In this document: one piece after another, positions 1 through 64,000 of the stretch
Layout: each line of letters starts with the position of its first letter
Numbering within the stretch: position 1 is the stretch's first letter
Assembly: GCF_021699055.1 (NCBI RefSeq)
Contig: NZ_SSXC01000002.1
Coordinates: forward strand, 1 to 64,000
Direction of reading: 5' to 3'
DNA from: Blastococcus sp. MG754426
GTDB taxonomy: Bacteria; Actinomycetota; Actinomycetes; Mycobacteriales; Geodermatophilaceae
DNA length: 64,000 bases
Position numbers and translations under genes: made by a program
The notes under the pieces: generated by a model
Databases searched by the model: none
The model's input: only the letters and a program-made list of their open reading frames with translations
What the model was told of the DNA's origin: nothing

Positions 1-95
1 CGGCCAAAGGCACGAAGCCAGTCAGACGACGGGTCACGCTCACCGCTGCCGGCCGTCAGCCCATCACTGAAGGACCGACCCGGCCAGCCTCACAG

Positions 96-728
96 TCAGT
101 CGACGGGTCGACCCGGCGCCGACCGCTCCCAGCGGTCCAGCACCCCGGCCGGCAGGTCCTCGGCGAGCAGCGCGTAGCTCACGTGGTCGCGCCAGTCGCC
201 GTCGATGTCGAGGTAGCGGCGCAGCAGTCCCTCGCGCTGGAAGCCCAGCCGCTCGACCAGCCGCCGGCTCGGCCCGTTCTCCGGGCGGATGTCGGCCTGG
301 AGCCGGTGCAGGCCGGCCGGGCCGAAGGCGTGGTCGCACGCCAGCGCCACGGCCAGGGAGGCGATCCCGCGCCCGGCCACCGCGCGGTCGATCCAGTAGC
401 CGAGGTAGCCGGCGCGCAAGGCCCCGCGGACGATGTTGTCCACGGTCACCTGACCGGCGAGGCGGCCGTCGACGCGGATCGCGAACGGCAGGGAGGTGCC
501 CAGGCTGGCGCGGCGGGCCATGACCCGGCGCATCGCCCGGTAGCTCGCGGGGGTGTGCCGCGCCTGCCAGGAGACGGCGGCCGTGGGCTCCCAGGGCCGC
601 AGCCAGTCCTCGTTGGCCAGCCGTAGCCGGCTCCACTCCGCGGCGTCCCGGCGGCGCAGCGGGTGCAGCTCCACCGGTCCCCGGACGAGCCGGGCGGGCC
701 AGCCGGGGTGCAGCAGCGGATCGGTCAC
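96..728 (-). CDS. rimJ: GNAT acetyltransferase, RimJ/RimL type
   Basis: This 210-residue protein has the RimJ/RimL layout: an N-terminal strand carrying the LHPLRRRDAAEW signature and an acetyl-CoA loop around residues 118-135 (VAGRGIASLAVALACDHAF). It ends with the NGPSRRLVERLGFQREG segment typical of the family. RimJ/RimL enzymes N-acetylate ribosomal proteins or other N-termini; the substrate here cannot be read from sequence. The GTG start at 728 follows the moeA stop by 11 bases, so the gene is probably the last of a galU-moeA-rimJ transcript. The same order (rimJ, moeA1, galU) occurs in M. tuberculosis, from memory. Bases 1-95 downstream hold no gene that I can support. Confidence 0.85.
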   Translation of the reverse strand: MTDPLLHPGWPARLVRGPVELHPLRRRDAAEWSRLRLANEDWLRPWEPTAAVSWQARHTPASYRAMRRVMARRASLGTSLPFAIRVDGRLAGQVTVDNIVRGALRAGYLGYWIDRAVAGRGIASLAVALACDHAFGPAGLHRLQADIRPENGPSRRLVERLGFQREGLLRRYLDIDGDWRDHVSYALLAEDLPAGVLDRWERSAPGRPVD

Positions 729-739
729 GGCGAGCGCGG

Positions 740-2206
740 TCAGCCGCCGAGCAGCAGCGGCATGACGGTGACCAGCCCGCCGGCGGCCACCTCGGTGACG
801 TCCTCGTCGATGACGATCAGGCAGTTCGCCCGCGCCATCCGGGCCAGCAGGGCGTCGGTGGCCTCCCCCACGGGCTCGACGACGTAGCCACCGTCGGGGT
901 GGCGCATGACCGTGCCGTGCAGGTACTGGCGGTACCCCAGCGGCGAGAGCAGGTGCTGGCCGGAGATCGCCTGGACCGTGCGCCGGAAGAGCTGCCGCTT
1001 GCCGAGCATCAGGCGGATGGCCGGCCGGACGAACACCTCGAAGGCGACCAGGGCGGCGACCGGCTCCCCCGGGACGAAGATCACCGGCACCTCGTCGCGC
1101 CCCAGCCGGCCGAAGCCCTGCGCGGGGCCGGGGTGCATGGCGACCTGGCTGACGCGCATGCCCCCGAGCGCGGCCAGCGCCTCCTGCACCATGTCGAAGG
1201 CCGGGCCGCTGAAGGTGCCGGAGAGCAGCACCAGGTCACTGCGCAGCAACTGGCTCTCGAGCACCTCGGCCAGCCGCCGCTGGTCGCCGGGGAGGATGCC
1301 CCAGCGGTAGGCGTCGGCCCCGGCGTCCCGGGCGGCCGCGGCCAGCGCGTAGCTGTTCACGTCCACCACCTGGCCCGGCGCCGGCGGCGAGGTGATCTCC
1401 ACCAGCTCGGTTCCGGCGCTGAGCACCGCCACGCGCGGGCGGGGGCGGACGGAGACCCGGTCGCGGCCGACGGCGGCCAGCAGGCTGATCTGCGCGGGGC
1501 CGATCGGGGTGCCGACCTGCACGGCCGGGTGCCCCGGGGCGACGTCGTCACCGGTCCGGCGCAGGTAGCTGCCGACCGGGGGCGCGGCCTGCACGGCGAC
1601 CCGCGCGGCGCCGCCGTCGGTCCACACGGCCGGGACGACGACGTCGGCGCCGGCCGGCAGCATCGCCCCCGTGGCGACCCGCATCGCCAGCCCCGGGCCG
1701 ATCGACGACGGCTCGCCGGCCCCGGCCACGCTCTCGCCCACGACGGGCAGCTCCACCGGGCCGGCGACGGTCGCCCCCTCGACGTCCTCCGCCCGCACCG
1801 CGTAGCCGTCGAGGGCGGCCTGGTCGAACGCGGGCAGCGCCCGCTGGCTGACGACGTCCTCGGCGCAGAGCAGCCCCTGGGCGTCGAGGACGGCGAGCTC
1901 GATCGGGTCGGGCTGCGGCACGGCGGCGAGGATCTCGTCGAGGTGCCGCTCCACGGTGCGCACGAGCGGCGAGGCGTCGGAGCGCCCGTCGGCCGGCAGC
2001 GGCACCGGGCCGGTGAGCCCCCGCTGCGCCGCCGACGGGCCGGGTGCCGAGTTCGGCGACGGGCCGGACGCGGAGGCCGGCAGGCCCCCGACCGGGCCGG
2101 TCCGCCGGGGTGGGGCCGCGGGCACGTCGACCTGGGCGGTGTCCCGGTACCCCCGGAACTCGCCTCCGTTGCTGCCGTCCTCGCTCTGCCCGAGCATCCT
2201 CACCAC
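740..2206 (-). CDS. moeA: Molybdopterin molybdenumtransferase MoeA
   Basis: MoeA inserts molybdate into adenylylated molybdopterin, the last step of molybdenum cofactor synthesis. Seen in the 488-residue protein: the family start IELAVLDAQG, the ALDGYAV motif, ATGAMLPAGADVVVP, SAGTELVEIT and the MHPGPAQGFGRL loop, followed by a C-terminal beta domain. The first roughly 85 residues are Gly/Pro/Ala-rich and not conserved; translation may begin at GTG 2206 or ATG 2197 (both in frame), or further in. The gene lies 106 bases after galU on the same strand, and rimJ follows at 11 bases. No other cofactor genes are in the window. Confidence 0.93.
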   Translation of the reverse strand: MVRMLGQSEDGSNGGEFRGYRDTAQVDVPAAPPRRTGPVGGLPASASGPSPNSAPGPSAAQRGLTGPVPLPADGRSDASPLVRTVERHLDEILAAVPQPDPIELAVLDAQGLLCAEDVVSQRALPAFDQAALDGYAVRAEDVEGATVAGPVELPVVGESVAGAGEPSSIGPGLAMRVATGAMLPAGADVVVPAVWTDGGAARVAVQAAPPVGSYLRRTGDDVAPGHPAVQVGTPIGPAQISLLAAVGRDRVSVRPRPRVAVLSAGTELVEITSPPAPGQVVDVNSYALAAAARDAGADAYRWGILPGDQRRLAEVLESQLLRSDLVLLSGTFSGPAFDMVQEALAALGGMRVSQVAMHPGPAQGFGRLGRDEVPVIFVPGEPVAALVAFEVFVRPAIRLMLGKRQLFRRTVQAISGQHLLSPLGYRQYLHGTVMRHPDGGYVVEPVGEATDALLARMARANCLIVIDEDVTEVAAGGLVTVMPLLLGG

Positions 2207-2312
2207 CGTCGTCCCGCCGTGCCGTGGGCCGGCACCGCACCCCGCGGCGGCACCGCCCCCGGACGGGGCCGGCGCCGGGCCGCAGGTGCGATCGTGCCCT
2301 CGCGGCCGCCGG

Positions 2313-3233
2313 TCAGGACGGCGACGCGCCCTCGGCGGGCAGCTCGGTGACGAAGTCGCGCAGCCAGCCGCGCAGCGACGGGCCGAGGTCGTCCCGCTCC
2401 GAGGCCAGCCGGATCACGGCCTTGAGGTAGTCGAGCTTGTCGCCGGTGTCGTAGCGGCGGCCGCCGAAGACGACGCCGTGGACCGGCTCGCCGCGCTCGA
2501 CGAGGGTGGCCAGCGCGTCGGTCAGCTGGATCTCCCCGCCGCGCCCGGGCGCGGTCTCCCGCAGCACGTCGAAGACCTCCGGCGCGAGCACGTAGCGGCC
2601 GATGATCGCCAGGCTGCTGGGCGCCTCGTCGACGGGGGGCTTCTCCACCAGCCCGGTGACGGCCACGACGTCGCTGCCGTCGCCGGTCGGCTCGACCGCC
2701 ACGGCGCCGTACTTGTCGATGTTCTCCCGCCCGACGTCGAGCAGCGCGATCACCGAGCCGCCGTGCTCGGCCTGGACGGCGAGCATCTGCTCCAGCAGGT
2801 GGTCGCGGGCGTCGATCAGGTCGTCGCCCAGCAGCACCGCGAACGGCTCGTCACCGACGAAGGCGGCCGCCTGCAGCACGGCGTGGCCCAGCCCCCGGGC
2901 CTCGCCCTGGCGCACGAAGTGCACCTGCGCGACGTCGGTGGACTCGTGCACGGCGGACAGCCGCCCCTCGTCGCCCTTCTTCTCCAGGGCGGTCTCGAGC
3001 TCGGGGGTGCGGTCGAAGAAGTCCTCGATGGCCGCCTTGCCGCGACCGGTCACCATGAGCACCTCGGGCAGCCCGGCGCGGGCGGCCTCCTCGACGATGT
3101 ACTGGAGGGCGGGCCGGTCGACGACCGGGAGCAGCTCCTTGGGGACGGCCTTGGTGGCCGGCAGGAAGCGGGTGCCCATGCCTGCGACGGGGATGACCGC
3201 CTTCCGGGCCGGACGGGTGGGAGGCATCGACAT
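2313..3233 (-). CDS. galU: UTP-glucose-1-phosphate uridylyltransferase
   Basis: GalU makes UDP-glucose from UTP and glucose-1-phosphate for cell-wall and capsule sugars. The 306-residue protein begins with the nucleotide-binding signature AGMGTRFLPATKAVPKELLP (residues about 14-33) and continues with VMVTGRGK, the uridine-binding region and VEKPP, all expected for bacterial GalU. I chose ATG 3233 because upstream reading leaves the conserved protein. A TAGGCT -10 box (minus strand, 3241-3246) ends 7 bases before the ATG, so the transcript is probably leaderless. It is divergent from the cyclo-ligase gene, whose -10 box is back to back with this one. Confidence 0.95.
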   Translation of the reverse strand: MSMPPTRPARKAVIPVAGMGTRFLPATKAVPKELLPVVDRPALQYIVEEAARAGLPEVLMVTGRGKAAIEDFFDRTPELETALEKKGDEGRLSAVHESTDVAQVHFVRQGEARGLGHAVLQAAAFVGDEPFAVLLGDDLIDARDHLLEQMLAVQAEHGGSVIALLDVGRENIDKYGAVAVEPTGDGSDVVAVTGLVEKPPVDEAPSSLAIIGRYVLAPEVFDVLRETAPGRGGEIQLTDALATLVERGEPVHGVVFGGRRYDTGDKLDYLKAVIRLASERDDLGPSLRGWLRDFVTELPAEGASPS

Positions 3234-3260
3234 GCCGGGCAGCCTATCTAGGCTGCGCCG
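3234..3260. promoter_or_regulatory. Back-to-back divergent leaderless promoters
   Basis: The 14 bases 3241-3254 read AGCCTA-TC-TAGGCT, an inverted repeat. Read on the minus strand, the first arm is TAGGCT, 7 bases before the galU ATG. Read on the plus strand, the second arm is TAGGCT, 6 bases before the cyclo-ligase GTG at 3261. Both fit the TAnnnT -10 consensus at the distance expected for leaderless transcripts. The -35 regions would each lie inside the other gene's 5' coding end, so two polymerases could not bind at once. Assignment as promoters is inference. Confidence 0.6.
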
Positions 3261-3854
3261 GTGAGCACCTCGCCCGACGGGGTCACCGCCAAGGCCGCGC
3301 TCCGCGCCGAGCTGCTGCGCCGCCGCGCGGAACGCCCCGGCGAGGACCGGGCGGCGGCCGCCCGGTCGGTCGCCGCGACCCTGGCCGCGCGGCTGGCCGG
3401 GATCCCGACGGTGGCCGCGTTCGTCCCCGATCCGACCGAGGCGGGCCACGGCCGCCTGCCGGGCGCCCTGGCCGGGACGGGCGCCCGCGTGCTGCTGCCG
3501 GTGGTGCCCGCCCGCGGCCGGGAGCTGGACTGGGCGGTGCACACCGGGGAGCTCACCCCGGGCCGGTTCGGGCTGCTCGAACCGGTCGGCCCGCGGCTGG
3601 GCCCCGGCGCGCTGGCCGCGGCCGGCGCCGTCGTCGTGCCGGCCACGGCGGTCGCCCGGGACGGCGCACGGCTGGGCCGCGGCGGCGGTTACTACGACCG
3701 CGCCCTGCGGCACGCCCCGGCCGGCGCGGTGCTCGTCGCCGTGGTGTTCGACGACGAGCTGGTGGACCGGCTCCCCACCGAGCCGCACGACGTCCGGGTG
3801 ACCGCCGTGGTGACGCCTTCCGGCGGCTGGCAGGCGCTACCGGCGGGTCACTGA
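3261..3854 (+). CDS. fau: 5-formyltetrahydrofolate cyclo-ligase
   Basis: This enzyme (MTHFS) uses ATP to turn 5-formyl-THF into 5,10-methenyl-THF and so recycles an inhibitory folate. The 197-residue protein is of family length. It shows an N-terminal KAALRAELLRRR helix, VPATAVARDGARLGRGGGYYDRAL (the conserved phosphate/folate-binding RGGGYYD) and a C-terminal PTEPHDVRV motif. The GTG at 3261 is preceded by TAGGCT and six bases, with no Shine-Dalgarno sequence, pointing to a leaderless transcript. The gene corresponds to Rv0992c beside galU in M. tuberculosis (recalled synteny). Confidence 0.92.
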   Translation: MSTSPDGVTAKAALRAELLRRRAERPGEDRAAAARSVAATLAARLAGIPTVAAFVPDPTEAGHGRLPGALAGTGARVLLPVVPARGRELDWAVHTGELTPGRFGLLEPVGPRLGPGALAAAGAVVVPATAVARDGARLGRGGGYYDRALRHAPAGAVLVAVVFDDELVDRLPTEPHDVRVTAVVTPSGGWQALPAGH

Positions 3855-3894
3855 CACAGTGGGCGCACCCAGCCCCCGACTCCGTGGAGTGACC

Positions 3895-5232
3895 GTGTCA
3901 CCCGAGATCGTCACCATCGTGGCCCTCGTCGTGATCTTCGCGATCGCGACCGTCCTGCCGATCAACATGGGTGCGCTGGCCTTCGTCGCCGCCTTCGTCG
4001 TCGGCACCCTCTCGGTCGGGCTCTCGACCGACGACATCATCGCCGGCTTCCCCGCCGGGCTGGTGCTGACGCTGATCGGGGTCACGTACCTCTTCGCGAT
4101 CGCGCAGAACAACGGCACGGTGGACCTGCTGGTCCGGGGGGCGGTCCGGCTGGTCGGCGGCCACGTCGCCGCCATCCCGTGGATCATGTTCGCCGTCACG
4201 GCCGTGCTCACCGCCATCGGCGCGCTCTCCCCGGCGGCGGTGGCGATCATCGCGCCGATCGCGCTCACCTTCGCCGCCCGGCACGACATCAGCCCGCTGC
4301 TGATGGGGATGATGGTCATCCACGGCGCGCAGGGCGGGGGCTTCTCCCCCATCAGCGTCTACGGCGTCACCGTCAACTCGATCGTCGAGCGCGAGGGCCT
4401 GCCCGGCAGCCCGCTGGCGGTCTTCCTCGGGGCGCTGTTCTTCAACATCGCCATCGCGCTGGTCCTGTTCTTCGCCCTCGGCGGGCGCAAGCTGCTGGGC
4501 CGCAAGGTCGCCGCGGAGCCCCTCGCCCGCACCGAGCACGCCCACGGCACGCTCGTGCGCGGCCACGGCGCGGCACCCGGCCCCGCGGTCGGCGGGGACG
4601 ACGACGAGCACATCCACCCCGAGCGCCCGGCGCCCGTCCGCTTCGAGCAGGTGCTCACGCTCGTCGGCCTGCTCGTCGTCGCCGTGCTGGCGCTCGCCTT
4701 CGACCTGGACATCGGGTTCGTCGCGATCACCGTCGCCGTCGTCCTGGCGCTCTTCTCCGCCCAGCAGCACAAGGGCGCGGTCACCCAGATCAGCTGGTCG
4801 ACGATCCTGCTCATCGCCGGCGTGCTGACCTTCGTGTTCGTCCTCGAGGAGGCCGGCACCATCGACTACGTCGGCGACGCCGTCATCGGCCTCGGGGTGC
4901 CGCTGCTGATCGCACTGCTGCTGGCCTACATCGGCGGCGTCGTGTCCGCCTTCGCGTCGTCGACGGCGATCATCGGGGTCGCCATCCTGCTCGCGGTGCC
5001 GTTCCTCGAGGAGGGCTCGATCAGCGCCGTCGGCGTGGTGGTCGCCCTCTCGGTCGCCTCGACCATCGTCGACGTGAGCCCGTTCTCCACCAACGGCGCG
5101 CTGGTCCTGGCCAACGCGCAGGACGTCGACCGGGACCGGTTCTACAAGCAGATCCTGGCCTACGCGGGGATCGTGGTCGCCGTCGGACCGCTGCTGTCGT
5201 GGCTGGTGTTCGTCGTCCCCGGCTGGCTGTGA
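3895..5232 (+). CDS. MatC/SLC13-like dicarboxylate carrier
   Basis: This polytopic membrane protein of 445 residues resembles the MatC N-terminal family of malonate/dicarboxylate carriers within the ion-transporter superfamily. It has about 11-12 hydrophobic segments in two halves, joined by a charged cytoplasmic stretch (residues about 210-255) rich in His and acidic residues. The first half contains ALSPAAVAIIAPIALTFA and GGGFSPISVYG; the second contains SSTAIIGVAILLAVPF and DVSPFSTNGALVLANA, the paired Ser/Asn-rich loops expected in such carriers. GTG 3895 is preferred over the in-frame GTG 3859 because GGAG lies 5 bases before it. CoA-transferase and carboxyltransferase genes follow, which suggests uptake and CoA activation of a dicarboxylate; the substrate is unknown. 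Confidence 0.75.
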   Translation: MSPEIVTIVALVVIFAIATVLPINMGALAFVAAFVVGTLSVGLSTDDIIAGFPAGLVLTLIGVTYLFAIAQNNGTVDLLVRGAVRLVGGHVAAIPWIMFAVTAVLTAIGALSPAAVAIIAPIALTFAARHDISPLLMGMMVIHGAQGGGFSPISVYGVTVNSIVEREGLPGSPLAVFLGALFFNIAIALVLFFALGGRKLLGRKVAAEPLARTEHAHGTLVRGHGAAPGPAVGGDDDEHIHPERPAPVRFEQVLTLVGLLVVAVLALAFDLDIGFVAITVAVVLALFSAQQHKGAVTQISWSTILLIAGVLTFVFVLEEAGTIDYVGDAVIGLGVPLLIALLLAYIGGVVSAFASSTAIIGVAILLAVPFLEEGSISAVGVVVALSVASTIVDVSPFSTNGALVLANAQDVDRDRFYKQILAYAGIVVAVGPLLSWLVFVVPGWL

Positions 5233-5316
5233 CCCGGCTGGCCAGAGATACCTCAGCGCTGAGACACTTCCGGAGCGCAGCCACCGGAGCCGCGCCCCCC
5301 GACCGAGGGAGCAACC

Positions 5317-6504
5317 ATGCCCGGACCGCTGGACGGCGTCCTCGTCGTCGACCTGACCCGCGCCCTCGCCGGGCCGCACGCCGCCATGATGCTCGGCGAC
5401 CTGGGCGCGCGGGTGATCAAGGTGGAGACGCCGGGAACCGGCGACGACACCCGCAGCTGGGGGCCGCCGTTCGTGCAGCCGGACAGCGGTGACCGGGAGT
5501 CGACGTACTTCCTCTCGACGAACCGGAACAAGGAGTCGATCACCCTCGACCTCAAGGACGACGCCGACAAGGCGGTGCTGACCCGCCTGCTGCAGCGCGC
5601 CGACGTGCTGATGGAGAACTTCCGGCCCGGCACGCTGGCCCGGCTGGGCTTCGGCACCGACGTGCTGGCCGAGCTCAACCCGCGGCTGGTGACCCTCGCG
5701 ATCAGCGGCTTCGGGCACGACGGCCCCGAGGGCGGCCGCGCGGGCTACGACCAGATCGCCCAGGGCGAGGGCGGGCTGATGTCGCTCACCGGGTCCGGGC
5801 CGGAGGACCCCCAGCGGGTCGGCGTCCCGATCGGCGACCTGCTGGCCGGCATGTACGGCGCCTACGGCGTGCTCGCCGCGCTGATCGAGCGGGACCGGAC
5901 CGGCCGCGGCCAGGTGGTGCGCACCTCGCTGCTCGCCGCGATCGTCGGCGTGCACGCCTTCCAGGGCACCCGGTGGACCGTCGCCGGCGAGGTCGGCGCC
6001 GCGCAGGGCAACCACCACCCCTCGATCGCCCCCTACGGGCTGTTCCGCTGCCAGGGCGGCAGCGTCCAGGTCGCCTGCGCCAACGACTCGCTGTGGCGGA
6101 AGCTGTGCGCCGAGTTCGGCTTCGACCCCGAGGCCCCCGGCATGGTGACCAACGGCGACCGGGTGGAGCACCGCGCCGAGGTCATCGCGCTGCTCGAGGG
6201 GGCGTTCGCGGACATCCCCGCCGAGGAGCTGCTGGCCCGGCTGGCGAAGGTCGGCATCCCCTCGGGCAAGGTGCGGTCGATCGACGAGGTGTACGGGTGG
6301 GACCAGGCGCTCTCCCAGGGGCTGCTGGTCGACGTCGACCACGCCACCCTCGGCCGGCTGCAGCTGCCCGGGCCGCCGCTGCGCTTCTTCTCCCCGGGTG
6401 CCGACGGCGAGACCGAGACGACCCGCCGCGAGCACACGGCTCCCCCGGTGCTGGGCGCCGACGGGGACGCCATCCGCGCCTGGCTGGACGGGTCCGACGC
6501 GTGA
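5317..6504 (+). CDS. CaiB/BaiF family CoA-transferase
   Basis: Family III CoA-transferases move CoA between carboxylic acids through an Asp-bound intermediate. The 395-residue protein has the full family pattern: GVLVVDLTRALAGPHAAMMLGDLGARVIKVE at the N-terminus, TNRNKESITLDLK, ENFRPGTLARLG, GYDQIAQGEGGLMSLTG, and PIGDLLAGMYGAYGVLAAL, where the Asp of IGDL is the expected nucleophile. The start is ATG 5317, with GGGAG 7 bases upstream. The stop overlaps the GTG of the carboxyltransferase gene (GTGA, 6501-6504), so the two are translationally coupled. The acyl substrate cannot be deduced. Confidence 0.9.
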   Translation: MPGPLDGVLVVDLTRALAGPHAAMMLGDLGARVIKVETPGTGDDTRSWGPPFVQPDSGDRESTYFLSTNRNKESITLDLKDDADKAVLTRLLQRADVLMENFRPGTLARLGFGTDVLAELNPRLVTLAISGFGHDGPEGGRAGYDQIAQGEGGLMSLTGSGPEDPQRVGVPIGDLLAGMYGAYGVLAALIERDRTGRGQVVRTSLLAAIVGVHAFQGTRWTVAGEVGAAQGNHHPSIAPYGLFRCQGGSVQVACANDSLWRKLCAEFGFDPEAPGMVTNGDRVEHRAEVIALLEGAFADIPAEELLARLAKVGIPSGKVRSIDEVYGWDQALSQGLLVDVDHATLGRLQLPGPPLRFFSPGADGETETTRREHTAPPVLGADGDAIRAWLDGSDA

Positions 6505-8021
6505 GCGGCCGCCCGGACGCCCGCACCCTGCGCGACCTGGTCCTCGACCCCGGGTCGTGGCAGTCCTGGGACTCCCCCGTCCCGACCCGCGACGTCCCGG
6601 CCGACTACGCCGCCGACCTCGCCCGCGCGGCGGAGCGGTCGCGGCAGGACGAGTCGGTGATCACCGGCGAGGGCCGGCTGCGCGGGCGCCGGGTGGCCGT
6701 CGTGGCCGGGGAGTTCGGCTTCCTCGCCGGGTCGATCGGGGTCGCCGCCGCCGAGCGGCTGATCGCGGCGGTGGAACGGGCCACCGAGGAGGGGCTGCCG
6801 CTGCTGGCGGCGCCGGTCTCGGGCGGCACCCGGATGCAGGAGGGCACCGTCGCCTTCCTGCAGATGATCGGCATCACCGCCGCCATCGCCCGGCACAAGG
6901 AGGCGGGCCTGCCCTACCTCGTGTACCTGCGCCACCCCACCTTCGGCGGCGTGCTCGCCTCGTGGGGGTCGCTCGGGCACGTGACCATCGCCGAGCCCGG
7001 CGCCTCGATCGGCTTCCTCGGCCCGCGGGTGTTCGAGGCGCTGTACGGCGAGCCGTTCCCGGCCGACGTGCAGACCGCCGAGAACCTGGCCGAGCACGGC
7101 CTCATCGACGCCGTCGTCCCGCCCGAGCAGATCGCGGAGGTCGCCGACCGCGCGCTGCGGGTGCTCTCGGCCCGCCAGACGTGGCACCTCGACGTCCGGG
7201 ACGCCGAACGGCCGACGGCGGAGGACGGCACGGACACGGACGACCCGGAGGACGGTCGCAGCGCCTGGCAGGTCGTCACGGCGTCGCGGCGGGAGGACCG
7301 CCCCGGCGTGCGGCGGCTGCTGCGGACGGCGGCGACCGACGTCGTCGGGCTGTCCGGCACCGGCGCCGGTGAGAAGGACCCCGGGCTGCTGCTGGCGCTG
7401 GCCCGCTTCGGCGGGGCGCCGTGCGTGGTGCTGGGGCAGGACCGGCGCGGGCAGTCGCTGTCGGCGCCCCTGGGGCCGGCGGCGCTGCGCGAGGCGCGAC
7501 GCGGCATGCACCTGGCCGAGCAGCTGCGGCTGCCGCTGGTGACGCTCATCGACACTCCCGGCGCGGCGCTCTCCCGTGAGGCCGAGGAGGGCGGCCTGGC
7601 CGGCGAGATCGCCCGCTGCCTGCACGACCTGGTCGTGCTCAAGGCGCCGACCCTCGCGGTGCTGCTGGGCCAGGGCACCGGCGGGGGCGCGCTGGCGCTG
7701 GTGCCGGCCGACCGCGTCCTCGCCGCCGCGAACGGGTGGCTGGGCCCGCTGCCGCCGGAGGGCGCCAGCGCGATCGTGCACCGCACCGTCGACCGGGCCG
7801 GCGAGATGGCCGCGCACCAGGGCGTGCGGGCCACCGACCTGTGGCGGGCGGGGATCGTCGACCGGGTGGTCCCCGAGCGGCCCGACGCAGCCGACGAGCC
7901 GGCCGAGTTCTGCCTGCGGCTGGGCCGGGTGCTGGGCGAGGAGCTGGCCGGGCTGCTCGGCCGCGACGACACCGAGCGCTTCCGCACCCGGCTGCACCGC
8001 TACCGCCACCTCGGCCGCTGA
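6501..8021 (+). CDS. accD3: Fused beta-alpha acyl-CoA carboxyltransferase, AccD3-like
   Basis: The 506-residue protein joins an AccD-like half (residues about 1-245: DESVITGEGRLRGRRVAVV, SGGTRMQEGTVAFLQM, GHVTIAEPGASIGFLGPRV) to an AccA-like half (about 260-506: DRPGVRRLL, LVTLIDTPGAALSREAEEGG, LLGQGTGGGALALVPADRV, LPPEGASAIV). The crotonase-fold oxyanion glycines are present in both halves. There is no N-terminal zinc ribbon. It closely resembles what I recall of M. tuberculosis AccD3 (Rv0904c, 495 residues), whose substrate is uncertain. Because neither biotin carboxylase nor biotin carrier is encoded nearby, a carboxylase needs partners from elsewhere; a decarboxylase-like role with the MatC carrier is an alternative. 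GTG 6501 overlaps the CoA-transferase stop. Confidence 0.88.
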   Translation: MSGRPDARTLRDLVLDPGSWQSWDSPVPTRDVPADYAADLARAAERSRQDESVITGEGRLRGRRVAVVAGEFGFLAGSIGVAAAERLIAAVERATEEGLPLLAAPVSGGTRMQEGTVAFLQMIGITAAIARHKEAGLPYLVYLRHPTFGGVLASWGSLGHVTIAEPGASIGFLGPRVFEALYGEPFPADVQTAENLAEHGLIDAVVPPEQIAEVADRALRVLSARQTWHLDVRDAERPTAEDGTDTDDPEDGRSAWQVVTASRREDRPGVRRLLRTAATDVVGLSGTGAGEKDPGLLLALARFGGAPCVVLGQDRRGQSLSAPLGPAALREARRGMHLAEQLRLPLVTLIDTPGAALSREAEEGGLAGEIARCLHDLVVLKAPTLAVLLGQGTGGGALALVPADRVLAAANGWLGPLPPEGASAIVHRTVDRAGEMAAHQGVRATDLWRAGIVDRVVPERPDAADEPAEFCLRLGRVLGEELAGLLGRDDTERFRTRLHRYRHLGR

Positions 8022-8055
8022 GCTGCCGGGACGATCAGGTGTCCTGGTCGTCAGG

Positions 8056-8108
8056 GGTCCTGGCTCACGGTGGAAGGTGAGCCAGGACCGCACCAGCTGA
8101 GCCAGGAT
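8056..8108 (+). promoter_or_regulatory. Hairpin plus 20-bp spaced repeats before ATPase gene
   Basis: A perfect 13-bp inverted repeat (GGTCCTGGCTCAC at 8056-8068 and its complement at 8077-8089, 8-base loop) follows the carboxyltransferase stop. Its core TGAGCCAGGA occurs three times at exact 20-bp intervals: inverted at 8058-8067, direct at 8078-8087 and direct at 8098-8107. The last copy covers the CAGGAT -10 box (8103-8108) of the next gene. No T-tract follows the hairpin. It could be a terminator, a set of operator sites two helical turns apart, or both. Confidence 0.5.
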
Positions 8109-8114
8109 GGCCGC

Positions 8115-8834
8115 GTGGACCGCCGACCCGTGCGCCGGCTCAGGCCCGACCCGGCCGCACCGCCGCACCCGGTGGACGCGTGGCCGGCGACCGTGCCGGC
8201 CATCGCGCAGGTCCTCTGCGAGGGGCTGGAGCTCGGGCCGGGCGCGACGGTGCTCGTCGGCGAGAACGGCTCGGGCAAGTCGACGGTCCTGGAGGTGCTG
8301 GCCGCGGCGCTGGGGCTCAACTCCGAGGGCGGGTCGGCCGCCGCCCGGCACCGCACCCGGAGCAGCGAGCCGGGCGGTCTCGACCTCGTCGTGGAGCGCA
8401 GCCCCGGGGCTCCCCGCTGGGCGTACTTCCTGCGGGACGAGACGCTGCACGGCCTCTACAGCTACCTGGAGGAGAACCGGAACCCCCAGCGCGCCGAGAC
8501 GGCGTTCCACGAGCTCTCCCACGGGGAGGCGTTCCTGTCCCTCTTCGGCGACCGGGCCCGCGGTCCGGGCCTGTACGTGCTCGACGAGCCCGACGCCGCC
8601 CTCTCCTTCACCGGCGTGCTCTCCCTCGTCGCCCGGCTCGGCGATCTGGTCGCGCGGGGCGCGCAGGTCGTCGTCGCCACCCACTCCCCCGTGCTGGCCG
8701 CCCTGCCGGGTGCCCGGCTGCTCGAGGTCGGCCCGTGGGGCCTGCGGGAGACCACCTGGGAGGAGCTCGAGCTGACGGCCCACTGGCAGCAGTTCCTGAC
8801 CGATCCGGGCTCCTTCCTGCGCCACCTGGGGTGA
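8115..8834 (+). CDS. Lone AAA/ABC-type ATPase (AAA_21-like)
   Basis: This soluble ABC-like ATPase of about 239 residues resembles the single-domain ATPases found beside repair or stress genes. Seen: Walker A VGENGSGKST, an ABC-like signature region ELSHGEAFLSLF (SHGE in place of SGGE), Walker B GLYVLDEPDAALSF and the switch histidine in VVATHSPVLAALPGARLLEV. The long coiled-coil or Rad50-type insertion is absent. GTG 8115 is preferred to GTG 8070 because CAGGAT lies six bases before it, matching the leaderless pattern of neighbours. The gene stands alone between the carboxyltransferase gene and a membrane-protein gene, so its role is unknown. Confidence 0.75.
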   Translation: MDRRPVRRLRPDPAAPPHPVDAWPATVPAIAQVLCEGLELGPGATVLVGENGSGKSTVLEVLAAALGLNSEGGSAAARHRTRSSEPGGLDLVVERSPGAPRWAYFLRDETLHGLYSYLEENRNPQRAETAFHELSHGEAFLSLFGDRARGPGLYVLDEPDAALSFTGVLSLVARLGDLVARGAQVVVATHSPVLAALPGARLLEVGPWGLRETTWEELELTAHWQQFLTDPGSFLRHLG

Positions 8835-8871
8835 ACACCCCCACGGCGGGCGGCAGTGGGACCATGGACCG

Positions 8872-9321
8872 GTGGACAGCGACGCGGAGCGGACGCCGGA
8901 CCCCGTGGTGCGCCCGGCCCCGCACCGGTGGTTCTGGTACGCGCTCGGTGGCGGGCTGCCCGCGCGGCACCGCGGCTGGGTGCTGCACGACACGACGACC
9001 GGCACCTGGTGGGCCCGTCACCTCCTCCGGACGATGGTCCAGCTCTCGATCCCCATCGCGCTGGTCGTGGCCTTCCTGCCCGCCTCGTGGGAGCTGCGGC
9101 TGGCGGTCGCGGGCGGCGGCATCTTCCTGGCGCTCATCTACTCCCTGGCCTACATGCCCGAGACCACCGAGAACCGGGTGGTGAAGGCCGGTTACCCCGC
9201 CGGCACCGCGACCGCCGCCCGGGAGCGCGCCGGCCTGGCCGGCCAGCAGGCCGAGAGCGAGCGCAAGCGCGTCGCCGCCGCCCGCCGGGCCGCCCGTTAC
9301 CGGGAGCGCCAGGGCCGCTGA
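8872..9321 (+). CDS. DUF5313-type small membrane protein
   Basis: The 149-residue protein has an N-terminal segment RWFWYALGGGLPARHRGWVLHDTT, two membrane helices (residues about 56-74 and 80-96) and a positively charged Ala/Arg/Glu-rich cytoplasmic tail. The layout and the LP-RYREWVLHD-like motif match actinobacterial DUF5313 proteins, which have no established function; the family name is from memory. The start GTG 8872 is preceded by GACCAT and six bases, consistent with a leaderless transcript. It lies 37 bases downstream of the ATPase gene and may be co-transcribed. Confidence 0.65.
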   Translation: MDSDAERTPDPVVRPAPHRWFWYALGGGLPARHRGWVLHDTTTGTWWARHLLRTMVQLSIPIALVVAFLPASWELRLAVAGGGIFLALIYSLAYMPETTENRVVKAGYPAGTATAARERAGLAGQQAESERKRVAAARRAARYRERQGR

Positions 9322-9353
9322 CGCCGGGGCGGCGGGGTGGCAGCATCCTGCCC

Positions 9354-9803
9354 GTGACCAGCGGAGCCGCCGCCGACCCGCACCTGCGCGACCTCGCGCG
9401 GCTGCGCCGCGTCAAGGACCGGATCGACCGCGAGTACGCCCGGCCGCTGGACGTCGCAGCACTCGCCCGGGGCGCCCACCTGTCGGCCGGGCACCTGAGC
9501 CGGGAGTTCAGGCGCGCCTACGGCGAGTCCCCCTACGCCTACCTGATGACGCGGCGCATCGAGCGCGCGATGGCGCTGCTGCGGCGCGGCGACCTGACGG
9601 TCACCGAGGTCTGCTTCGCGGTGGGCTGCTCGTCGCTGGGCACCTTCAGCACCCGCTTCACCGAGCTGGTCGGGGTGCCGCCGAGCACCTACCGGCGGGA
9701 GGCCGCGGCGGCCACGGTGGGCATCCCCCCGTGCACCGCCAAGCAGGTCACCAGACCGGTCAGGAATCGAGAAGCGCCGGCACCGGCGCCGTCCCTAGCG
9801 TGA
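9354..9803 (+). CDS. AraC-family transcription regulator (DNA-binding domain only)
   Basis: The 149-residue protein is essentially a two-helix-turn-helix AraC domain (residues about 15-120): PLDVAALARGAHLSAGHLSREFRRAYGESPYAYLMTRRIERAMALL, followed by VTEVCFAVGCSSLGTFSTRFTELVGVPPSTYRR. There is no separate effector domain; the tail (residues 121-149) is basic and Pro/Ala-rich. GTG 9354 has CAGCAT seven bases upstream. The VOC gene starts 5 bases after the stop and the UvrA-like gene follows. This triplet recurs in actinobacteria (family knowledge), so the regulator probably controls the operon. Confidence 0.88.
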   Translation: MTSGAAADPHLRDLARLRRVKDRIDREYARPLDVAALARGAHLSAGHLSREFRRAYGESPYAYLMTRRIERAMALLRRGDLTVTEVCFAVGCSSLGTFSTRFTELVGVPPSTYRREAAAATVGIPPCTAKQVTRPVRNREAPAPAPSLA

Positions 9804-9808
9804 CCGGC

Positions 9809-10219
9809 ATGGACCTCACCATCCACCACACCTTCCTCCCGCACGACGACCCCGAGGCCTCGCTGGCCTTCTACCGCGACGCCCTCGGCTTCGAGCTGCG
9901 CAACGACGTCGGCTACGAGGGCATGCGCTGGCTCACCGTCGGCCCGGCCGACGGTTCGGCGACCTCGATCGTGCTGCACCCGCCGGCCGCCGACCCCGGG
10001 ATCACCGAGGACGAGAAGCGCACCATCGCCGAGATGATGGCCAAGGGCACCTACGCCTCCGTCGTCCTCGCCACCAAGGACGTCGACGCCGCCTTCGACC
10101 GCATCCAGGCCACCGGCGCGGAGGTGATGCAGGAGCCGACCGACCAGCCCTACGGGGTGCGCGACTGCGCGTTCCGCGATCCCGCGGGCAACACCGTCCG
10201 CATCCAGGAGCTGCGCTGA
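9809..10219 (+). CDS. VOC (glyoxalase/bleomycin-resistance fold) protein
   Basis: This 136-residue vicinal-oxygen-chelate protein is made of two beta-alpha-beta-beta-beta units. Seen: HHTFLPHDDPEASLAFYRDALGFELRNDV, MRWLTVGPADG, SVVLATKDVDAAFDRIQATGAEVMQEP and the C-terminal DCAFRDPAGNTVRIQEL, whose Glu is the usual metal ligand. Such proteins bind or modify drugs or catalyse dioxygenase or isomerase steps. Its place between an AraC regulator (5-base gap) and a UvrA-like ATPase suggests a resistance unit, where it may sequester or alter a toxic compound. Confidence 0.85.
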   Translation: MDLTIHHTFLPHDDPEASLAFYRDALGFELRNDVGYEGMRWLTVGPADGSATSIVLHPPAADPGITEDEKRTIAEMMAKGTYASVVLATKDVDAAFDRIQATGAEVMQEPTDQPYGVRDCAFRDPAGNTVRIQELR

Positions 10220-10313
10220 GATCCGGCCGCCCGGACGGTCATCCCTGTCGGACACCCCTGGTAGACACCGGGCCCTCGCCACACGGGCGGGGGCCCGGAC
10301 GGACGGAGAGACG

Positions 10314-12689
<2,376 letters not shown>

Positions 12690-12707
12690 GCAGCCGGGGT
12701 CCGGCGC

Positions 12708-12719
12708 TATCATCGCCGG
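12708..12719 (+). promoter_or_regulatory. Leaderless promoter of arsR-CDF operon
   Basis: TATCAT at 12708-12713 followed by six bases and the GTG at 12720 is a near-consensus -10 box at leaderless distance. There is no Shine-Dalgarno sequence. The box sits only 19 bases after the UvrA-like stop codon, so this operon probably has its own start, and an ArsR dimer would be expected to bind here. Confidence 0.55.
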
Positions 12720-13100
12720 GTGACGATGATCGCGCGGGCCGCCCGCCCCGCCGACGTACCGGTCGACGAAGCGGCGGCGCTGTCGGCCGCCGCCTGCCTG
12801 TTCCGCAGTCTCGGGGACCCCAGCCGGCTGGCGATCGTCCGCCACCTCGCCCTCGGCGAGCACAAGGTGGTGGAGCTGACCCGCCACCTCGGGCTCGCCC
12901 AGTCCACCGTCTCGGCGCACCTGGCGTGCCTCCGGGACTGCGGCCTGGTCACCTCCCGTCCGCGGGGACGTGCGTCGCTGTGGTCGCTGGCGGCGACCCC
13001 GGAGGTGCTCGGGCTGCTCGCCGCCGCCGAGCAGCTGCTCGCCGCCACCGGCGATGCGGTGACGCTGTGCCCGGCCTACGGCGAGGAGCCGGCCCGGTGA
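12720..13100 (+). CDS. ArsR/SmtB-family metal-responsive repressor
   Basis: The 126-residue winged-helix protein contains AACLFRSLGDPSRLAIVRHLALGEHKVVELTRHLGLAQSTVSAHLACLRDCGLVTSRPRGRASLWSL, the typical ArsR HTH and wing. Cysteines occur at the N-side of helix 1 (AACLF), in the recognition region (HLACLRDCG) and near the C-terminus (LCPAYGEE), plausible thiol ligands as in CmtR/CadC-type sensors. The TGA overlaps the GTG of the first cation transporter (GTGA 13097-13100). It probably represses this operon until Cd, Pb or Zn binds; the metal is not identifiable. Confidence 0.88.
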   Translation: MTMIARAARPADVPVDEAAALSAAACLFRSLGDPSRLAIVRHLALGEHKVVELTRHLGLAQSTVSAHLACLRDCGLVTSRPRGRASLWSLAATPEVLGLLAAAEQLLAATGDAVTLCPAYGEEPAR

Positions 13101-13810
13101 GCGCCGCGACCACCACTCCCCCGGCCGCCGAGGAGCGCGCGCGCCTCGGCCGCCGCGCGCAGCTGCTCACGGGCACCGCCGTCGCCTACAACGTCGTCGA
13201 GGCGGTCATCGCCATCGCCGCCGGGCTGGCCGCCGGGTCGGTCGCGCTGATCGGCTTCGGGCTGGACTCCGTCGTCGAGGTGTCCAGCGGGCTGATCATC
13301 CTGTGGCAGTTCCGGCACCACCTCCCGGAGTCGCGGGAGCGGCAGGCGCTGCGGCTGATGGCCGTCTCCTTCTTCGCCCTGGCCGCCTACGTGACGTTCG
13401 AGTCGGTGCGCGCGCTGGCCACCGGCGGCGACCCGGACGCCTCGCCCGTGGGCATCGCGCTCGCCGCGGTCTCCCTGGTCGTCATGCCGTTCCTCTCCTG
13501 GGCCCAGCGCCGCACCGGCCGGGCGCTCGGCTCCGGCGCCGTCGTCGCGGACTCCACCCAGACGCTGCTCTGCACCTACCTGAGCGCCGCCGTCCTCGCC
13601 GGGCTGGTGCTCAACGCGTGGCTGGGCTGGAGCTGGGCCGACCCGGTCGCGGGCCTGGTCATCGCCGCCGTCGCGCTGCGCGAGGCGGTCGAGGCGTGGC
13701 GCGGCGAGGGCTGCTGCGCGCCCGGCCGCCCGGCTCCGGGCGCCGGGGTGGACACCTGCTGCGCGACCTCGGGCGACAGCTGCGGTGCGTCCGCGCGGAC
13801 ATCGCGGTGA
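13097..13810 (+). CDS. Cation transporter, small CDF-type with Cys-rich tail
   Basis: This 237-residue membrane protein of the cation-diffusion-facilitator superfamily has five or six hydrophobic helices and lacks the usual cytoplasmic C-terminal ferredoxin-like domain. Candidate metal-site acids lie in GFGLDSVVEVSSG (second helix) and VADSTQTLLCTYLSA (fifth helix). The tail carries CC, CC and C clusters (last 35 residues), a likely soft-metal binding patch. GTG 13097 overlaps the arsR stop, and its own stop overlaps the next transporter (GTGA 13807-13810), so the three are translationally coupled. Export of Cd, Pb or Zn is inferred from the ArsR partner. Confidence 0.82.
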   Translation: MSAATTTPPAAEERARLGRRAQLLTGTAVAYNVVEAVIAIAAGLAAGSVALIGFGLDSVVEVSSGLIILWQFRHHLPESRERQALRLMAVSFFALAAYVTFESVRALATGGDPDASPVGIALAAVSLVVMPFLSWAQRRTGRALGSGAVVADSTQTLLCTYLSAAVLAGLVLNAWLGWSWADPVAGLVIAAVALREAVEAWRGEGCCAPGRPAPGAGVDTCCATSGDSCGASARTSR

Positions 13811-14730
13811 GCGGCGCGCACGACCACGGGCACGCCGCCGCGGCCGGGAACCGGCGGCGCCTGGCGGTGGTGCTCGCCCTGACCGCGAGCGTGCTCGTCG
13901 TCCAGCTGGTCGGCGCGCTCCTCTCGGGTTCGCTGGCGCTGCTCGCCGACTCCGCGCACGCCGCGACCGACGCCGCCGGGCTGGTCATCGCGCTGGTCGC
14001 GGCCACCCTCGCCGCGCGGCCTGCCACGTCCCGGCGCACGTGGGGCTACCGGCGCGCGGAGGTGCTGGGCGCGACGCTCCAGGCCGCCGTGCTGCTGGCC
14101 GTCGGCGGCTACATCGCGGTGGAGGCGTTCGCCCGGCTGGCCGACCCGCCGCCCGTCGCCGCCACCACCGTGCTGGTGTTCGGCGGCATCGGGCTGGCCG
14201 CCAACCTCGCGGGCATCGCGGTGCTCACCCGCGGCGGGCACGGCGGCAACGTGAACATGCGGGCCGCGCTGCTCGAGGTGGTCAACGACGCGCTCGGCTC
14301 GGTCGCGGTGCTGGTGGCGGCGGCCGTCGTCGCGCTGACCGGGTGGCTGCAGGCCGACGCCGTCGCCTCGCTGGTGATCGTCGCGCTGATCGTGCCGCGC
14401 ACGATCAAGCTGCTCCGCGAGACGGTGTCGGTGCTGCTGGAGAGCACCCCGCCGGGGCTGGACCTCGACGCCGTGCGCAGCCACCTGCTGTCGCTGCCGC
14501 ACGTGATCGGGGTGCACGACCTGCACGCCTCCCAGATCACCAGCGGGCTGCCGGTCCTCTCGGCGCACGTCGTCGTCGAGGACGGCTGCTTCCACGACGG
14601 GCACGCCCCGCAGGTCCTCGACCAGCTCCAAGCCTGCCTCGCCGAGCACTTCCCGCTGAGCATCGAGCACTCCACCTTCCAGCTCGAGACCGCCGCGCAC
14701 GCCCACCACGAGCCCGCCGCCCACCGCTGA
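13807..14730 (+). CDS. CzcD-like cation diffusion facilitator
   Basis: The 307-residue CDF protein has six membrane helices and a C-terminal cytoplasmic domain (about 205-290). The helix-2 site reads ADSAHAATDAAG (HxxxD). The helix-5 site reads LLEVVNDALGSV, with Glu in place of the first His of the classic Zn site, which may alter metal preference. His-rich ends (HDHGHA near the N-terminus, HAHHEPAAH at the C-terminus) suggest a metal-loading function. The start GTG 13807 overlaps the upstream stop. With ArsR and the smaller transporter it forms a metal efflux operon. Confidence 0.87.
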   Translation: MSGAHDHGHAAAAGNRRRLAVVLALTASVLVVQLVGALLSGSLALLADSAHAATDAAGLVIALVAATLAARPATSRRTWGYRRAEVLGATLQAAVLLAVGGYIAVEAFARLADPPPVAATTVLVFGGIGLAANLAGIAVLTRGGHGGNVNMRAALLEVVNDALGSVAVLVAAAVVALTGWLQADAVASLVIVALIVPRTIKLLRETVSVLLESTPPGLDLDAVRSHLLSLPHVIGVHDLHASQITSGLPVLSAHVVVEDGCFHDGHAPQVLDQLQACLAEHFPLSIEHSTFQLETAAHAHHEPAAHR

Positions 14731-14775
14731 CCGCCCCGCTATCGTCGGCCGACGCCGTCGCGAGCGAGGAGCACC

Positions 14776-16032
14776 GTGAGCACAGGTCCCGCCCTGGTCC
14801 GGCGGCTGGGCACCACGGACGCGGTGGTCATCGGGCTCGGCTCGATGGTCGGCGCCGGGGTGTTCGCCGCCTTCTCCCCCGCCGCGCAGGCCGCCGGCGC
14901 CGGCCTGCTGATCGGGCTGGCGCTGGCGGCGGTGGTCGCCTACTGCAACGCCACGGCGTCGGCGCAGCTGGCCGCGCAGTACCCCACCTCGGGCGGCACC
15001 TACGTCTACGGCCGCGAGCGGCTCGGCCCGTGGTGGGGGTTCCTCGCCGGATGGGGCTTCGTCGTCGGCAAGACCGCGAGCTGCGCGGCGATGGCGCTCA
15101 CCTTCGCCGCGTACGCGGCGCCGGCCGGCTGGGAGCGGCCGGTCGCCGTGGCCGCGGTGCTGGGCCTGACGGCGGTCAACTACCGCGGCATCACCCGCAC
15201 CGCGGGGCTGACCCGCGTCATCGTCAGCGTCGTCCTGCTCGCGCTGGCGGTCGCGGTCACCGCGAGCCTGCTCGGCGGCGGGGCGACGACGGACGGGCTG
15301 AGCGGGTGGACGCTCGGCGAGGGCGGGGTGCACGGCGTCCTGCAGTCGGCCGGCCTGCTGTTCTTCGCCTTCGCGGGTTTCGCGCGGATCGCGACGATGG
15401 GCGAGGAGGTGCGCGACCCGGCGCGGACCATCCCGCGGGCCATCCCGCTGGCGCTGGGCATCGCCGTCGCCGTCTACGCGGTGGTCGCCGTGGCGGTGCT
15501 GGTGGCCCTCGGTCCGGACGGCGTCGCCGCCACCGCGGCGCCCCTGGCCGCGGCGGTGGACGGCGGCGGGTGGACGTGGGCGGAGCCGGTCGTGCGGATC
15601 GGCGCCGCCGCTGCCTCGCTGGGTGCGCTGCTGGCGCTGGTCGCCGGCATCGGCCGCACCGGCCTGGCGATGGCCCGGCAGGGCGACCTCCCCCGCTTCC
15701 TGGCGGCGGTGCACCCGCGGTCCTCCGTGCCGCACCACGCCGAGCTCGCCCTGGCCGCGGTCGTCTGCCTCCTGGTGCTCACCGTCGACCTGCGCGGCGC
15801 GATCGGCTTCTCCTCCTTCGGCGTCCTGCTGTACTACTCCGTCGCCAACGCGGCCGCCTTCACCCAGGACCGCCCGCACCGCCGCTTCCCCCGGCCGTTG
15901 CAGGTGCTCGGCGTGGTCGGCTGCCTGGTGCTGGTCGTGTCGCTGCCCGTGGAGGCGGTGGTCGGCGGCGCGATCGTGGTCGCCGTGGGCGCCGCCTACC
16001 GGCTGACCCGGCTCCGGCTCGCCACCCGGTAG
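14776..16032 (+). CDS. APC-superfamily amino acid permease
   Basis: The 418-residue integral membrane protein has about 12 hydrophobic segments. The first helix has the APC substrate-binding break VVIGLGSMVGAGVFAAFSPAAQAAG, and helix 6 has GLLFFAFAGFARIATMGEEVRDPARTIPRAI, the usual gate motif. It probably imports an amino acid or amine; which one is unknown. The GTG start has GAGGAG 6 bases upstream, a clear Shine-Dalgarno sequence. It is 45 bases after the CDF operon and could be read from the same transcript, but nothing shows a metal link. Confidence 0.88.
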   Translation: MSTGPALVRRLGTTDAVVIGLGSMVGAGVFAAFSPAAQAAGAGLLIGLALAAVVAYCNATASAQLAAQYPTSGGTYVYGRERLGPWWGFLAGWGFVVGKTASCAAMALTFAAYAAPAGWERPVAVAAVLGLTAVNYRGITRTAGLTRVIVSVVLLALAVAVTASLLGGGATTDGLSGWTLGEGGVHGVLQSAGLLFFAFAGFARIATMGEEVRDPARTIPRAIPLALGIAVAVYAVVAVAVLVALGPDGVAATAAPLAAAVDGGGWTWAEPVVRIGAAAASLGALLALVAGIGRTGLAMARQGDLPRFLAAVHPRSSVPHHAELALAAVVCLLVLTVDLRGAIGFSSFGVLLYYSVANAAAFTQDRPHRRFPRPLQVLGVVGCLVLVVSLPVEAVVGGAIVVAVGAAYRLTRLRLATR

Positions 16033-16143
16033 GCGCGGCGGCACGCGGCCGGGGTGCGCCTGCCCGTCCCGCGGGGAGGCGGGCGCCGCGTGCGCGGTAC
16101 AGGATGGGTCCGGGCAGCAGGAGCATCCGGGGAGGCGGGCAGC

Positions 16144-16647
16144 ATGGCAGCGGACCCCGGCCGGACCCGCACGGACGCGGCCCGCCCGGACCGTCGCCGG
16201 TCGCTGCTCGTGGCAGCGGTCATCGGGATCGGCCTGATGGCCGCCGTCGACGAGATCGTCTTCCACCAGGTGCTCGCCTGGCACCACTTCTACGACCGGT
16301 CGACCAGCAGCGTGGCCCTGATGTCCGACGGGCTGCTGCACGCCGCCGAGCTCGTCCTGCTGGTCGCCGGCTTCTTCCTCTTCGCCGACCTGCGACGACG
16401 GCACGCGCTCGCGCCGCGCTCCGCCTGGGCCGGGCTGTTCCTGGGGCTCGGCGGCTTCCAGCTGTTCGACGGCCTGGTCGACCACAAGGTGCTGCGCGTG
16501 CACCAGGTCCGCTACGGCGTCGACCTGCTGCCCTACGACCTGGCCTGGAACGCCGCCGGCGGCGTGCTGCTCCTGGTCGGCGTCGTGCTGGCCGTCCGCA
16601 GCCGGCACGAGGGGCGCACCGCGGGAGCTGCCGGCCGGGCCGGCTGA
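16144..16647 (+). CDS. DUF2243 membrane protein
   Basis: The 167-residue protein has four hydrophobic helices and the DUF2243 hallmark residues: IGLMAAVDEIVFHQVLAWHHFYD and LGGFQLFDGLVDHKVLRVHQVRY, with conserved His/Asp/Glu in or near the membrane. The function is not established; DUF2243 genes commonly sit beside CtaG-like oxidase assembly genes, and here that gene starts two bases after the stop. ATG 16144 is chosen because GGGGAGG lies 9 bases upstream. The membrane His residues could bind metal or haem (inference). Confidence 0.82.
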   Translation: MAADPGRTRTDAARPDRRRSLLVAAVIGIGLMAAVDEIVFHQVLAWHHFYDRSTSSVALMSDGLLHAAELVLLVAGFFLFADLRRRHALAPRSAWAGLFLGLGGFQLFDGLVDHKVLRVHQVRYGVDLLPYDLAWNAAGGVLLLVGVVLAVRSRHEGRTAGAAGRAG

Positions 16648-16648
16648 C

Positions 16649-17494
16649 GTGCCGCACGAGCACGCCCCGGCGGCCGGCGTCGCCACCGGCCACTGGATCG
16701 CCACGATCCTCCTGGCGGGCGCGGCGGTCGCGGTCTACCTGGCCGCGACCGGCCGCGCGCAGCGTCGGCTGCAGCGGCCGTGGCCGTCGGCGCGGACCGC
16801 CGGCTGGACGGCGGGCGTCGGCCTCGTCGCCGCCGCGGTCTCCCCGCCCGTGGCGGCCTTCGCGCACCGGGACCCGACCGGGCACATGGCGCAGCACCTG
16901 CTGCTGGGCATGTTCGCGCCGCTCGGGCTCGTCCTGGCGGCGCCGGTCACGCTGCTGCTGGGTGCGTCCTCGACACCGGTGCGCCGGCGCATCGGCACGG
17001 TCCTCGGCAGCCGGTACCTGCACGTGCTCGGCCACCCGTTCACCGCGGCGGCGCTCGCCACCGGCACCCTCTACCTGCTGTACCTCACGCCCCTCTACGC
17101 CGCGACGACGGGCAGCGCGCTGCTGCACGCCCTGGTGAACGTCCACTTCGTGCTCGCCGGCAGCCTCTTCGTCTGGGCGATCGCGGGCCCCGACCCGGCT
17201 CCGGGGCGGCCGGGCATGGGAACGCGGCTGGTCGCCCTGCTCGCGTCCACCGCCGCGCACAGCTACCTCGCCAAGCTCCTCTACGCCCACGCCGCGCTGT
17301 TCCCGCCCGGGGCGGCGCACGCCGTGTCGCGGGACGAGCTGGCCGCCCGGTGGATGTACCACGGAGGGGACGTCGCCGAGCTGCTGCTGGCCATCGCCCT
17401 CTTCACCGCCTGGTACCGCGGCCGCGTGCCGGCCAGGGCCGCGGACCGCACGACCGTGGGCGCGGTCGCCCCCGCCGGCGCGACGCGGACGTGA
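16649..17494 (+). CDS. CtaG-type cytochrome c oxidase assembly protein
   Basis: The 281-residue protein has about seven membrane helices. Conserved residues of the caa3_CtaG family are present: AFAHRDPTGHMAQHLLLGMFAPLGLVLAAPVT, LHALVNVHFVLAGSLFVWAI and DPAPGRP, then AARWMYHGGDVAELLLAIALF near the C-terminus. The family is linked to copper delivery or assembly of terminal oxidases. It starts two bases after the DUF2243 stop, so the pair is one operon. The histidines spread through the helices could bind copper. Confidence 0.85.
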   Translation: MPHEHAPAAGVATGHWIATILLAGAAVAVYLAATGRAQRRLQRPWPSARTAGWTAGVGLVAAAVSPPVAAFAHRDPTGHMAQHLLLGMFAPLGLVLAAPVTLLLGASSTPVRRRIGTVLGSRYLHVLGHPFTAAALATGTLYLLYLTPLYAATTGSALLHALVNVHFVLAGSLFVWAIAGPDPAPGRPGMGTRLVALLASTAAHSYLAKLLYAHAALFPPGAAHAVSRDELAARWMYHGGDVAELLLAIALFTAWYRGRVPARAADRTTVGAVAPAGATRT

Positions 17495-17539
17495 TGCTCG
17501 CCGGCAGACGTGGACGACGGGTCACCGCATGGCGCATCA

Positions 17540-17566
17540 TTGGCAGTCTCCGGGTGCGAGTGCCAA
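17540..17566 (+). promoter_or_regulatory. CIRCE-like HrcA operator
   Basis: TTGGCAGTC (17540-17548), nine bases, then GAGTGCCAA (17558-17566) match the CIRCE consensus TTAGCACTC-N9-GAGTGCTAA at 7 of 9 and 8 of 9 positions with the exact N9 spacing. It lies 41 bases before the zinc-ribbon gene. CATCAT (17535-17540) just before it could be the -10 box, putting the operator over the transcription start. CIRCE is the binding site of the heat-shock repressor HrcA, so heat or unfolded-protein control of the downstream gene is likely. Confidence 0.75.
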
Positions 17567-17606
17567 CCCGGACCCCTCACTCCGCTCGACCAGGGAGAGC
17601 CACGCC

Positions 17607-17927
17607 GTGCCCACGTACCAGTACGCCTGCGCCAACGCCGAGGGCAAGCACGAGTTCGAGGTCGTGCAGTCCTTCACCGACGCCCCGGTGACCGAGTGCC
17701 CCGAGTGCGGCGCCGCGGTGCGCAAGGTCTACGGCTCGGTCGGCGTGGTCTTCAAGGGCTCGGGCTTCTACCGCACCGACAGCCGCTCCACCGGCAAGAC
17801 CTCGGAGAAGGCGGGCAGCAACGGCTCGTCGGGCACCTCCTCGACGCCGGCCAAGGAGAGCTCCTCCCCCGCCCCCGCCGCGACCCCGGCGGCGACCTCC
17901 GGCAGCGCGGCCAAGGCCGCCAACTAG
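17607..17927 (+). CDS. FmdB/Ruc-like zinc-ribbon protein
   Basis: The 106-residue protein begins MPTYQYACANAEGKHEFEVVQ, has the second zinc knuckle CPECGAAVRKV, then GVVFKGSGFYRTDSR and a disordered Ser/Pro/Ala/Lys tail. This is the layout of M. tuberculosis Rv0991c (Ruc), described as a redox-regulated chaperone. The expected first CxxC is replaced: only one Cys (position 8) plus a nearby His (15) remain, giving three Cys in all. GTG 17607 has GGGAG about 9 bases upstream. The CIRCE-like operator before it fits an HrcA-controlled chaperone. A SAF gene and mscL follow. Confidence 0.82.
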   Translation: MPTYQYACANAEGKHEFEVVQSFTDAPVTECPECGAAVRKVYGSVGVVFKGSGFYRTDSRSTGKTSEKAGSNGSSGTSSTPAKESSSPAPAATPAATSGSAAKAAN

Positions 17928-18023
17928 CGCGACGGCGGTGGGGCCCTTCCACAGCCCCACCGCGGTTCCACAGCCCGCGCCCGATCGCTCCGCGCGCCGG
18001 CCGCGCCGGGCAGGGTCGGAGGC

Positions 18024-18683
18024 GTGTTCCGCCCGCGCCGCCCCCGCTTCCCGCTGCTGACCGCGCGCCGGCTGGGCGCCACGCTGCTGGCCGCGCTCGC
18101 CCTCGGGCTGGCGCTGCGTCCCGCACCGGCCCCCACCGGCGGCCCCGAACCGCCCGGTGCCGAGGTCGTCGTGGCGGCCGCGGATCTGCCCGCCGGCACC
18201 GCGCTGGGCAGCGAGCACCTGGCGCTCGTCCGGCTGCCGCCCGGGGCGGTGCCCGACGGTGCGACGTCCACCCCGGAGGAACTGGCGGAGCGGGTGCTCG
18301 CCGGGCACGTCCGCCGCGGCGAACCGCTCACCGACGCGCGGCTGGTCGGGGCGGGGCTGACCGCCCTGCTGCCCGCGGGCCAGGTCGCCGCTCCCGTGCG
18401 GCTGGCCGATCTCGCGGTCGCGGCGCTGCTGCGCGCCGGCGACCGGGTCGACGTGCTGGCGGCCGGCCCGGACGCGGGGCCGGCCGAACGGGTGGCGGCC
18501 GGCGCGCTGGTGCTGGCCGCCCCGGCCGGGGACGACGGCGCCGGTCTGCTGGTCCTCGCCGTCGACGGGGACACCGCGGCCCGGCTCGCCGCCGCAGCGG
18601 CCAGCGCCACGCTGACGGTCAGCCTGCCGCCGCCACGACCCGGCGCGGCCCCCGCCGGAGGCCCGGGCGAGCGAGTTGGATGA
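18024..18683 (+). CDS. SAF-domain membrane-anchored protein
   Basis: The 219-residue protein has an N-terminal signal-anchor (residues about 18-36, LGATLLAALALGLALRPA) followed by an extracytoplasmic SAF/CpaB-RcpC-like domain: VVVAAADLPAGTALGSEHLALVRLPPGAVP, ERVLAGHVRRGEPLTDARLV, then LLRAGDRVDVLAAGPDAG. SAF domains occur in pilus and flagellar assembly proteins, but no pilus gene is near. GTG 18024 has CAGGGT seven bases before it. The TGA overlaps the mscL ATG (ATGA 18680-18683), so expression is coupled to the channel gene. Confidence 0.8.
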   Translation: MFRPRRPRFPLLTARRLGATLLAALALGLALRPAPAPTGGPEPPGAEVVVAAADLPAGTALGSEHLALVRLPPGAVPDGATSTPEELAERVLAGHVRRGEPLTDARLVGAGLTALLPAGQVAAPVRLADLAVAALLRAGDRVDVLAAGPDAGPAERVAAGALVLAAPAGDDGAGLLVLAVDGDTAARLAAAAASATLTVSLPPPRPGAAPAGGPGERVG

Positions 18684-19129
18684 ACCCCATGCTCAAGGGA
18701 TTCAAGGACTTCCTGCTCCGCGGCAACGTCGTCGACCTCGCGGTCGCCGTCGTCGTCGGCGCCGCGTTCACCGCGGTGGTGAACTCGTTCACCGAGTCGT
18801 TCCTCGAGCCGCTGATCGGCCTGGTCGGCGGCGGTGGGGTGGACGGGGGCACCGTCACCGTGGACGGCCAGGTGTTCACCTGGGGCAGCTTCGTCAACCA
18901 GGTGATCACCTTCGTGCTGACCGCGGCCGTCGTCTACTTCGTGGTCGTCACCCCGATGAAGAGGCTGCTGGAACGGCGCGCGACGGGCGAGGAGCCCGGC
19001 CCGGTGGCACCCACGCAGGTCGAGCTGCTGGTCGAGATCCGCGACCTGCTCCGCGCGCAGCAGCAGCAGGACCCTCGTGCCCCCCACCACTCACAAGCTC
19101 GCGGCGGGACCCTGCACGAGGGCCGTTAG
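18680..19129 (+). CDS. mscL: Large-conductance mechanosensitive channel
   Basis: MscL opens under membrane tension to release solutes after osmotic downshock. The 149-residue protein has the diagnostic amphipathic start MLKGFKDFLLRGNVVDLAVAVVVGAAF (TM1 with the pore-lining Gly/Ala face), a periplasmic loop, TM2 VITFVLTAAVVYFVVVTPM and a charged C-terminal bundle helix TQVELLVEIRDLLRAQ. ATG 18680 (or 18689) overlaps the SAF-gene stop. The stop TAG 19127-19129 overlaps the stop of the converging gene by two bases. Confidence 0.95.
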   Translation: MNPMLKGFKDFLLRGNVVDLAVAVVVGAAFTAVVNSFTESFLEPLIGLVGGGGVDGGTVTVDGQVFTWGSFVNQVITFVLTAAVVYFVVVTPMKRLLERRATGEEPGPVAPTQVELLVEIRDLLRAQQQQDPRAPHHSQARGGTLHEGR

Positions 19130-19824
19130 TCGCTGCCCCAGTGCGGCGGCCGGTCCTCGTGGTAGCGCCGGTCGTCGTCGGAGCCCTCGGCGGGCCGCTC
19201 CCCCCAGCCGACGTCGGAGTCGTCCGGCGCCCGGTCCAGCCGCAGCGGCTGCGCGGGCGGCGGCGCCTCGGCGGGCAGCGGCTGGCCCAGCCCCTCCAGC
19301 ACCTGCGCGGCGGGCAGCGCGGCCAGCACCGCGCCGGGCACGGCCAGCTTGCTGCCGCGGGTGCCCGAGCCGATGACGACCACCTCGGCATCGGCGACGG
19401 CGGCGTCGACGAGCACCGGCCAGGCGGCGGGCAGCCCGACCGGGGTGATGCCGCCGTAGGCCATGCCGCTCCCGGCGACGGCGACGTCCTGCGGGGCGAA
19501 CGACGCCTTGCGGGCCCCCAGGTGCCGCCGCACCAGCCCGTTGACGTCGGCCCGGGTGGTGGCGAGGACCAGGCAGGCGGCCAGCGTCGTCTCCCCTCCC
19601 CGGCGGGCCGCGACGACGACGCAGTTGGCCGACGCGGCCAGCGGCACCCCGTAGGCCTCGGTGAAGGCGGCGGTGTCGGCGAGGTCGTCGGCGATCTCCG
19701 CGACCCACACCGGGCCGGCCAGCACCGGCAGCGCGGCGGCGACCGGCGGGGCCAGCAGCTCGGGCCGCTCGGCGGCGGGCGACCAGATCAGCGAACCGAG
19801 GACGGGCGCGGCGGGGTCGGGCAT
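19126..19824 (-). CDS. YbaK/prolyl-tRNA editing-like protein
   Basis: The 232-residue protein carries a YbaK/aminoacyl-tRNA-deacylase fold: ANCVVVAARRGGETTLAACLVLATTRADVNGLVRRHLGARKASFA, MAYGGITPVGLPAAWPVLVDAAV and VVIGSGTRGSKLAVPGAVL. In characterised relatives the domain hydrolyses mischarged Cys- or Ala-tRNA. The ends are extended by an N-terminal 40 residues and an acidic/Pro-rich C-terminal tail of about 50 residues. ATG 19824 is preferred; GGAGG lies about 9 bases upstream. It converges on mscL with overlapping stop codons (TTAG). Confidence 0.78.
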   Translation of the reverse strand: MPDPAAPVLGSLIWSPAAERPELLAPPVAAALPVLAGPVWVAEIADDLADTAAFTEAYGVPLAASANCVVVAARRGGETTLAACLVLATTRADVNGLVRRHLGARKASFAPQDVAVAGSGMAYGGITPVGLPAAWPVLVDAAVADAEVVVIGSGTRGSKLAVPGAVLAALPAAQVLEGLGQPLPAEAPPPAQPLRLDRAPDDSDVGWGERPAEGSDDDRRYHEDRPPHWGSD

Positions 19825-19931
19825 GCCCCCGATCCTCCGGTATGCGGCCACCGGCCCTGCTGGCGGGATCCGCGCGACCGGGGGCCGTGAGCCGGCTGTC
19901 GGCCGGCCGGGGACCGCGTCAGGATGGCGCC

Positions 19932-20291
19932 ATGATCGGTCAACTCCACTCCGTCGTGCTCGACGCACCCGACGCGCACGCCCTCGCCGGTTTCTACGCC
20001 GACCTGCTCGGCATGGAGATCAGCCGGGGCGGGCCCGGCGACGACTGGGTCGTCGTCACCGGCGCCGGCTACCGGCTGGCCTTTCAGCAGGCGCCGGATC
20101 TCCAGCCACCGGACTGGCCGGACCCCGACCGACCGCAGCAGTTCCACCTCGACATCCGGGTCGCCGACATCGAGGAGGCCGAGCCGAAGGTGCTGGCGCT
20201 GGGCGCCCGGAAGCTGCCCGGCGGCGGGGGCGACTTCCGCGTCTACGCCGACCCGGTGGGCCATCCCTTCTGCCTGGTGTGGGACGCGTGA
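19932..20291 (+). CDS. VOC family protein (glyoxalase-like)
   Basis: The 119-residue protein has the glyoxalase-like two-module fold: HSVVLDAPDAHALAGFYADLLGMEI at the start, QFHLDIRVADIEEAEPKVLALGARKLPG in the middle and YADPVGHPFCLVWD at the end. The substrate is unknown. ATG 19932 has CAGGAT (19920-19925) and six bases before it, a leaderless start. The stop overlaps the GTG of the thioesterase gene (20288-20291), so they are co-translated. Confidence 0.82.
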   Translation: MIGQLHSVVLDAPDAHALAGFYADLLGMEISRGGPGDDWVVVTGAGYRLAFQQAPDLQPPDWPDPDRPQQFHLDIRVADIEEAEPKVLALGARKLPGGGGDFRVYADPVGHPFCLVWDA

Positions 20292-20686
20292 CCCAGCCCG
20301 ACCGCCCGGCGAGCGCGTTCGTCGCCGCGACCGGGTTCGAGGTCACCGAGGCCACCGGCACCCGCGTGGCCGGGCACGTGCAGCTCGGCCCCGAGCAGCA
20401 CACGCCCTGGGGGGTGGTGCACGGCGGGCTCTACTGCACGGTGGTCGAGTCCGCGGCGAGCATCGGGGCGAGCCTGGCGGTGCGCGACCGCGGCCAGTTC
20501 GCCGTCGGGGTGAACAACAGCACCGACTTCCTCCGCAGCGTCACCGAGGGGCGGGTCGACGTCGTCGCCGAGCCGGTGCAGCAGGGCCGTACCCAGCAGC
20601 TGTGGCAGGTGGCCCTCACCCGGGAGGACGGCAAGCTGGTCGCCCGCGGGCAGGTGCGGCTGCAGAACGTGCCGTTGCCGGGCTAG
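20288..20686 (+). CDS. PaaI-type hotdog thioesterase
   Basis: The 132-residue single hotdog domain shows PWGVVHGGLYCTVVESAASIGASLA (the HGG motif that ends the first strands) and NNSTDFLRSVTEGRVDVVAEPVQQGRTQQLWQV. Such proteins hydrolyse aryl- or acyl-CoA esters. GTG 20288 overlaps the stop of the VOC gene. Its TAG lies in CTAG (20683-20686), a palindrome that also supplies the stop codon of the converging gene. Confidence 0.88.
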   Translation: MTQPDRPASAFVAATGFEVTEATGTRVAGHVQLGPEQHTPWGVVHGGLYCTVVESAASIGASLAVRDRGQFAVGVNNSTDFLRSVTEGRVDVVAEPVQQGRTQQLWQVALTREDGKLVARGQVRLQNVPLPG

Positions 20687-21597
20687 CCCAGGACGGCGGG
20701 GTCCAGCGTCACCCGGAACAGCGCGCGCGGGTCCTGGAGGGTCGCGGGTGGCCGGGCGGCCGCCCGCGGCACCACCCGGTCCCAGCGGGCCGGCCGGCGG
20801 TGCGGCAGCAGCTCCCGCCCCTGGAACAGGTACTCCCCCGCCACCTCGCCCAGCAGCAGCCCGGCGCCGTGCTCGACCGGGAGGGCGACCGGGTCGCCGG
20901 GTCGCACCTCGTCGAGGAAGGCCGAGAGCTGCCGCAGGTCCTTGGCGGGGCGGCGGCCGGAGATCTCCCGGGACAGCGCCCGCAGCTCGGCCGGCGCCAT
21001 CCCGCCCGCGTCCACGTCGATGCCCGACTGGGTGCCCAGCCCCACGACGCCGGCAGCCAGGCAGGCGCCGAGCTCGTTGTGCGACCGGGGCCGCACCACC
21101 CACACCGGCACCCCCTCGGGCCCGGGTGCGGGCGGGACGTCGTCGGGCCCCGGCCACAGGTAGGGCAGGTCGTCGGGCTCGGGGCCGAAGAGCTCGGTGA
21201 ACCGGCCGCGGTAGAACTCCGGGTCCTTGGCGACCAGGTTGGACCGGTGCGAGCGGTGCAGCTCCTCGTCGCCCACCCAGGAGGGCAGCAGGCCGGCCGC
21301 GGCCAGCTCCGCCTGCGACCGGCCGACGACCTCGGGGGCGAACTCCCCGATCTGGGCCTCGGTGGTGTCGGCGAAGCCGCGCTCCCGCCACACCCGGGCC
21401 ATCGCCAGCCCGTAGGCCACCAGGGCCGGCGTCCGGCCCTTCCACATCAGGACGGCGGGGTGGCTGGCCCAGCCGTAGTCGGGCAGCTCGAGGGCCCGCA
21501 GGATCTGGAGCGTCTCGACCCGCTGCTTGCCCAGGCGCGGGTTGTCCAGCAGCCGGGCGCTCTCCTCGAAGTCCGCCACCGGCAGGAAGGTCTGCAT
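20683..21597 (-). CDS. MSMEG_6728-type protein with pyrimidine-dimer glycosylase-like N-terminus
   Basis: The 304-residue protein opens MQTFLPVADFEESARLLDNPRLGKQRVETLQILRAL, the pattern of the T4 endonuclease V-like/MSMEG_6728 family, and continues HPAVLMWKGRTPALVAYGLAM, with conserved R/K/H/W positions. The C-terminal half (residues about 150-304) matches nothing I can name. In this family the N-terminal region is predicted to bind damaged DNA; activity is unproven. ATG 21597 has GGAAG 8-9 bases upstream. The stop shares CTAG with the thioesterase gene. Confidence 0.65.
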   Translation of the reverse strand: MQTFLPVADFEESARLLDNPRLGKQRVETLQILRALELPDYGWASHPAVLMWKGRTPALVAYGLAMARVWRERGFADTTEAQIGEFAPEVVGRSQAELAAAGLLPSWVGDEELHRSHRSNLVAKDPEFYRGRFTELFGPEPDDLPYLWPGPDDVPPAPGPEGVPVWVVRPRSHNELGACLAAGVVGLGTQSGIDVDAGGMAPAELRALSREISGRRPAKDLRQLSAFLDEVRPGDPVALPVEHGAGLLLGEVAGEYLFQGRELLPHRRPARWDRVVPRAAARPPATLQDPRALFRVTLDPAVLG

Positions 21598-21652
21598 CGC
21601 CGGGCTTCCTGCCCTGCCGCGGCGCGGGCGAACCGTCGGACGCGGGTGGGCC

Positions 21653-21952
21653 TCATCCCCCGAGCGCCCGCAGCGCCGCCTCCCAGCGCGCGCGCCGCGC
21701 GGCGTCGTCCTGCTCCCACCAGGGGGTGCCGCGCTCCCCCAGCCCCGTCTTGGCCAGCTGCACGCGGGCCCGGGCCGCGGCCACCGCGTCGTCGTCGCCC
21801 CGGCCGGTCCGGACGGCGGAGCGGGCCACGCCGAGGTGGTGCAGCAGCCGGGCGCGGACGTCGTCCGGCAGCGCGGGGTCGGCGGTGCGCCAGCGGCGGC
21901 CGTCGACGACGATCCACCGGCCGTCGTCGGTGCGCCCGACCTCGCGCGTCAC
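21653..21952 (-). CDS. Small protein of unknown function
   Basis: The 99-residue soluble protein starts TREVGRTDDGRWIVVDGRRWRTADPALPDDVRARLLHHLGVARSAV and has a conserved-looking GTPWWEQ segment near residue 77 and an Arg/Ala-rich end. Similar short actinobacterial proteins exist, sometimes labelled as Tol-related without evidence; I recognise no fold. Its GTG start overlaps the stop of the sirtuin gene (GTGA on the minus strand, 21949-21952), so the two are translated together. Confidence 0.65.
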   Translation of the reverse strand: MTREVGRTDDGRWIVVDGRRWRTADPALPDDVRARLLHHLGVARSAVRTGRGDDDAVAAARARVQLAKTGLGERGTPWWEQDDAARRARWEAALRALGG

Positions 21953-22794
21953 GCCAGCCGGCGGGCGAGCTCGGGCAGGACGACGCCCAGCGGTGCGTCG
22001 AGCTTGAGCGACGCCTTGGCGTCGCCCCGGGTGGCCCCGGAGTTGACGATGGCGACCGGGATGCCCCGCTTGGCGGCGTGGATGACGAACCGGTAGCCGC
22101 TCATCACGGTCAACGACGAGCCGAGCACCAGCAGCGCCCGGGCGTCGTCGACCAGGGCGAAGCAGGCGTCGACCCGGTCCCGGGGCACGGTCTCCCCGAA
22201 GAAGACGACGTCGGGCTTGAGCGGTCCACCCCCGCAGGCGAGGCAGTCGACCATCACGAACCCGTCGAGCGCCTCCTCGGGCAGCTCGACGTCGCCGTCG
22301 GGGTTGACCTCGTCGGTCGGCTCGGGGCGGAAACCCGGGTTGGCCGCCCGCAGGCGGAGGTCCAGCGCCGCCCGGGAGGCCACGTCACCGCAGGCCAGGC
22401 AGACGGTCCGGTCCAGGCCGCCGTGCAGCTCCAGGACGCCCACCGCGCCGCCGGCCTGGTGCAGCCCGTCGACGTTCTGGGTGATGACCTCGGCCACCGC
22501 GCCGGCCCGCTGCAGGGCCGCGACCGCCCGGTGCCCGGCGTTGGGCCGGGCCCCGGCGATCTGCCGCCACCCGATGAAGCTGCGAGCCCAGTAGCGGTGC
22601 CGGCCCCGCGGGTCGCGGGTGAACGTCTGGTAGGTCATCGGCGTGTGCCGGCGGAGCGATCCGGTGGCGCCCCGGTAGTCGGGGATGCCGGAGTCGGTGG
22701 ACAGCCCGGCACCCGAGAGGACGAGCGCCCCGCCCCCGGCGAGCAGGTCGGTCAGCCCGGAGAGCCCGTCGACGGCGGGTGGCGCTGCGGTCAC
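21949..22794 (-). CDS. Sir2-family NAD-dependent deacylase
   Basis: Sirtuins remove acyl groups from lysines using NAD. The 281-residue protein has GAGLSTDSGIPDYRG (NAD loop), QNVDGLHQAGG, the catalytic His in VLELHGGLDRTVC, a zinc module of two CxxC pairs (CLACGD and CLACGGG, about 60 residues apart), PDVVFFGETVP and VLGSSLTVMSGYRFV. GTG 22794 is preceded by GACGAT and six bases, a leaderless start. It is co-transcribed with a small protein and divergent from a channel-like gene; the 151-base gap between them holds no gene. Confidence 0.92.
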   Translation of the reverse strand: MTAAPPAVDGLSGLTDLLAGGGALVLSGAGLSTDSGIPDYRGATGSLRRHTPMTYQTFTRDPRGRHRYWARSFIGWRQIAGARPNAGHRAVAALQRAGAVAEVITQNVDGLHQAGGAVGVLELHGGLDRTVCLACGDVASRAALDLRLRAANPGFRPEPTDEVNPDGDVELPEEALDGFVMVDCLACGGGPLKPDVVFFGETVPRDRVDACFALVDDARALLVLGSSLTVMSGYRFVIHAAKRGIPVAIVNSGATRGDAKASLKLDAPLGVVLPELARRLA

Positions 22795-22945
22795 CCGCCC
22801 ATCGTCCCTGGCGGACGGCGCGCGCGCCGCCGGCGGCCGTGTGTAGCCCGCGGCCTCCCCGGTCACCCTCTCCCGGGACCGCCCGCCCGCACCCGAGGAG
22901 GCCGACCATCGACCGCCGCGCGCACGCACGATCCCGGGGAACCAC

Positions 22946-23962
22946 GTGACCGGCGGGTGGTGGTGGGACGCCCTCGGGCTGGCGATCGTGGCCTTCGCCG
23001 TCGTCGACGAGGTGCGGACGACGCTCGCCGTCGCCAGCGGACCCGGTCCGCTGACCCGGCTGGTCACCGGCGCGGTGTGGCGGCTGGCCCGGAGGCCTGC
23101 CGTCGCCGACGCCGCGGCGGTGCGCGCCGTGGGCGGCCCGGGCGTCATCCTCGTCGGGCTCACGGTCGGCGCCTGGTTCAGCCTGCTCTGGCTCGGCTGG
23201 TCGCTGGTGTTCCTCGGGGACGGCCGCGCGGTCGTCGGCTCCTCGACCGGGGCACCGGCGTCGCTCTGGGAGCGCTTCTACTTCGCCGGGTACAGCATCG
23301 CCACCCTGGGCAACGGCGGCTACCAGCCCGACGGCGCCGGCTCCCAGCTGGCCACGATGGCCGCCGCGCTGAGCGGGATGCTGCTGATCACCCTCGGGGT
23401 CTCCTACCTGACCTCGGTGATCTCCGCGGTGGTCGTCAAGCGCAGCTTCGCGGCGGAGGTGACCGGCTTCGGGCAGACGGGTGCGGACATGGCCGCCGGC
23501 CTGACCACCCCGGGCTCGGTGGTCCCGGCGGTGGTGCCGCTCTCGTCGCTGTCGTCGACGCTGTCGACGCTGGGCCAGCAGCACCGGGCCTACCCGCTGC
23601 TGCACGCCTACCGCCCGCGGGACGCCGATCTCGGCACCGCACCGGCGGTCGCGGTGCTGCTCGACGCCACCCTCGCCCTCTCGGCCGCGGCCGACCCCGC
23701 CGACCGGCTCCCGGCCGGCCTGCGCCGCTCGGTGGTCTCGGCCGTCCAGCAGTACGTCGAGCACGCACCCGTGACGGGGGGCGAGGAGGCCGGTCCGGCG
23801 CCGGGCCTGGATCCAGGGGCCATCGGCCGGGCCGGGCTGCGGGTCGACACCGGGCAGCTCGCCGCGCTCACCGCGGAGTGCGCCGGGCTGCGCGACGAGC
23901 TGTGCCGGCGGATCGAGGCGGCCGGTTACCGCTGGCCGGGCGGGGAGCGCTCGCCGTCCTGA
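22946..23962 (+). CDS. Two-helix ion-channel-like protein
   Basis: The 338-residue protein has an N-terminal hydrophobic helix, a second helix at about 72-92 and a re-entrant pore-like segment SLWERFYFAGYSIATLGNGGYQPDG before a further helix LSGMLLITLGVSYLTSVISAVV. This is the Ion_trans_2 arrangement of K+ channels, but the filter region reads TLGNGG rather than TVGYG, so selectivity is doubtful. The soluble C-terminal 190 residues are helical and unassigned. Start choice is uncertain; the ATG/GTG 22946 region follows 5 bases after CGGGG. It could be a potassium or a non-selective channel. Confidence 0.65.
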   Translation: MTGGWWWDALGLAIVAFAVVDEVRTTLAVASGPGPLTRLVTGAVWRLARRPAVADAAAVRAVGGPGVILVGLTVGAWFSLLWLGWSLVFLGDGRAVVGSSTGAPASLWERFYFAGYSIATLGNGGYQPDGAGSQLATMAAALSGMLLITLGVSYLTSVISAVVVKRSFAAEVTGFGQTGADMAAGLTTPGSVVPAVVPLSSLSSTLSTLGQQHRAYPLLHAYRPRDADLGTAPAVAVLLDATLALSAAADPADRLPAGLRRSVVSAVQQYVEHAPVTGGEEAGPAPGLDPGAIGRAGLRVDTGQLAALTAECAGLRDELCRRIEAAGYRWPGGERSPS

Positions 23963-23974
23963 CGCCCTCCGGGC

Positions 23975-24421
23975 TCAGCCGGCGGTGACCTGCTGCTCGA
24001 GCCGGTCGAGCAGCGCGTCCTGGATGCGGGCCAGCCCCTTCGGGGCGAAGGTGCGCTCGAAGAACCCGCCGATGCCGCTCGCGCCGGTCCAGGTCGTGCG
24101 CGCCCGCACCGTGCTCACCCCGGCGTCCGCGGGGCTGACGGTCCAGGTGGTCACCATGCTGGAGTTCGTGTCGGTCTCCACGAGCGCACCGTCCGGGGTC
24201 TCGGTGACGACGACGTCCTGCTCGCGCACCCGCTTGGAGGTGGCCTGCAGGCGCCAGTGCACCTTCGTGCCGGCGCCCTGGCCGCCGGCCTCCACGCGGT
24301 ACTCGCTGTACTGCTCGGGGAGCACCTTCGGCCGGGTGACGGCGTAGTCGGCGAGCGCGGCGCGGACCACGTCCGCCGGGGCGCGCAGGACACGTTCGGT
24401 GGTGGCGACGACCTGACCCAT
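23975..24421 (-). CDS. SRPBCC (START-like) lipid/ligand-binding protein
   Basis: The 148-residue protein has the SRPBCC layout: TTERVLRAPADVVRAALADYAVTRPKVLPEQYSEY, long strands with VHWRLQATSKRVREQDVVV, TWTVSPADAG and a C-terminal helix LARIQDALLDRLEQQVTAG. These folds bind hydrophobic ligands; no ligand is indicated. ATG 24421 is chosen over 24430 because CAGGAT lies seven bases upstream. It converges with the channel-like gene, 13 bases apart. Confidence 0.8.
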   Translation of the reverse strand: MGQVVATTERVLRAPADVVRAALADYAVTRPKVLPEQYSEYRVEAGGQGAGTKVHWRLQATSKRVREQDVVVTETPDGALVETDTNSSMVTTWTVSPADAGVSTVRARTTWTGASGIGGFFERTFAPKGLARIQDALLDRLEQQVTAG

Positions 24422-24450
24422 GCCGCCCATCCTGCCCTCCGGCCGAGCGG

Positions 24451-24807
24451 CTACGCCCGCCCCTCCTCGTTGTTGAGGTAGGAGCAGCGGAACCGGGCAC
24501 CGGCCATGGCCTCGGTGAAGCGCGCCTCCCAGAGCGGGTCGTCCGCCGGGAAGGTCTCGAACACCCGCTCCTCGAGCACCTCCGGGTGCCCGTCCGGACC
24601 GGGGCAGCTGCGCCGCAGCAGCACCCGGGTCACGCCGTCGACCTCGTCGTGCGCGGCGTGCCAGCGGGCGGCCGCGACCGCCCGCTCCCGCAGCGCCCGC
24701 TCGCGCGCGGGCAGCGCCCGGCCGGCCGGCTGCGGCACCGAGACCCACCAGACGACGATCCCGGCGAGCAGCACGACCAGCAGCAGCGCGGTCAGGAGGC
24801 CGACCAT
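24451..24807 (-). CDS. Small membrane-anchored protein of unknown function
   Basis: The 118-residue protein has one N-terminal membrane helix (residues 3-24, GLLTALLLVVLLAGIVVWWV), an Arg/Ala-rich helix and a C-terminal domain with FETFPADDPLWEARFTEAMAGARFRCSYLNNEE. I do not recognise a family. ATG 24807 is supported by TACCGT and six bases upstream (24814-24819 on the minus strand), a leaderless pattern. The neighbours are a SRPBCC protein and a LuxR regulator on the same strand. Confidence 0.6.
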   Translation of the reverse strand: MVGLLTALLLVVLLAGIVVWWVSVPQPAGRALPARERALRERAVAAARWHAAHDEVDGVTRVLLRRSCPGPDGHPEVLEERVFETFPADDPLWEARFTEAMAGARFRCSYLNNEEGRA

Positions 24808-24849
24808 GCCAGCACGGTAACCCCGTGCGGGCCGGGCGGCGGCCTGCCG

Positions 24850-25545
24850 TCAGACCTCGACCGGGGCGGCGGTCAGGTCGTGCGAGCCGCAGGTGCAGCC
24901 GTTGCGGGCCGACAGCACCATCGAGACGGCGTGCGCGCGGTCGCGGGCGCCGAGCTTGCGCAGGATCGCCTTGACGTGCGACTTCACCGTGTCCTCGGAG
25001 ATGAACAGGTTCTCGCCGATCCGCCGGTTGGACTGCCCCTGGACCAGCTCGTCGAGCACGTCGGACTCGCGGCGGGTCAGCGGCACCGCGGGGGTGAGCT
25101 CGCGGGCGACGGGCACAGCCGTCCCGGCCTCCACCCGGCGGATCTGCGGGTCGACGACGGTGCGGCCGGCGCGGGCGGCCAGCACGGCCCACCCCAGCAG
25201 CGTGGCGGAGGTGTTCATGAGCAGGTAGCCGCGGATGCCGGCGGCGAGCGCCTCGTTGACCACGGCCGGGTCCTCCGAGGTGGCCACGGCGACGACGGCG
25301 GTGCGCGGGAAGCGGCGGCGCAGGTCGCGGACGGCGGTGAGCGTGGCGCTGCGGCCGGAGCCGAGCTCGACGACCACCGCGTCGGGGCGGGCCGACTCGG
25401 CGAGCACGAGGGCTCGGCGCGGCTCGCCGGGCGCACCGACGACCTGCAGGCCGGCGGTCTCGTCGATCATGCCGACCAGGCCGCGACGCAGGACGGGCGC
25501 GTCGGCGAGGACGAGGACCCGGGTGACGCCGGTGGAGATGGACAC
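24850..25545 (-). CDS. LuxR-type regulator with degenerate receiver
   Basis: The 231-residue protein has an N-terminal CheY-like domain (about 7-125) and a C-terminal NarL/LuxR HTH (about 155-215): LTRRESDVLDELVQGQSNRRIGENLFISEDTVKSHVKAILRKLGARDRAHAV. Key receiver residues are changed. The acidic pair reads AD (VLVLADAP), the phosphoacceptor position reads Glu (DAVVVELGSG) and the beta-5 Lys reads Met (GYLLMNTS). It should therefore not respond to phosphorylation normally. The tail has NGCTCGSHD, a possible metal site. GTG 25545 follows GGAG by 8 bases; GTG 25563 is an alternative. No partner kinase is adjacent. Confidence 0.88.
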   Translation of the reverse strand: MSISTGVTRVLVLADAPVLRRGLVGMIDETAGLQVVGAPGEPRRALVLAESARPDAVVVELGSGRSATLTAVRDLRRRFPRTAVVAVATSEDPAVVNEALAAGIRGYLLMNTSATLLGWAVLAARAGRTVVDPQIRRVEAGTAVPVARELTPAVPLTRRESDVLDELVQGQSNRRIGENLFISEDTVKSHVKAILRKLGARDRAHAVSMVLSARNGCTCGSHDLTAAPVEV

Positions 25546-25655
25546 GCTGGTTGCTCCGCTCACGTTCGGTGACGACGACCTGACCTGCACTCCATCGGCC
25601 GGGTGAACGCGGTGCTTGAGCGGCCTGCCGGGATCCCGCCCCCGGTGCGCACCGG

Positions 25656-26405
25656 TCAGGGACGCAGGGTGCCGGTGCGGGTGAGCTCCTCGGCCACCGC
25701 GTGGAGCTTGCGGTTGCTGTCCTGGCTGACCTTGGCGAGCAGGCCGAAGGCCTGATCCGCGGTGATCTTGAACCGCTCCATGAGGATGCCCTTGGCCTGC
25801 CCGATGACGTCCCGGTGGACCAGCGCCGCGCTCACGTGCTCGAGCTCCTGCGCATCGGCCACGGCGACCGCGGCGTGGCTGGCCAGCAGCAGGCCGACGT
25901 GCTCGGACTCGTCCCCGAACGCTGCTCCCCGGCCCGACATGAGGTTCAGCGCGCCCAGGTTGTCGCCGTGCACGAACAACTGGAAGCACAGCAGGCTGCG
26001 CACGCCCAGGTCGGTCGCCCGAGCGGCGAGGTACGGCCAGCGCGCGTCGCCGGCCAGGTCGTCGACCCGGACGGTGCGCTCCCTCAGCAGGGCGTCGACG
26101 CAAGGCCCCTGGCCGGTCTCCCCCTGCAGCCGGTCGAAGCTCCGCGGCAGGTCGCCCGTGGCCGCCGCGGAGTAGACGTGCGCCTTCCGCGTCATGCTGA
26201 TGGACGACTCCTCGGCGCCGGGCACCATGCGCACCGCCAGGGCCACGATCTCGTCCATCACCTCCTGCGGGCCCGACCGCTCCTGGAGGTCGCGTGCCGC
26301 ATCGGCCAGCCGCCGGGCGAGCTCACCCTCGCCCGCGGCCGTGCCGGTGCCCTGGGACGAGGGCTGCCCGCGCCCGAGCGACTGCTCTTCCCGGCTCGTC
26401 GTCAT
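25656..26405 (-). CDS. GAF-ANTAR RNA-binding regulator
   Basis: The 249-residue protein joins a GAF domain (about 40-175: ALAVRMVPGAEESSISM, GQGPCVDALLRERTVRVDDLAGDARWPYLAARATDLGVRSLLCFQLFV) to a C-terminal ANTAR domain (about 190-245: ALVHRDVIGQAKGILMERFKITADQAFGLLAKVSQDSNRKLHAVAEEL). ANTAR domains bind tandem RNA hairpins to prevent termination; the GAF part senses a ligand. ATG 26405 has CAGTCT six bases upstream. Before the element inserted, this gene lay directly next to the tRNA-Arg gene. Confidence 0.9.
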   Translation of the reverse strand: MTTSREEQSLGRGQPSSQGTGTAAGEGELARRLADAARDLQERSGPQEVMDEIVALAVRMVPGAEESSISMTRKAHVYSAAATGDLPRSFDRLQGETGQGPCVDALLRERTVRVDDLAGDARWPYLAARATDLGVRSLLCFQLFVHGDNLGALNLMSGRGAAFGDESEHVGLLLASHAAVAVADAQELEHVSAALVHRDVIGQAKGILMERFKITADQAFGLLAKVSQDSNRKLHAVAEELTRTGTLRP

Positions 26406-26456
26406 CGACCGAGACTGCCACGTCACGCGGGGCGCGGGAACGGGCGGCGACGCGCG

Positions 26457-26500
26457 GTGCCCCCGGCAGGATTCGAACCTGCGACACACGGTTTAGGAAA
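26457..26500. repeat. Left attachment repeat (attL), 44 bp
   Basis: This copy reads through the T-arm and anticodon-arm part of tRNA-Arg (minus strand) up to GTTTAGGAAA and is then replaced by unrelated sequence. It is the chromosomal 3' end displaced by integration; the intact gene is at the right end. The first base before the 44 bp differs between the copies (G here, C at the right). Confidence 0.92.
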
Positions 26501-26605
26501 GTGTTCCGAGCTCAGTTGGTTGTCGTAGAAGGTGACCGGAAGCGACGGCTGAGCTGGACTTTCGTCGATGAACGCAACTTGTAGGCCATGGTGCTCGACG
26601 GGCGT

Positions 26606-26638
26606 TTTGCTAGCAAAGTGCTGACATGGTGCTGACAG
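26606..26638. repeat. Palindrome and integrase arm-type repeats (left)
   Basis: A perfect 12-bp palindrome TTTGCTAGCAAA (26606-26617) is followed by TGCTGACAT at 26619-26627 and TGCTGACA(G) at 26630-26638, an 11-bp period. The same 9-bp word, with the same 11-bp period and orientation, occurs at 38055-38074 near the right end. One-helical-turn tandem repeats near both attachment sites are typical of tyrosine-integrase arm sites (inference). Confidence 0.65.
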
Positions 26639-26914
26639 AGCGGCCCCACGAACTTCACGCCCCGTCCCGCGATGGCCCGATTGCGTCGACAGCTTCGAGT
26701 CGCGAGCAGGGGCGCTTCGCGTCCTTCGGATGGGCCTTCCGCGGCCACACCATCGCCCCTGTCCCTGCACGATGCCCGAACACCGCCGACGGCGAGTGGT
26801 GCGCCGAAGATCGACAGTCCCAGTCCCAGTACCTGGGGCAGGGGGAGCTGACTGCGGGCCCGGCCGGGCTAACGCGATACCTCTCGTCGGACCGCTCCCA
26901 GCCCGCCGAGGCTG

Positions 26915-27001
26915 CCGGATGCAGCGGCTCGCCGGAAGGGCGCTACGCGTCCCTGCGGGATGAGCCTGCGGCCCACCCTTCCCCCGAGCCGCTGCATCCG
27001 G
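26915..27001. repeat. Long inverted repeat / hairpin
   Basis: Arms of 17 bp (CCGGATGCAGCGGCTCG at 26915-26931 and its exact complement at 26985-27001) enclose 53 bases. After two unpaired CC/CC positions the pairing resumes with GGAAGGG (26934-26940) and CCCTTCC (26976-26982). An inner CCCTGCGGG can form a small third hairpin. It could be a structured RNA, an origin of transfer or a recombination site. Confidence 0.7.
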
Positions 27002-27172
27002 GTAGCGCCGGTTGGGGGAAGCGGCCCGAAGCTGTGGGTGGACGTCAGGGGTGCGATGAGTCCATCGCTTTGGGTACTACTGTCGACGGCGGCTGAAAAC
27101 TGACCCCCTGGCGGCAACCGAAAACTGACCCCCTCCGAGACCCTGGCTCGACTTGAGCCGGGGAGGGAGCGG

Positions 27173-28414
27173 GTGCTTTCAGTGGAGGACTGGGCGGAGA
27201 TCCGCCGGCTTCATCGGGCGGAGCAGATGCCGATCAAGGTGATCGCGCGAGTCATGGGCGTCTCGAAGAACACGGTGCGAGCCGCGCTGCGCAGCGCCGG
27301 CCCGCCCCGCTATGAGCGCCCGCCGCGGGGGTCGGTGGTCGATGAAGTCGAGCCGCGGATCCGGGAGCTGCTGCAGGCGTTTCCGACGATGCCGGCCACG
27401 GTGATCGCCGAGCGGATCGGCTGGGACCGGTCGGTGCGGGTGCTGCGGGATCGGGTGGCCGAGCTGCGCCCGGTCTATCTGCCGCCCGACCCGGCATCCA
27501 GGACGGCATATGCGGCCGGCGAGATCGCCCAGTTCGACCTGTGGTTCCCACCCATCACGCTGCCGGTCGACCACGGCCAGACCCGAACGGCGAAGCAGCT
27601 GCCGGTGCTGACCATGGTCTGCGGCTACTCCCGGTGGGCGGCCGGAGTGCTGATCCCCTCGCGCACCGCGGAGGACTTGTTCGCCGGCTGGTGGCAGCTG
27701 CTCGCCACGCTCGGCGCGGTGCCGCGGGTGCTGGTCTGGGACGGCGAGGGCGCGGTCGGCCGCTGGCGCGGCGGGCGCAGCGAGCTCACCACCGTCTGCC
27801 AGGGCTTCCGCGGCACCCTGGCCACCAAGGTGCTGATCTGCCGGCCGGCCGATCCCGAGGCCAAAGGCCTGGTCGAGCGGCTGCACGACTATCTGGAGCG
27901 CTCGTTCCTGCCCGGCCGGAGCTTCACTGGGCCGGAGGACTTCAACGCTCAGCTGGCGGCCTGGCTGGCGCTGGTGAACACCCGTCCCCGCCGGGCGCTG
28001 GGCTGCGCGCCGACCGACCGGATCGCCGCTGACCTGGAGCGGATGCTGCCGCTGCCGCCGGTCGCACCGGCCACCGGCTGGCGGGCCAGCACCCGCCTGG
28101 CTCGGGACCATTACGTGCGGCTGGACGGCAACGACTACTCGGTGCATCCGGGCGTGATCGGCCGCCGGGTCGAGGTCATCGCCGATCTGGACCGGGTGCG
28201 GGTGCTCTGCGAGGGCCGGTCGGTGGCCGACCACGCCCGAGCCTGGGCCACTCACCAGACGATCTCTGCCGAGGAGCACGTGACCGCCGCCCGGGCGTTG
28301 CGCGCGGAACGACTCGGCCGGCTGCGGCCGGCCCCGAAGACCGAAGAGGTCGAGATCCGGCCGCTCAGTGACTACGACGCCGCTCTCGGACTCACCGACG
28401 GAGGCGTGGCATGA
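27173..28414 (+). CDS. istA: IS21-family transposase IstA
   Basis: The 413-residue transposase has an N-terminal HTH (EDWAEIRRLHRAEQMPIKVIARVMGVSKNTVRAALRSAG) and an RNase-H-like DDE core: the first Asp in IAQFDLWFPPI, the second in VLVWDGEGAVG and the Glu in EAKGLVERLHDYLERSF. A C-terminal beta domain with DGNDYSVHPGVIGRRVEV follows. GTG 27173 has GGAGGGAG upstream; GTG 27182 is possible. The stop overlaps the istB ATG (28411-28414). Confidence 0.93.
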   Translation: MLSVEDWAEIRRLHRAEQMPIKVIARVMGVSKNTVRAALRSAGPPRYERPPRGSVVDEVEPRIRELLQAFPTMPATVIAERIGWDRSVRVLRDRVAELRPVYLPPDPASRTAYAAGEIAQFDLWFPPITLPVDHGQTRTAKQLPVLTMVCGYSRWAAGVLIPSRTAEDLFAGWWQLLATLGAVPRVLVWDGEGAVGRWRGGRSELTTVCQGFRGTLATKVLICRPADPEAKGLVERLHDYLERSFLPGRSFTGPEDFNAQLAAWLALVNTRPRRALGCAPTDRIAADLERMLPLPPVAPATGWRASTRLARDHYVRLDGNDYSVHPGVIGRRVEVIADLDRVRVLCEGRSVADHARAWATHQTISAEEHVTAARALRAERLGRLRPAPKTEEVEIRPLSDYDAALGLTDGGVA

Positions 28415-29187
28415 GCGGCCGGGACCTCGAGGCGGAGGTGGCGTTCCTGACCCGGGCGCTGAAGGCGCCCACCCTGCGCGAAGCGGTGCCCCGGCTGGCC
28501 GAACGGGCCCGCGAGCAGTCCTGGAGCCACGAGGAGTTCCTCATCGCCTGCCTGCAGCGGGAGGTCTCCGCACGGGAGTCCCACGGCGGGGAGGGGCGGA
28601 TCCGCGCCGCCCGGTTCCCGGCCCGCAAGAGCCTGGAGGAGTTCGACTTCGACCACGCCCGCGGCCTCAAACGGGACCTGATCGCGCATCTGGGCACCCT
28701 GGACTTCGTCACCGAACGGGAGAACGTGCTGCTGCTGGGCCCGCCCGGCACCGGCAAGACCCACCTCGCCACTGGCCTGGCCATCCGCGCCTGCCAGGCC
28801 GGCCACCGAGTCCTGTTCGCCACCGCAACCGAGTGGGTCACCCGCCTCGCCGAGGCCCACCACGCCGGCCGGCTGCAGGACGAGCTGCGCCGGCTCGGCC
28901 GCTATCCGCTGCTGGTGGTCGACGAGGTCGGCTACGTGCCCTTCGAGCCCGAGGCCGCGAACCTGTTCTTCCAGCTGGTCTCCAGCCGCTACGAGCGGGC
29001 CAGCCTGATCGTGACCAGCAACAAGCCCTTCGGCCGCTGGGGCGAGGTCTTCGGCGACGAAGTCGTCGCCGCCGCCATGATCGACCGCCTGGTCCACCAC
29101 GCCGAAGTCATCTCCCTCAAGGGCGACAGCTACCGACTCCGAGACCGCGACCTCGGCCGCACCACGGCCGCCACCGACGACGCATGA
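28411..29187 (+). CDS. istB: IS21-family helper ATPase IstB
   Basis: This 258-residue AAA+ protein of the DnaC/IstB type activates IstA and selects targets. Seen: Walker A LGPPGTGKTHLA (about 111-121), Walker B LLVVDEVGYVPFE, sensor-1 region IVTSNKPFGRWGEVFGD and the C-terminal DRLVHHAEVISLKGDSYRLRD. It overlaps istA by four bases and ends 59 bases before the right end of the IS. Confidence 0.95.
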   Translation: MSGRDLEAEVAFLTRALKAPTLREAVPRLAERAREQSWSHEEFLIACLQREVSARESHGGEGRIRAARFPARKSLEEFDFDHARGLKRDLIAHLGTLDFVTERENVLLLGPPGTGKTHLATGLAIRACQAGHRVLFATATEWVTRLAEAHHAGRLQDELRRLGRYPLLVVDEVGYVPFEPEAANLFFQLVSSRYERASLIVTSNKPFGRWGEVFGDEVVAAAMIDRLVHHAEVISLKGDSYRLRDRDLGRTTAATDDA

Positions 29188-29248
29188 CCACCAGGGGGTC
29201 AGTTTTCATCTGCCGCCAGGGGGTCAGCTTTCGCCCGCCGTTGACAAC

Positions 29249-29389
29249 TACAACGCCGTCGCGCCGCCGATAGCCGCGGGCGTCTCCGAGCCAGCCTCTG
29301 GCCTGGTCCTGCGGCCGGAGATCGCCGCGCTCACGATGTCCAGCTCGTCGCTGATCGTCGCCGTAACAGCGCTCTTGCTTAGCGGCTTC
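29249..29389 (+). pseudogene. C-terminal fragment of heavy-metal P-type ATPase
   Basis: In the plus frame starting at 29249 the 47 codons read YNAVAPPIAAGV, GLVLRPEIAALTMSSSSL and IVAVTALLL. This closely resembles the last two membrane helices of P1B metal ATPases, where YN-P-AAGV and RPEIAA-MS-SS--VAVNALLL are usual (family pattern from memory). There is no upstream part: the IS21 end abuts it and the sequence left of the IS is not in the same frame. It is a relic, probably from an older metal-resistance cargo. It faces the S8 protease gene, whose 3' end lies just beyond. Confidence 0.5.
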
Positions 29390-29422
29390 GGCTGCCAGGG
29401 CCGGCGCAGGGCACTGACGCGG

Positions 29423-31795
29423 CTATGTGCGGAGGCGCACGCGCGCCGGCACCCGGACCTGCTGAGTGACGAGGGCATACAGATCGAGGCCGACCCGTCC
29501 TCGGTCCTCCAGGGTGGCTGCCAAGGCGTACCGCTGTCGCACCGCGGCATCGTCGGTGCGAGACCAAGTTTGCGTACGGTGAGTCACGACCAAGTAGTAG
29601 TTGTCACCGTCATCAACCTTCAGCAGCTTCGGTGCCCAACTGCGGACTTGCAGGGTGCTGCTCCGCACACTGTCAACGCCAGGCCCAAGATCCTTCACTC
29701 GCCGCCGGTCCGAAATCGGCGGCGTGGGATCGTCGGGGTCTTGCTTGGCAACAAGCTCAGCTAACTCTTCGATGTCGATAGCCCGATATAGGTCCATTTG
29801 CATGGTTCCAGCGAGGTACTCGCGTCGCTGTCGACGAACGGGCGGATCGAAGGCTAGTGCGACACGTATGCGCCGTGAATGGCTCTTTCCGGACGCGAAG
29901 GGCTCGGGGATTGGAAGTGGGTGGATAGCGACGGTGTCAACTGCCAGATCGCCGTCGAAGGTCATCGTGACCGCTGATGCTCCGCTGGTCGTAGCCCCGA
30001 TGCCGTCCGGTCGACCGGCACCATAGAGCCGTCGACGTTCGATCAGGTCTTGATGGGCAGCGGCTCCAGCTGGTTCCACAGCAGAGGCCCCTAGGAGCGC
30101 TCTGACGAGATTGGCGCTGGCCTCTGGATACGCATGCAGCACGTCGGCAGCGCACCGCGCTACGGCTGGGGCTGCGAAGCTGGTGCCACAGCCGGCCCTA
30201 AATAGGCGGCCGGAAGCGTCCAACGCTGTGCTAACCACCCCAACGCCCGGGTCTTCGCGGACTACCTGGTTCATGTCCGTCAGTACCCAGTTGCCTCCCT
30301 CGTGGACGAGGTCAGGCTTGTTGACTCGCGCCCTGTTCGTGCCAACTCCGGGTCCAGTGCGGCTGAATGGGGAGAGGTGTCCGACCTCGGCTATAGCCTT
30401 GTCTGCGATGCGAGGCGGCATTCGTTCCTCGGGGGCGTCGCTGTGTGCGATAGACCCGACGGTGAGGGCCAAGGCGGCGAGGCCAGGCTCTGTGAGGCGG
30501 TGCTCGGCTTCCCTGAGGTAGCTCGGGTAGTCGCGATCGGCGTGCTGTCCGCCTTGCATTTCAGCATTGTTGTAGACTGGCGCATTCCCTGTCGGAAGGA
30601 CGATGACGATATCGAGTTCCCGGGCAAGGTCATCAAGCACCTCGGTGAGCTCACCTACATGCGATGCCTCGAAGGGCTCCCGGAGGCCGAAACTGAGGTT
30701 GAAGACCCTAACTCCATGTTCCTCGTGCAAGCTGCGTATCGCTCGCTCGATGACTAGGTACGGGGGCTCTCCCTCATCGCCTCCAGCGAACTGTGTAGCG
30801 ATTCCGTCGCCAGGCACGGGCTCCAAGACCCTGGCCACGTGCACCTGGCCGACCGCGGTGAGAGCGGTGTGATCCCGCAACTCGTCGTGCAACCAAGGGA
30901 AGAGGACTCGTCCCACAACTTGAGTCCCATGGTGGCCCTGGGGTTCCCAGGCGTGCCCGTCAGGACCAACTTCCGAGACGCTGGCGATCAGGCCCTTGAG
31001 TAGGGGATGGCCCGTGGCGGGCGCGTCGTCGAGGACGCCGACCGCTGCGCCGGAGATGTTCGTGACGGTGAGGTCGTCGGCCTCGACATGACGCCAGTCA
31101 CTAGGGTCGACGTAGGGCATCGGCGGAGTGCGCACTCGCTCGACCACGCTGGTGTTCAGGAGGTCGACGAGTCCCGTTGTCCCTACCCGGACTCGGAGGA
31201 CGGTTCGTCGCTGCGAGACACTCGAGGTCATGACCTGGCCCTGGGCCGCCTGGACCACCGCCGTGACGATCTCGGCACGTCGGCGAGCCTCCTCGTGGTC
31301 ATCAGAGGGCCAAACGCTGACGTCTACGACGCTGTGTGTGGGTGACTCAAGCGCATCGTCTATGCCGGGACCTCGGCGATCCTCCGGGCCGTAGGGCTCG
31401 ATGGCGTCGATGCGATCGAAGAGCGTCGCCGCCGGCCCCTTAGCGCCTAGCCGGTCAGCGCCTTGGGCAGCGTAGGACGTGAGGGCTTGGGTAAGTTGCG
31501 CCCCTTCGTCATGCGTCAAGACGAAGTATGTGTAGTCGGCGGTCTCGCCGAGGGGGCTGATTCCTCGGGCCGTCAGCATGTCCTCGCTTAGGCGTGTACG
31601 TGTCGCTCGAATCTTGAACACGAGATCGGGGTCGACGCCGCTTGTGAGCCTGCGTGCTTGGCGGACCGCCACGACTTGTTGGCCCAGAGTGGCTCCGTGG
31701 CGGCGAGGGTTCCGAGGGGGTGGAGGCGTGCCCCCGACTGGTGTCCGGCGGGAATCGACCAATCGCCGTGGGGGCAGTTCGGGATGCTCGGCCAC
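29423..31795 (-). CDS. S8 (subtilisin-like) protease, partner of AAA+ ATPase
   Basis: The 790-residue cytoplasmic-looking protein (no signal peptide) has a 235-residue N-terminal region with two I9-like alpha/beta stretches. A subtilase domain (about 245-570) follows, then a C-terminal beta-rich domain. The catalytic residues are intact: Asp256 (GVLDDAP), His289 (GHHGTQVVG), oxyanion Asn404 (LPTGNAP) and Ser539 (GCGTSFAAPAVAR). It starts 10 bases after the AAA+ gene, so the two are one operon. A protease tied to an AAA+ ATPase on a mobile element suggests regulated proteolysis, possibly phage or plasmid defence; that role is inference. GC content is lower than in the flanking chromosome. Confidence 0.85.
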   Translation of the reverse strand: MAEHPELPPRRLVDSRRTPVGGTPPPPRNPRRHGATLGQQVVAVRQARRLTSGVDPDLVFKIRATRTRLSEDMLTARGISPLGETADYTYFVLTHDEGAQLTQALTSYAAQGADRLGAKGPAATLFDRIDAIEPYGPEDRRGPGIDDALESPTHSVVDVSVWPSDDHEEARRRAEIVTAVVQAAQGQVMTSSVSQRRTVLRVRVGTTGLVDLLNTSVVERVRTPPMPYVDPSDWRHVEADDLTVTNISGAAVGVLDDAPATGHPLLKGLIASVSEVGPDGHAWEPQGHHGTQVVGRVLFPWLHDELRDHTALTAVGQVHVARVLEPVPGDGIATQFAGGDEGEPPYLVIERAIRSLHEEHGVRVFNLSFGLREPFEASHVGELTEVLDDLARELDIVIVLPTGNAPVYNNAEMQGGQHADRDYPSYLREAEHRLTEPGLAALALTVGSIAHSDAPEERMPPRIADKAIAEVGHLSPFSRTGPGVGTNRARVNKPDLVHEGGNWVLTDMNQVVREDPGVGVVSTALDASGRLFRAGCGTSFAAPAVARCAADVLHAYPEASANLVRALLGASAVEPAGAAAHQDLIERRRLYGAGRPDGIGATTSGASAVTMTFDGDLAVDTVAIHPLPIPEPFASGKSHSRRIRVALAFDPPVRRQRREYLAGTMQMDLYRAIDIEELAELVAKQDPDDPTPPISDRRRVKDLGPGVDSVRSSTLQVRSWAPKLLKVDDGDNYYLVVTHRTQTWSRTDDAAVRQRYALAATLEDRGRVGLDLYALVTQQVRVPARVRLRT

Positions 31796-31805
31796 GCTCA
31801 GTACT

Positions 31806-32783
31806 TCACCATGGACGGGCCGTTACACGCGAGAGCGCTCCGTCCATGTCGTCAGATGTCACCTCCTTGCGCTGGGACATGAGTGCGAAGCGACGGGCGT
31901 CCCATACGAGCTTCTCGGCGGCGGCATGGGGTAGGCCCTTCAGTGCGCTTGCGTACCTCTCCACGTCCACGCCCTTGTGGGGGACGGGCCGCAACCGAAG
32001 GCGAATGAGCCGACGCAGCTCATGGACGGATGGCTTGCCGAAGTCGATGACTTCGTCGAAGCGCCGCCACAGTGCCGCGTCCAGGAGGGCTGGATGGTTT
32101 GTCGCTGCGATCAGAATGCTCGGCCCACGGTACTTGTCGATCATCTGAAGAAACGCCGTCACGACGCGCTTCATCTCGCCGTGCTCGGCGGCGTCGTCGC
32201 GCGTGCGCCCCAAGGCGTCGAACTCATCGAATAGCAGAACGAATGGTGCTTGGTTGGCGTAGTCGAGGACCCGTCGAAGATTGCTCGCCGTCTCGCCAAG
32301 ATAAGAAGACACGACCGCGTCGAGTCGGACGACGACAAAGGGGCGACGCAACTCGTGCGCTAGGGCCTCCGCGGCACTCGTCTTTCCGCATCCAGGAGGC
32401 CCTTGGAACAGAAAGCGCTGGCGGCGCGGAACCGCATGCTGGTCGAGTTCGGCCCACAGGGGGACTTCGGTGCCGATGTCCCTAAGGGTGGCCGTGACTC
32501 GCGGGCTCACTACGAGTTCGTCGAGTGTCCGTTCCGGCGTCCGCACTTCAGCTAGCGCCCAGTCTCCCTCCCGGTCTTTGGGTGGTTCGGGGAGAACGGC
32601 ATAGGAACCGACATCCAGACCAGCCGAGCTTCCCCCTGCCATGAGCCGCTGCAGATCTCGGGCAAGCGCGAAGTGGTGCTTTCCCTCTTCCTCTTCGATG
32701 ATCTCGGTCGCCGCGCGACGAAACGCCAACTCGTCGTTCATACGGAAGGCGCGGAACAGCTCTTTGAGGTGCCTGCCCGCCAT
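31806..32783 (-). CDS. AAA+ ATPase, partner of S8 protease
   Basis: The 325-residue protein has a helical N-terminal region (1-90: FRAFRMNDELAFRRAATEIIEEEEGKHH) and a SpoVK/FtsH-class AAA+ core. Seen: Walker A GPPGCGKT (128-135), Walker B FVLLFDEFD (Asp186-Glu187), sensor-1 Asn229 (ATNHP), arginine-finger pair LWRRFD (240-241) and a C-terminal lid. It may sense a trigger and hand substrates to the S8 protease. ATG 32783 follows TACGCT and six bases, so the transcript is probably leaderless. The gene sits upstream of the protease gene in the operon. Confidence 0.87.
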   Translation of the reverse strand: MAGRHLKELFRAFRMNDELAFRRAATEIIEEEEGKHHFALARDLQRLMAGGSSAGLDVGSYAVLPEPPKDREGDWALAEVRTPERTLDELVVSPRVTATLRDIGTEVPLWAELDQHAVPRRQRFLFQGPPGCGKTSAAEALAHELRRPFVVVRLDAVVSSYLGETASNLRRVLDYANQAPFVLLFDEFDALGRTRDDAAEHGEMKRVVTAFLQMIDKYRGPSILIAATNHPALLDAALWRRFDEVIDFGKPSVHELRRLIRLRLRPVPHKGVDVERYASALKGLPHAAAEKLVWDARRFALMSQRKEVTSDDMDGALSRVTARPW

Positions 32784-32808
32784 GTGGTCAGCGTAGCTTC
32801 AACTGAAG
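32784..32808 (-). promoter_or_regulatory. Promoter and palindromic operator of AAA+/S8 operon
   Basis: On the minus strand TACGCT (32790-32795) is followed by six bases and the ATG at 32783, a clear leaderless -10. Immediately upstream lies CTTCA-GT-TGAAG (32797-32808), an inverted repeat with a 2-base centre between -10 and -35. It is a plausible repressor site; the XRE regulator encoded at 33050-33307 is the natural candidate. The 241 bases from 32809 to 33049 hold no other feature that I can support. Confidence 0.55.
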
Positions 32809-33049
32809 AGTCGCTCTGGCGCGAAGCTCGCGACGCCTGGTGAGGCGTGCAAGGAGGCGCAGATGAGGCGCCAGAGTCGTCATGGTGTCACGTCCGTGGC
32901 AGGCGTGACGCGGTCGCGACGCTCGGTTCGGCAGTTCCCTTCGACGGCGCCGACTTCGATCGACCGACGTGGGGAGCTTGGCTGGAGGTGTGTCCGACGT
33001 CTGTTGGGGACGCGCAGCGCGCTCGGACCGAAACGAGTCGACGCGGAAC

Positions 33050-33307
33050 TTAGGTGCATGGCCAGCCTTCGGGGCGCAGGTCGCTCGGCCGGACGCCCAG
33101 GGCGCGGACGATGGCAGCTGGTAGGACGACGACCACGCCTGAGAGTTCTCGCTCGATGCTGCTGATGGCGATCCGGTCGAGTTCCACCTTCTCGGCCAGG
33201 TCCGGCTGACGCGTGCCGGCTGCAAGTCGCAACTTTCGGACACGCGCCCCGAAGACGGCTAGCTGCTCGTGGCGATCCCCGGTCTCCGAGGCGACCTGAA
33301 GGCCCAT
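33050..33307 (-). CDS. XRE-type helix-turn-helix regulator
   Basis: The 85-residue protein has a Cro/C1-type HTH (about 18-72): GARVRKLRLAAGTRQPDLAEKVELDRIAISSIERELSGVVVVLPAAIVRALGVRP. The usual turn is slightly modified but recognisable. No extra domain is present. It lies upstream of and parallel to the AAA+/S8 operon, so it may regulate it or the element's own genes. The start ATG 33307 lacks a clear Shine-Dalgarno sequence. Confidence 0.72.
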   Translation of the reverse strand: MGLQVASETGDRHEQLAVFGARVRKLRLAAGTRQPDLAEKVELDRIAISSIERELSGVVVVLPAAIVRALGVRPSDLRPEGWPCT

Positions 33308-33717
33308 GGGACATCGCGCTCACGAGCCCAATGTTGGGCAAGGGTGTGACAGAAGCTCGGGGGCCGGGCGGCCCAACTGCCTCCGTGGAGCGCGGGTCGA
33401 ACAAGGGCCACAACTTGCAGGCGTTGTCCCGCGACCTCGGCTCTGATGTCACGGCGGAACGTCCGGCACCGAGCGGGGACGTCTGGGACGTGTGCTCACA
33501 CCTCCAGCGCGCTGGAACCGGTGGGCCGATCGCCTCGCAACCGAGTCGTCGCCCCGCAGAGCGCTTCACGGCCGCTCCGTGAGCGGTGCAGCGAATCTCG
33601 ACCATTTACGAGGAACGGCACGCATGCTACCAATGGAGGTAGCTAGGGCCCCGCTTTGCGGGGCCCTTCGGCATTTCTGGAGGCGGCGTGCTGGTCATTG
33701 TTGGGCGGCGTTGAAAA
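33308..33717. other. Non-coding gap before the relaxase, possible oriT region
   Basis: These 410 bases carry no convincing gene; short open frames such as 33331-33582 look random. The right end has two tandem hairpins: GCTACC-AATGGA-GGTAGC (33626-33643) and the strong stem at 33645-33667. MobF relaxases usually nick near their own gene, so an origin of transfer could lie here; I could not locate a nick site. Confidence 0.45.
33645..33667 (+). terminator. Strong GC hairpin upstream of relaxase
   Basis: AGGGCCCCGC (33645-33654), loop TTT, GCGGGGCCCT (33658-33667), a perfect 10-bp stem, 51 bases before the relaxase ATG. No T-run follows. A weaker hairpin precedes it by two bases. It could terminate readthrough, attenuate relaxase expression or belong to the origin of transfer. 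Confidence 0.55.
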
Positions 33718-36510
33718 ATGCGCGGCGGAGTGAAGGTCTACACCGGGGCGCCTGCGGGCGCCCGCCACTACCTCGAGGGTAATCGCGGCCGGGCGGATGA
33801 CTACTACCTGGCCGAGGGCGCCGGGATCGCCCGTCGCTACGCCGCCGGTGCTGGTCGGGTCCGTGAGTTGGCTCCGCTGTCTGGTGACGGCTACGAGGGG
33901 TGGGTGTCCGGGGTCGATCCGGCCACCGGTGAGCCGCGGGGCCGACTGCGCACCGACGACCGGGCGGTGCGGTTCGTCGAGCTGGTCGTCAACGGACCGA
34001 AGTCCTGGTCGCTGGCGGCCGCGCTGCACCCGGACATCGCCGCCGCGTACGACGCGGCGCAGGACCGGGCCGGGGAGCAGATCATCGCCTGGTTGTCGCA
34101 GCACGCGACCACCCGCGTAGGCCCGCGCGGGGCGCAGGTGCAGGTGCCGGTGGAGCTGTTGGAGGCGGTGACGGTGCGGCATTACACCTCCCGCGCCGGG
34201 GATCCCCACCGCCACCTGCACCTGCAACTGCTCGCGCGGGTGTTTGCGGCCGCGAAATGGCGCGGGCTACACACCGTCGGCGTCCGCGACTTTCTCGGCG
34301 CAATCAACGGAGTAGGGCATGCGGCGATGGCCTGCGATCCGGAGCTGAACGCCGCGTTCGCCGCGAACGGCTACACCCGGGATGGCACTGGAGAACTACT
34401 GCAGCTCGCTCCGTACGTCGGTCCGATGAGCGCGCGGGCGGCGCAGATCGCCGCGAACATCGCCCGTTACGAACGGCAATGGACACAGGCGCATCCCGGC
34501 GAATCTGCCGGCCCGGCTTTGCGGCGGGCGTGGGAGGCGCGGGCGTGGGCCGACGGCCGCCCGGACAAGGTCCGCCGCCGCCCGGGTGAGGACCACGACG
34601 AACGCTGGCGGTCGGAGCTGGCCGGACTGGGCTTTCGCGCCCCCAGCGCGCCGGTTCCGATGGCCCTGACGGCGGTTGGGGCCCTGGACCGGGACGGGGC
34701 CGTCCAACGCGTACTGGCGCGCCTGGGGGCCGCCCGGTCGGCGTGGAACGCCGCCGACATCCGCGGTGAGGTGGAGCAACTGCTCGCCGCCGACGGCATT
34801 GTGGCCGACGCGGCAGTGCGGCTGGAGCTGGCCGAGGACCTGACCGCCCGGGCAGTCGGCCGCTGCGTGTCGCTGCTGGGCCGCGAGGGCATGCCGGAGC
34901 ACATCCGGGACTGGACGTCCCGACCGGTGCTGGACGTCGAGACCGACCTGCAAGCGCGGTTCGCCGTACGGGCCGGCCAACCGCCCGTGGGGGAACTGCA
35001 GCCGACGTGGGCCTCCGTTGGAAGAAGCGCCCGGCTCGACGACGGCCAGACCGCGGCCGTCACGCTTCTGACCGGCGGTCGGCAGCTGATCGTGGTGGAG
35101 GGCGCGGCCGGGGCCGGCAAGACCACCACCCTGGCCGTCACCCGTGCTCTGCTCGAGCTGCAGGGGCGGGGGCTGGTGGTGGTTACGCCGACGCTGAAGG
35201 CGGCCAAGGTCGCCAACGCGGAGACCGGCGCGGCCACTGGGACGGCGGCATGGCTGGCCCACGCCTACGGGTGGCGATGGACCGCTTCGGGGGACTGGTC
35301 CCGGCTCGGCGACGGACAGCTCGACCCGCGCACCGGTCGCGAGTACCTCGCGCCGGCGGTCGCCTGGTTGCGGCCGGGCGATCTGCTCGTCATCGACGAG
35401 GCCGGGATGCTCGACCAGGACACCGCCCGTGCCCTGCTGGCGATCGCCGACGAGTGTCAAGCGCGCGTGGCGCTGCTCGGGGACCGGCATCAGCTCGCCG
35501 CTGTGGGGCGGGGTGGTGTGCTGGACCTCGCCGCCGGCGCCGCCGAACGGGTCGACCCCGGCTCGTGTCTGCAGCTGGAGTCGGTGCACCGGTTCACGCG
35601 CTGCGACGACACCGGCCGCACGGTGCCGGATCGGGAGTACGCCGAGCTGACCCTGGCGATGCGCCGAGGTGACGATCCGGGCGCGGTGTTCGACGCCCTC
35701 CTCGCCCGCGGCCGGATACAGCTGCACCGCGACACCGAAGCCCTGCAGACCGCAGTCGCCGAGATCGCCGCCGACAGACCCACAGCCGATGTCGCGCTGG
35801 TGGCCGACACCCGCGAGCAGGTCGCTGCGCTCAACTCTGCGGTCCGGGACCGGCTTGCCGCCGTCGGCCGGGTCGACGACACCGCCGTCGTGACCACCCG
35901 GACCGGGCAGCGGATCGGCGCCGGCGATCGGATCGCCACCCGCTGCAACGACCGCGGCCTGGACGTCGCCAACCGCGACACCTGGACTGTCACTGCAGTC
36001 AGTGAACGCGGCGGCCTGCTCGTCACCCCCAACACCGGGAAAGGGGACAGCTCCGGCGGGGACGTCACCTCGGCTGGCGACGTGGTCCGGGAGCTGCCCG
36101 CCGCCTACGTCACCGACCACGTCGAGCTGGCCTACGCCAGCACCGTGTACGGCGTCCAAGGCGCCACCGTCACCGCAGCGCATCTGGTCCTCGGTGATCA
36201 CACCGGCGCCGCCGCGGCCTACGTCGGCATGACCCGCGGCCGCAGCGCCAACACCGCCCACCTCGTCGCCGCCGACGTCGACGAGGCACGCGAGCAGTGG
36301 ATCGCCGCCTTCAGTCGCGACCGCGCTGACCTCGGCCCCAGCCACGCCGCCGCACTCGCCGCCCGGGAGGCCGACCGCTACGCACCGAGCCGGCCGCTCG
36401 ACCGGGCCGCACGGGGGCATGGCCCGGGCCCCGGCGTTCGCCGTCCCGAGTCCGAGCGTCGCGTGCCGTCCATGGGCCCGAAGGGTGCTGGCCTGGGCAT
36501 CGGGCGATGA
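33718..36510 (+). CDS. MobF-family relaxase-helicase (TrwC/TraI-like)
   Basis: The 930-residue conjugative relaxase has an N-terminal nicking domain with the metal triad His164/166/168 (DPHRHLHLQ) and candidate nucleophile tyrosines Tyr29-Tyr30 (ADDYYLAEG). A RecD-like helicase domain carries Walker A at about 462-469 (GAAGAGKT), Walker B LLVIDEAGML and GDRHQLAAVGRGG, plus a C-terminal YGVQGATV and MTRGRS motif. It nicks and unwinds the element for transfer. No type IV coupling protein is encoded, so mating machinery must come from another element. ATG 33718 is used; GTG 33730 is possible. Confidence 0.93.
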   Translation: MRGGVKVYTGAPAGARHYLEGNRGRADDYYLAEGAGIARRYAAGAGRVRELAPLSGDGYEGWVSGVDPATGEPRGRLRTDDRAVRFVELVVNGPKSWSLAAALHPDIAAAYDAAQDRAGEQIIAWLSQHATTRVGPRGAQVQVPVELLEAVTVRHYTSRAGDPHRHLHLQLLARVFAAAKWRGLHTVGVRDFLGAINGVGHAAMACDPELNAAFAANGYTRDGTGELLQLAPYVGPMSARAAQIAANIARYERQWTQAHPGESAGPALRRAWEARAWADGRPDKVRRRPGEDHDERWRSELAGLGFRAPSAPVPMALTAVGALDRDGAVQRVLARLGAARSAWNAADIRGEVEQLLAADGIVADAAVRLELAEDLTARAVGRCVSLLGREGMPEHIRDWTSRPVLDVETDLQARFAVRAGQPPVGELQPTWASVGRSARLDDGQTAAVTLLTGGRQLIVVEGAAGAGKTTTLAVTRALLELQGRGLVVVTPTLKAAKVANAETGAATGTAAWLAHAYGWRWTASGDWSRLGDGQLDPRTGREYLAPAVAWLRPGDLLVIDEAGMLDQDTARALLAIADECQARVALLGDRHQLAAVGRGGVLDLAAGAAERVDPGSCLQLESVHRFTRCDDTGRTVPDREYAELTLAMRRGDDPGAVFDALLARGRIQLHRDTEALQTAVAEIAADRPTADVALVADTREQVAALNSAVRDRLAAVGRVDDTAVVTTRTGQRIGAGDRIATRCNDRGLDVANRDTWTVTAVSERGGLLVTPNTGKGDSSGGDVTSAGDVVRELPAAYVTDHVELAYASTVYGVQGATVTAAHLVLGDHTGAAAAYVGMTRGRSANTAHLVAADVDEAREQWIAAFSRDRADLGPSHAAALAAREADRYAPSRPLDRAARGHGPGPGVRRPESERRVPSMGPKGAGLGIGR

Positions 36511-36663
36511 CGGCGAGTCCGGCCGGCGGTCCGCCCCGAAGCCCGACCCACGGGCTGCGACTGGAGGATTTCTGCACGACCTGGCTGTCGGCTGTCATCA
36601 CCAGCTCCGAATCGGCGCCTTCTTCCGGTGACGGAGCACGCCCCGACCAGACCGGAGTCAGCC

Positions 36664-36888
36664 ATGTCCGACCACCCCGCCGACCGCGAACCCGAGCTGC
36701 TCACCATCACCGAGGCCGCCGAACTGCTCCGCGCCCCCGTCGCGACCCTGCGCTACTGGCGCCACCTGGGCACCGGGCCGCGCAGCTTCCGCCTCGGCCG
36801 CCGAGTCCTCTACCGCTCCGACGACCTACGGAGCTGGATCGACTCTCAGCGAGGTCCGGACGGGAGTGCAGCTCGCGACCCAGCTTGA
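36664..36888 (+). CDS. xis: Excisionase-like MerR/AlpA-type HTH protein
   Basis: The 74-residue winged-helix protein reads LLTITEAAELLRAPVATLRYWRHLGTGPRSFRLGRRVLYRSDDLRSWIDSQR, the excisionase/AlpA HTH_17 pattern. It probably bends DNA near the attachment site and sets the direction of recombination. ATG 36664 has GGAG seven bases upstream. It lies 124 bases before the integrase gene on the same strand; that gap has no further gene. Confidence 0.82.
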   Translation: MSDHPADREPELLTITEAAELLRAPVATLRYWRHLGTGPRSFRLGRRVLYRSDDLRSWIDSQRGPDGSAARDPA

Positions 36889-37011
36889 GTGTCTGGGGAG
36901 CAGGATCGAGCCGCGGCCCTACTGGTGCGCCCCCGAGCAGGCGAAGCTGAGCGGACCTCGATGCGCCTCCAGGTGGCACACCGACGGACGATCGGGCTGA
37001 GAGGCTGAGCG

Positions 37012-38118
37012 ATGGCGTACAAGCGTGGAGACCGCTGGGTGGGCTTCTACCGGGATGCCTCCGGCAAGCAGCACACGAACGGGAAGTTCAAGCTCAAGCG
37101 GGACGCCGACCGCTGGGAAGAGGAGCAGAAGGCCGCCATCCGCAACGACGTCTGGGTCGACCCAGGCAGATCGAAGCTGACCGTCGGGCAGTGGGCGGAT
37201 ACGTGGATCGCCGGCCGCGTGCACCTCAAGCCCAAGACGCTCGCCTCGTATCGGTCGCTGCTGACCACCCAGGTGCTCCCGACCTGGGAAGCGGTGCCGC
37301 TGACGAAGATTCGCCGATCGGACGTCGTGGCCTGGGTGGCGGCCATGCGGGCCGCCGGGCTGTCCGCCTCTCGCACCCGACAGGCCTACCACCTCCTCAC
37401 GTCGATGCTGGAGGACGCCGTCAAGGACAGCCGGCTGGCACGGAACCCCGCATCCGGAGTCGACCTGCCCCGGCTGCCCAAGTCCGAGCGCCGGTACCTC
37501 ACCCACGCCCAGCTGGCCGAGCTCGCGGATGGGGCCGGACCGCACCGCCTGCTCCTCCTGGTGCTCGGCTACACCGGACTCCGCTGGGGTGAGGCCGCGG
37601 CCATCCGGGTGCGGCGTGTGGACCCGCTACGCGGCCGGATCGCCATCGTGGAGTCCGTGGTCGAGGTCAACGGGCAGCTGATCTTCGGCCCACCGAAGAC
37701 GCACCAGCACCGGACCGTCGTGGTGCCGAGGTTCCTGCGGGAGGAGCTGGCCCAGCAGGTCTCCGGTAAAGCTCCTGACGACCTCCTGTTCTCCTCGCAG
37801 ACCGGCACGCCGCTCCGTGTCTCGAACGTGCGCCGTCGCTGGTTCGACCGCGCGGCGGCTGCGGCAGGCCTCCCCGGCCTGACTCCGCACGAGCTGCGGC
37901 ACACCGCCGCGTCCCTGGCCATCGCCTCGGGCGCCAACGTCAAGGCGGTGCAATCGATGCTCGGCCACGCCAAGGCGGCGATGACCCTGGACCTCTACGG
38001 CCACCTGTTCGGTGACGAGCTGGACGCCCTCGCCGACCGCTTGGACGCCGCTCGTGCTGACATTCTGCTGACATCGGGCCGGTCGGGCGCCGAGGTGATC
38101 GCCTTCGATCGACCCTGA
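37012..38118 (+). CDS. int: Tyrosine site-specific integrase
   Basis: The 368-residue phage-type integrase has an N-terminal arm-binding domain, a SAM-like core-binding domain (LTVGQWADTWIAGRVHLKPKTLASYRSLL) and a C-terminal catalytic domain. The catalytic set is complete: Arg191 (TGLRWGE), Lys in PKTHQHR, His293-x-x-Arg296 (HELRHT), His319 (GHAKAAM) and Tyr329 (DLYGHL). ATG 37012 has GAGAGG 7 bases upstream. The stop is 27 bases from the right attachment repeat, and the last codons contain the paired TGCTGACAT repeats. It recombines into the tRNA-Arg gene. Confidence 0.95.
   Translation: MAYKRGDRWVGFYRDASGKQHTNGKFKLKRDADRWEEEQKAAIRNDVWVDPGRSKLTVGQWADTWIAGRVHLKPKTLASYRSLLTTQVLPTWEAVPLTKIRRSDVVAWVAAMRAAGLSASRTRQAYHLLTSMLEDAVKDSRLARNPASGVDLPRLPKSERRYLTHAQLAELADGAGPHRLLLLVLGYTGLRWGEAAAIRVRRVDPLRGRIAIVESVVEVNGQLIFGPPKTHQHRTVVVPRFLREELAQQVSGKAPDDLLFSSQTGTPLRVSNVRRRWFDRAAAAAGLPGLTPHELRHTAASLAIASGANVKAVQSMLGHAKAAMTLDLYGHLFGDELDALADRLDAARADILLTSGRSGAEVIAFDRP
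38055..38074. repeat. Integrase arm-type repeats (right)
   Basis: TGCTGACAT occurs at 38055-38063 and 38066-38074, an 11-bp period, inside the last codons of int. The same doublet, same strand and spacing, occurs at 26619-26638. Tyrosine integrases of this kind bind such arm sites through their N-terminal domain (family knowledge). Confidence 0.65.
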
Positions 38119-38144
38119 GAGCTCGCTGACCTGCGCTTTTGTGC

Positions 38145-38188
38145 GTGCCCCCGGCAGGATTCGAACCTGCGACACACGGTTTAGGAAA
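38145..38188. repeat. Right attachment repeat (attR), 44 bp
   Basis: Identical over 44 bases to 26457-26500. It forms the 3' half of the intact tRNA-Arg gene on the minus strand, so integration restores the tRNA with element-derived sequence. The crossover lies somewhere inside the 44 bp. Confidence 0.92.
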
Positions 38189-38218
38189 CCGATGCTCTAT
38201 CCCCTGAGCTACGGGGGC
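38146..38218 (-). tRNA. tRNA-Arg (anticodon CCU)
   Basis: On the minus strand the 73 bases fold as a cloverleaf. The acceptor stem is GCCCCCG paired to CGGGGGC with discriminator A, the D-arm AGCTC-AGGGGATA-GAGC, the anticodon stem CGGTT/AACCG with loop containing CCT, and the T-arm GCAGG-TTCGAATC-CCTGC. The 3' CCA is not encoded. A TAGCCT box about 37 bases upstream (38255-38260, minus strand) may be its -10. It is the integration target of the element to its left. No gene lies between it and 38401. Confidence 0.95.
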
Positions 38219-38400
38219 CACGGCGCTGGACCACCGCGCCGGACCGACGCCCAGAGGCTAGCCGGTGGCCCCGCGGAACCACCGCAGCACCCGACTCGTC
38301 GGTACGGGAGAGAGAGCGGACGCTTCCAGCGGGTTACGGTGCTGGGGAACGAGCCGAGCCCCGGCAGCGTCGCCGGGGGTCAGGAAGGTGGGTCGCAACG

Positions 38401-38721
38401 ATGGAGACCACGGTGGTCGACGTCCCCGAGCGGGGGCGCTTCGAGGTCCGGCAGGGCGAGCGCGTCGTCGGACTGGCCAGCTACCACGTGGACAACGGTC
38501 AGATGACCCTCCCGCACACCGAGGTGGACCCTGCCGTGGGCGGGCAGGGGATCGGCACGGCGCTGGTCGCCGGCGTCCTCGACGCGGCGCGCGAGCGCGG
38601 GCTGACCGTGCTCCCCTACTGCTCCTTCGTCCGCCACTACATCCAGCAGCACCCCGAGCTGGTCGACCTCGTCGCGGCCGAGGACCGGCCGCACTTCGGC
38701 CTGGAGCCCGCCGAGCGCTGA
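38401..38721 (+). CDS. Small GNAT-fold acetyltransferase (YjdJ/COG2388 type)
   Basis: The 106-residue protein has the reduced GNAT core seen in the COG2388 group: VGLASYHVDNGQMTLPHTEVDPAVGGQGIGTALVAGVLDAARERGLTVLPYCSFVRHYIQQHPE. The acetyl-CoA loop is GGQGIGTALV, and the Cys-Ser-Phe-Val stretch is typical. The substrate is unknown. ATG 38401 follows AAGGTGGG by about 7 bases. It is the first chromosomal gene to the right of the tRNA. Confidence 0.82.
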   Translation: METTVVDVPERGRFEVRQGERVVGLASYHVDNGQMTLPHTEVDPAVGGQGIGTALVAGVLDAARERGLTVLPYCSFVRHYIQQHPELVDLVAAEDRPHFGLEPAER

Positions 38722-38758
38722 GCCGGCGTCCGCCGGGCGGGCGGTCCGGGGCGCCACC

Positions 38759-38770
38759 TAGGCTGCCCGG
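38759..38770 (+). promoter_or_regulatory. Leaderless promoter of nei gene
   Basis: TAGGCT (38759-38764) followed by GCCCGG and the GTG at 38771. The box and spacer are almost identical to the cyclo-ligase promoter at 3249-3260. No Shine-Dalgarno sequence is present. Confidence 0.55.
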
Positions 38771-39580
38771 GTGCCCGAAGGCCACACGCTGTTCCGCCTG
38801 GCGCGGCACCTCCAGCTCCCCTTCGCCGGCCGCCCGGTGCACGTGACGAGCCCGCAGGGCCGGTTCGCGGCCGGCGCCGCGCTGCTGGACGGCCGGGTGC
38901 TCGACGAGGTGTTCTCCTACGGCAAGCACCTGTTCGCCCGCTTCGGCGGCGACCACCTGCACGTGCACCTGGGCCTCTACGGCACCTTCCTCACCGGCAC
39001 CGGCACGCCCCCGGTGGCCAAGGGGGCGCTGCGGATGCGCTGGGTGGCCGACGGGCCCGACGGCGCCGGGGTGTGGGCCGACCTGCGCGGCCCGACCGCG
39101 TGCGAGGTGCTCCCGACCCCGGAGGTCGAGCGGATCCTCGGCCGGCTGGGGCCCGACCCGTTGCGGCCGCGTGCCGACGGCGCGGTCGCCCACCGGCGGA
39201 TCGCGGGCAGCCGCACGGCGGTGGGTGCCCTGCTGATGGACCAGTCGGTGCTCGCCGGCGTCGGCAACGTCTACCGCGCCGAACTGCTGTTCCGGCACCG
39301 CGTCTCGCCGTTCCGCCCCGGCAAGGCCGTCGGCGCCGACCTGTGGGCAGCCATGTGGCGGGACCTGGTGACCCTCATGCGGGCCGGGGTCCGCATGGGC
39401 CGCATCGTGACCACCCGCCTCGAGGACCGCTCCCGCCGCAGCGGGGCGGTGACCCGGGAGGACGCCCACTACGTCTACCGGCGCACCGGGCTGCCCTGCC
39501 GGGTCTGCGGCACCCCTGTCCGCACCGAGGTGATGGCCGGCCGCAACCTCTACTGGTGCCCGGTCTGCCAGGCCGCCTGA
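38771..39580 (+). CDS. Fpg/Nei-family DNA glycosylase (Nei2-like)
   Basis: The 269-residue enzyme excises oxidised bases and cuts the abasic site. The start is PEGHTLFRLARHL: the Pro1-Glu2 catalytic pair with PEG-H-T is typical of the actinobacterial Nei branch. The H2TH region is SVLAGVGNVYRAELLFRHRVSPF, and a C-terminal zinc finger CRVCGTPV...CPVCQ is present. The conserved Lys near residue 53 lies in SYGKHLFARF. GTG 38771 encodes the initiator Met that is removed to expose Pro. Confidence 0.9.
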   Translation: MPEGHTLFRLARHLQLPFAGRPVHVTSPQGRFAAGAALLDGRVLDEVFSYGKHLFARFGGDHLHVHLGLYGTFLTGTGTPPVAKGALRMRWVADGPDGAGVWADLRGPTACEVLPTPEVERILGRLGPDPLRPRADGAVAHRRIAGSRTAVGALLMDQSVLAGVGNVYRAELLFRHRVSPFRPGKAVGADLWAAMWRDLVTLMRAGVRMGRIVTTRLEDRSRRSGAVTREDAHYVYRRTGLPCRVCGTPVRTEVMAGRNLYWCPVCQAA

Positions 39581-39622
39581 ACCCACCGGCCGGCACCGGC
39601 GGCGCGTGTACCGTCGAGGAGG

Positions 39623-40468
39623 ATGAGACGTCGGTCACGCTGGGCGATCACGGTGACCGCGGTGGCCGGGCTGGTTGGGTTCCCCACCGCGGCCTCGGCC
39701 GCGCCGGTGGAGCGGGAGGCCCCGCGGACCAGCACGGGTTACGACGTCTCCCACCCGCAGTGCGGCGACGACCTCCCCGACGATGCGGCGTTCGCCGTCG
39801 TCGGCGTGAACGGCGGGCTGGCCACCCGCACCAACCCCTGCCTCGCCGAGCAGCTGGAGTGGGGCGCCGGCTCGTCGGGCGAGGTGCCCGGTCAGCCGCC
39901 GCTGCAGCTGTACCTCAACACCGCCAACCCCGGCCAGGTGCGCGACCGGGTCGTCACCTGGCCCTCCGCGGGCGAGACCCCCTACGGCGAGTGCGACGGC
40001 GCCAACTCGATGGCCTGCAGCTGGCAGTACGGCTGGGAGCGGGCGCGCACCAGCGTCCAGTGGTTCTTCCGGCCCGCCGCGCGGTCGGTGCCGCTGGACA
40101 GCCGCCCCGAGCACTACACGTGGTGGCTCGACGTCGAGACGATGAACACCTGGCAGCAGGGATCCGCCGACGCCCGCGCGCGCAACCGGGCGACGCTGGA
40201 GGGGATGACCGAGTACCTGACCGAGCGGGACGGCCGGGTGGGCGTGTACTCGACGGGCTACCAGTGGGGCCGGATCGTCGGCGACGTGCCCGCGGCGAGC
40301 AACCTGGCCGACCTCGACAGCTGGCTCGCCGGCGCGGACGACCGGGCCGACGCCCGGGACCGCTGCGACGCCGACCCGCTGGTCCCCGGCGGCCGGGTGG
40401 CGATGGTGCAGTGGGTCGAGGACGACCTCGACCACAACCACGCCTGCCGCAGGGGCGCGAGCGGCTAG
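39623..40468 (+). CDS. Secreted GH25-like TIM-barrel protein
   Basis: The 281-residue protein has a cleavable signal peptide (RRRSRWAITVTAVAGLVGFPTAASAAP, cut near residue 27). The mature part shows GYDVSHPQCG near the N-terminus and TWWLDVETMNTW in the middle, reminiscent of the DVS-Q and LDVE acidic motifs of GH25 lysozymes, followed by RVGVYSTGYQWGRI and VPGGRVAMVQWVEDD. A peptidoglycan-acting or glycosidase role is therefore plausible but unproven. The start ATG lies after TACCGTCGAGGAGG, an overlapping -10 and Shine-Dalgarno. Its stop shares CTAG with the converging gene. Confidence 0.65.
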   Translation: MRRRSRWAITVTAVAGLVGFPTAASAAPVEREAPRTSTGYDVSHPQCGDDLPDDAAFAVVGVNGGLATRTNPCLAEQLEWGAGSSGEVPGQPPLQLYLNTANPGQVRDRVVTWPSAGETPYGECDGANSMACSWQYGWERARTSVQWFFRPAARSVPLDSRPEHYTWWLDVETMNTWQQGSADARARNRATLEGMTEYLTERDGRVGVYSTGYQWGRIVGDVPAASNLADLDSWLAGADDRADARDRCDADPLVPGGRVAMVQWVEDDLDHNHACRRGASG

Positions 40469-40773
40469 AGAGCGCCCTTGCCCGGCTCCCCCGCCGGGAC
40501 CGGGGTCAGCCGGCGGACGTCCAGCGGCGCGGCCAGCTTGCCGGCCAGCGCCGCCCCCAGGGTGCTCAGCGCCTCGGCCTTGCCGTGGGTGCGCAGCGCC
40601 TCGGGGCTCTCCCACCGCTCCACCATCACGAAGACGCCGTCGCCCTCGTGCAGCGCGTAGAGCTCGCACCCGGGCTCGGCGTGCACCTGCGGCACGGCGG
40701 CGAGGATCGCCTCGCGGACGGCGTCCACCGCCTCGGGCTTCGGGGTGATGGTGGCGACGACGACGACGGACAC
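40465..40773 (-). CDS. Antibiotic-biosynthesis-monooxygenase-fold protein (YgiN-like)
   Basis: The 102-residue dimeric alpha-beta barrel protein reads VVVVATITPKPEAVDAVREAILAAVPQVHAEPGCELYALHEGDGVFVMVERWESPEALRTHG. The family includes quinol monooxygenases such as YgiN and haem-degrading proteins; no haem-binding signature is obvious, so the role is open. The stop lies in CTAG 40465-40468, shared with the opposite gene. Its 5' end is divergent from fprA, 83 bases away. Confidence 0.85.
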   Translation of the reverse strand: MSVVVVATITPKPEAVDAVREAILAAVPQVHAEPGCELYALHEGDGVFVMVERWESPEALRTHGKAEALSTLGAALAGKLAAPLDVRRLTPVPAGEPGKGAL

Positions 40774-40856
40774 GGGGCCCTCCTGGGGACGACGGGGATC
40801 GAAGCGCCCGGACGGTTGCCCTGGTGGCGCGGCCCCGGCCGGGCCAGGATGCCAGG

Positions 40857-42266
40857 GTGGTCGACGACGGCACTCCCCCTCCCCCGGCTGCTGACCACCC
40901 GCTGCGCGTCGCGGTCGTCGGCGCCGGACCGGCCGGCATCTACGCCGCCGACGCGCTGACCCGGCAGAGCGAGGTACCGGTCGCCGTCGACCTGGTCGAC
41001 CGGCTGCCCACCCCGTTCGGCCTGGTCCGCCACGGCATCGCCCCCGACCACCCGAAGATGCGGGCGATCCGCGACACGCTCCACCGGAGCCTGGACCACC
41101 CGCTGGTGCGGTTCGTCGGCAACGTCGAGGTGGGCACCGAGCTCCCGCTGGAGGAGCTGCGCGCGCACGTCGACGCCGTCGTCTACACCTACGGCGCCGC
41201 GCTCGACCGGCACCTGGGCATCGAGGGCGAGGAGCTGCCCGGCAGCCTGGCCGCCACCGACCTCGTGGCCTGGTACACCGGCCACCCCGACGCCGACCGG
41301 GCCACCGTGGAGGCCGCCCTGACCGGTGTCCGGCGGGCGGTGGTGATCGGCGTGGGCAACGTCGCGCTCGACGTCGGGCGCATCCTCGCCCGCACCGGAG
41401 CGGAGCTCGAGCCGACCGACATGCCCCAGCACGTCATCGACGCGCTGGCCGCCGCCCCCGTCGAGGAGGTGACGGTGCTCGGCCGCCGCGGCCCGGCGCA
41501 GGCCACCTTCACCACCCAGGAGCTGCGCGAGCTCGGCGGGCTGGCCGCGGCCACCGTCCTGGTCGACCCCGCCGACCTCGAGCTCGACGCCGAGACCGAG
41601 GCCCGGGCCGCCGCCGACCGCAACGCCACCCGCAACCTCGCCGTCCTGCGCGAGTGGTCGGCCCACGCGCCGGAGCCCGGCCGCACCCGGCTGCGGCTGC
41701 GCTTCTTCTCCCGCCCGGTGCGGCTGCTGGGCACCGACCGGGTCACCGGTGTCGAGGTCGAGCGCACCGCCGTCGACGGCGACGGCCGGGCGATCGGCAC
41801 CGGCGAGTTCGAGGTCCTCCCGGCCGACCTCGTGGTCCGCTCGGTCGGCTACCTCGGCACCCCGCTGCCCGGGCTGCCGGTCGACGGGCGCACCGGCACG
41901 GTCGCCCACGACGGCGTCGGGCGGGTGCTCCGCGACGGGCGCCCGTCGCCCGGCGAGTACGCCGCCGGGTGGATCAAGCGCGGCCCCACGGGGGTGGTCG
42001 GGCACAACAAGCACGACGCCCGGGAGACGATCGCCGCGCTGCTGGCCGACGCCGCCGACGGCACGCTGCGGGTGCGCGGGCCGGTCGACGACCTGGTGCG
42101 CACCCTGCGGGCCCGCGGCGCGGAACCGGTGCTGCTGGACGACTGGCGGGCCATCGACGCCGCCGAGCAGGCGCTGGGCGCGAGCCGCGGCCGGGCCCGG
42201 ACCACCCTGCACGAGCGCGAGGGGCTGCTGGCCGCGGTCCGGGCGGCCGCGGCCCGGGGCCGCTGA
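40857..42266 (+). CDS. fprA: NADPH-ferredoxin reductase, FprA type
   Basis: The 469-residue flavoprotein resembles mitochondrial adrenodoxin reductase and M. tuberculosis FprA, which pass electrons from NADPH to ferredoxin. Seen: FAD site VAVVGAGPAGIYAADALTRQ, PTPFGLVRHGIAPDHPKMRAI, VYTYGAALDRHLGIEGE, NADP site VVIGVGNVALDVGRILAR, LGRRGPAQATFTTQELREL and the C-terminal AGWIKRGPTGVVGHNKHDA. GTG 40857 has CAGGAT (40845-40850) and six bases upstream, a leaderless start. No ferredoxin or P450 gene is in the window. Confidence 0.93.
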   Translation: MVDDGTPPPPAADHPLRVAVVGAGPAGIYAADALTRQSEVPVAVDLVDRLPTPFGLVRHGIAPDHPKMRAIRDTLHRSLDHPLVRFVGNVEVGTELPLEELRAHVDAVVYTYGAALDRHLGIEGEELPGSLAATDLVAWYTGHPDADRATVEAALTGVRRAVVIGVGNVALDVGRILARTGAELEPTDMPQHVIDALAAAPVEEVTVLGRRGPAQATFTTQELRELGGLAAATVLVDPADLELDAETEARAAADRNATRNLAVLREWSAHAPEPGRTRLRLRFFSRPVRLLGTDRVTGVEVERTAVDGDGRAIGTGEFEVLPADLVVRSVGYLGTPLPGLPVDGRTGTVAHDGVGRVLRDGRPSPGEYAAGWIKRGPTGVVGHNKHDARETIAALLADAADGTLRVRGPVDDLVRTLRARGAEPVLLDDWRAIDAAEQALGASRGRARTTLHEREGLLAAVRAAAARGR

Positions 42267-42267
42267 T

Positions 42268-43333
42268 TCAGCGCAGCACGGCGAGCAGTTCCCGCGCCGA
42301 CGCCTCGTCGGCCGCGGCCACGAACCGGATCAGCGCGCCGGTGTCAGGTGCCAGCCGCAGCGGTTCCCCGCGGTCGGTGAGCACGGTGCCCCCGGCCGCG
42401 AGCAGCACCGCCAGCCCACCGGCGACGTCGTGCACGTGCGTGCCACCGCGGTCCAGGTCGTGCCAGGCCGCCGCCGCGCCGTCGGCGACCAGGCAGAGGT
42501 CGACCGCCGTGCAGCCGGTGATCCGCACCCGGCGGGCCGTCGCCGGCACCGCCACCGCGGTGCCCCGCGGCCCGCTGGGGACGACGACGGTGCCGCCGGG
42601 CCGGGTGCGCACCGCTACCCCGTCCCGGACGGCGCCGTGCCCCTCGACCGCCGCCCAGCGCCGGCCCGAGGAGAGGTCGGCGACCTGCCCGGCGACCGGG
42701 CGGCCGCCGTCCACCAGCGCGGCCGAGAACGCCCACGGCGGCAGCCCGGCGGCGAAGTTGCCGGTGCCGTCGAGCGGGTCGAGCACCACCCACGGCCGAC
42801 CGGCGTCCACCACGGTGTCGCGGCTCTCCTCGCTGAGCACCGGCACGCCCAGCGCGCCGAGCACCTCGACGGCGGCGTCGTGGGCGGCCGCGTCGGCGGC
42901 GAGCGCCGGACTGCCGTCGCGCTTGGTCCGTGCCTCACCGGTGCCGTGCGCGAGCGCCACCGCCGTCTCCACCCGGGTGGCCGCCAGGGCCGCGAGGTGC
43001 GCGAAGCGCAGCGCCAGCGGCGCGTCCGCCGGGGGCGGGGGGACGTCGGTGCACCGGCCGGTCGCCAGGTGCCGTACGCGGTCGCAGCCCCACCCCGCCG
43101 CGGCGGCGAGCACGGCCGGGTGGTCCAGCGGCACGCCGGCCCTTCGGATGACCACGGCGGAGGCGGTGGCCTCGTCGGTCCACTGCCGGCGGACCAGCAC
43201 CACCTGGCCCTCGTCGCCGACCAGCACCCGCGCCCACGGGTCGAGCACCGCCGGGGCCAGCGCGGCCGGCGAGAGCCCCAGCCCCTCGGCCGCCACCGGC
43301 AGGTCGGCGCTGGTCGCCGTGCGCAGCCCCGCC

Positions 43334-43341
<8 letters not shown>
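42268..43341 (-). CDS. Inositol-monophosphatase-family protein with N-terminal extension
   Basis: The C-terminal 250 residues (about 105-357) form an IMPase-like Mg-dependent phosphatase: VLSEESRDT (metal Glu), [26 protein letters not shown] (DPLDGT metal motif) and [18 protein letters not shown]. The first roughly 100 residues are not part of the IMPase fold. They read as an alpha/beta piece ([38 protein letters not shown]) that I do not recognise. The substrate may be inositol-, histidinol- or nucleotide-phosphate. The GTG start lies 8 bases inside the end of ppc, so the genes overlap. Confidence 0.8.
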
Positions 43342-46135
<2,794 letters not shown>

Positions 46136-46308
46136 ACCTGCAGTATCGGGGACGCGGGTGACGCGCTCGTGTCGCCCCCGCTACGGGCTCGTCCAGGGGC
46201 TCGCCGACGGCGACGACATCGGCGAACTCGGGCCCTCCGGCTCCCCGACGGCCCGAGAACGCCGATCTCGCCGGCCGGCCGCGGCGCGGTCGACGGGCCC
46301 GCGGTCCT

Positions 46309-47166
46309 TCAGTGCTCCAGCTCCCGCAGGCACTGCGCCGCGAGCTGGTCGCCGGCCGCGGCGCCCAGGCGGAACTGCTCCACGGCGCCCTCGAGGTCCC
46401 CGCGGTCGGCCAGCAGCACGCCGAGGTTCTGGTGGCAGTAGGCGTCGCCGGCGGCGATGCCGCTGCGGTAGGCCTCCTCGGCGGCCTCCTCGTCGCCGAG
46501 CTCCTCGCGGTAGAGGTTGCCCAGCGGGAGCCAGGCCACCTGCTCGCCGAGCTTGGCGCCCCGCTCGAGCACCGACCGGGCCTCGGCCGACCGGCCGGTC
46601 TCGCGCAGCAGGTGGGCGAGGTCCGCGCGGGCGGCCGGGAAGTGGTGCTGACCGGCACGCAGGTCGTCCTCCAGCGCCGGGTCCAGCGTGGAGCACCAGC
46701 GCCAGCAGGCGACGACGGCCGCCGCCTCGGCGTCGCCGGCGGCGGCGAACTCCTCCGCGACCGCCATGGCCTGCTCGCGCTCCCCCTGCTCGCGCAGCAG
46801 GAACGCCAGCTGCAGGCCACCCTCCAGGTCGCCGGCGGTCGCCGCCCCCCGGTAGGCGCGCATCGCGCCGGCCAGGTCGCCGAGGTCCTCGAGCACCAGG
46901 CCCAGGTTGCGCCAGGCGTCGGCCTCGCCGCCGCGCAGGGCGACCTCGTAGGCCTCGACCGCCTCCTCCCAGCGCTGCTGGGCGGCGAGCGAGTTGCCGA
47001 GGTTGAACGCGGCGACGGAGTCGCCCAGGTCGAACGCGCGGCGGAAGCAGGCCTCGGCATCGGTCTGCCGGCCGGCGTCGGCCAGGTCGCAGCCGAGGTC
47101 GATCAGGGCGTCGGCGTCGTCGGTGGCGAGCAGCCGCCGCAGCCGCACGTCCAGGTCCTCGGTCAT
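46309..47166 (-). CDS. Tetratricopeptide/Sel1-like repeat protein
   Basis: The 285-residue protein is made of about seven helical repeats of 34-36 residues with TPR consensus spacing, for example DAEACFRRAFDLGDSVAAFNLGNSLAAQQRWEEAVEAYEVAL and AEEAYRSGIAAGDAYCHQNLGVLLADRGDLEGAVEQFRLGAAAG. There is no signal peptide or enzyme domain. Such proteins act as scaffolds; the partner is unknown. ATG 47166 has GATCAT seven bases upstream. The 173 bases between it and ppc hold no gene. Confidence 0.85.
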   Translation of the reverse strand: MTEDLDVRLRRLLATDDADALIDLGCDLADAGRQTDAEACFRRAFDLGDSVAAFNLGNSLAAQQRWEEAVEAYEVALRGGEADAWRNLGLVLEDLGDLAGAMRAYRGAATAGDLEGGLQLAFLLREQGEREQAMAVAEEFAAAGDAEAAAVVACWRWCSTLDPALEDDLRAGQHHFPAARADLAHLLRETGRSAEARSVLERGAKLGEQVAWLPLGNLYREELGDEEAAEEAYRSGIAAGDAYCHQNLGVLLADRGDLEGAVEQFRLGAAAGDQLAAQCLRELEH

Positions 47167-47181
47167 GCCGCAGATGATCGC

Positions 47182-47212
47182 GGCGAGGGGGCGCGCTGCG
47201 CGCCCCCTCGCC
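47182..47212 (-). terminator. Terminator hairpin after the F420-type oxidoreductase gene
   Basis: GGCGAGGGGGCGCGC (47182-47196) and its exact complement (47198-47212) form a stem of about 12-13 bp with a 5-7 base loop once sterics are allowed. It is 70 bases downstream of the LLM oxidoreductase stop and just upstream of the repeat-protein gene, all on the minus strand. It is not followed by a T-run. Confidence 0.6.
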
Positions 47213-47281
47213 CCCCGACCTCACCCCAACGGAGCGGCACGGGGCCGGCCGGTCACCCGATCAGCCGACCCGGGCCGCCCA

Positions 47282-48262
47282 TCAGCTGCCGAACGCCTCC
47301 CGCCAGGCCGGCAGGAGGGACCCGCGCACCCACTCCAGGTAGGGCTCCTGCTGGTCGCCACCGATCTGCACGAGGGCCAGGTGGGTGAAGCCCGCCTCGG
47401 CGTACTCCCGGGCGCCCTCGATCACCGCCTGGACGTCGTCGCCGCACGGGATGGACCCGGCGACGTCGTCCGGGGTGACGAACTGGCTCGCGGCGTCGAA
47501 GGCGCTGGTGCCGGGCAGCTCGGCGTTGACCTTCCAGCCCAGGCCGAACCAGCGGAACAGGCCGTGCGCCCGCTGCACGGCGGCGTCCCGGTCCGTGCCG
47601 AAGCTGATCGGCATCTGCGCGACCTTCGGCTTCCCGGCGCCGCCCGCGCTCTCGAACTGCTCCACGAGCTCGCTCATCGGGTCGGTGGCGACCAGGACGT
47701 CGGCCAGCTCGCCGGCGATCGTCGCCGCCTGCTTGCCGCCCGCCGCGAAGCCGATGGGCACCCGCTTGTCCGGCAGGTCCCACAGCTTGGCGGACTCGAC
47801 GTCGAAGTGCTCCCCGCGGAAGTTCGTGTAGCCCTCCCCGTCGAACAGGTCGCGGATGATGTGCAGCGCCTCCACGATGCGCTCGTGCCGCACGTCGGCC
47901 GCGGGCCACCCGCCGCCGACGACGTGCTCGTTGAGGTTCTCCCCCGCGCCGATGCCCAGGGTGAAGCGGCCCTCGGAGAGGATCTGCAGCGTCGCGGCCT
48001 GCTGCGCCACGACCGCCGGGTGGTAGCGGAAGGTCGGGCAGGTCACGTAGGTCATCAGCGGGATCCGGCTGGTCGCCTGCGCCGCCGCCCCGAGCGTCAC
48101 CCACGCGTTCGGCGAGTGCCCCATCTCGTCCAGCCACGGGGAGTAGTGGTCGCTGCTGACGGCGAAGTCGAACCCGACCTCCTCGGCACCGGCCACATGG
48201 CGGACGAGGTCCCTCGGCCCGGCCTGCTCGGTCATCATCGTGTAGCCCAGCTGCAAAGACAT
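47282..48262 (-). CDS. F420-dependent LLM-class oxidoreductase (TIGR03557-like)
   Basis: The 326-residue luciferase-like TIM-barrel protein shows SLQLGYTMMTEQAGPRDLVRHVAGAEEVGFDFAVSSDHYSPWL, GENLNEHVVG, LSEGRFTLGIGAG and VPIGFAAGGKQAATIAGELAD, the pattern of the actinobacterial F420-dependent group, related to F420-dependent glucose-6-phosphate dehydrogenase. It probably uses F420 rather than FMN; the substrate is unknown. ATG 48262 (SLQLGY) is preferred over the longer frame because the added residues are low complexity. Confidence 0.85.
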   Translation of the reverse strand: MSLQLGYTMMTEQAGPRDLVRHVAGAEEVGFDFAVSSDHYSPWLDEMGHSPNAWVTLGAAAQATSRIPLMTYVTCPTFRYHPAVVAQQAATLQILSEGRFTLGIGAGENLNEHVVGGGWPAADVRHERIVEALHIIRDLFDGEGYTNFRGEHFDVESAKLWDLPDKRVPIGFAAGGKQAATIAGELADVLVATDPMSELVEQFESAGGAGKPKVAQMPISFGTDRDAAVQRAHGLFRWFGLGWKVNAELPGTSAFDAASQFVTPDDVAGSIPCGDDVQAVIEGAREYAEAGFTHLALVQIGGDQQEPYLEWVRGSLLPAWREAFGS

Positions 48263-48298
48263 GCCTGCCCGGCTACCCCGCGGCCCGGCGGGCAACCG

Positions 48299-49507
48299 CT
48301 ACGCGCGCTCGGCCCTCAGCGCCTCCCGCAGCTTGGTCTTCCCGCTGGTGCGCAGCAGCGCCCCGGCGTAGACCCGGCCGCCCAGGCGGACGGCCGCCAC
48401 GATCGCCACCAGCATGACCGCCACGGCCACGGCGACCTCCCACGCGGCGGCCTCGCCGGCGGCCTGCCGGACCGGCATGACGAGCGGGGAGAGGCCGGGG
48501 ACGTAGGAGGTGACCACCGCGAGCGTGCCACCGGGGTCGGCCGCCGCCTGGATGCCGACGAAGAAGCCGCCGATGAGCAGGACCATCATCGGGGTCAGGA
48601 CGCTCCCGAGGTCCTCCTGCCGGCTGACCAGCGACGCCGCCACCGCGAAGGCGGCCGCGTAGAACGCGTACCCCAGCACGAACCACAGGACGACCGACAC
48701 CACGGTGCCGATCAGGGCACCCGGTACGGCGACGACGTCGAAGGCGAGCGCGCCCCCCACGGCGATGACGCCGATGAGCACGATCTGGGCCAGCCCGAGG
48801 ACACCGAGCCCGATGATCTTCCCCGCGAGCAGCTGCCAGGGGCGCATGGTCGCCAGCAGCAGCTCCACCACGCGGCTGGCCTTCTCCTCCACCACGCCCT
48901 GGGCCACGAACTGCCCGAACATGATGAGCAGGCCGTAGAGCAACCCCACGCCGATGATCGCGACGAGGACCTGCTGCTGGTCCTCCTCGTCGTCGGCTGC
49001 CAGCGCGGTCACCTCGACCTCGGGGACCGCGTCCAGGTCGACGCCGGCCTCGGCCAGCTGCTGGGCGACCGCCACCCCGCTGACGGCGGCGTTGACCACC
49101 GCCTCCATCGTCGCGTCGCGGTCCTCCACCAGGAGCTCGGGCGCCGGACCGCCACCGGCGAGCAGCGCGCCGTCGACGTCCCCGGTCTCCACCGCCTGGC
49201 GCGCCGCGGCCTCGTCGTCCAGCGGCACCACCGTGACGTCGATCCCGATGGCCTGGCCCTGCGCCTCGACGGCCGGCCCGAGCTGGGCGGTGTCGCCCAC
49301 CACCCCCAGCCGGGGCTCCTCGCCGCCGGAGTTCACGGCCACCTGGAAGCCGAGGATGCCGATCAGCAGCACGACGGTGAGGACGACGCCGATGATGAAG
49401 TTCTTGTCCCGGAGACGGGCGGAGATCTCGCGGCCGGCGACGAGCCGGACGAGCTCGGCGCTGCCCGGGTCGCGCCCGGCGTCCCGGGTCGGGTCCGGGG
49501 CGCTCAC
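48299..49507 (-). CDS. ABC-2 exporter permease (NatB-like)
   Basis: The 402-residue membrane protein has one N-terminal helix (about 36-57), a large extracytoplasmic loop (60-180) and five or six helices at the C-terminal half: IIGVGLLYGLLIMFGQFVAQGVVEEKASRVVELLLATMRPWQLLAGKIIGLG, the ABC-2 NatB pattern. NatAB-type transporters export ions, drugs or peptides. GTG 49507 overlaps the stop of the ATPase gene (GTGA 49504-49507). The substrate is unknown. Confidence 0.88.
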   Translation of the reverse strand: MSAPDPTRDAGRDPGSAELVRLVAGREISARLRDKNFIIGVVLTVVLLIGILGFQVAVNSGGEEPRLGVVGDTAQLGPAVEAQGQAIGIDVTVVPLDDEAAARQAVETGDVDGALLAGGGPAPELLVEDRDATMEAVVNAAVSGVAVAQQLAEAGVDLDAVPEVEVTALAADDEEDQQQVLVAIIGVGLLYGLLIMFGQFVAQGVVEEKASRVVELLLATMRPWQLLAGKIIGLGVLGLAQIVLIGVIAVGGALAFDVVAVPGALIGTVVSVVLWFVLGYAFYAAAFAVAASLVSRQEDLGSVLTPMMVLLIGGFFVGIQAAADPGGTLAVVTSYVPGLSPLVMPVRQAAGEAAAWEVAVAVAVMLVAIVAAVRLGGRVYAGALLRTSGKTKLREALRAERA

Positions 49508-50421
49508 GCCGCCACCTCCTGCTCGGTGCGCGGATCGGCGACGGCGCCGCGGAACAGCTCCACCAGCGTGGGCTCCCGCCAGGCGAAGTGCGCGACCCGC
49601 CCGGTCCGCACCGCCGCGGCCAGGACCGCCTGGTCGTCGGCGTGCCCGGCCAGGTCCAGCAGCGTGTCGCCGGCCTGCTCGGAGACGACGCGGACGCCCG
49701 GCAGGGCGGTGGCCCAGCCCGGGGCGGCGTCGGGGACGACGACGCGCAGCAGGCGACCGGCCTCCCGCCGCCGCAGCTCCTCCACGGTGCCGGTCGCGAC
49801 CATGCGCCCGCGGGCGAGGATGCCGACCGAGTCGCACAGCCGCTCGACCAGGTCCAGCTGGTGGCTGGAGAAGACCACCGGCACACCGCTGCGGACCTGG
49901 TCCAGCAGCGCCTCGGCCAGGGAGTCGACGCCCACGGGGTCCAGCCCGGAGAACGGCTCGTCCAGGATGAGCACCTCGGGGCGGCTGACCAGCGCGGCAG
50001 CGAGCTGGACGCGCTGCTGGTTGCCCAGCGACAGCTTCTCCACCGGGTCGCCGCGGCGGGCGCCCAGGCCCAGCCGCTCGACCCACTCCTCGGACGCCCG
50101 CGCGGCCGCCGCCCGGTCGAGGCCGTGGAGCCGGGCGAGGTACGCCACCTGCTCGCCGACCTTCATCTTCGGGTACAGCCCGCGCTCCTCCGGCATGTAG
50201 CCGACCCGGCGGCGCAGCACCTGGTCGAGCCGCCGGCCCTGCCAGCGCACCTCGCCGGCGTCGGGCAGCACCAGGCCCATCGCGATGCGCATCGTCGTCG
50301 TCTTGCCGGCACCGTTCGAGCCGCAGAAGCCGAACATCGAGCCGGGCCGGACGGCGAAGCCCACGCCGTCGAGCACCTGGTTGTCGCCGTAGCTCTTGCG
50401 GAGCCCGTCGAACTCGAGCAC
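49504..50421 (-). CDS. ABC exporter ATP-binding protein (NatA-like)
   Basis: The 305-residue ATPase shows Walker A GSNGAGKTTT, the Q-loop GYMPEERGLYPKMKVGEQ, the degenerate signature LSLGNQQRVQLAAAL (SLGNQ where SGGQ is usual), Walker B VLILDEPFSGLDPVG and the switch VVFSSHQLDLVERLC. A C-terminal 80-residue regulatory domain follows. GTG 50421 has AGGAGG 5 bases upstream. It forms one operon with the permease gene. The TetR-type palindrome at 50452-50470 lies in its promoter. Confidence 0.92.
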   Translation of the reverse strand: MLEFDGLRKSYGDNQVLDGVGFAVRPGSMFGFCGSNGAGKTTTMRIAMGLVLPDAGEVRWQGRRLDQVLRRRVGYMPEERGLYPKMKVGEQVAYLARLHGLDRAAAARASEEWVERLGLGARRGDPVEKLSLGNQQRVQLAAALVSRPEVLILDEPFSGLDPVGVDSLAEALLDQVRSGVPVVFSSHQLDLVERLCDSVGILARGRMVATGTVEELRRREAGRLLRVVVPDAAPGWATALPGVRVVSEQAGDTLLDLAGHADDQAVLAAAVRTGRVAHFAWREPTLVELFRGAVADPRTEQEVAA

Positions 50422-50451
50422 CGGTCCTCCTGCCGTCGTCCTCCTGTGTCG

Positions 50452-50470
50452 ACCGACCGTATCGGTCGGT
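50452..50470. promoter_or_regulatory. TetR-type palindromic operator
   Basis: ACCGACCG-TAT-CGGTCGGT, perfect 8-bp arms with a 3-base centre, is a common shape for TetR-family operators. On the minus strand TACGGT inside it is a plausible -10 box for the exporter operon, so repressor and polymerase would compete. No TetR gene is within the window, so the regulator is encoded elsewhere. It lies between the exporter genes and udgX. Confidence 0.65.
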
Positions 50471-50559
50471 GGCCTGCGGGACGACGACGTACCGGGGACG
50501 TGTCCGGGAACGGTGCGCGACCGGTCGCGCCGGGGCGCCTCCTGCGGTGTCATCGGCGC

Positions 50560-51228
50560 ATGAGCGAGAGCGACGGCGTGGCGCGGCCGCCTGCCGGGGT
50601 CGGCCTGGCGGGGCTGCGGTCGGCCGCGGCCGGGTGCCGGGCCTGCGAGCTGTGGCAGGACACCACCCAGACGGTGTTCGGGGAGGGGCCCGAGACCGCC
50701 CGGGTGGTCTTCGTCGGCGAGCAGCCGGGTGACCAGGAGGACCGGAGGGGCGAGCCGTTCGTCGGCCCCGCGGGCCGGTTGCTCGACCAGGCCCTGGCCG
50801 ACGCGGGCATCGACCGCCGGGACAGCTACGTCACCAACTCGGTCAAGCACTTCTCGCACACGGTGAAGGGCAAGCGGCGGATCCACCAGACGCCGCGGGC
50901 CGAGCACCTGCGGGCGTGCCGGCCGTGGCTGGAGGCGGAGTTCGCCGTCCTGCAGCCCGAGGTCGTCGTGGCCCTGGGTGCGACGGCGGCCAAGGGGCTG
51001 ATCTCGCCGTCGTTCCGGATCACCCGCGACCACGGCCGGCTGCTGCCCTGGACCCCGCCGGGCGCCCCGGCACCGACCGAGGACGACGACGAGGACGCCC
51101 CGCACCAGACGTGGATCCTCGCGACCACCCACCCGTCGGCGGTCCTGCGCACCCCCGACGAGGCGCGCGCCGCCGCCTACGACGCCCTGGTCGCCGACCT
51201 GCGCACGGTCGCCGGGGCGCTCGCCTGA
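50560..51228 (+). CDS. udgX: UdgX-type uracil-DNA glycosylase
   Basis: The 222-residue family-4-like UDG removes uracil from DNA. Seen: motif A GEQPGDQEDRRGEPFVGPAGRLLDQ, Fe-S cysteines in AGCRACELW, the KGKRRIHQTP loop, VVVALGATAAKGL and THPSAVLR. The KRRIH loop is the hallmark of UdgX, where its His bonds covalently to the abasic sugar (established for M. smegmatis UdgX). The acidic linker DDDEDAP is a local addition. ATG 50560 has TGTCAT and six bases upstream, a leaderless start. Confidence 0.92.
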   Translation: MSESDGVARPPAGVGLAGLRSAAAGCRACELWQDTTQTVFGEGPETARVVFVGEQPGDQEDRRGEPFVGPAGRLLDQALADAGIDRRDSYVTNSVKHFSHTVKGKRRIHQTPRAEHLRACRPWLEAEFAVLQPEVVVALGATAAKGLISPSFRITRDHGRLLPWTPPGAPAPTEDDDEDAPHQTWILATTHPSAVLRTPDEARAAAYDALVADLRTVAGALA

Positions 51229-51288
51229 TCCCACCATGTGGACTACCGGCGAGTAGGAACCACCGGTACCGGTTACGGCGTCGGTGCG

Positions 51289-51333
51289 CCCGGCCGGCCT
51301 CGCCACTCTCGGGGGCGGGCGAGCCCGGCCGGG
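51289..51333. terminator. Bidirectional hairpin between udgX and MFS gene
   Basis: CCCGGCCGGCCTCGCC (51289-51304) pairs with GGCGAGCCCGGCCGGG (51318-51333), 16-bp arms with one mismatch and a 13-base loop. It lies between two convergent genes, where it can stop transcription from either side. Confidence 0.65.
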
Positions 51334-51342
51334 TCCCGGCGC

Positions 51343-52668
51343 TCAGCCGGTCCGGTCGACGGCCGACCGCGAGGCGCGGAAGAACCAGAACGAGGGCACC
51401 AGGAGCGCGACGGCGGCCATCGCGACCAGCACCACGACACCCCCGGACGCCATCGCGAAGGTCACCCCGGCCGCGCTGGCCAGGCCACCGGCGCGCAGGT
51501 CGCCCAGCCGGGGGCCGCCGGTCACCACGACGATGAAGACGCCCTGCATGCGGCCGCGCATCTCCTCGGGCGCCGCCGTCTGCAGCATGGAGCTGCGCAG
51601 CACCGCGCTCACCATGTCACCCGCGCCCGCGACGGCCAGGCAGAGGACCGCCAGCCACAGCGTCGGCGCGAAGCCGAAGCCGATGATCGCCACCGCCCAC
51701 ACGGCGATCGAGACGATCACCACGGCGCCCTGCCGGTCGACCTTCGACACCCAGCCCGACGTCAGCCCCATCGCCAGCGCGCCGATCGAGATGCCCGCGA
51801 AGAGCCAGCCCAGGCTGTTGGGCGACTCGGCGTACCGGGTCTCGGAGAGCTCGGGGAACACCGCCTGCGGCCAGGCGAACAGCATCGCGACGACGTCGAC
51901 GACGAAGGTCATCAGCAGCACCGGCTGGGTGCGCAGGAAGGCGAACCCCTCCCCCACCCCGCGCACGGCGGCGCCCAGGCGCAGCTTCCCCGCGTCGCGG
52001 CCCGGCGGCAGCGGCGGCAGCCCGCGCAGCAGCGCCGCCGCGACCACGAAACCGACCGCGTCGATGGCGTACGCGGTGAACAGCGAGCCCAGCCCGATCA
52101 GCAGCCCCGCGAGCAGCGGGCCCACGATCACGCCGATCTGCCGGACGGTCATCGCCAGCGCGTTGGCGGCGGGCACGCGGTCGGTGCCCACCAGCGCGGG
52201 GATGACCGCGTAGCGCGTCGGCGAGTTGACCGCGGTGAAGGCGGAGACCGCGGCCGTCAGGACCCACAGGAGGGCCAGGTTGCCGCCGCCCGGGAGCAGC
52301 GCCTGCGCGGCGAGCAGCGCGCTGGTCACCGCCGCGCCGACCGAGGTGACCACCAGCAGCCGCCGGCGGTCCATGGCGTCCGCGATCGCCCCGCCCAGGA
52401 GCCCGAAGACGACCAGCGGGACCAGCGCGACCACCGAGGTCACCCCGACCATGAACGAGGAGCCGGTCAGCAGGAAGACCTGGAAGGGAACGGCGACCAG
52501 CGTCATCTGCTGGCCGATCGTGGTGGTGGCGATGCCCCAGAACAGCCGCCGGTAGCGGGGGTCCCGCAGCGGCGTCGTGTCGATCGCCCAGCCGCGCCGG
52601 CGCACCCGCTCCGGGACCGGCTCCTCGACCGGCGCGCCCCCCTCGACCGGGTCGACGGGCTGGCTCAC
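51343..52668 (-). CDS. MFS exporter (EntS/MFS_3-like)
   Basis: The 441-residue transporter has 12 membrane helices. It starts with LRDPRYRRLFWGIATTTIGQQMTLVAVPFQVFLLTGSSFMVG and has the GAIADAMDRRRLLV loop between helices 2 and 3 and SPTRYAVIPALVG with the AANALAMTVRQIGVIVGPLLAG signature. This resembles EntS-like MFS exporters of siderophores or drugs. It starts 16 bases after pdxH on the same strand, so the two share a transcript. The substrate is unknown. Confidence 0.87.
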   Translation of the reverse strand: MSQPVDPVEGGAPVEEPVPERVRRRGWAIDTTPLRDPRYRRLFWGIATTTIGQQMTLVAVPFQVFLLTGSSFMVGVTSVVALVPLVVFGLLGGAIADAMDRRRLLVVTSVGAAVTSALLAAQALLPGGGNLALLWVLTAAVSAFTAVNSPTRYAVIPALVGTDRVPAANALAMTVRQIGVIVGPLLAGLLIGLGSLFTAYAIDAVGFVVAAALLRGLPPLPPGRDAGKLRLGAAVRGVGEGFAFLRTQPVLLMTFVVDVVAMLFAWPQAVFPELSETRYAESPNSLGWLFAGISIGALAMGLTSGWVSKVDRQGAVVIVSIAVWAVAIIGFGFAPTLWLAVLCLAVAGAGDMVSAVLRSSMLQTAAPEEMRGRMQGVFIVVVTGGPRLGDLRAGGLASAAGVTFAMASGGVVVLVAMAAVALLVPSFWFFRASRSAVDRTG

Positions 52669-52684
52669 CGCGTCCGCCGTGCGC

Positions 52685-53332
52685 TCACGGGGCGAGCCGC
52701 TGGACGATCCAGCCCCCGCCCTCGGCCGTGTCGCGCACGAAGCGCAGCCGGTCGTGCAGCCGGTCCGCCCCGCCCTGCCAGAACTCCACCCGCTCGGGGA
52801 CCACCCGGTAGCCGCCCCACACCTCCGGGCGGGGCACCGGGCCCTCCGGCGTCTGCTCGTCGAGCAGCCGCACGCGCTCCTCGAGCTCCTGCCGGGAATC
52901 CACGACGGTCGACTGCACCGAGGCGACCGCGGCCAGCTGCGAGCCGCGCGGCCGGGGGTCCCACAGCCCGTCGGAGGCGGCGTCGCCGATCCGCTCCACC
53001 CGGCCGGTCACCCGCACCTGCCGCTGCAGCGCGTGCCAGGGGAAGACGAGCGCGGCGCGCGGGTTCACCGCCAGCTGCGCGCCCTTGGCGGAGGCGTAGC
53101 TGGTGCCGAACACGATGCCGTCGGTGTCGTAGCCCTTCATGAGCACGATCCGCGCGTCCGGCGCACCGTCGGCGTCGGCGGTCGCCACCACGACGGCGTT
53201 GGGCTCGGGGATCTCCGCGGCGACGGCGTCGGCGAACCAGCGGTCGAACTGCTCGACCCAGGACGGGGCGAGCTCCTCCTCGCGCAGCCGCCCGAGGGTG
53301 TAGTCGTTGCGCATGCGGGTCAGATCGGGCAC
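52685..53332 (-). CDS. pdxH: Pyridoxamine 5'-phosphate oxidase
   Basis: This FMN enzyme makes pyridoxal phosphate. The 215-residue protein is full length: NAVVVATADADGAPDARIVLMKGYDTDGIVFGTSYASAKGAQLAVNPRAALVFPWHALQRQVRVTGRVERI, then PRPEVWGGYRVVPERVEFWQGGADRLHDRL and RLAP at the end. GTG 53332 has CAGCAT six bases upstream, a leaderless start. It is divergent from citA, and the PLP enzyme gene serC follows citA, suggesting shared cofactor supply. Confidence 0.95.
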   Translation of the reverse strand: MPDLTRMRNDYTLGRLREEELAPSWVEQFDRWFADAVAAEIPEPNAVVVATADADGAPDARIVLMKGYDTDGIVFGTSYASAKGAQLAVNPRAALVFPWHALQRQVRVTGRVERIGDAASDGLWDPRPRGSQLAAVASVQSTVVDSRQELEERVRLLDEQTPEGPVPRPEVWGGYRVVPERVEFWQGGADRLHDRLRFVRDTAEGGGWIVQRLAP

Positions 53333-53487
53333 GCCGACATGCTGGCACCGGGCCCGCGGGACGGCGCGGGAAGGCGCCCGTGCCGCCCCGGCTGTGCCGG
53401 GCCGGGCCGGACGGCCTAGGGTCGGCTGGCAACCGTGCGCCGGTCCCCCGAGCGCACGTGGGTCCCGCGCGCAGAGGAGCTTGCGAG

Positions 53488-55817
<2,330 letters not shown>

Positions 55818-55888
55818 GCGGACCCGCCGCCCCCACCGCTCGCGGGCTCGCGGCGGGTCCCTGCAGGGGGCCGACGACTTCGTGCAGC

Positions 55889-58588
55889 ATGGATCTCTCG
55901 GTGGAGGTGGGTGTGGGTCCCGATGTCCCGGCGGGCTCCGACGGCGCCGACCTGTTCGCCGCCGGGGGCGGGGCCGGCCGCATCATGGCCGGTATCGACT
56001 GGGCGAGCACCCCCCTCGGCCCGGTCGCCGGCTGGCCGGCGAGCCTGCGGTTCGCCGTCCGCACGGTGCTCGTGTCCCGGTTCCCCATGGTCCTGACCTG
56101 GGGCCCGGACTTCCTCCAGTTCTACAACGACGCCTACGCGCCCCTCATCGGCGCGAAGCACCCGGCGATCGGCCAGGACATCCGGCAGACGCTGGCCGAG
56201 GGCTGGGACGCCCTGGGTCCCCCGGTCGAGCACGCGATGGCCACCTGCGAGGCCTCCTGGCTGCCGGGCCTGCTGCTGCTGCTCGAGCGCGCCGGCTACC
56301 GGGAGGAGACCTACTTCACGGTCTCCCACGCGCCGGCCTTCGACGACGACGGCCGCGTCGCCGGCATGCACGCCGTGTGCACCGAGGTGACCGGGGAGCT
56401 GCTCGCCGCGCGCCGCCAGCAGCTGCTGCACTCGCTGTCGGTCGCGAGCGCGGAGCTGGGCGACGCCCGCCAGACCGTCGCGAGCATGTGCGCCGCCCTG
56501 GCCGAGGACCCGCTCGACATCCCCTTCGCCGCCGTCTACCTGGCCACCGGGGAAGGCGCCTTCGCCCGGGTCGCGGTGACCGGGGTCGACGACGGGCTGC
56601 TGCCGGAGGCGGGCGGGGCGGACGCCGTGCTGCCGCCGGTCGCCTCGCTGGGCCTGACCGGCGGGCCGTGGGGCGACCGGGTGACCGACGCGGTCGTGCT
56701 GCCGCTGGGCGCCGGCCGTGACGCCGAGCCGGTGGGCCTGCTGGTGCTCGGCACGTCGCCCAACCGCGCGCTGGATGCCGACTACACCTCCTTCCACGAG
56801 CTGGTGGCCGGCCAGTTCGCCGGCGCGCTGGGCACCGTCCGCGCCTTCGAGGTCGAGCGGCAGCGGGCCGAGTCGCTCGCCGAGCTGGACCGCGCCAAGA
56901 CGACGTTCTTCACCGACGTCAGCCACGAGCTGCGCACGCCGCTGACCCTCCTGCTCGGCCCGCTCCAGGACGTGCTCGACGACCCGGACGCCGTGCTGAC
57001 CCCGGACGTGCGGGAGCAGGTCGCCCTCGCCGTCCGCAGCGGCCGCCGGCTGCGCCGCCTGGTCGACGACCTGCTCGACTTCGCCGGCATCGAGGCCGGG
57101 CGCGCCACGCCGGTGCGGGTGCCCACCGACGTGGCCGCCTTCACCGCCGAGCTCGCCGGCATCTTCCGGTCGGCGGCGGAGCGGGCCGGGCTGCGCCTGA
57201 CCGTCGACTGCCCGCCCCTGGACCGCCCCGCCCACGTGGACCCCCGCATGTGGGAGAAGATCGTCGTCAACCTCCTCGCCAACGCGGTGAAGTACACCTT
57301 CGTGGGCGGCATCGACGTCGCCCTCCGCGGCGGTGACGGCCGCTTCGAGCTCACCGTCGCCGACACGGGTGTGGGCATCGTCGCCGAGGAGCTCCCCCAG
57401 CTGTTCCAGCGCTTCCACCGCGTCGCGGGGGCCGCTGCCCGGACCCGCGAGGGCACCGGCATCGGCCTGGCCCTGGTGCAGGAGCTGGCCGCGCTGCACG
57501 GCGGCGCGGTCACGGTGACCAGCGAGCCGGGGCGGGGCAGCACCTTCACCGTCGCGCTGCCCTTCGGCGAGCCCGACGCCGCCGACGGCCCCGCGGCGGT
57601 GCCCTCCGACGCCGCCCACGGCGAGGCCGAGGGATGGGAGGAGGTCGGCTCGCGCCCGTCCGGGCGGCCGGAGGACCCGGACGCAGCCGACGTGCTGGTC
57701 GTCGACGACAACGCCGACCTGCGCGGCTACCTCACCCGCCTGTTGCAGCCGTTCTACGCGGTGCGCACGGCGGCCGACGGCGCCGAGGCGCTCGCCGCGG
57801 TGGCGGCCCGGCGTCCCGCCCTGGTGCTGACCGACGTGATGATGCCGCGGGTCGACGGGTTCGGGCTGCTGCGGGAGCTGCGGGCGGACCCGGCCACCCG
57901 GGACCTCCCGGTGATCATGCTCACCGCCCGTGCCGGGCAGGAGGCCTCGGTCGAGGGTCTCGAGGCCGGCGCGGACGACTACCTGGCCAAGCCCTTCCGG
58001 GCCGCGGAGCTGCTCGCCCGGGTGCGGGTGGCGCTCGAGCGCGCGGGCGGCCGCGCAGCGGCACCGGCCGCTCCTCCGGAGGTCGCCTCCTCGACCCGGC
58101 CGGCGACCTCGCCGCTGCCGGCGCCCCTGGCGTCCACGCACGTGGAGCGGCCGGGGCCCGGCGCCGACGCGGTGCCGGCTCCCCGCGCCGGGGACGCCAC
58201 GGGCAGCGGCTCCCGCGCGCGCTGGCGGCTGCCCTCGGCGCTCTCGTCCATCCCCGTGGTGCGCCGGCGGCTGCGCGTGCTGCTGGCCGAGGCCGGGGTC
58301 GGCGAGGAGCAGGCCTACGACCTGCTCGTGGCCGCGTGCGAGGCGACCAGCAACGCGATCGAGCACGCCCAGGACCCCACCGAGCCGGTGGTGGAGGTGA
58401 CCGCGCTCGTCGAGGGCGGTCTCGTCGAGATCACGGTGCGCGACCACGGCCAGTGGCGGGAGCGGGTGCCGAGCATGGACCGCGGCCGCGGCTCCACGCT
58501 GATGAGCGCCTTCGCCGAGGTCACCGCCGTCCCCAGCCCGGAGGGGACGACGGTCCGCATCCGGTCGGCGGTGCGCCCGCCCGCCTGA
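55889..58588 (+). CDS. Hybrid PAS-GAF histidine kinase with receiver and second HATPase domain
   Basis: The 899-residue soluble protein contains, in order: a PAS-like region (about 35-180: LTWGPDFLQFYNDAYAPLIGAKHP, HAPAFDDDGRVAGM), a GAF-like region (190-330), HisKA with His346 (FFTDVSHELRTPL), HATPase_c (about 450-560: VVNLLANAVKYTF, DTGVGI, GTGIGLALVQEL), a CheY receiver with Asp649 (LVLTDVMMP) and a C-terminal RsbW-like HATPase (about 775-895: VAACEATSNAIEHAQ, DHGQWRE, GSTLMSAF). The last domain suggests coupling to an anti-sigma partner switch. It may control a general stress response; no sigma or anti-sigma gene is nearby. Confidence 0.9.
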   Translation: MDLSVEVGVGPDVPAGSDGADLFAAGGGAGRIMAGIDWASTPLGPVAGWPASLRFAVRTVLVSRFPMVLTWGPDFLQFYNDAYAPLIGAKHPAIGQDIRQTLAEGWDALGPPVEHAMATCEASWLPGLLLLLERAGYREETYFTVSHAPAFDDDGRVAGMHAVCTEVTGELLAARRQQLLHSLSVASAELGDARQTVASMCAALAEDPLDIPFAAVYLATGEGAFARVAVTGVDDGLLPEAGGADAVLPPVASLGLTGGPWGDRVTDAVVLPLGAGRDAEPVGLLVLGTSPNRALDADYTSFHELVAGQFAGALGTVRAFEVERQRAESLAELDRAKTTFFTDVSHELRTPLTLLLGPLQDVLDDPDAVLTPDVREQVALAVRSGRRLRRLVDDLLDFAGIEAGRATPVRVPTDVAAFTAELAGIFRSAAERAGLRLTVDCPPLDRPAHVDPRMWEKIVVNLLANAVKYTFVGGIDVALRGGDGRFELTVADTGVGIVAEELPQLFQRFHRVAGAAARTREGTGIGLALVQELAALHGGAVTVTSEPGRGSTFTVALPFGEPDAADGPAAVPSDAAHGEAEGWEEVGSRPSGRPEDPDAADVLVVDDNADLRGYLTRLLQPFYAVRTAADGAEALAAVAARRPALVLTDVMMPRVDGFGLLRELRADPATRDLPVIMLTARAGQEASVEGLEAGADDYLAKPFRAAELLARVRVALERAGGRAAAPAAPPEVASSTRPATSPLPAPLASTHVERPGPGADAVPAPRAGDATGSGSRARWRLPSALSSIPVVRRRLRVLLAEAGVGEEQAYDLLVAACEATSNAIEHAQDPTEPVVEVTALVEGGLVEITVRDHGQWRERVPSMDRGRGSTLMSAFAEVTAVPSPEGTTVRIRSAVRPPA

Positions 58589-58600
58589 GCCGGGGCGTGC

Positions 58601-60046
58601 TCAGCGCAGCAGCCAGGTGTCCTTGCCGAGGAGGCCGTCGCCGCCCACCCGGGTCAGCGCCAGCGGCAGCGTGGCCGTGGTGCGCCCGGCGACGGAGAAC
58701 ACCCGCAGCCCCACCGGCCGGGGGTGCAGGCACCCGCCGGCCAGCGCCGGTGCGGTGGAGGGGGCCAGCGGCTCGCGGGCGACGAACCGGTGCGGGGCGG
58801 CGGCGATCTCGGCCCGCAGCGCGGCCAGCCCGGCGGCCGGGCAGGACGGGCCGTGCACGACGCGCCGGCCGCCGTACCCGGCGACGGACTCGACCTCGAG
58901 CTCGTGCAGCCGGTCGGCCACCTCGGCCCACGCGGCCGGGTCGGCGAGCACCCAGGTCCGCGCGGAGGCCAGCAGCGGCTCCTCGCCGAGGTAGAAGCGG
59001 ATCATCGCCGGCACCCAGGCGTAGCCGGCCGCGTCGTCGGCCACCGCGTTGCCCGGAACGTTGGCCAGGCCGAGCCTGCGGGCCCGCACCGCCTCGGTCA
59101 GCGCGAGGTCCAGGGGCACCCCCGCGCCGGTCGGGTAGGCGCCGAGCAGGGCGTCGTCGAAGCGCCGGTAGAGGACGTCGACCGGCACGCGACCGCCGTC
59201 GACCACCGCCTCCACCCCCCCGTCGCTGCGCGGCCACAGGTCACCGGCGCGCACCAGCGGGGCGTCGAGCGCCTCGGCGAGCACCCGGTGCTCGAACCAG
59301 GCGCCCTCGCCCTCGCCCTGGGTGAGCACGGCGGTGCGCGGCCCCGTCACGCCCGGGGGTGCGGCGTCGGCCAGCGCGGCGGCGAGCAGCGGGACGGCGT
59401 CGGCGGGGTCGCGGAGCCGGTCGCCGGCGCCGGAGAGGAGCTCCGGCAGGACCGCGCGGGTGCACTCCCGGTCGGCCAGCGCGTAGCCGATGCCCGACGG
59501 CGCGCGCAGGTGGTCGCGGACCACCGCCCAGCGGCCGTCCACCGTCCGGACGAGGTCGGCCGCGGCGACGGTCGCGCGCGGCTGCCCGGGCCAGGCGCGG
59601 GCGACCGCCTCGGGGTCCCGGCCCGGGCCGTTCGCCACCGCCCACTCCGGCACGGCACCGGCCCGCACGATCTCCGCGGCCCGGTCGGGGTCGCCCCGCC
59701 GCCGGCCGGCCGGGCGGTAGGCGTCGGCGAGGAAGGCGTTCAGCGCCCGGTGCCGCTGGGCCACGCCGGCCGACAGCGCCCGCCAGGTCGCGGCGTCGAG
59801 CACCCGCGGCACCGGGTCCTGCACCACCGGCCGCAGCTGCTGCCGCCCGTCGGCCCAGGTGCCGACGACGACGCCGCGCTCCTGCCGCCGCCGCGCCAGC
59901 TCCTCCTCCGCGGCCGCCAGCCCGGCGGCGCCCAGCCGCTCCAGGGCGGCGACCGGCCCGGCCCACCCGTCGCGCAGCCGGCCGTCGGCACCGACGGCCT
60001 CGTCGCCGCGGTCGGTGGGGTAGCCGGCGAAGAGTTCCCCGCTCAC
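58601..60046 (-). CDS. Circularly permuted type-2 ATP-grasp protein
   Basis: The 481-residue protein follows the DUF404/DUF407 pattern: RPVVQDPVPRVLDAATWRALSAGVAQRHRALNAFLADAY, VVRDHLRAPSGIGYALADREC, VLTQGEGEGAWFEHRVLAEAL, VDVLYRRFDDALLGAYPTG, LANVPGNAVADDAAGYAWVPAMIRFYLGEEPLL. Such proteins are thought to ligate amino groups in peptide-like products; no product is known. The usual partners (alpha-E protein, transglutaminase) are absent here. GTG 60046 overlaps the stop of the S9 peptidase gene (60043-60046); GTG 60052 is an alternative. Confidence 0.85.
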   Translation of the reverse strand: MSGELFAGYPTDRGDEAVGADGRLRDGWAGPVAALERLGAAGLAAAEEELARRRQERGVVVGTWADGRQQLRPVVQDPVPRVLDAATWRALSAGVAQRHRALNAFLADAYRPAGRRRGDPDRAAEIVRAGAVPEWAVANGPGRDPEAVARAWPGQPRATVAAADLVRTVDGRWAVVRDHLRAPSGIGYALADRECTRAVLPELLSGAGDRLRDPADAVPLLAAALADAAPPGVTGPRTAVLTQGEGEGAWFEHRVLAEALDAPLVRAGDLWPRSDGGVEAVVDGGRVPVDVLYRRFDDALLGAYPTGAGVPLDLALTEAVRARRLGLANVPGNAVADDAAGYAWVPAMIRFYLGEEPLLASARTWVLADPAAWAEVADRLHELEVESVAGYGGRRVVHGPSCPAAGLAALRAEIAAAPHRFVAREPLAPSTAPALAGGCLHPRPVGLRVFSVAGRTTATLPLALTRVGGDGLLGKDTWLLR

Positions 60047-61941
60047 AGCCACCGATCGAACCAGGCGGCGAGCCGCTCGCCCAGCTCCACCAGGTGCTCG
60101 CGTCCCACGATCGCGTGGCCCTCCCCGCGGAAGAGCAGCAGGTCGGCGCGGGCGCCGCGTGCCTGCAGCGCCTGGTGGGCCTGCACCGACTCCGCGACCG
60201 GCACGTTGGTGTCGCGGTCCCCGTGGGCCAGCAGCACCGGCGCGGTGATCCGGTCCAGGGCGGTCATCGGCGAGAGGCCGGCCAGCAGGTCCCGGTCGGC
60301 GACCGGGTCGCCGTACTCGGTCACCGAGGCCGCCGCCATCCACGGCTCGGTGCCGGCGAAGAAGGTCCGCAGGTCGCTCATGCCGGCCAGCGAGGTGCCC
60401 GCGGCGAACAGCTCGGGCCAGCGGGTGAGCGCGACGAGGGTCAGGTAGCCGCCGTAGGACCACCCGTGCGCGCCGACCCGGCCGGGGGCGGCGATGCCCG
60501 CGGTCACCAGCTCGTCCACCGTCGTCCGGACGTCGGCGAAGGAGTGCTCCCGCGCCGGTCCGTCGTCGGCGGTGAGGAAGGCGCGGCCGAACCCCCCGGA
60601 GCCCCGCACGTTCGGGGCGAAGACGGTCAACCCCGCGGCGACCATGCTCTGCGTGATCGGCGACCAGTTCGGCCGCGCCTGCCCCTCCGGCCCGCCGTGG
60701 AAGCTGACCACCGTGCGGTTCGGGCCGCGGCTGCCCTCGGGCACGTACAGCCAGCCGGAGAGCCGGAGGCCGTCCGGGGTGAGGTACTCGTGGCGCACCG
60801 GCTCGACGAGTCCGGGCACCTCCGGCCGCGGGGACGAGCAGGGCAGCGGCTCGGCGGCGGCGCCGTCCAGCGGCACCCGCCAGAGCCCGCGGGGCGTGCG
60901 GGGGCCGGAGAGCTCGGCGACGAGCGCCCCGCCGCCGGGCGCCGGCGCCCAGCCGGAGAGGACCGGCTCGGGCAGCGCGATGCGCCGCACGACGGCGCCG
61001 TCGGAACGTGCGTGCAGCCACAGCTCGCTGACCCCGTCGGCGTTCCAGACCGCCAGCACCGTGCCGTCGGCGCGCACCACGTACCCGTCGAGGTCGGCGT
61101 CGGGGCGCCGCAGCACGACGCGGCCGCGGCCGGGCACCCCCTCCCCGTCGAGGGGGACGGCGACCAGGCCGGCGCGGTCGGTCCCCGGGGGGCCCGGCAG
61201 CGCGGCGCGCACGTGCACGGTGGCCCCGCCGTCGGCGAACCGGCCGTCCTCGGAGGCGATCCCGCCGGGGGCGTCCAGCGGGACCACCCGTCGCTGGATG
61301 CCGGTGGCGACGTCGATGACGACGATGTGCCGGTAGGCGCGCGGGCCGCGCCGGGCCAGGACGGTGCGCCGGTCGGCGGAGACCGCGGTGACGGCGAGGA
61401 AGCCACCGGAGGCCAGCGTCCGCTGCTCCCCGGTGACCACGTCGACCAGCACCACGTCGGCGTCCGGCCCGGAGCCCGGGGCGATCGAGCACGCGTAGTG
61501 CCGCGGCCCCACCCAGCACCCGGCGAACACGGCCGCCCGCGGATCGGCCCCGGCCACCAGCGCCCGCCCCGAGCCGTCGGGGCGCACCACGTGCAGCTCC
61601 GCGCAGATGGATCCGCCCGGGCTCACCAGGTAGGCCAGCCGCTCGCCGTCGGGCGACCAGGAGACCGAGATGACCTCCTGGTCGGCGCCGGACACCTGGA
61701 CCGGCGGGGTGGCCCCGTCCAGGGCCGCGACCTCCAGCCGGGGCAGGCCGGAGCGGTCCGTGACGTAGGCGACGCGGTGCCCGTCGGGGGCCGGGGCGGG
61801 GCACCAGGCGGCGGTGGCACCGGCGATCCCGGTGACGGCGCGGCGCACCGCGGCCGGCAGCGCCTCCGGCGGGGCGAGCACGGGCAGCGCGGGGCACGCG
61901 GCGGGCGCGGTCGTCCACTGCTGGGTCGCGGGGCTGGCCAT
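60043..61941 (-). CDS. S9-family prolyl oligopeptidase-like hydrolase
   Basis: The 632-residue protein has an N-terminal beta-propeller of WD40/PD40-type repeats (DGHRVAYVTDRSGLPRLEV, SWSPDGERLAYLVS, DGRFADGGATVHV) and a C-terminal alpha/beta-hydrolase domain. The catalytic set is present: Ser in GAHGWSYGGYLTLVAL, Asp in LLAHGDRDTNVP and His in FRGEGHAIVG. The substrate may be short peptides or esters. ATG 61941 has GAGGAGGAG upstream. Its stop overlaps the ATP-grasp gene, so the two are translated together. Confidence 0.9.
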   Translation of the reverse strand: MASPATQQWTTAPAACPALPVLAPPEALPAAVRRAVTGIAGATAAWCPAPAPDGHRVAYVTDRSGLPRLEVAALDGATPPVQVSGADQEVISVSWSPDGERLAYLVSPGGSICAELHVVRPDGSGRALVAGADPRAAVFAGCWVGPRHYACSIAPGSGPDADVVLVDVVTGEQRTLASGGFLAVTAVSADRRTVLARRGPRAYRHIVVIDVATGIQRRVVPLDAPGGIASEDGRFADGGATVHVRAALPGPPGTDRAGLVAVPLDGEGVPGRGRVVLRRPDADLDGYVVRADGTVLAVWNADGVSELWLHARSDGAVVRRIALPEPVLSGWAPAPGGGALVAELSGPRTPRGLWRVPLDGAAAEPLPCSSPRPEVPGLVEPVRHEYLTPDGLRLSGWLYVPEGSRGPNRTVVSFHGGPEGQARPNWSPITQSMVAAGLTVFAPNVRGSGGFGRAFLTADDGPAREHSFADVRTTVDELVTAGIAAPGRVGAHGWSYGGYLTLVALTRWPELFAAGTSLAGMSDLRTFFAGTEPWMAAASVTEYGDPVADRDLLAGLSPMTALDRITAPVLLAHGDRDTNVPVAESVQAHQALQARGARADLLLFRGEGHAIVGREHLVELGERLAAWFDRWL

Positions 61942-62176
61942 CGCTCCTCCTCGGCTCGGCGCGGCGCCGGCGAGCCCCCCGCTGTGGCGGCGGCTCGTCC
62001 CGGGCAGGTCCCAGCGCTCTCATCGGCGTGGGCCGGGGCCCGCCGAACCCCCTCCCCGGGGAGTCGCGCGGTCCGCGCCACGCCGGGGCGCCTGCGTGCC
62101 GCGGGCGGCCGCTCCGGATAACCTCCGGGACCGGGGTCTCGTCCGGGCCCGCCGCGCCGGCTGCAGGAGGTCGCCC

Positions 62177-63070
62177 ATGCGCACGCTGCGCCTCGTGGCA
62201 CTCTCCGACGACGGGAAGAGCCTCGTCCTCGTGGCCGACAGCCCCGACCACCCCGAGGGCGAGCGGTTCGAGCTCCCGATCGACGAGCGCGTGCGCGCGG
62301 CCGCCCGGGGCGACGCCCGCCGCCTGACCCAGATCGACGTCGACCTCGGCACCGAGCTGCCGCCGCGGGTGATCCAGTCCCGCATCCGCGCCGGCGAGAC
62401 GCCCGAGCAGGTCGCCGCCGCCACCGGCGCCCGGGTCGAGCGCATCATGCGCTTCGCGCACCCCGTGCTCCAGGAGCGCGAGCGGGTGGCCACGCAGGCG
62501 CGCGAGGCGCGCGTCCGGCTCACCGAGGGGGCGCCCGGTGCGGCGCTCCAGCAGTTCATGGTCGAGCGGCTGCGGCTCATCGACACCGACATCGACGCCG
62601 TCCGGTGGGACGCCTACCGCGACGAGGACGGCACCTGGGTGGTCACCGGCGAGTGGCGCGCGGGGGCGAAGTCGGGCACCGCCCGGTGGAACTTCGACCT
62701 CCCCTCCCGCACCGTCGCCCCGCACGACGCCGCGACGACCGACTTCGCCGAGGGCACCCGCCTGGTGCGCGTCGTCCCCGAGGTGCCGGCCGGCCAGCCC
62801 GCACCGGCGCCGCGCAGCCGCCCCGTGCAGGTGGTGCGCAGCCCGGAGCCGCCGCCCACCCCGGACGAGGACGCGCACGTGCGCGACGTGCACGCCCCCG
62901 ACGGCACCCCGGCCGACGAGGAGTCGATGGCCGCGCTGCTGGACGAGGTCGCCGAGCACGACACCGTGGTGCTCGGCCGGGGCGGCGGGGGCACCGACGA
63001 CGACGAGGACCCGCGCGCCCGCATCCCCGCGTGGGAGGACATCGTCTTCGGGGTCCGCCGCAACCGCTGA
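62177..63070 (+). CDS. sepH: Septation protein SepH
   Basis: SepH (DUF3071) supports FtsZ assembly in actinobacteria. The 297-residue protein has an N-terminal conserved domain (MRTLRLVALSDDGKSLVLVAD, RFELPIDERVRAAARGD), an HTH-like PPRVIQSRIRAGETPEQVAAATGARVERIMRFAHPVLQER and a mid-region VERLRLIDTDIDAVRWDAYRDEDGTWVVTGEWRAG. The C-terminal 100 residues are disordered and acidic (PPPTPDEDAHVRDV). ATG 62177 has GGAGG 6 bases upstream. It neighbours serC as in M. tuberculosis (Rv0883c/Rv0884c, recalled). The 235 bases upstream hold no gene. Confidence 0.9.
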   Translation: MRTLRLVALSDDGKSLVLVADSPDHPEGERFELPIDERVRAAARGDARRLTQIDVDLGTELPPRVIQSRIRAGETPEQVAAATGARVERIMRFAHPVLQERERVATQAREARVRLTEGAPGAALQQFMVERLRLIDTDIDAVRWDAYRDEDGTWVVTGEWRAGAKSGTARWNFDLPSRTVAPHDAATTDFAEGTRLVRVVPEVPAGQPAPAPRSRPVQVVRSPEPPPTPDEDAHVRDVHAPDGTPADEESMAALLDEVAEHDTVVLGRGGGGTDDDEDPRARIPAWEDIVFGVRRNR

Positions 63071-63116
63071 GCCCCTCCGCGTGGAACACCGGGCCCGGCT
63101 GGGTAGTTGACCCGGC

Positions 63117-63590
63117 ATGAGTGCTTCGGTGTCGATGCCGCTCGGCGGCGTGCAGGTCGGGTCCTACGACAGCTACGAGCAGGCCCAGGCCGCCGTCGAC
63201 TACCTCTCCGACGAGAAGTTCGCGGTCGAGAACGTGACCATCATCGGTACCGACCTGCGCATGGTCGAGACGGTGACCGGTCGCATGACGATGGGGCGCG
63301 CGATCGCGGCCGGCGCGGCGGCGGGTGCCTGGTGGGGTCTGTTCGTCGGGCTCCTGCTCGGCATCTTCGCCCCCGACGGCAGCGGCTGGATCGGCTCGGT
63401 GCTGACCGGCCTGCTGATCGGTCTGGCCTTCGGCGCCGCCTTCGGCGGCATGAGCTACGCCGCCACCCGGGGCAAGCGGGACTTCACCAGCACCAGCAAG
63501 ATCACCGCCAGCCGGTACGACGTGATGTGCCACCCGGCGCACGCCGAGGAGGCCCGCGCGATGCTGGCCCGCTTCTCGCTGCGCGGCTAG
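63117..63590 (+). CDS. YflT/general-stress-type two-helix membrane protein
   Basis: The 157-residue protein opens with a YflT-like domain (VGSYDSYEQAQAAVDYLSDEKFAVENVTIIGTDLRMVETVTGRM) followed by two glycine/alanine-rich membrane helices (about 60-82 and 92-113) and a C-terminal RYDVMCHPAHAEEARAML repeat-like piece. It resembles Rv0879c and Bacillus general-stress proteins; the function is not known. ATG 63117 is preceded by TAGTTGACCCGGC without a Shine-Dalgarno sequence. Confidence 0.8.
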   Translation: MSASVSMPLGGVQVGSYDSYEQAQAAVDYLSDEKFAVENVTIIGTDLRMVETVTGRMTMGRAIAAGAAAGAWWGLFVGLLLGIFAPDGSGWIGSVLTGLLIGLAFGAAFGGMSYAATRGKRDFTSTSKITASRYDVMCHPAHAEEARAMLARFSLRG

Positions 63591-63600
63591 GTCCCGGCCG

Positions 63601-64000
63601 CTAGCGCAGCGTTGCGAACGCGACGGCCGCCGCGGCGGCCACGCCGAGGGAGTCCACCCCGCTGCGCATCGGGATGCGCGCCCGCACCCGAGCGGCGGCC
63701 TGCGCCTCCGGGGTGAGCCCGGGCCCTTCGGCGCCCAGCAGCACGGCGGTGCGCGGGTGCGCCCGCGGGTCGATCTCGCCGAGGTCGACGGCGCCGGCGG
63801 CGGGGGTGAGCGCGACGGTGAGGTACCCCGCGTCGTGCAGCCGCCCGAGCCCGGCCGGCCAGTCGGGCAGCACGGCGAACGGCAGGGCCAGCACGTGCCC
63901 CATCGAGACCCGCACCGAGCGCCGGTACAGCGGGTCGGCGCAGCGCGGGTCCAGCAGCAGGCCGTCGACCCCCAGGGCCACCGCCGAGCGGGCGATCGAG
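63601..64000 (-). CDS. TrmH/SpoU-family RNA methyltransferase (C-terminal part)
   Basis: The visible 132 codons end a SPOUT methyltransferase: SIARSAVALGVDGLLLDPRCADPLYRRSVRVSMGHVLALPFA, then VLLGAEGPGLTPEAQAAARVRARIPMRSGVDSLGVAAAAAVAFATL, with the knot motifs GAEGPGL and IPM-GVDSLGVA that bind S-adenosylmethionine. The start lies beyond the window edge. The gene matches the position of Rv0881 next to sepH in M. tuberculosis (recalled). It modifies rRNA or tRNA ribose; which is unknown. Confidence 0.88.
   Translation of the reverse strand, partial: SIARSAVALGVDGLLLDPRCADPLYRRSVRVSMGHVLALPFAVLPDWPAGLGRLHDAGYLTVALTPAAGAVDLGEIDPRAHPRTAVLLGAEGPGLTPEAQAAARVRARIPMRSGVDSLGVAAAAAVAFATLR

Follow-up and report, generated by a model that had tools for sequence, protein, structure and literature searches.

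An IetAS-type AAA ATPase/subtilase gene pair with a predicted leaderless first gene on a probable integrative mobilizable element of Blastococcus

Introduction

What does a gene pair encoding an AAA ATPase and a subtilisin-like protease do as cargo of a bacterial mobile element? The question is raised by a locus in Blastococcus sp. MG754426, within the window analyzed here, i.e., the first 64,000 nucleotides of contig NZ_SSXC01000002.1. A first-pass annotation had proposed that the two genes form a system for regulated proteolysis, such as phage or plasmid defence, with their own leaderless promoter, a palindromic operator and a nearby XRE regulator. On that proposal, homologues of the two proteins would be expected to occur together and to be enriched in defence islands and integrative elements, rather than to lie mostly in core genomes among housekeeping genes.

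Pairs of this kind have a history. IetAS was reportedly first described by Yamamoto in 2009, on the Ti plasmid pTiC58, as a toxin-antitoxin pair, and is said to have been listed later, by Gao in 2020, as an anti-phage system. Here we ask to which family the Blastococcus pair belongs, how it is carried, and how it might act.

Results

Both genes are intact and lie on the minus strand with a gap of 10 bases, as expected of the two-gene operon proposed earlier. The first, ietA (31806-32783), starts with ATG and encodes an AAA ATPase of 325 amino acids, while the second, ietS (29423-31795), starts with GTG and encodes an S8 (subtilisin-like) protease of 790 amino acids. The Pfam matches were to AAA and Peptidase_S8, and the PADLOC models for IetA (2.3e-83) and IetS (8.2e-82, residues 29-789) covered the two proteins almost end to end. 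The gene order of IetAS, i.e., AAA first and S8 second, with the AAA gene directly upstream on a single strand, is present in Blastococcus. Judged by these matches, ietA and ietS are an IetAS pair, of a family already described both as toxin-antitoxin and as phage defence. The best NCBIfam models were IteA and IteS, with scores of 227.9 bits against a cut-off of 510 and 118.5 bits against a cut-off of 900; because these equivalog cut-offs were missed by far, the pair represents a divergent branch and not an IteA/IteS equivalog. A similarity of IetA to TRIP13 (3.7e-18) was put down to general AAA similarity. The GC content of the genes (0.644 for ietS and 0.636 for ietA, compared with 0.756 and 0.763 in the host flanks) was lower than that of the host, as had been noted before.

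Relatives were collected via IetS only. A scan of genome contigs with the Blastococcus protein as lone query returned no relative, whereas a scan with a six-sequence alignment gave 187 pattern matches and 171 relatives. The best 80 of these 171, together with eight from viral contigs, made up a set of 88 loci, in 87 of which an IetA gene lay directly upstream of IetS on the same strand, with between -133 and +123 bases from the end of IetA to the open IetS frame. In loci selected by IetS, the two homologues therefore do occur together. The sole exception (L065, 7878-10049) had no upstream IetA in a tblastn search over 1.5 kb, and its IetS match starts at residue 98 or 102, such that approximately the first 100 residues are gone while the triad is kept. 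A shortened IetS in a locus without IetA is what would be expected if free, intact toxin were not tolerated. Within the best 80 of the 171 relatives, the ten closest with both genes were actinobacterial, with identities of 50.5-52.5% for IetS and 66.7-72.8% for IetA. Among the viral contigs (L137-L144), both proteins were encoded in 8/8.

With plasmids, 66 of 72,556 records carried an IetS relative (32 typed as conjugative and 12 as mobilizable), and an ATPase gene lay directly upstream in all five records inspected. On one Agrobacterium tumefaciens plasmid (L056, 36621-50777), an IetAS-like pair lies near genes annotated as TIR, HEPN and GIY-YIG. In seven regions from sampled genomes both genes were present (7/7), the pair in G166 being broken in both genes, and three of the seven, including G018, had an integrase match. 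In the G018 locus (L050, G018:C25:1-16000), from the same genus, a distantly related IetAS pair is accompanied by integrase and excisionase matches. With the IetS model (E<=1e-20), matches were found in 13/397 genomes of the order and 15/396 of the phylum, Blastococcus sp. MG754426 included; these tallies are undercounts, because divergent pairs such as that of G018 were missed. Blastococcus sp. MG754426 was the only genome of its genus among these matches, and has a single copy. The IetS model was therefore sporadic, not mostly confined to core genomes with housekeeping neighbours.

The residues said to be intact in the first-pass annotation, i.e., Asp256, His289 and Ser539 in IetS and Lys134 in IetA, were all found in place. 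Asp256, His289, Asn404 and Ser539 of IetS were unchanged in 89/89 sequences (the relatives plus the Blastococcus protein). In IetA, Gly128 and Lys134 of the Walker A motif (residues 128-135), the DE pair (Asp186-Glu187) and the arginines Arg240-Arg241 were unchanged in 88/88, Blastococcus again included. IetA is predicted to fold like PAN/FtsH and has an aromatic residue in the position of the pore loop, and its fold matches were headed only by unfoldases of the PAN/FtsH/p97 type, with no inhibitors. The AAA unfoldases PAN and FtsH are partnered by the proteasome or a metalloprotease domain, whereas the partner of IetA is a subtilisin-like protease.

A strongly hydrophobic run was looked for at the N-terminus of IetS and none was seen, from which we infer that the protein is probably cytoplasmic, in agreement with what had been proposed. 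A structure search with the IetS sequence returned general subtilisins only (best 2.9e-22) and no IetS structure. Compared with the KP-43/SubHal subtilases, IetS is longer by ~230 N-terminal residues, a region with two beta-alpha-beta-beta-alpha-beta orders (58-134 and 155-222). An I9-like propeptide domain was looked for ahead of the catalytic domain. The top Foldseek row was a pro-enzyme, but with an rmsd of 20.6, and in a Pfam search of the N-terminal regions of six IetS proteins none matched (0/6) and no propeptide family was assigned.

Upstream of ietA, a -10 box of the form TANNNT (TACGCT, 32790-32795, minus strand) lies 6 nt before the ATG and forms a predicted leaderless promoter. Comparison of relatives bore out this prediction: TANNNT was found 6-7 nt before the ietA start in 17/17 actinobacterial relatives, which share kinship and are not independent events, with the same aligned start codon throughout. 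By comparison, TANNNT occurred at 4-8 nt in 5/70 non-actinobacterial relatives (one of the 70 being without upstream sequence), and in control regions it lay 6-7 nt before crudely called starts in 16/129 genes. The upstream sequence around the box was otherwise not conserved, which argues for selection on TANNNT and its spacing. A sigma-70 consensus scan of 29200-33720 gave 0 sites. In the portion of a Mycobacterium tuberculosis study drawn on here, a primary start site was available for 37 toxin-antitoxin pairs, of which 32 were reported to have leaderless mRNAs (PMC3898074). Because leaderless transcripts are typical of these pairs, a leaderless ietA would suit a toxin-antitoxin module. A limited, non-exhaustive literature search found no earlier report of a leaderless ietA.

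Two other regulatory features proposed for the locus were not sustained. The supposed operator, CTTCAGTTGAAG, is one of five perfect palindromes with 5-bp arms in 130 bases, where shuffles averaged 1.6, and it was present in 0/13 relatives inspected by eye; it was dropped. The XRE-like ORF (33050-33307, minus strand, 85 amino acids) matched HTH_31 with 27.5 bits against a cut-off of 27.0. A phmmer search (E<=1e-5) with this single short query, which has limited sensitivity, gave no match in the loci of the 88 relatives, leaving its membership of the module unsupported. It was therefore dropped as a regulator of ietAS, and we do not present it as part of the module.

The pair lies within an 11.7-kb insertion at a tRNA-Arg(CCT) gene (38145-38218, minus strand, located by ARAGORN), the integration target. 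The insertion is bounded by identical 44-bp direct repeats, attL (26457-26500) and attR (38145-38188), the latter being the 3' part of the tRNA gene. Between them, on the plus strand, are genes for a tyrosine integrase (37012-38118; Phage_integrase, 8.1e-22), an excisionase-like HTH_17 protein (36664-36888; 7.2e-12) and a MobF (TrwC) relaxase-helicase (33718-36510; TrwC, 2.6e-47; NCBIfam MobF, 106.2 bits against a cut-off of 100). No match to mating-pore genes was found among the element ORFs scanned, which were part of all ORFs. An IS21-family insertion with istA, istB, its ends and a 5-bp target repeat, ACTAC (27081-29246, plus strand), adjoins the pair and lies outside the module. The description of the pair as cargo of a mobile element is thus upheld; that it is the sole intact cargo without a mobility function holds among the element ORFs scanned and matching a family, and its scope is limited to these. 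By its gene content, the carrier of ietAS is probably an integrative mobilizable element in tRNA-Arg, with its own MobF relaxase.

For an empty site, we compared four genomes of the same genus (G015, G005, G017 and G016, 6-6.5 kb each), in all of which the 44 bp and the tRNA were identical. In none of them was a stretch similar to the left end of the element found, and the integrase gave one match, over 29 bases, in G017 alone. The aligned left flank stops short of the att copy by 20 bases in G015 and by 48 bases in G005, which marks an empty site in both; their right flanks are 96% and 93% identical, respectively. For G017 the corresponding distance was 925 bases, and for G016 the left flank had no match. 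The element thus has an integrase and att repeats, and a close-set empty site exists in two of the four genomes. In the window, attL is separated from the conserved left flank by ~0.8 kb (25650-26456), compared with 20, 48 and 925 bases in G015, G005 and G017, a second variable stretch beside the tRNA-Arg gene.

The relaxase had matches (E<=1e-100) in 42/96 genomes of the host's family, some with more than one. In 13 such loci inspected (L211-L223), within the stretch covered, the relaxase was present in 13/13, an integrase in 9/13 and an excisionase in 1/13. The neighbour genes differ among these sister MobF elements. When 80 of the 118 other ORFs, from 12 loci, were scanned with PADLOC (E<=1e-10), 76 models had at least one match, a count in which a single protein may match many models; they included type II RM, GajB, ThsB and candidate systems. 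When 20 of these proteins were scanned singly (E<=1e-25), two matched and 18 did not. Together with one member identified in the 80-ORF scan, these two assign defence cargo to 3/12 loci, so that attribution to single sister elements is thin. According to the part of a 2017 review cited here, no canonical IME was known to encode a MobF relaxase (PMC5704250).

The neighbourhoods of relatives were examined for integrases and defence genes, using gene sets that rest on GC3-based gene calling, as do those of the sister MobF loci. The integrase test covered 13 genomes of 18 actinobacterial IetS loci (L057, L069, L071, L132 and L066 being left out). At least 6/13 genomes had an integrase match within 10 kb of ietS, compared with 0.62 expected from the genome-wide density (P = 1.4e-5); without a weak partial match in G809, five genomes remained (P = 2.2e-4), both P values assuming an even spread of integrases along the genome. 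Phage_integrase matched 4/114 neighbour proteins, and with 133 control proteins it lay outside the best 25 of 149 families, where a single weak match is still possible. With PADLOC, 66 models were matched by the 114 neighbours and 43 by the 133 controls. Matches among neighbours included ZacABC, DrmA/DrmD/DrmMI and a type IIG enzyme, but the controls also had matches, i.e., mad, SspH and an S8 protein matching IetS models. By counts alone, defence models show a modest enrichment near ietAS relatives.

Discussion

As in other IetAS systems, the AAA gene of the Blastococcus pair precedes the S8 gene on mobile DNA, and the PADLOC models match over nearly the full length; the pair differs in its divergent sequence, seen in the NCBIfam scores, and in its leaderless ietA. 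Two other pairs can be likened to it by description, from the passages of the sources cited. SgiAT of SGI1 (S026-S025) is an AAA/S8 antitoxin/toxin pair, likewise on an integrative mobilizable element (PMC5006074). However, SGI1 is found in enterobacteria, where its site is trmE and IncA/C plasmids mobilise it, whereas the Blastococcus element occupies tRNA-Arg and encodes a relaxase of the MobF type. In TA132/133 of mycoplasma, an AAA antitoxin is encoded upstream of an S8 toxin in one operon (PMC8562856, PMC6755753), which is chromosomal, whereas the Blastococcus pair is on a mobile element.

The same passages on SGI1 report that, with a helper plasmid in the cell, SGI1 was lost more often once sgiAT had been deleted, that the pair under its own promoter gave no post-segregational killing, and that the incompatibility between SGI1 and IncA/C was independent of sgiAT (PMC5006074). 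The sgiAT promoter was, in the section cited, not SOS-regulated in Salmonella (PMC9927553). IetAS borne by Pf phage has been linked with phage resistance, by a mechanism stated to be unknown (PMC11878078), and the cited portions of the mycoplasma and Pf-phage literature (for the latter, PMC11878078) name neither a target of the protease nor its mechanism. On our analysis of these accounts, the best-shown function of the IetAS family is as a toxin-antitoxin system in element stability, rather than phage defence. A role in regulated proteolysis or defence, as first proposed, fits the homology, the integrase and defence neighbourhoods and the published relatives, although the kind of system has already been described and its best-shown role is toxin-antitoxin.

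We propose that IetAS on this integrative mobilizable element is a restrained protease, in which IetA would hold in check IetS, a cytoplasmic subtilase. If IetA were lost or overcome, through element loss, plasmid entry or phage takeover, IetS would be freed and would presumably cleave cell proteins, causing cell death or arrest. Such killing or arrest would stabilise the element within the population, and phage infection may be aborted as well. We assign this model a probability of roughly 0.7. In its favour are the PADLOC matches, the pairing in 87/88 loci, the shortened IetS of L065, the antitoxin/toxin action of the SGI1 and mycoplasma pairs, the leaderless start in 17/17 actinobacterial relatives, the integrases within 10 kb in at least 6/13 genomes, and the link of Pf-phage IetAS with resistance. 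Against it are the missed NCBIfam equivalog cut-offs, the fact that relatives are likened by description and not by identity, and the fold matches of IetA, which are headed by unfoldases and not inhibitors. The SGI1 pair also counts against it, and against a simple addiction model as well, since under its native promoter it did not cause post-segregational killing, and incompatibility did not depend on it.

That the pair only serves addiction, stabilizing the element with no anti-phage role, would suit both the increased loss of SGI1 after sgiAT deletion and the 66 plasmid records with IetS relatives (32 conjugative, 12 mobilizable), but IetAS is listed as an anti-phage system and defence models are frequent near its relatives, and we consider this quite improbable. 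Alternatively, IetA might be a sensor or activator, the ring engaging a phage product on infection and passing that product, or a signal, to IetS, much like a split AAA protease; as the AAA partner behaves as an antitoxin in the SGI1 and mycoplasma pairs, in the portions of the sources cited (PMC5006074, PMC8562856, PMC6755753), this seems unlikely. A housekeeping ATPase-protease pair picked up by the element is scarcely credible: AAA proteins and S8 proteins are each widespread families, but the IetS model was sporadic in both order and phylum (with divergent pairs missed), and the Blastococcus genome has one copy.

The restrained-protease model could be extended, in a form that we regard as rather unlikely. 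The leaderless start of actinobacterial ietA would itself be the trigger: IetA would be produced only as long as leaderless initiation and host transcription function, such that takeover by a phage or plasmid would deplete it. Rather than inhibiting passively, IetA would act as an ATP-driven unfoldase that continually disarms IetS by pulling on the N-terminal domains of the protease.

The system is thus a known one; the new points are that it is carried by a MobF element inserted in tRNA-Arg and that ietA has a conserved start predicted to be leaderless. That a high-GC actinobacterium has IetAS on a probably mobilizable element integrated at a tRNA gene parallels the occurrence of SgiAT on SGI1. 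Because the mechanism of the protease is stated to be unknown in the literature cited, an actinobacterial copy of IetAS in a tractable host would be useful, and the conserved leaderless first gene is a testable regulatory feature. The sister elements that share the MobF relaxase family may, in turn, be a place to seek other defence systems.
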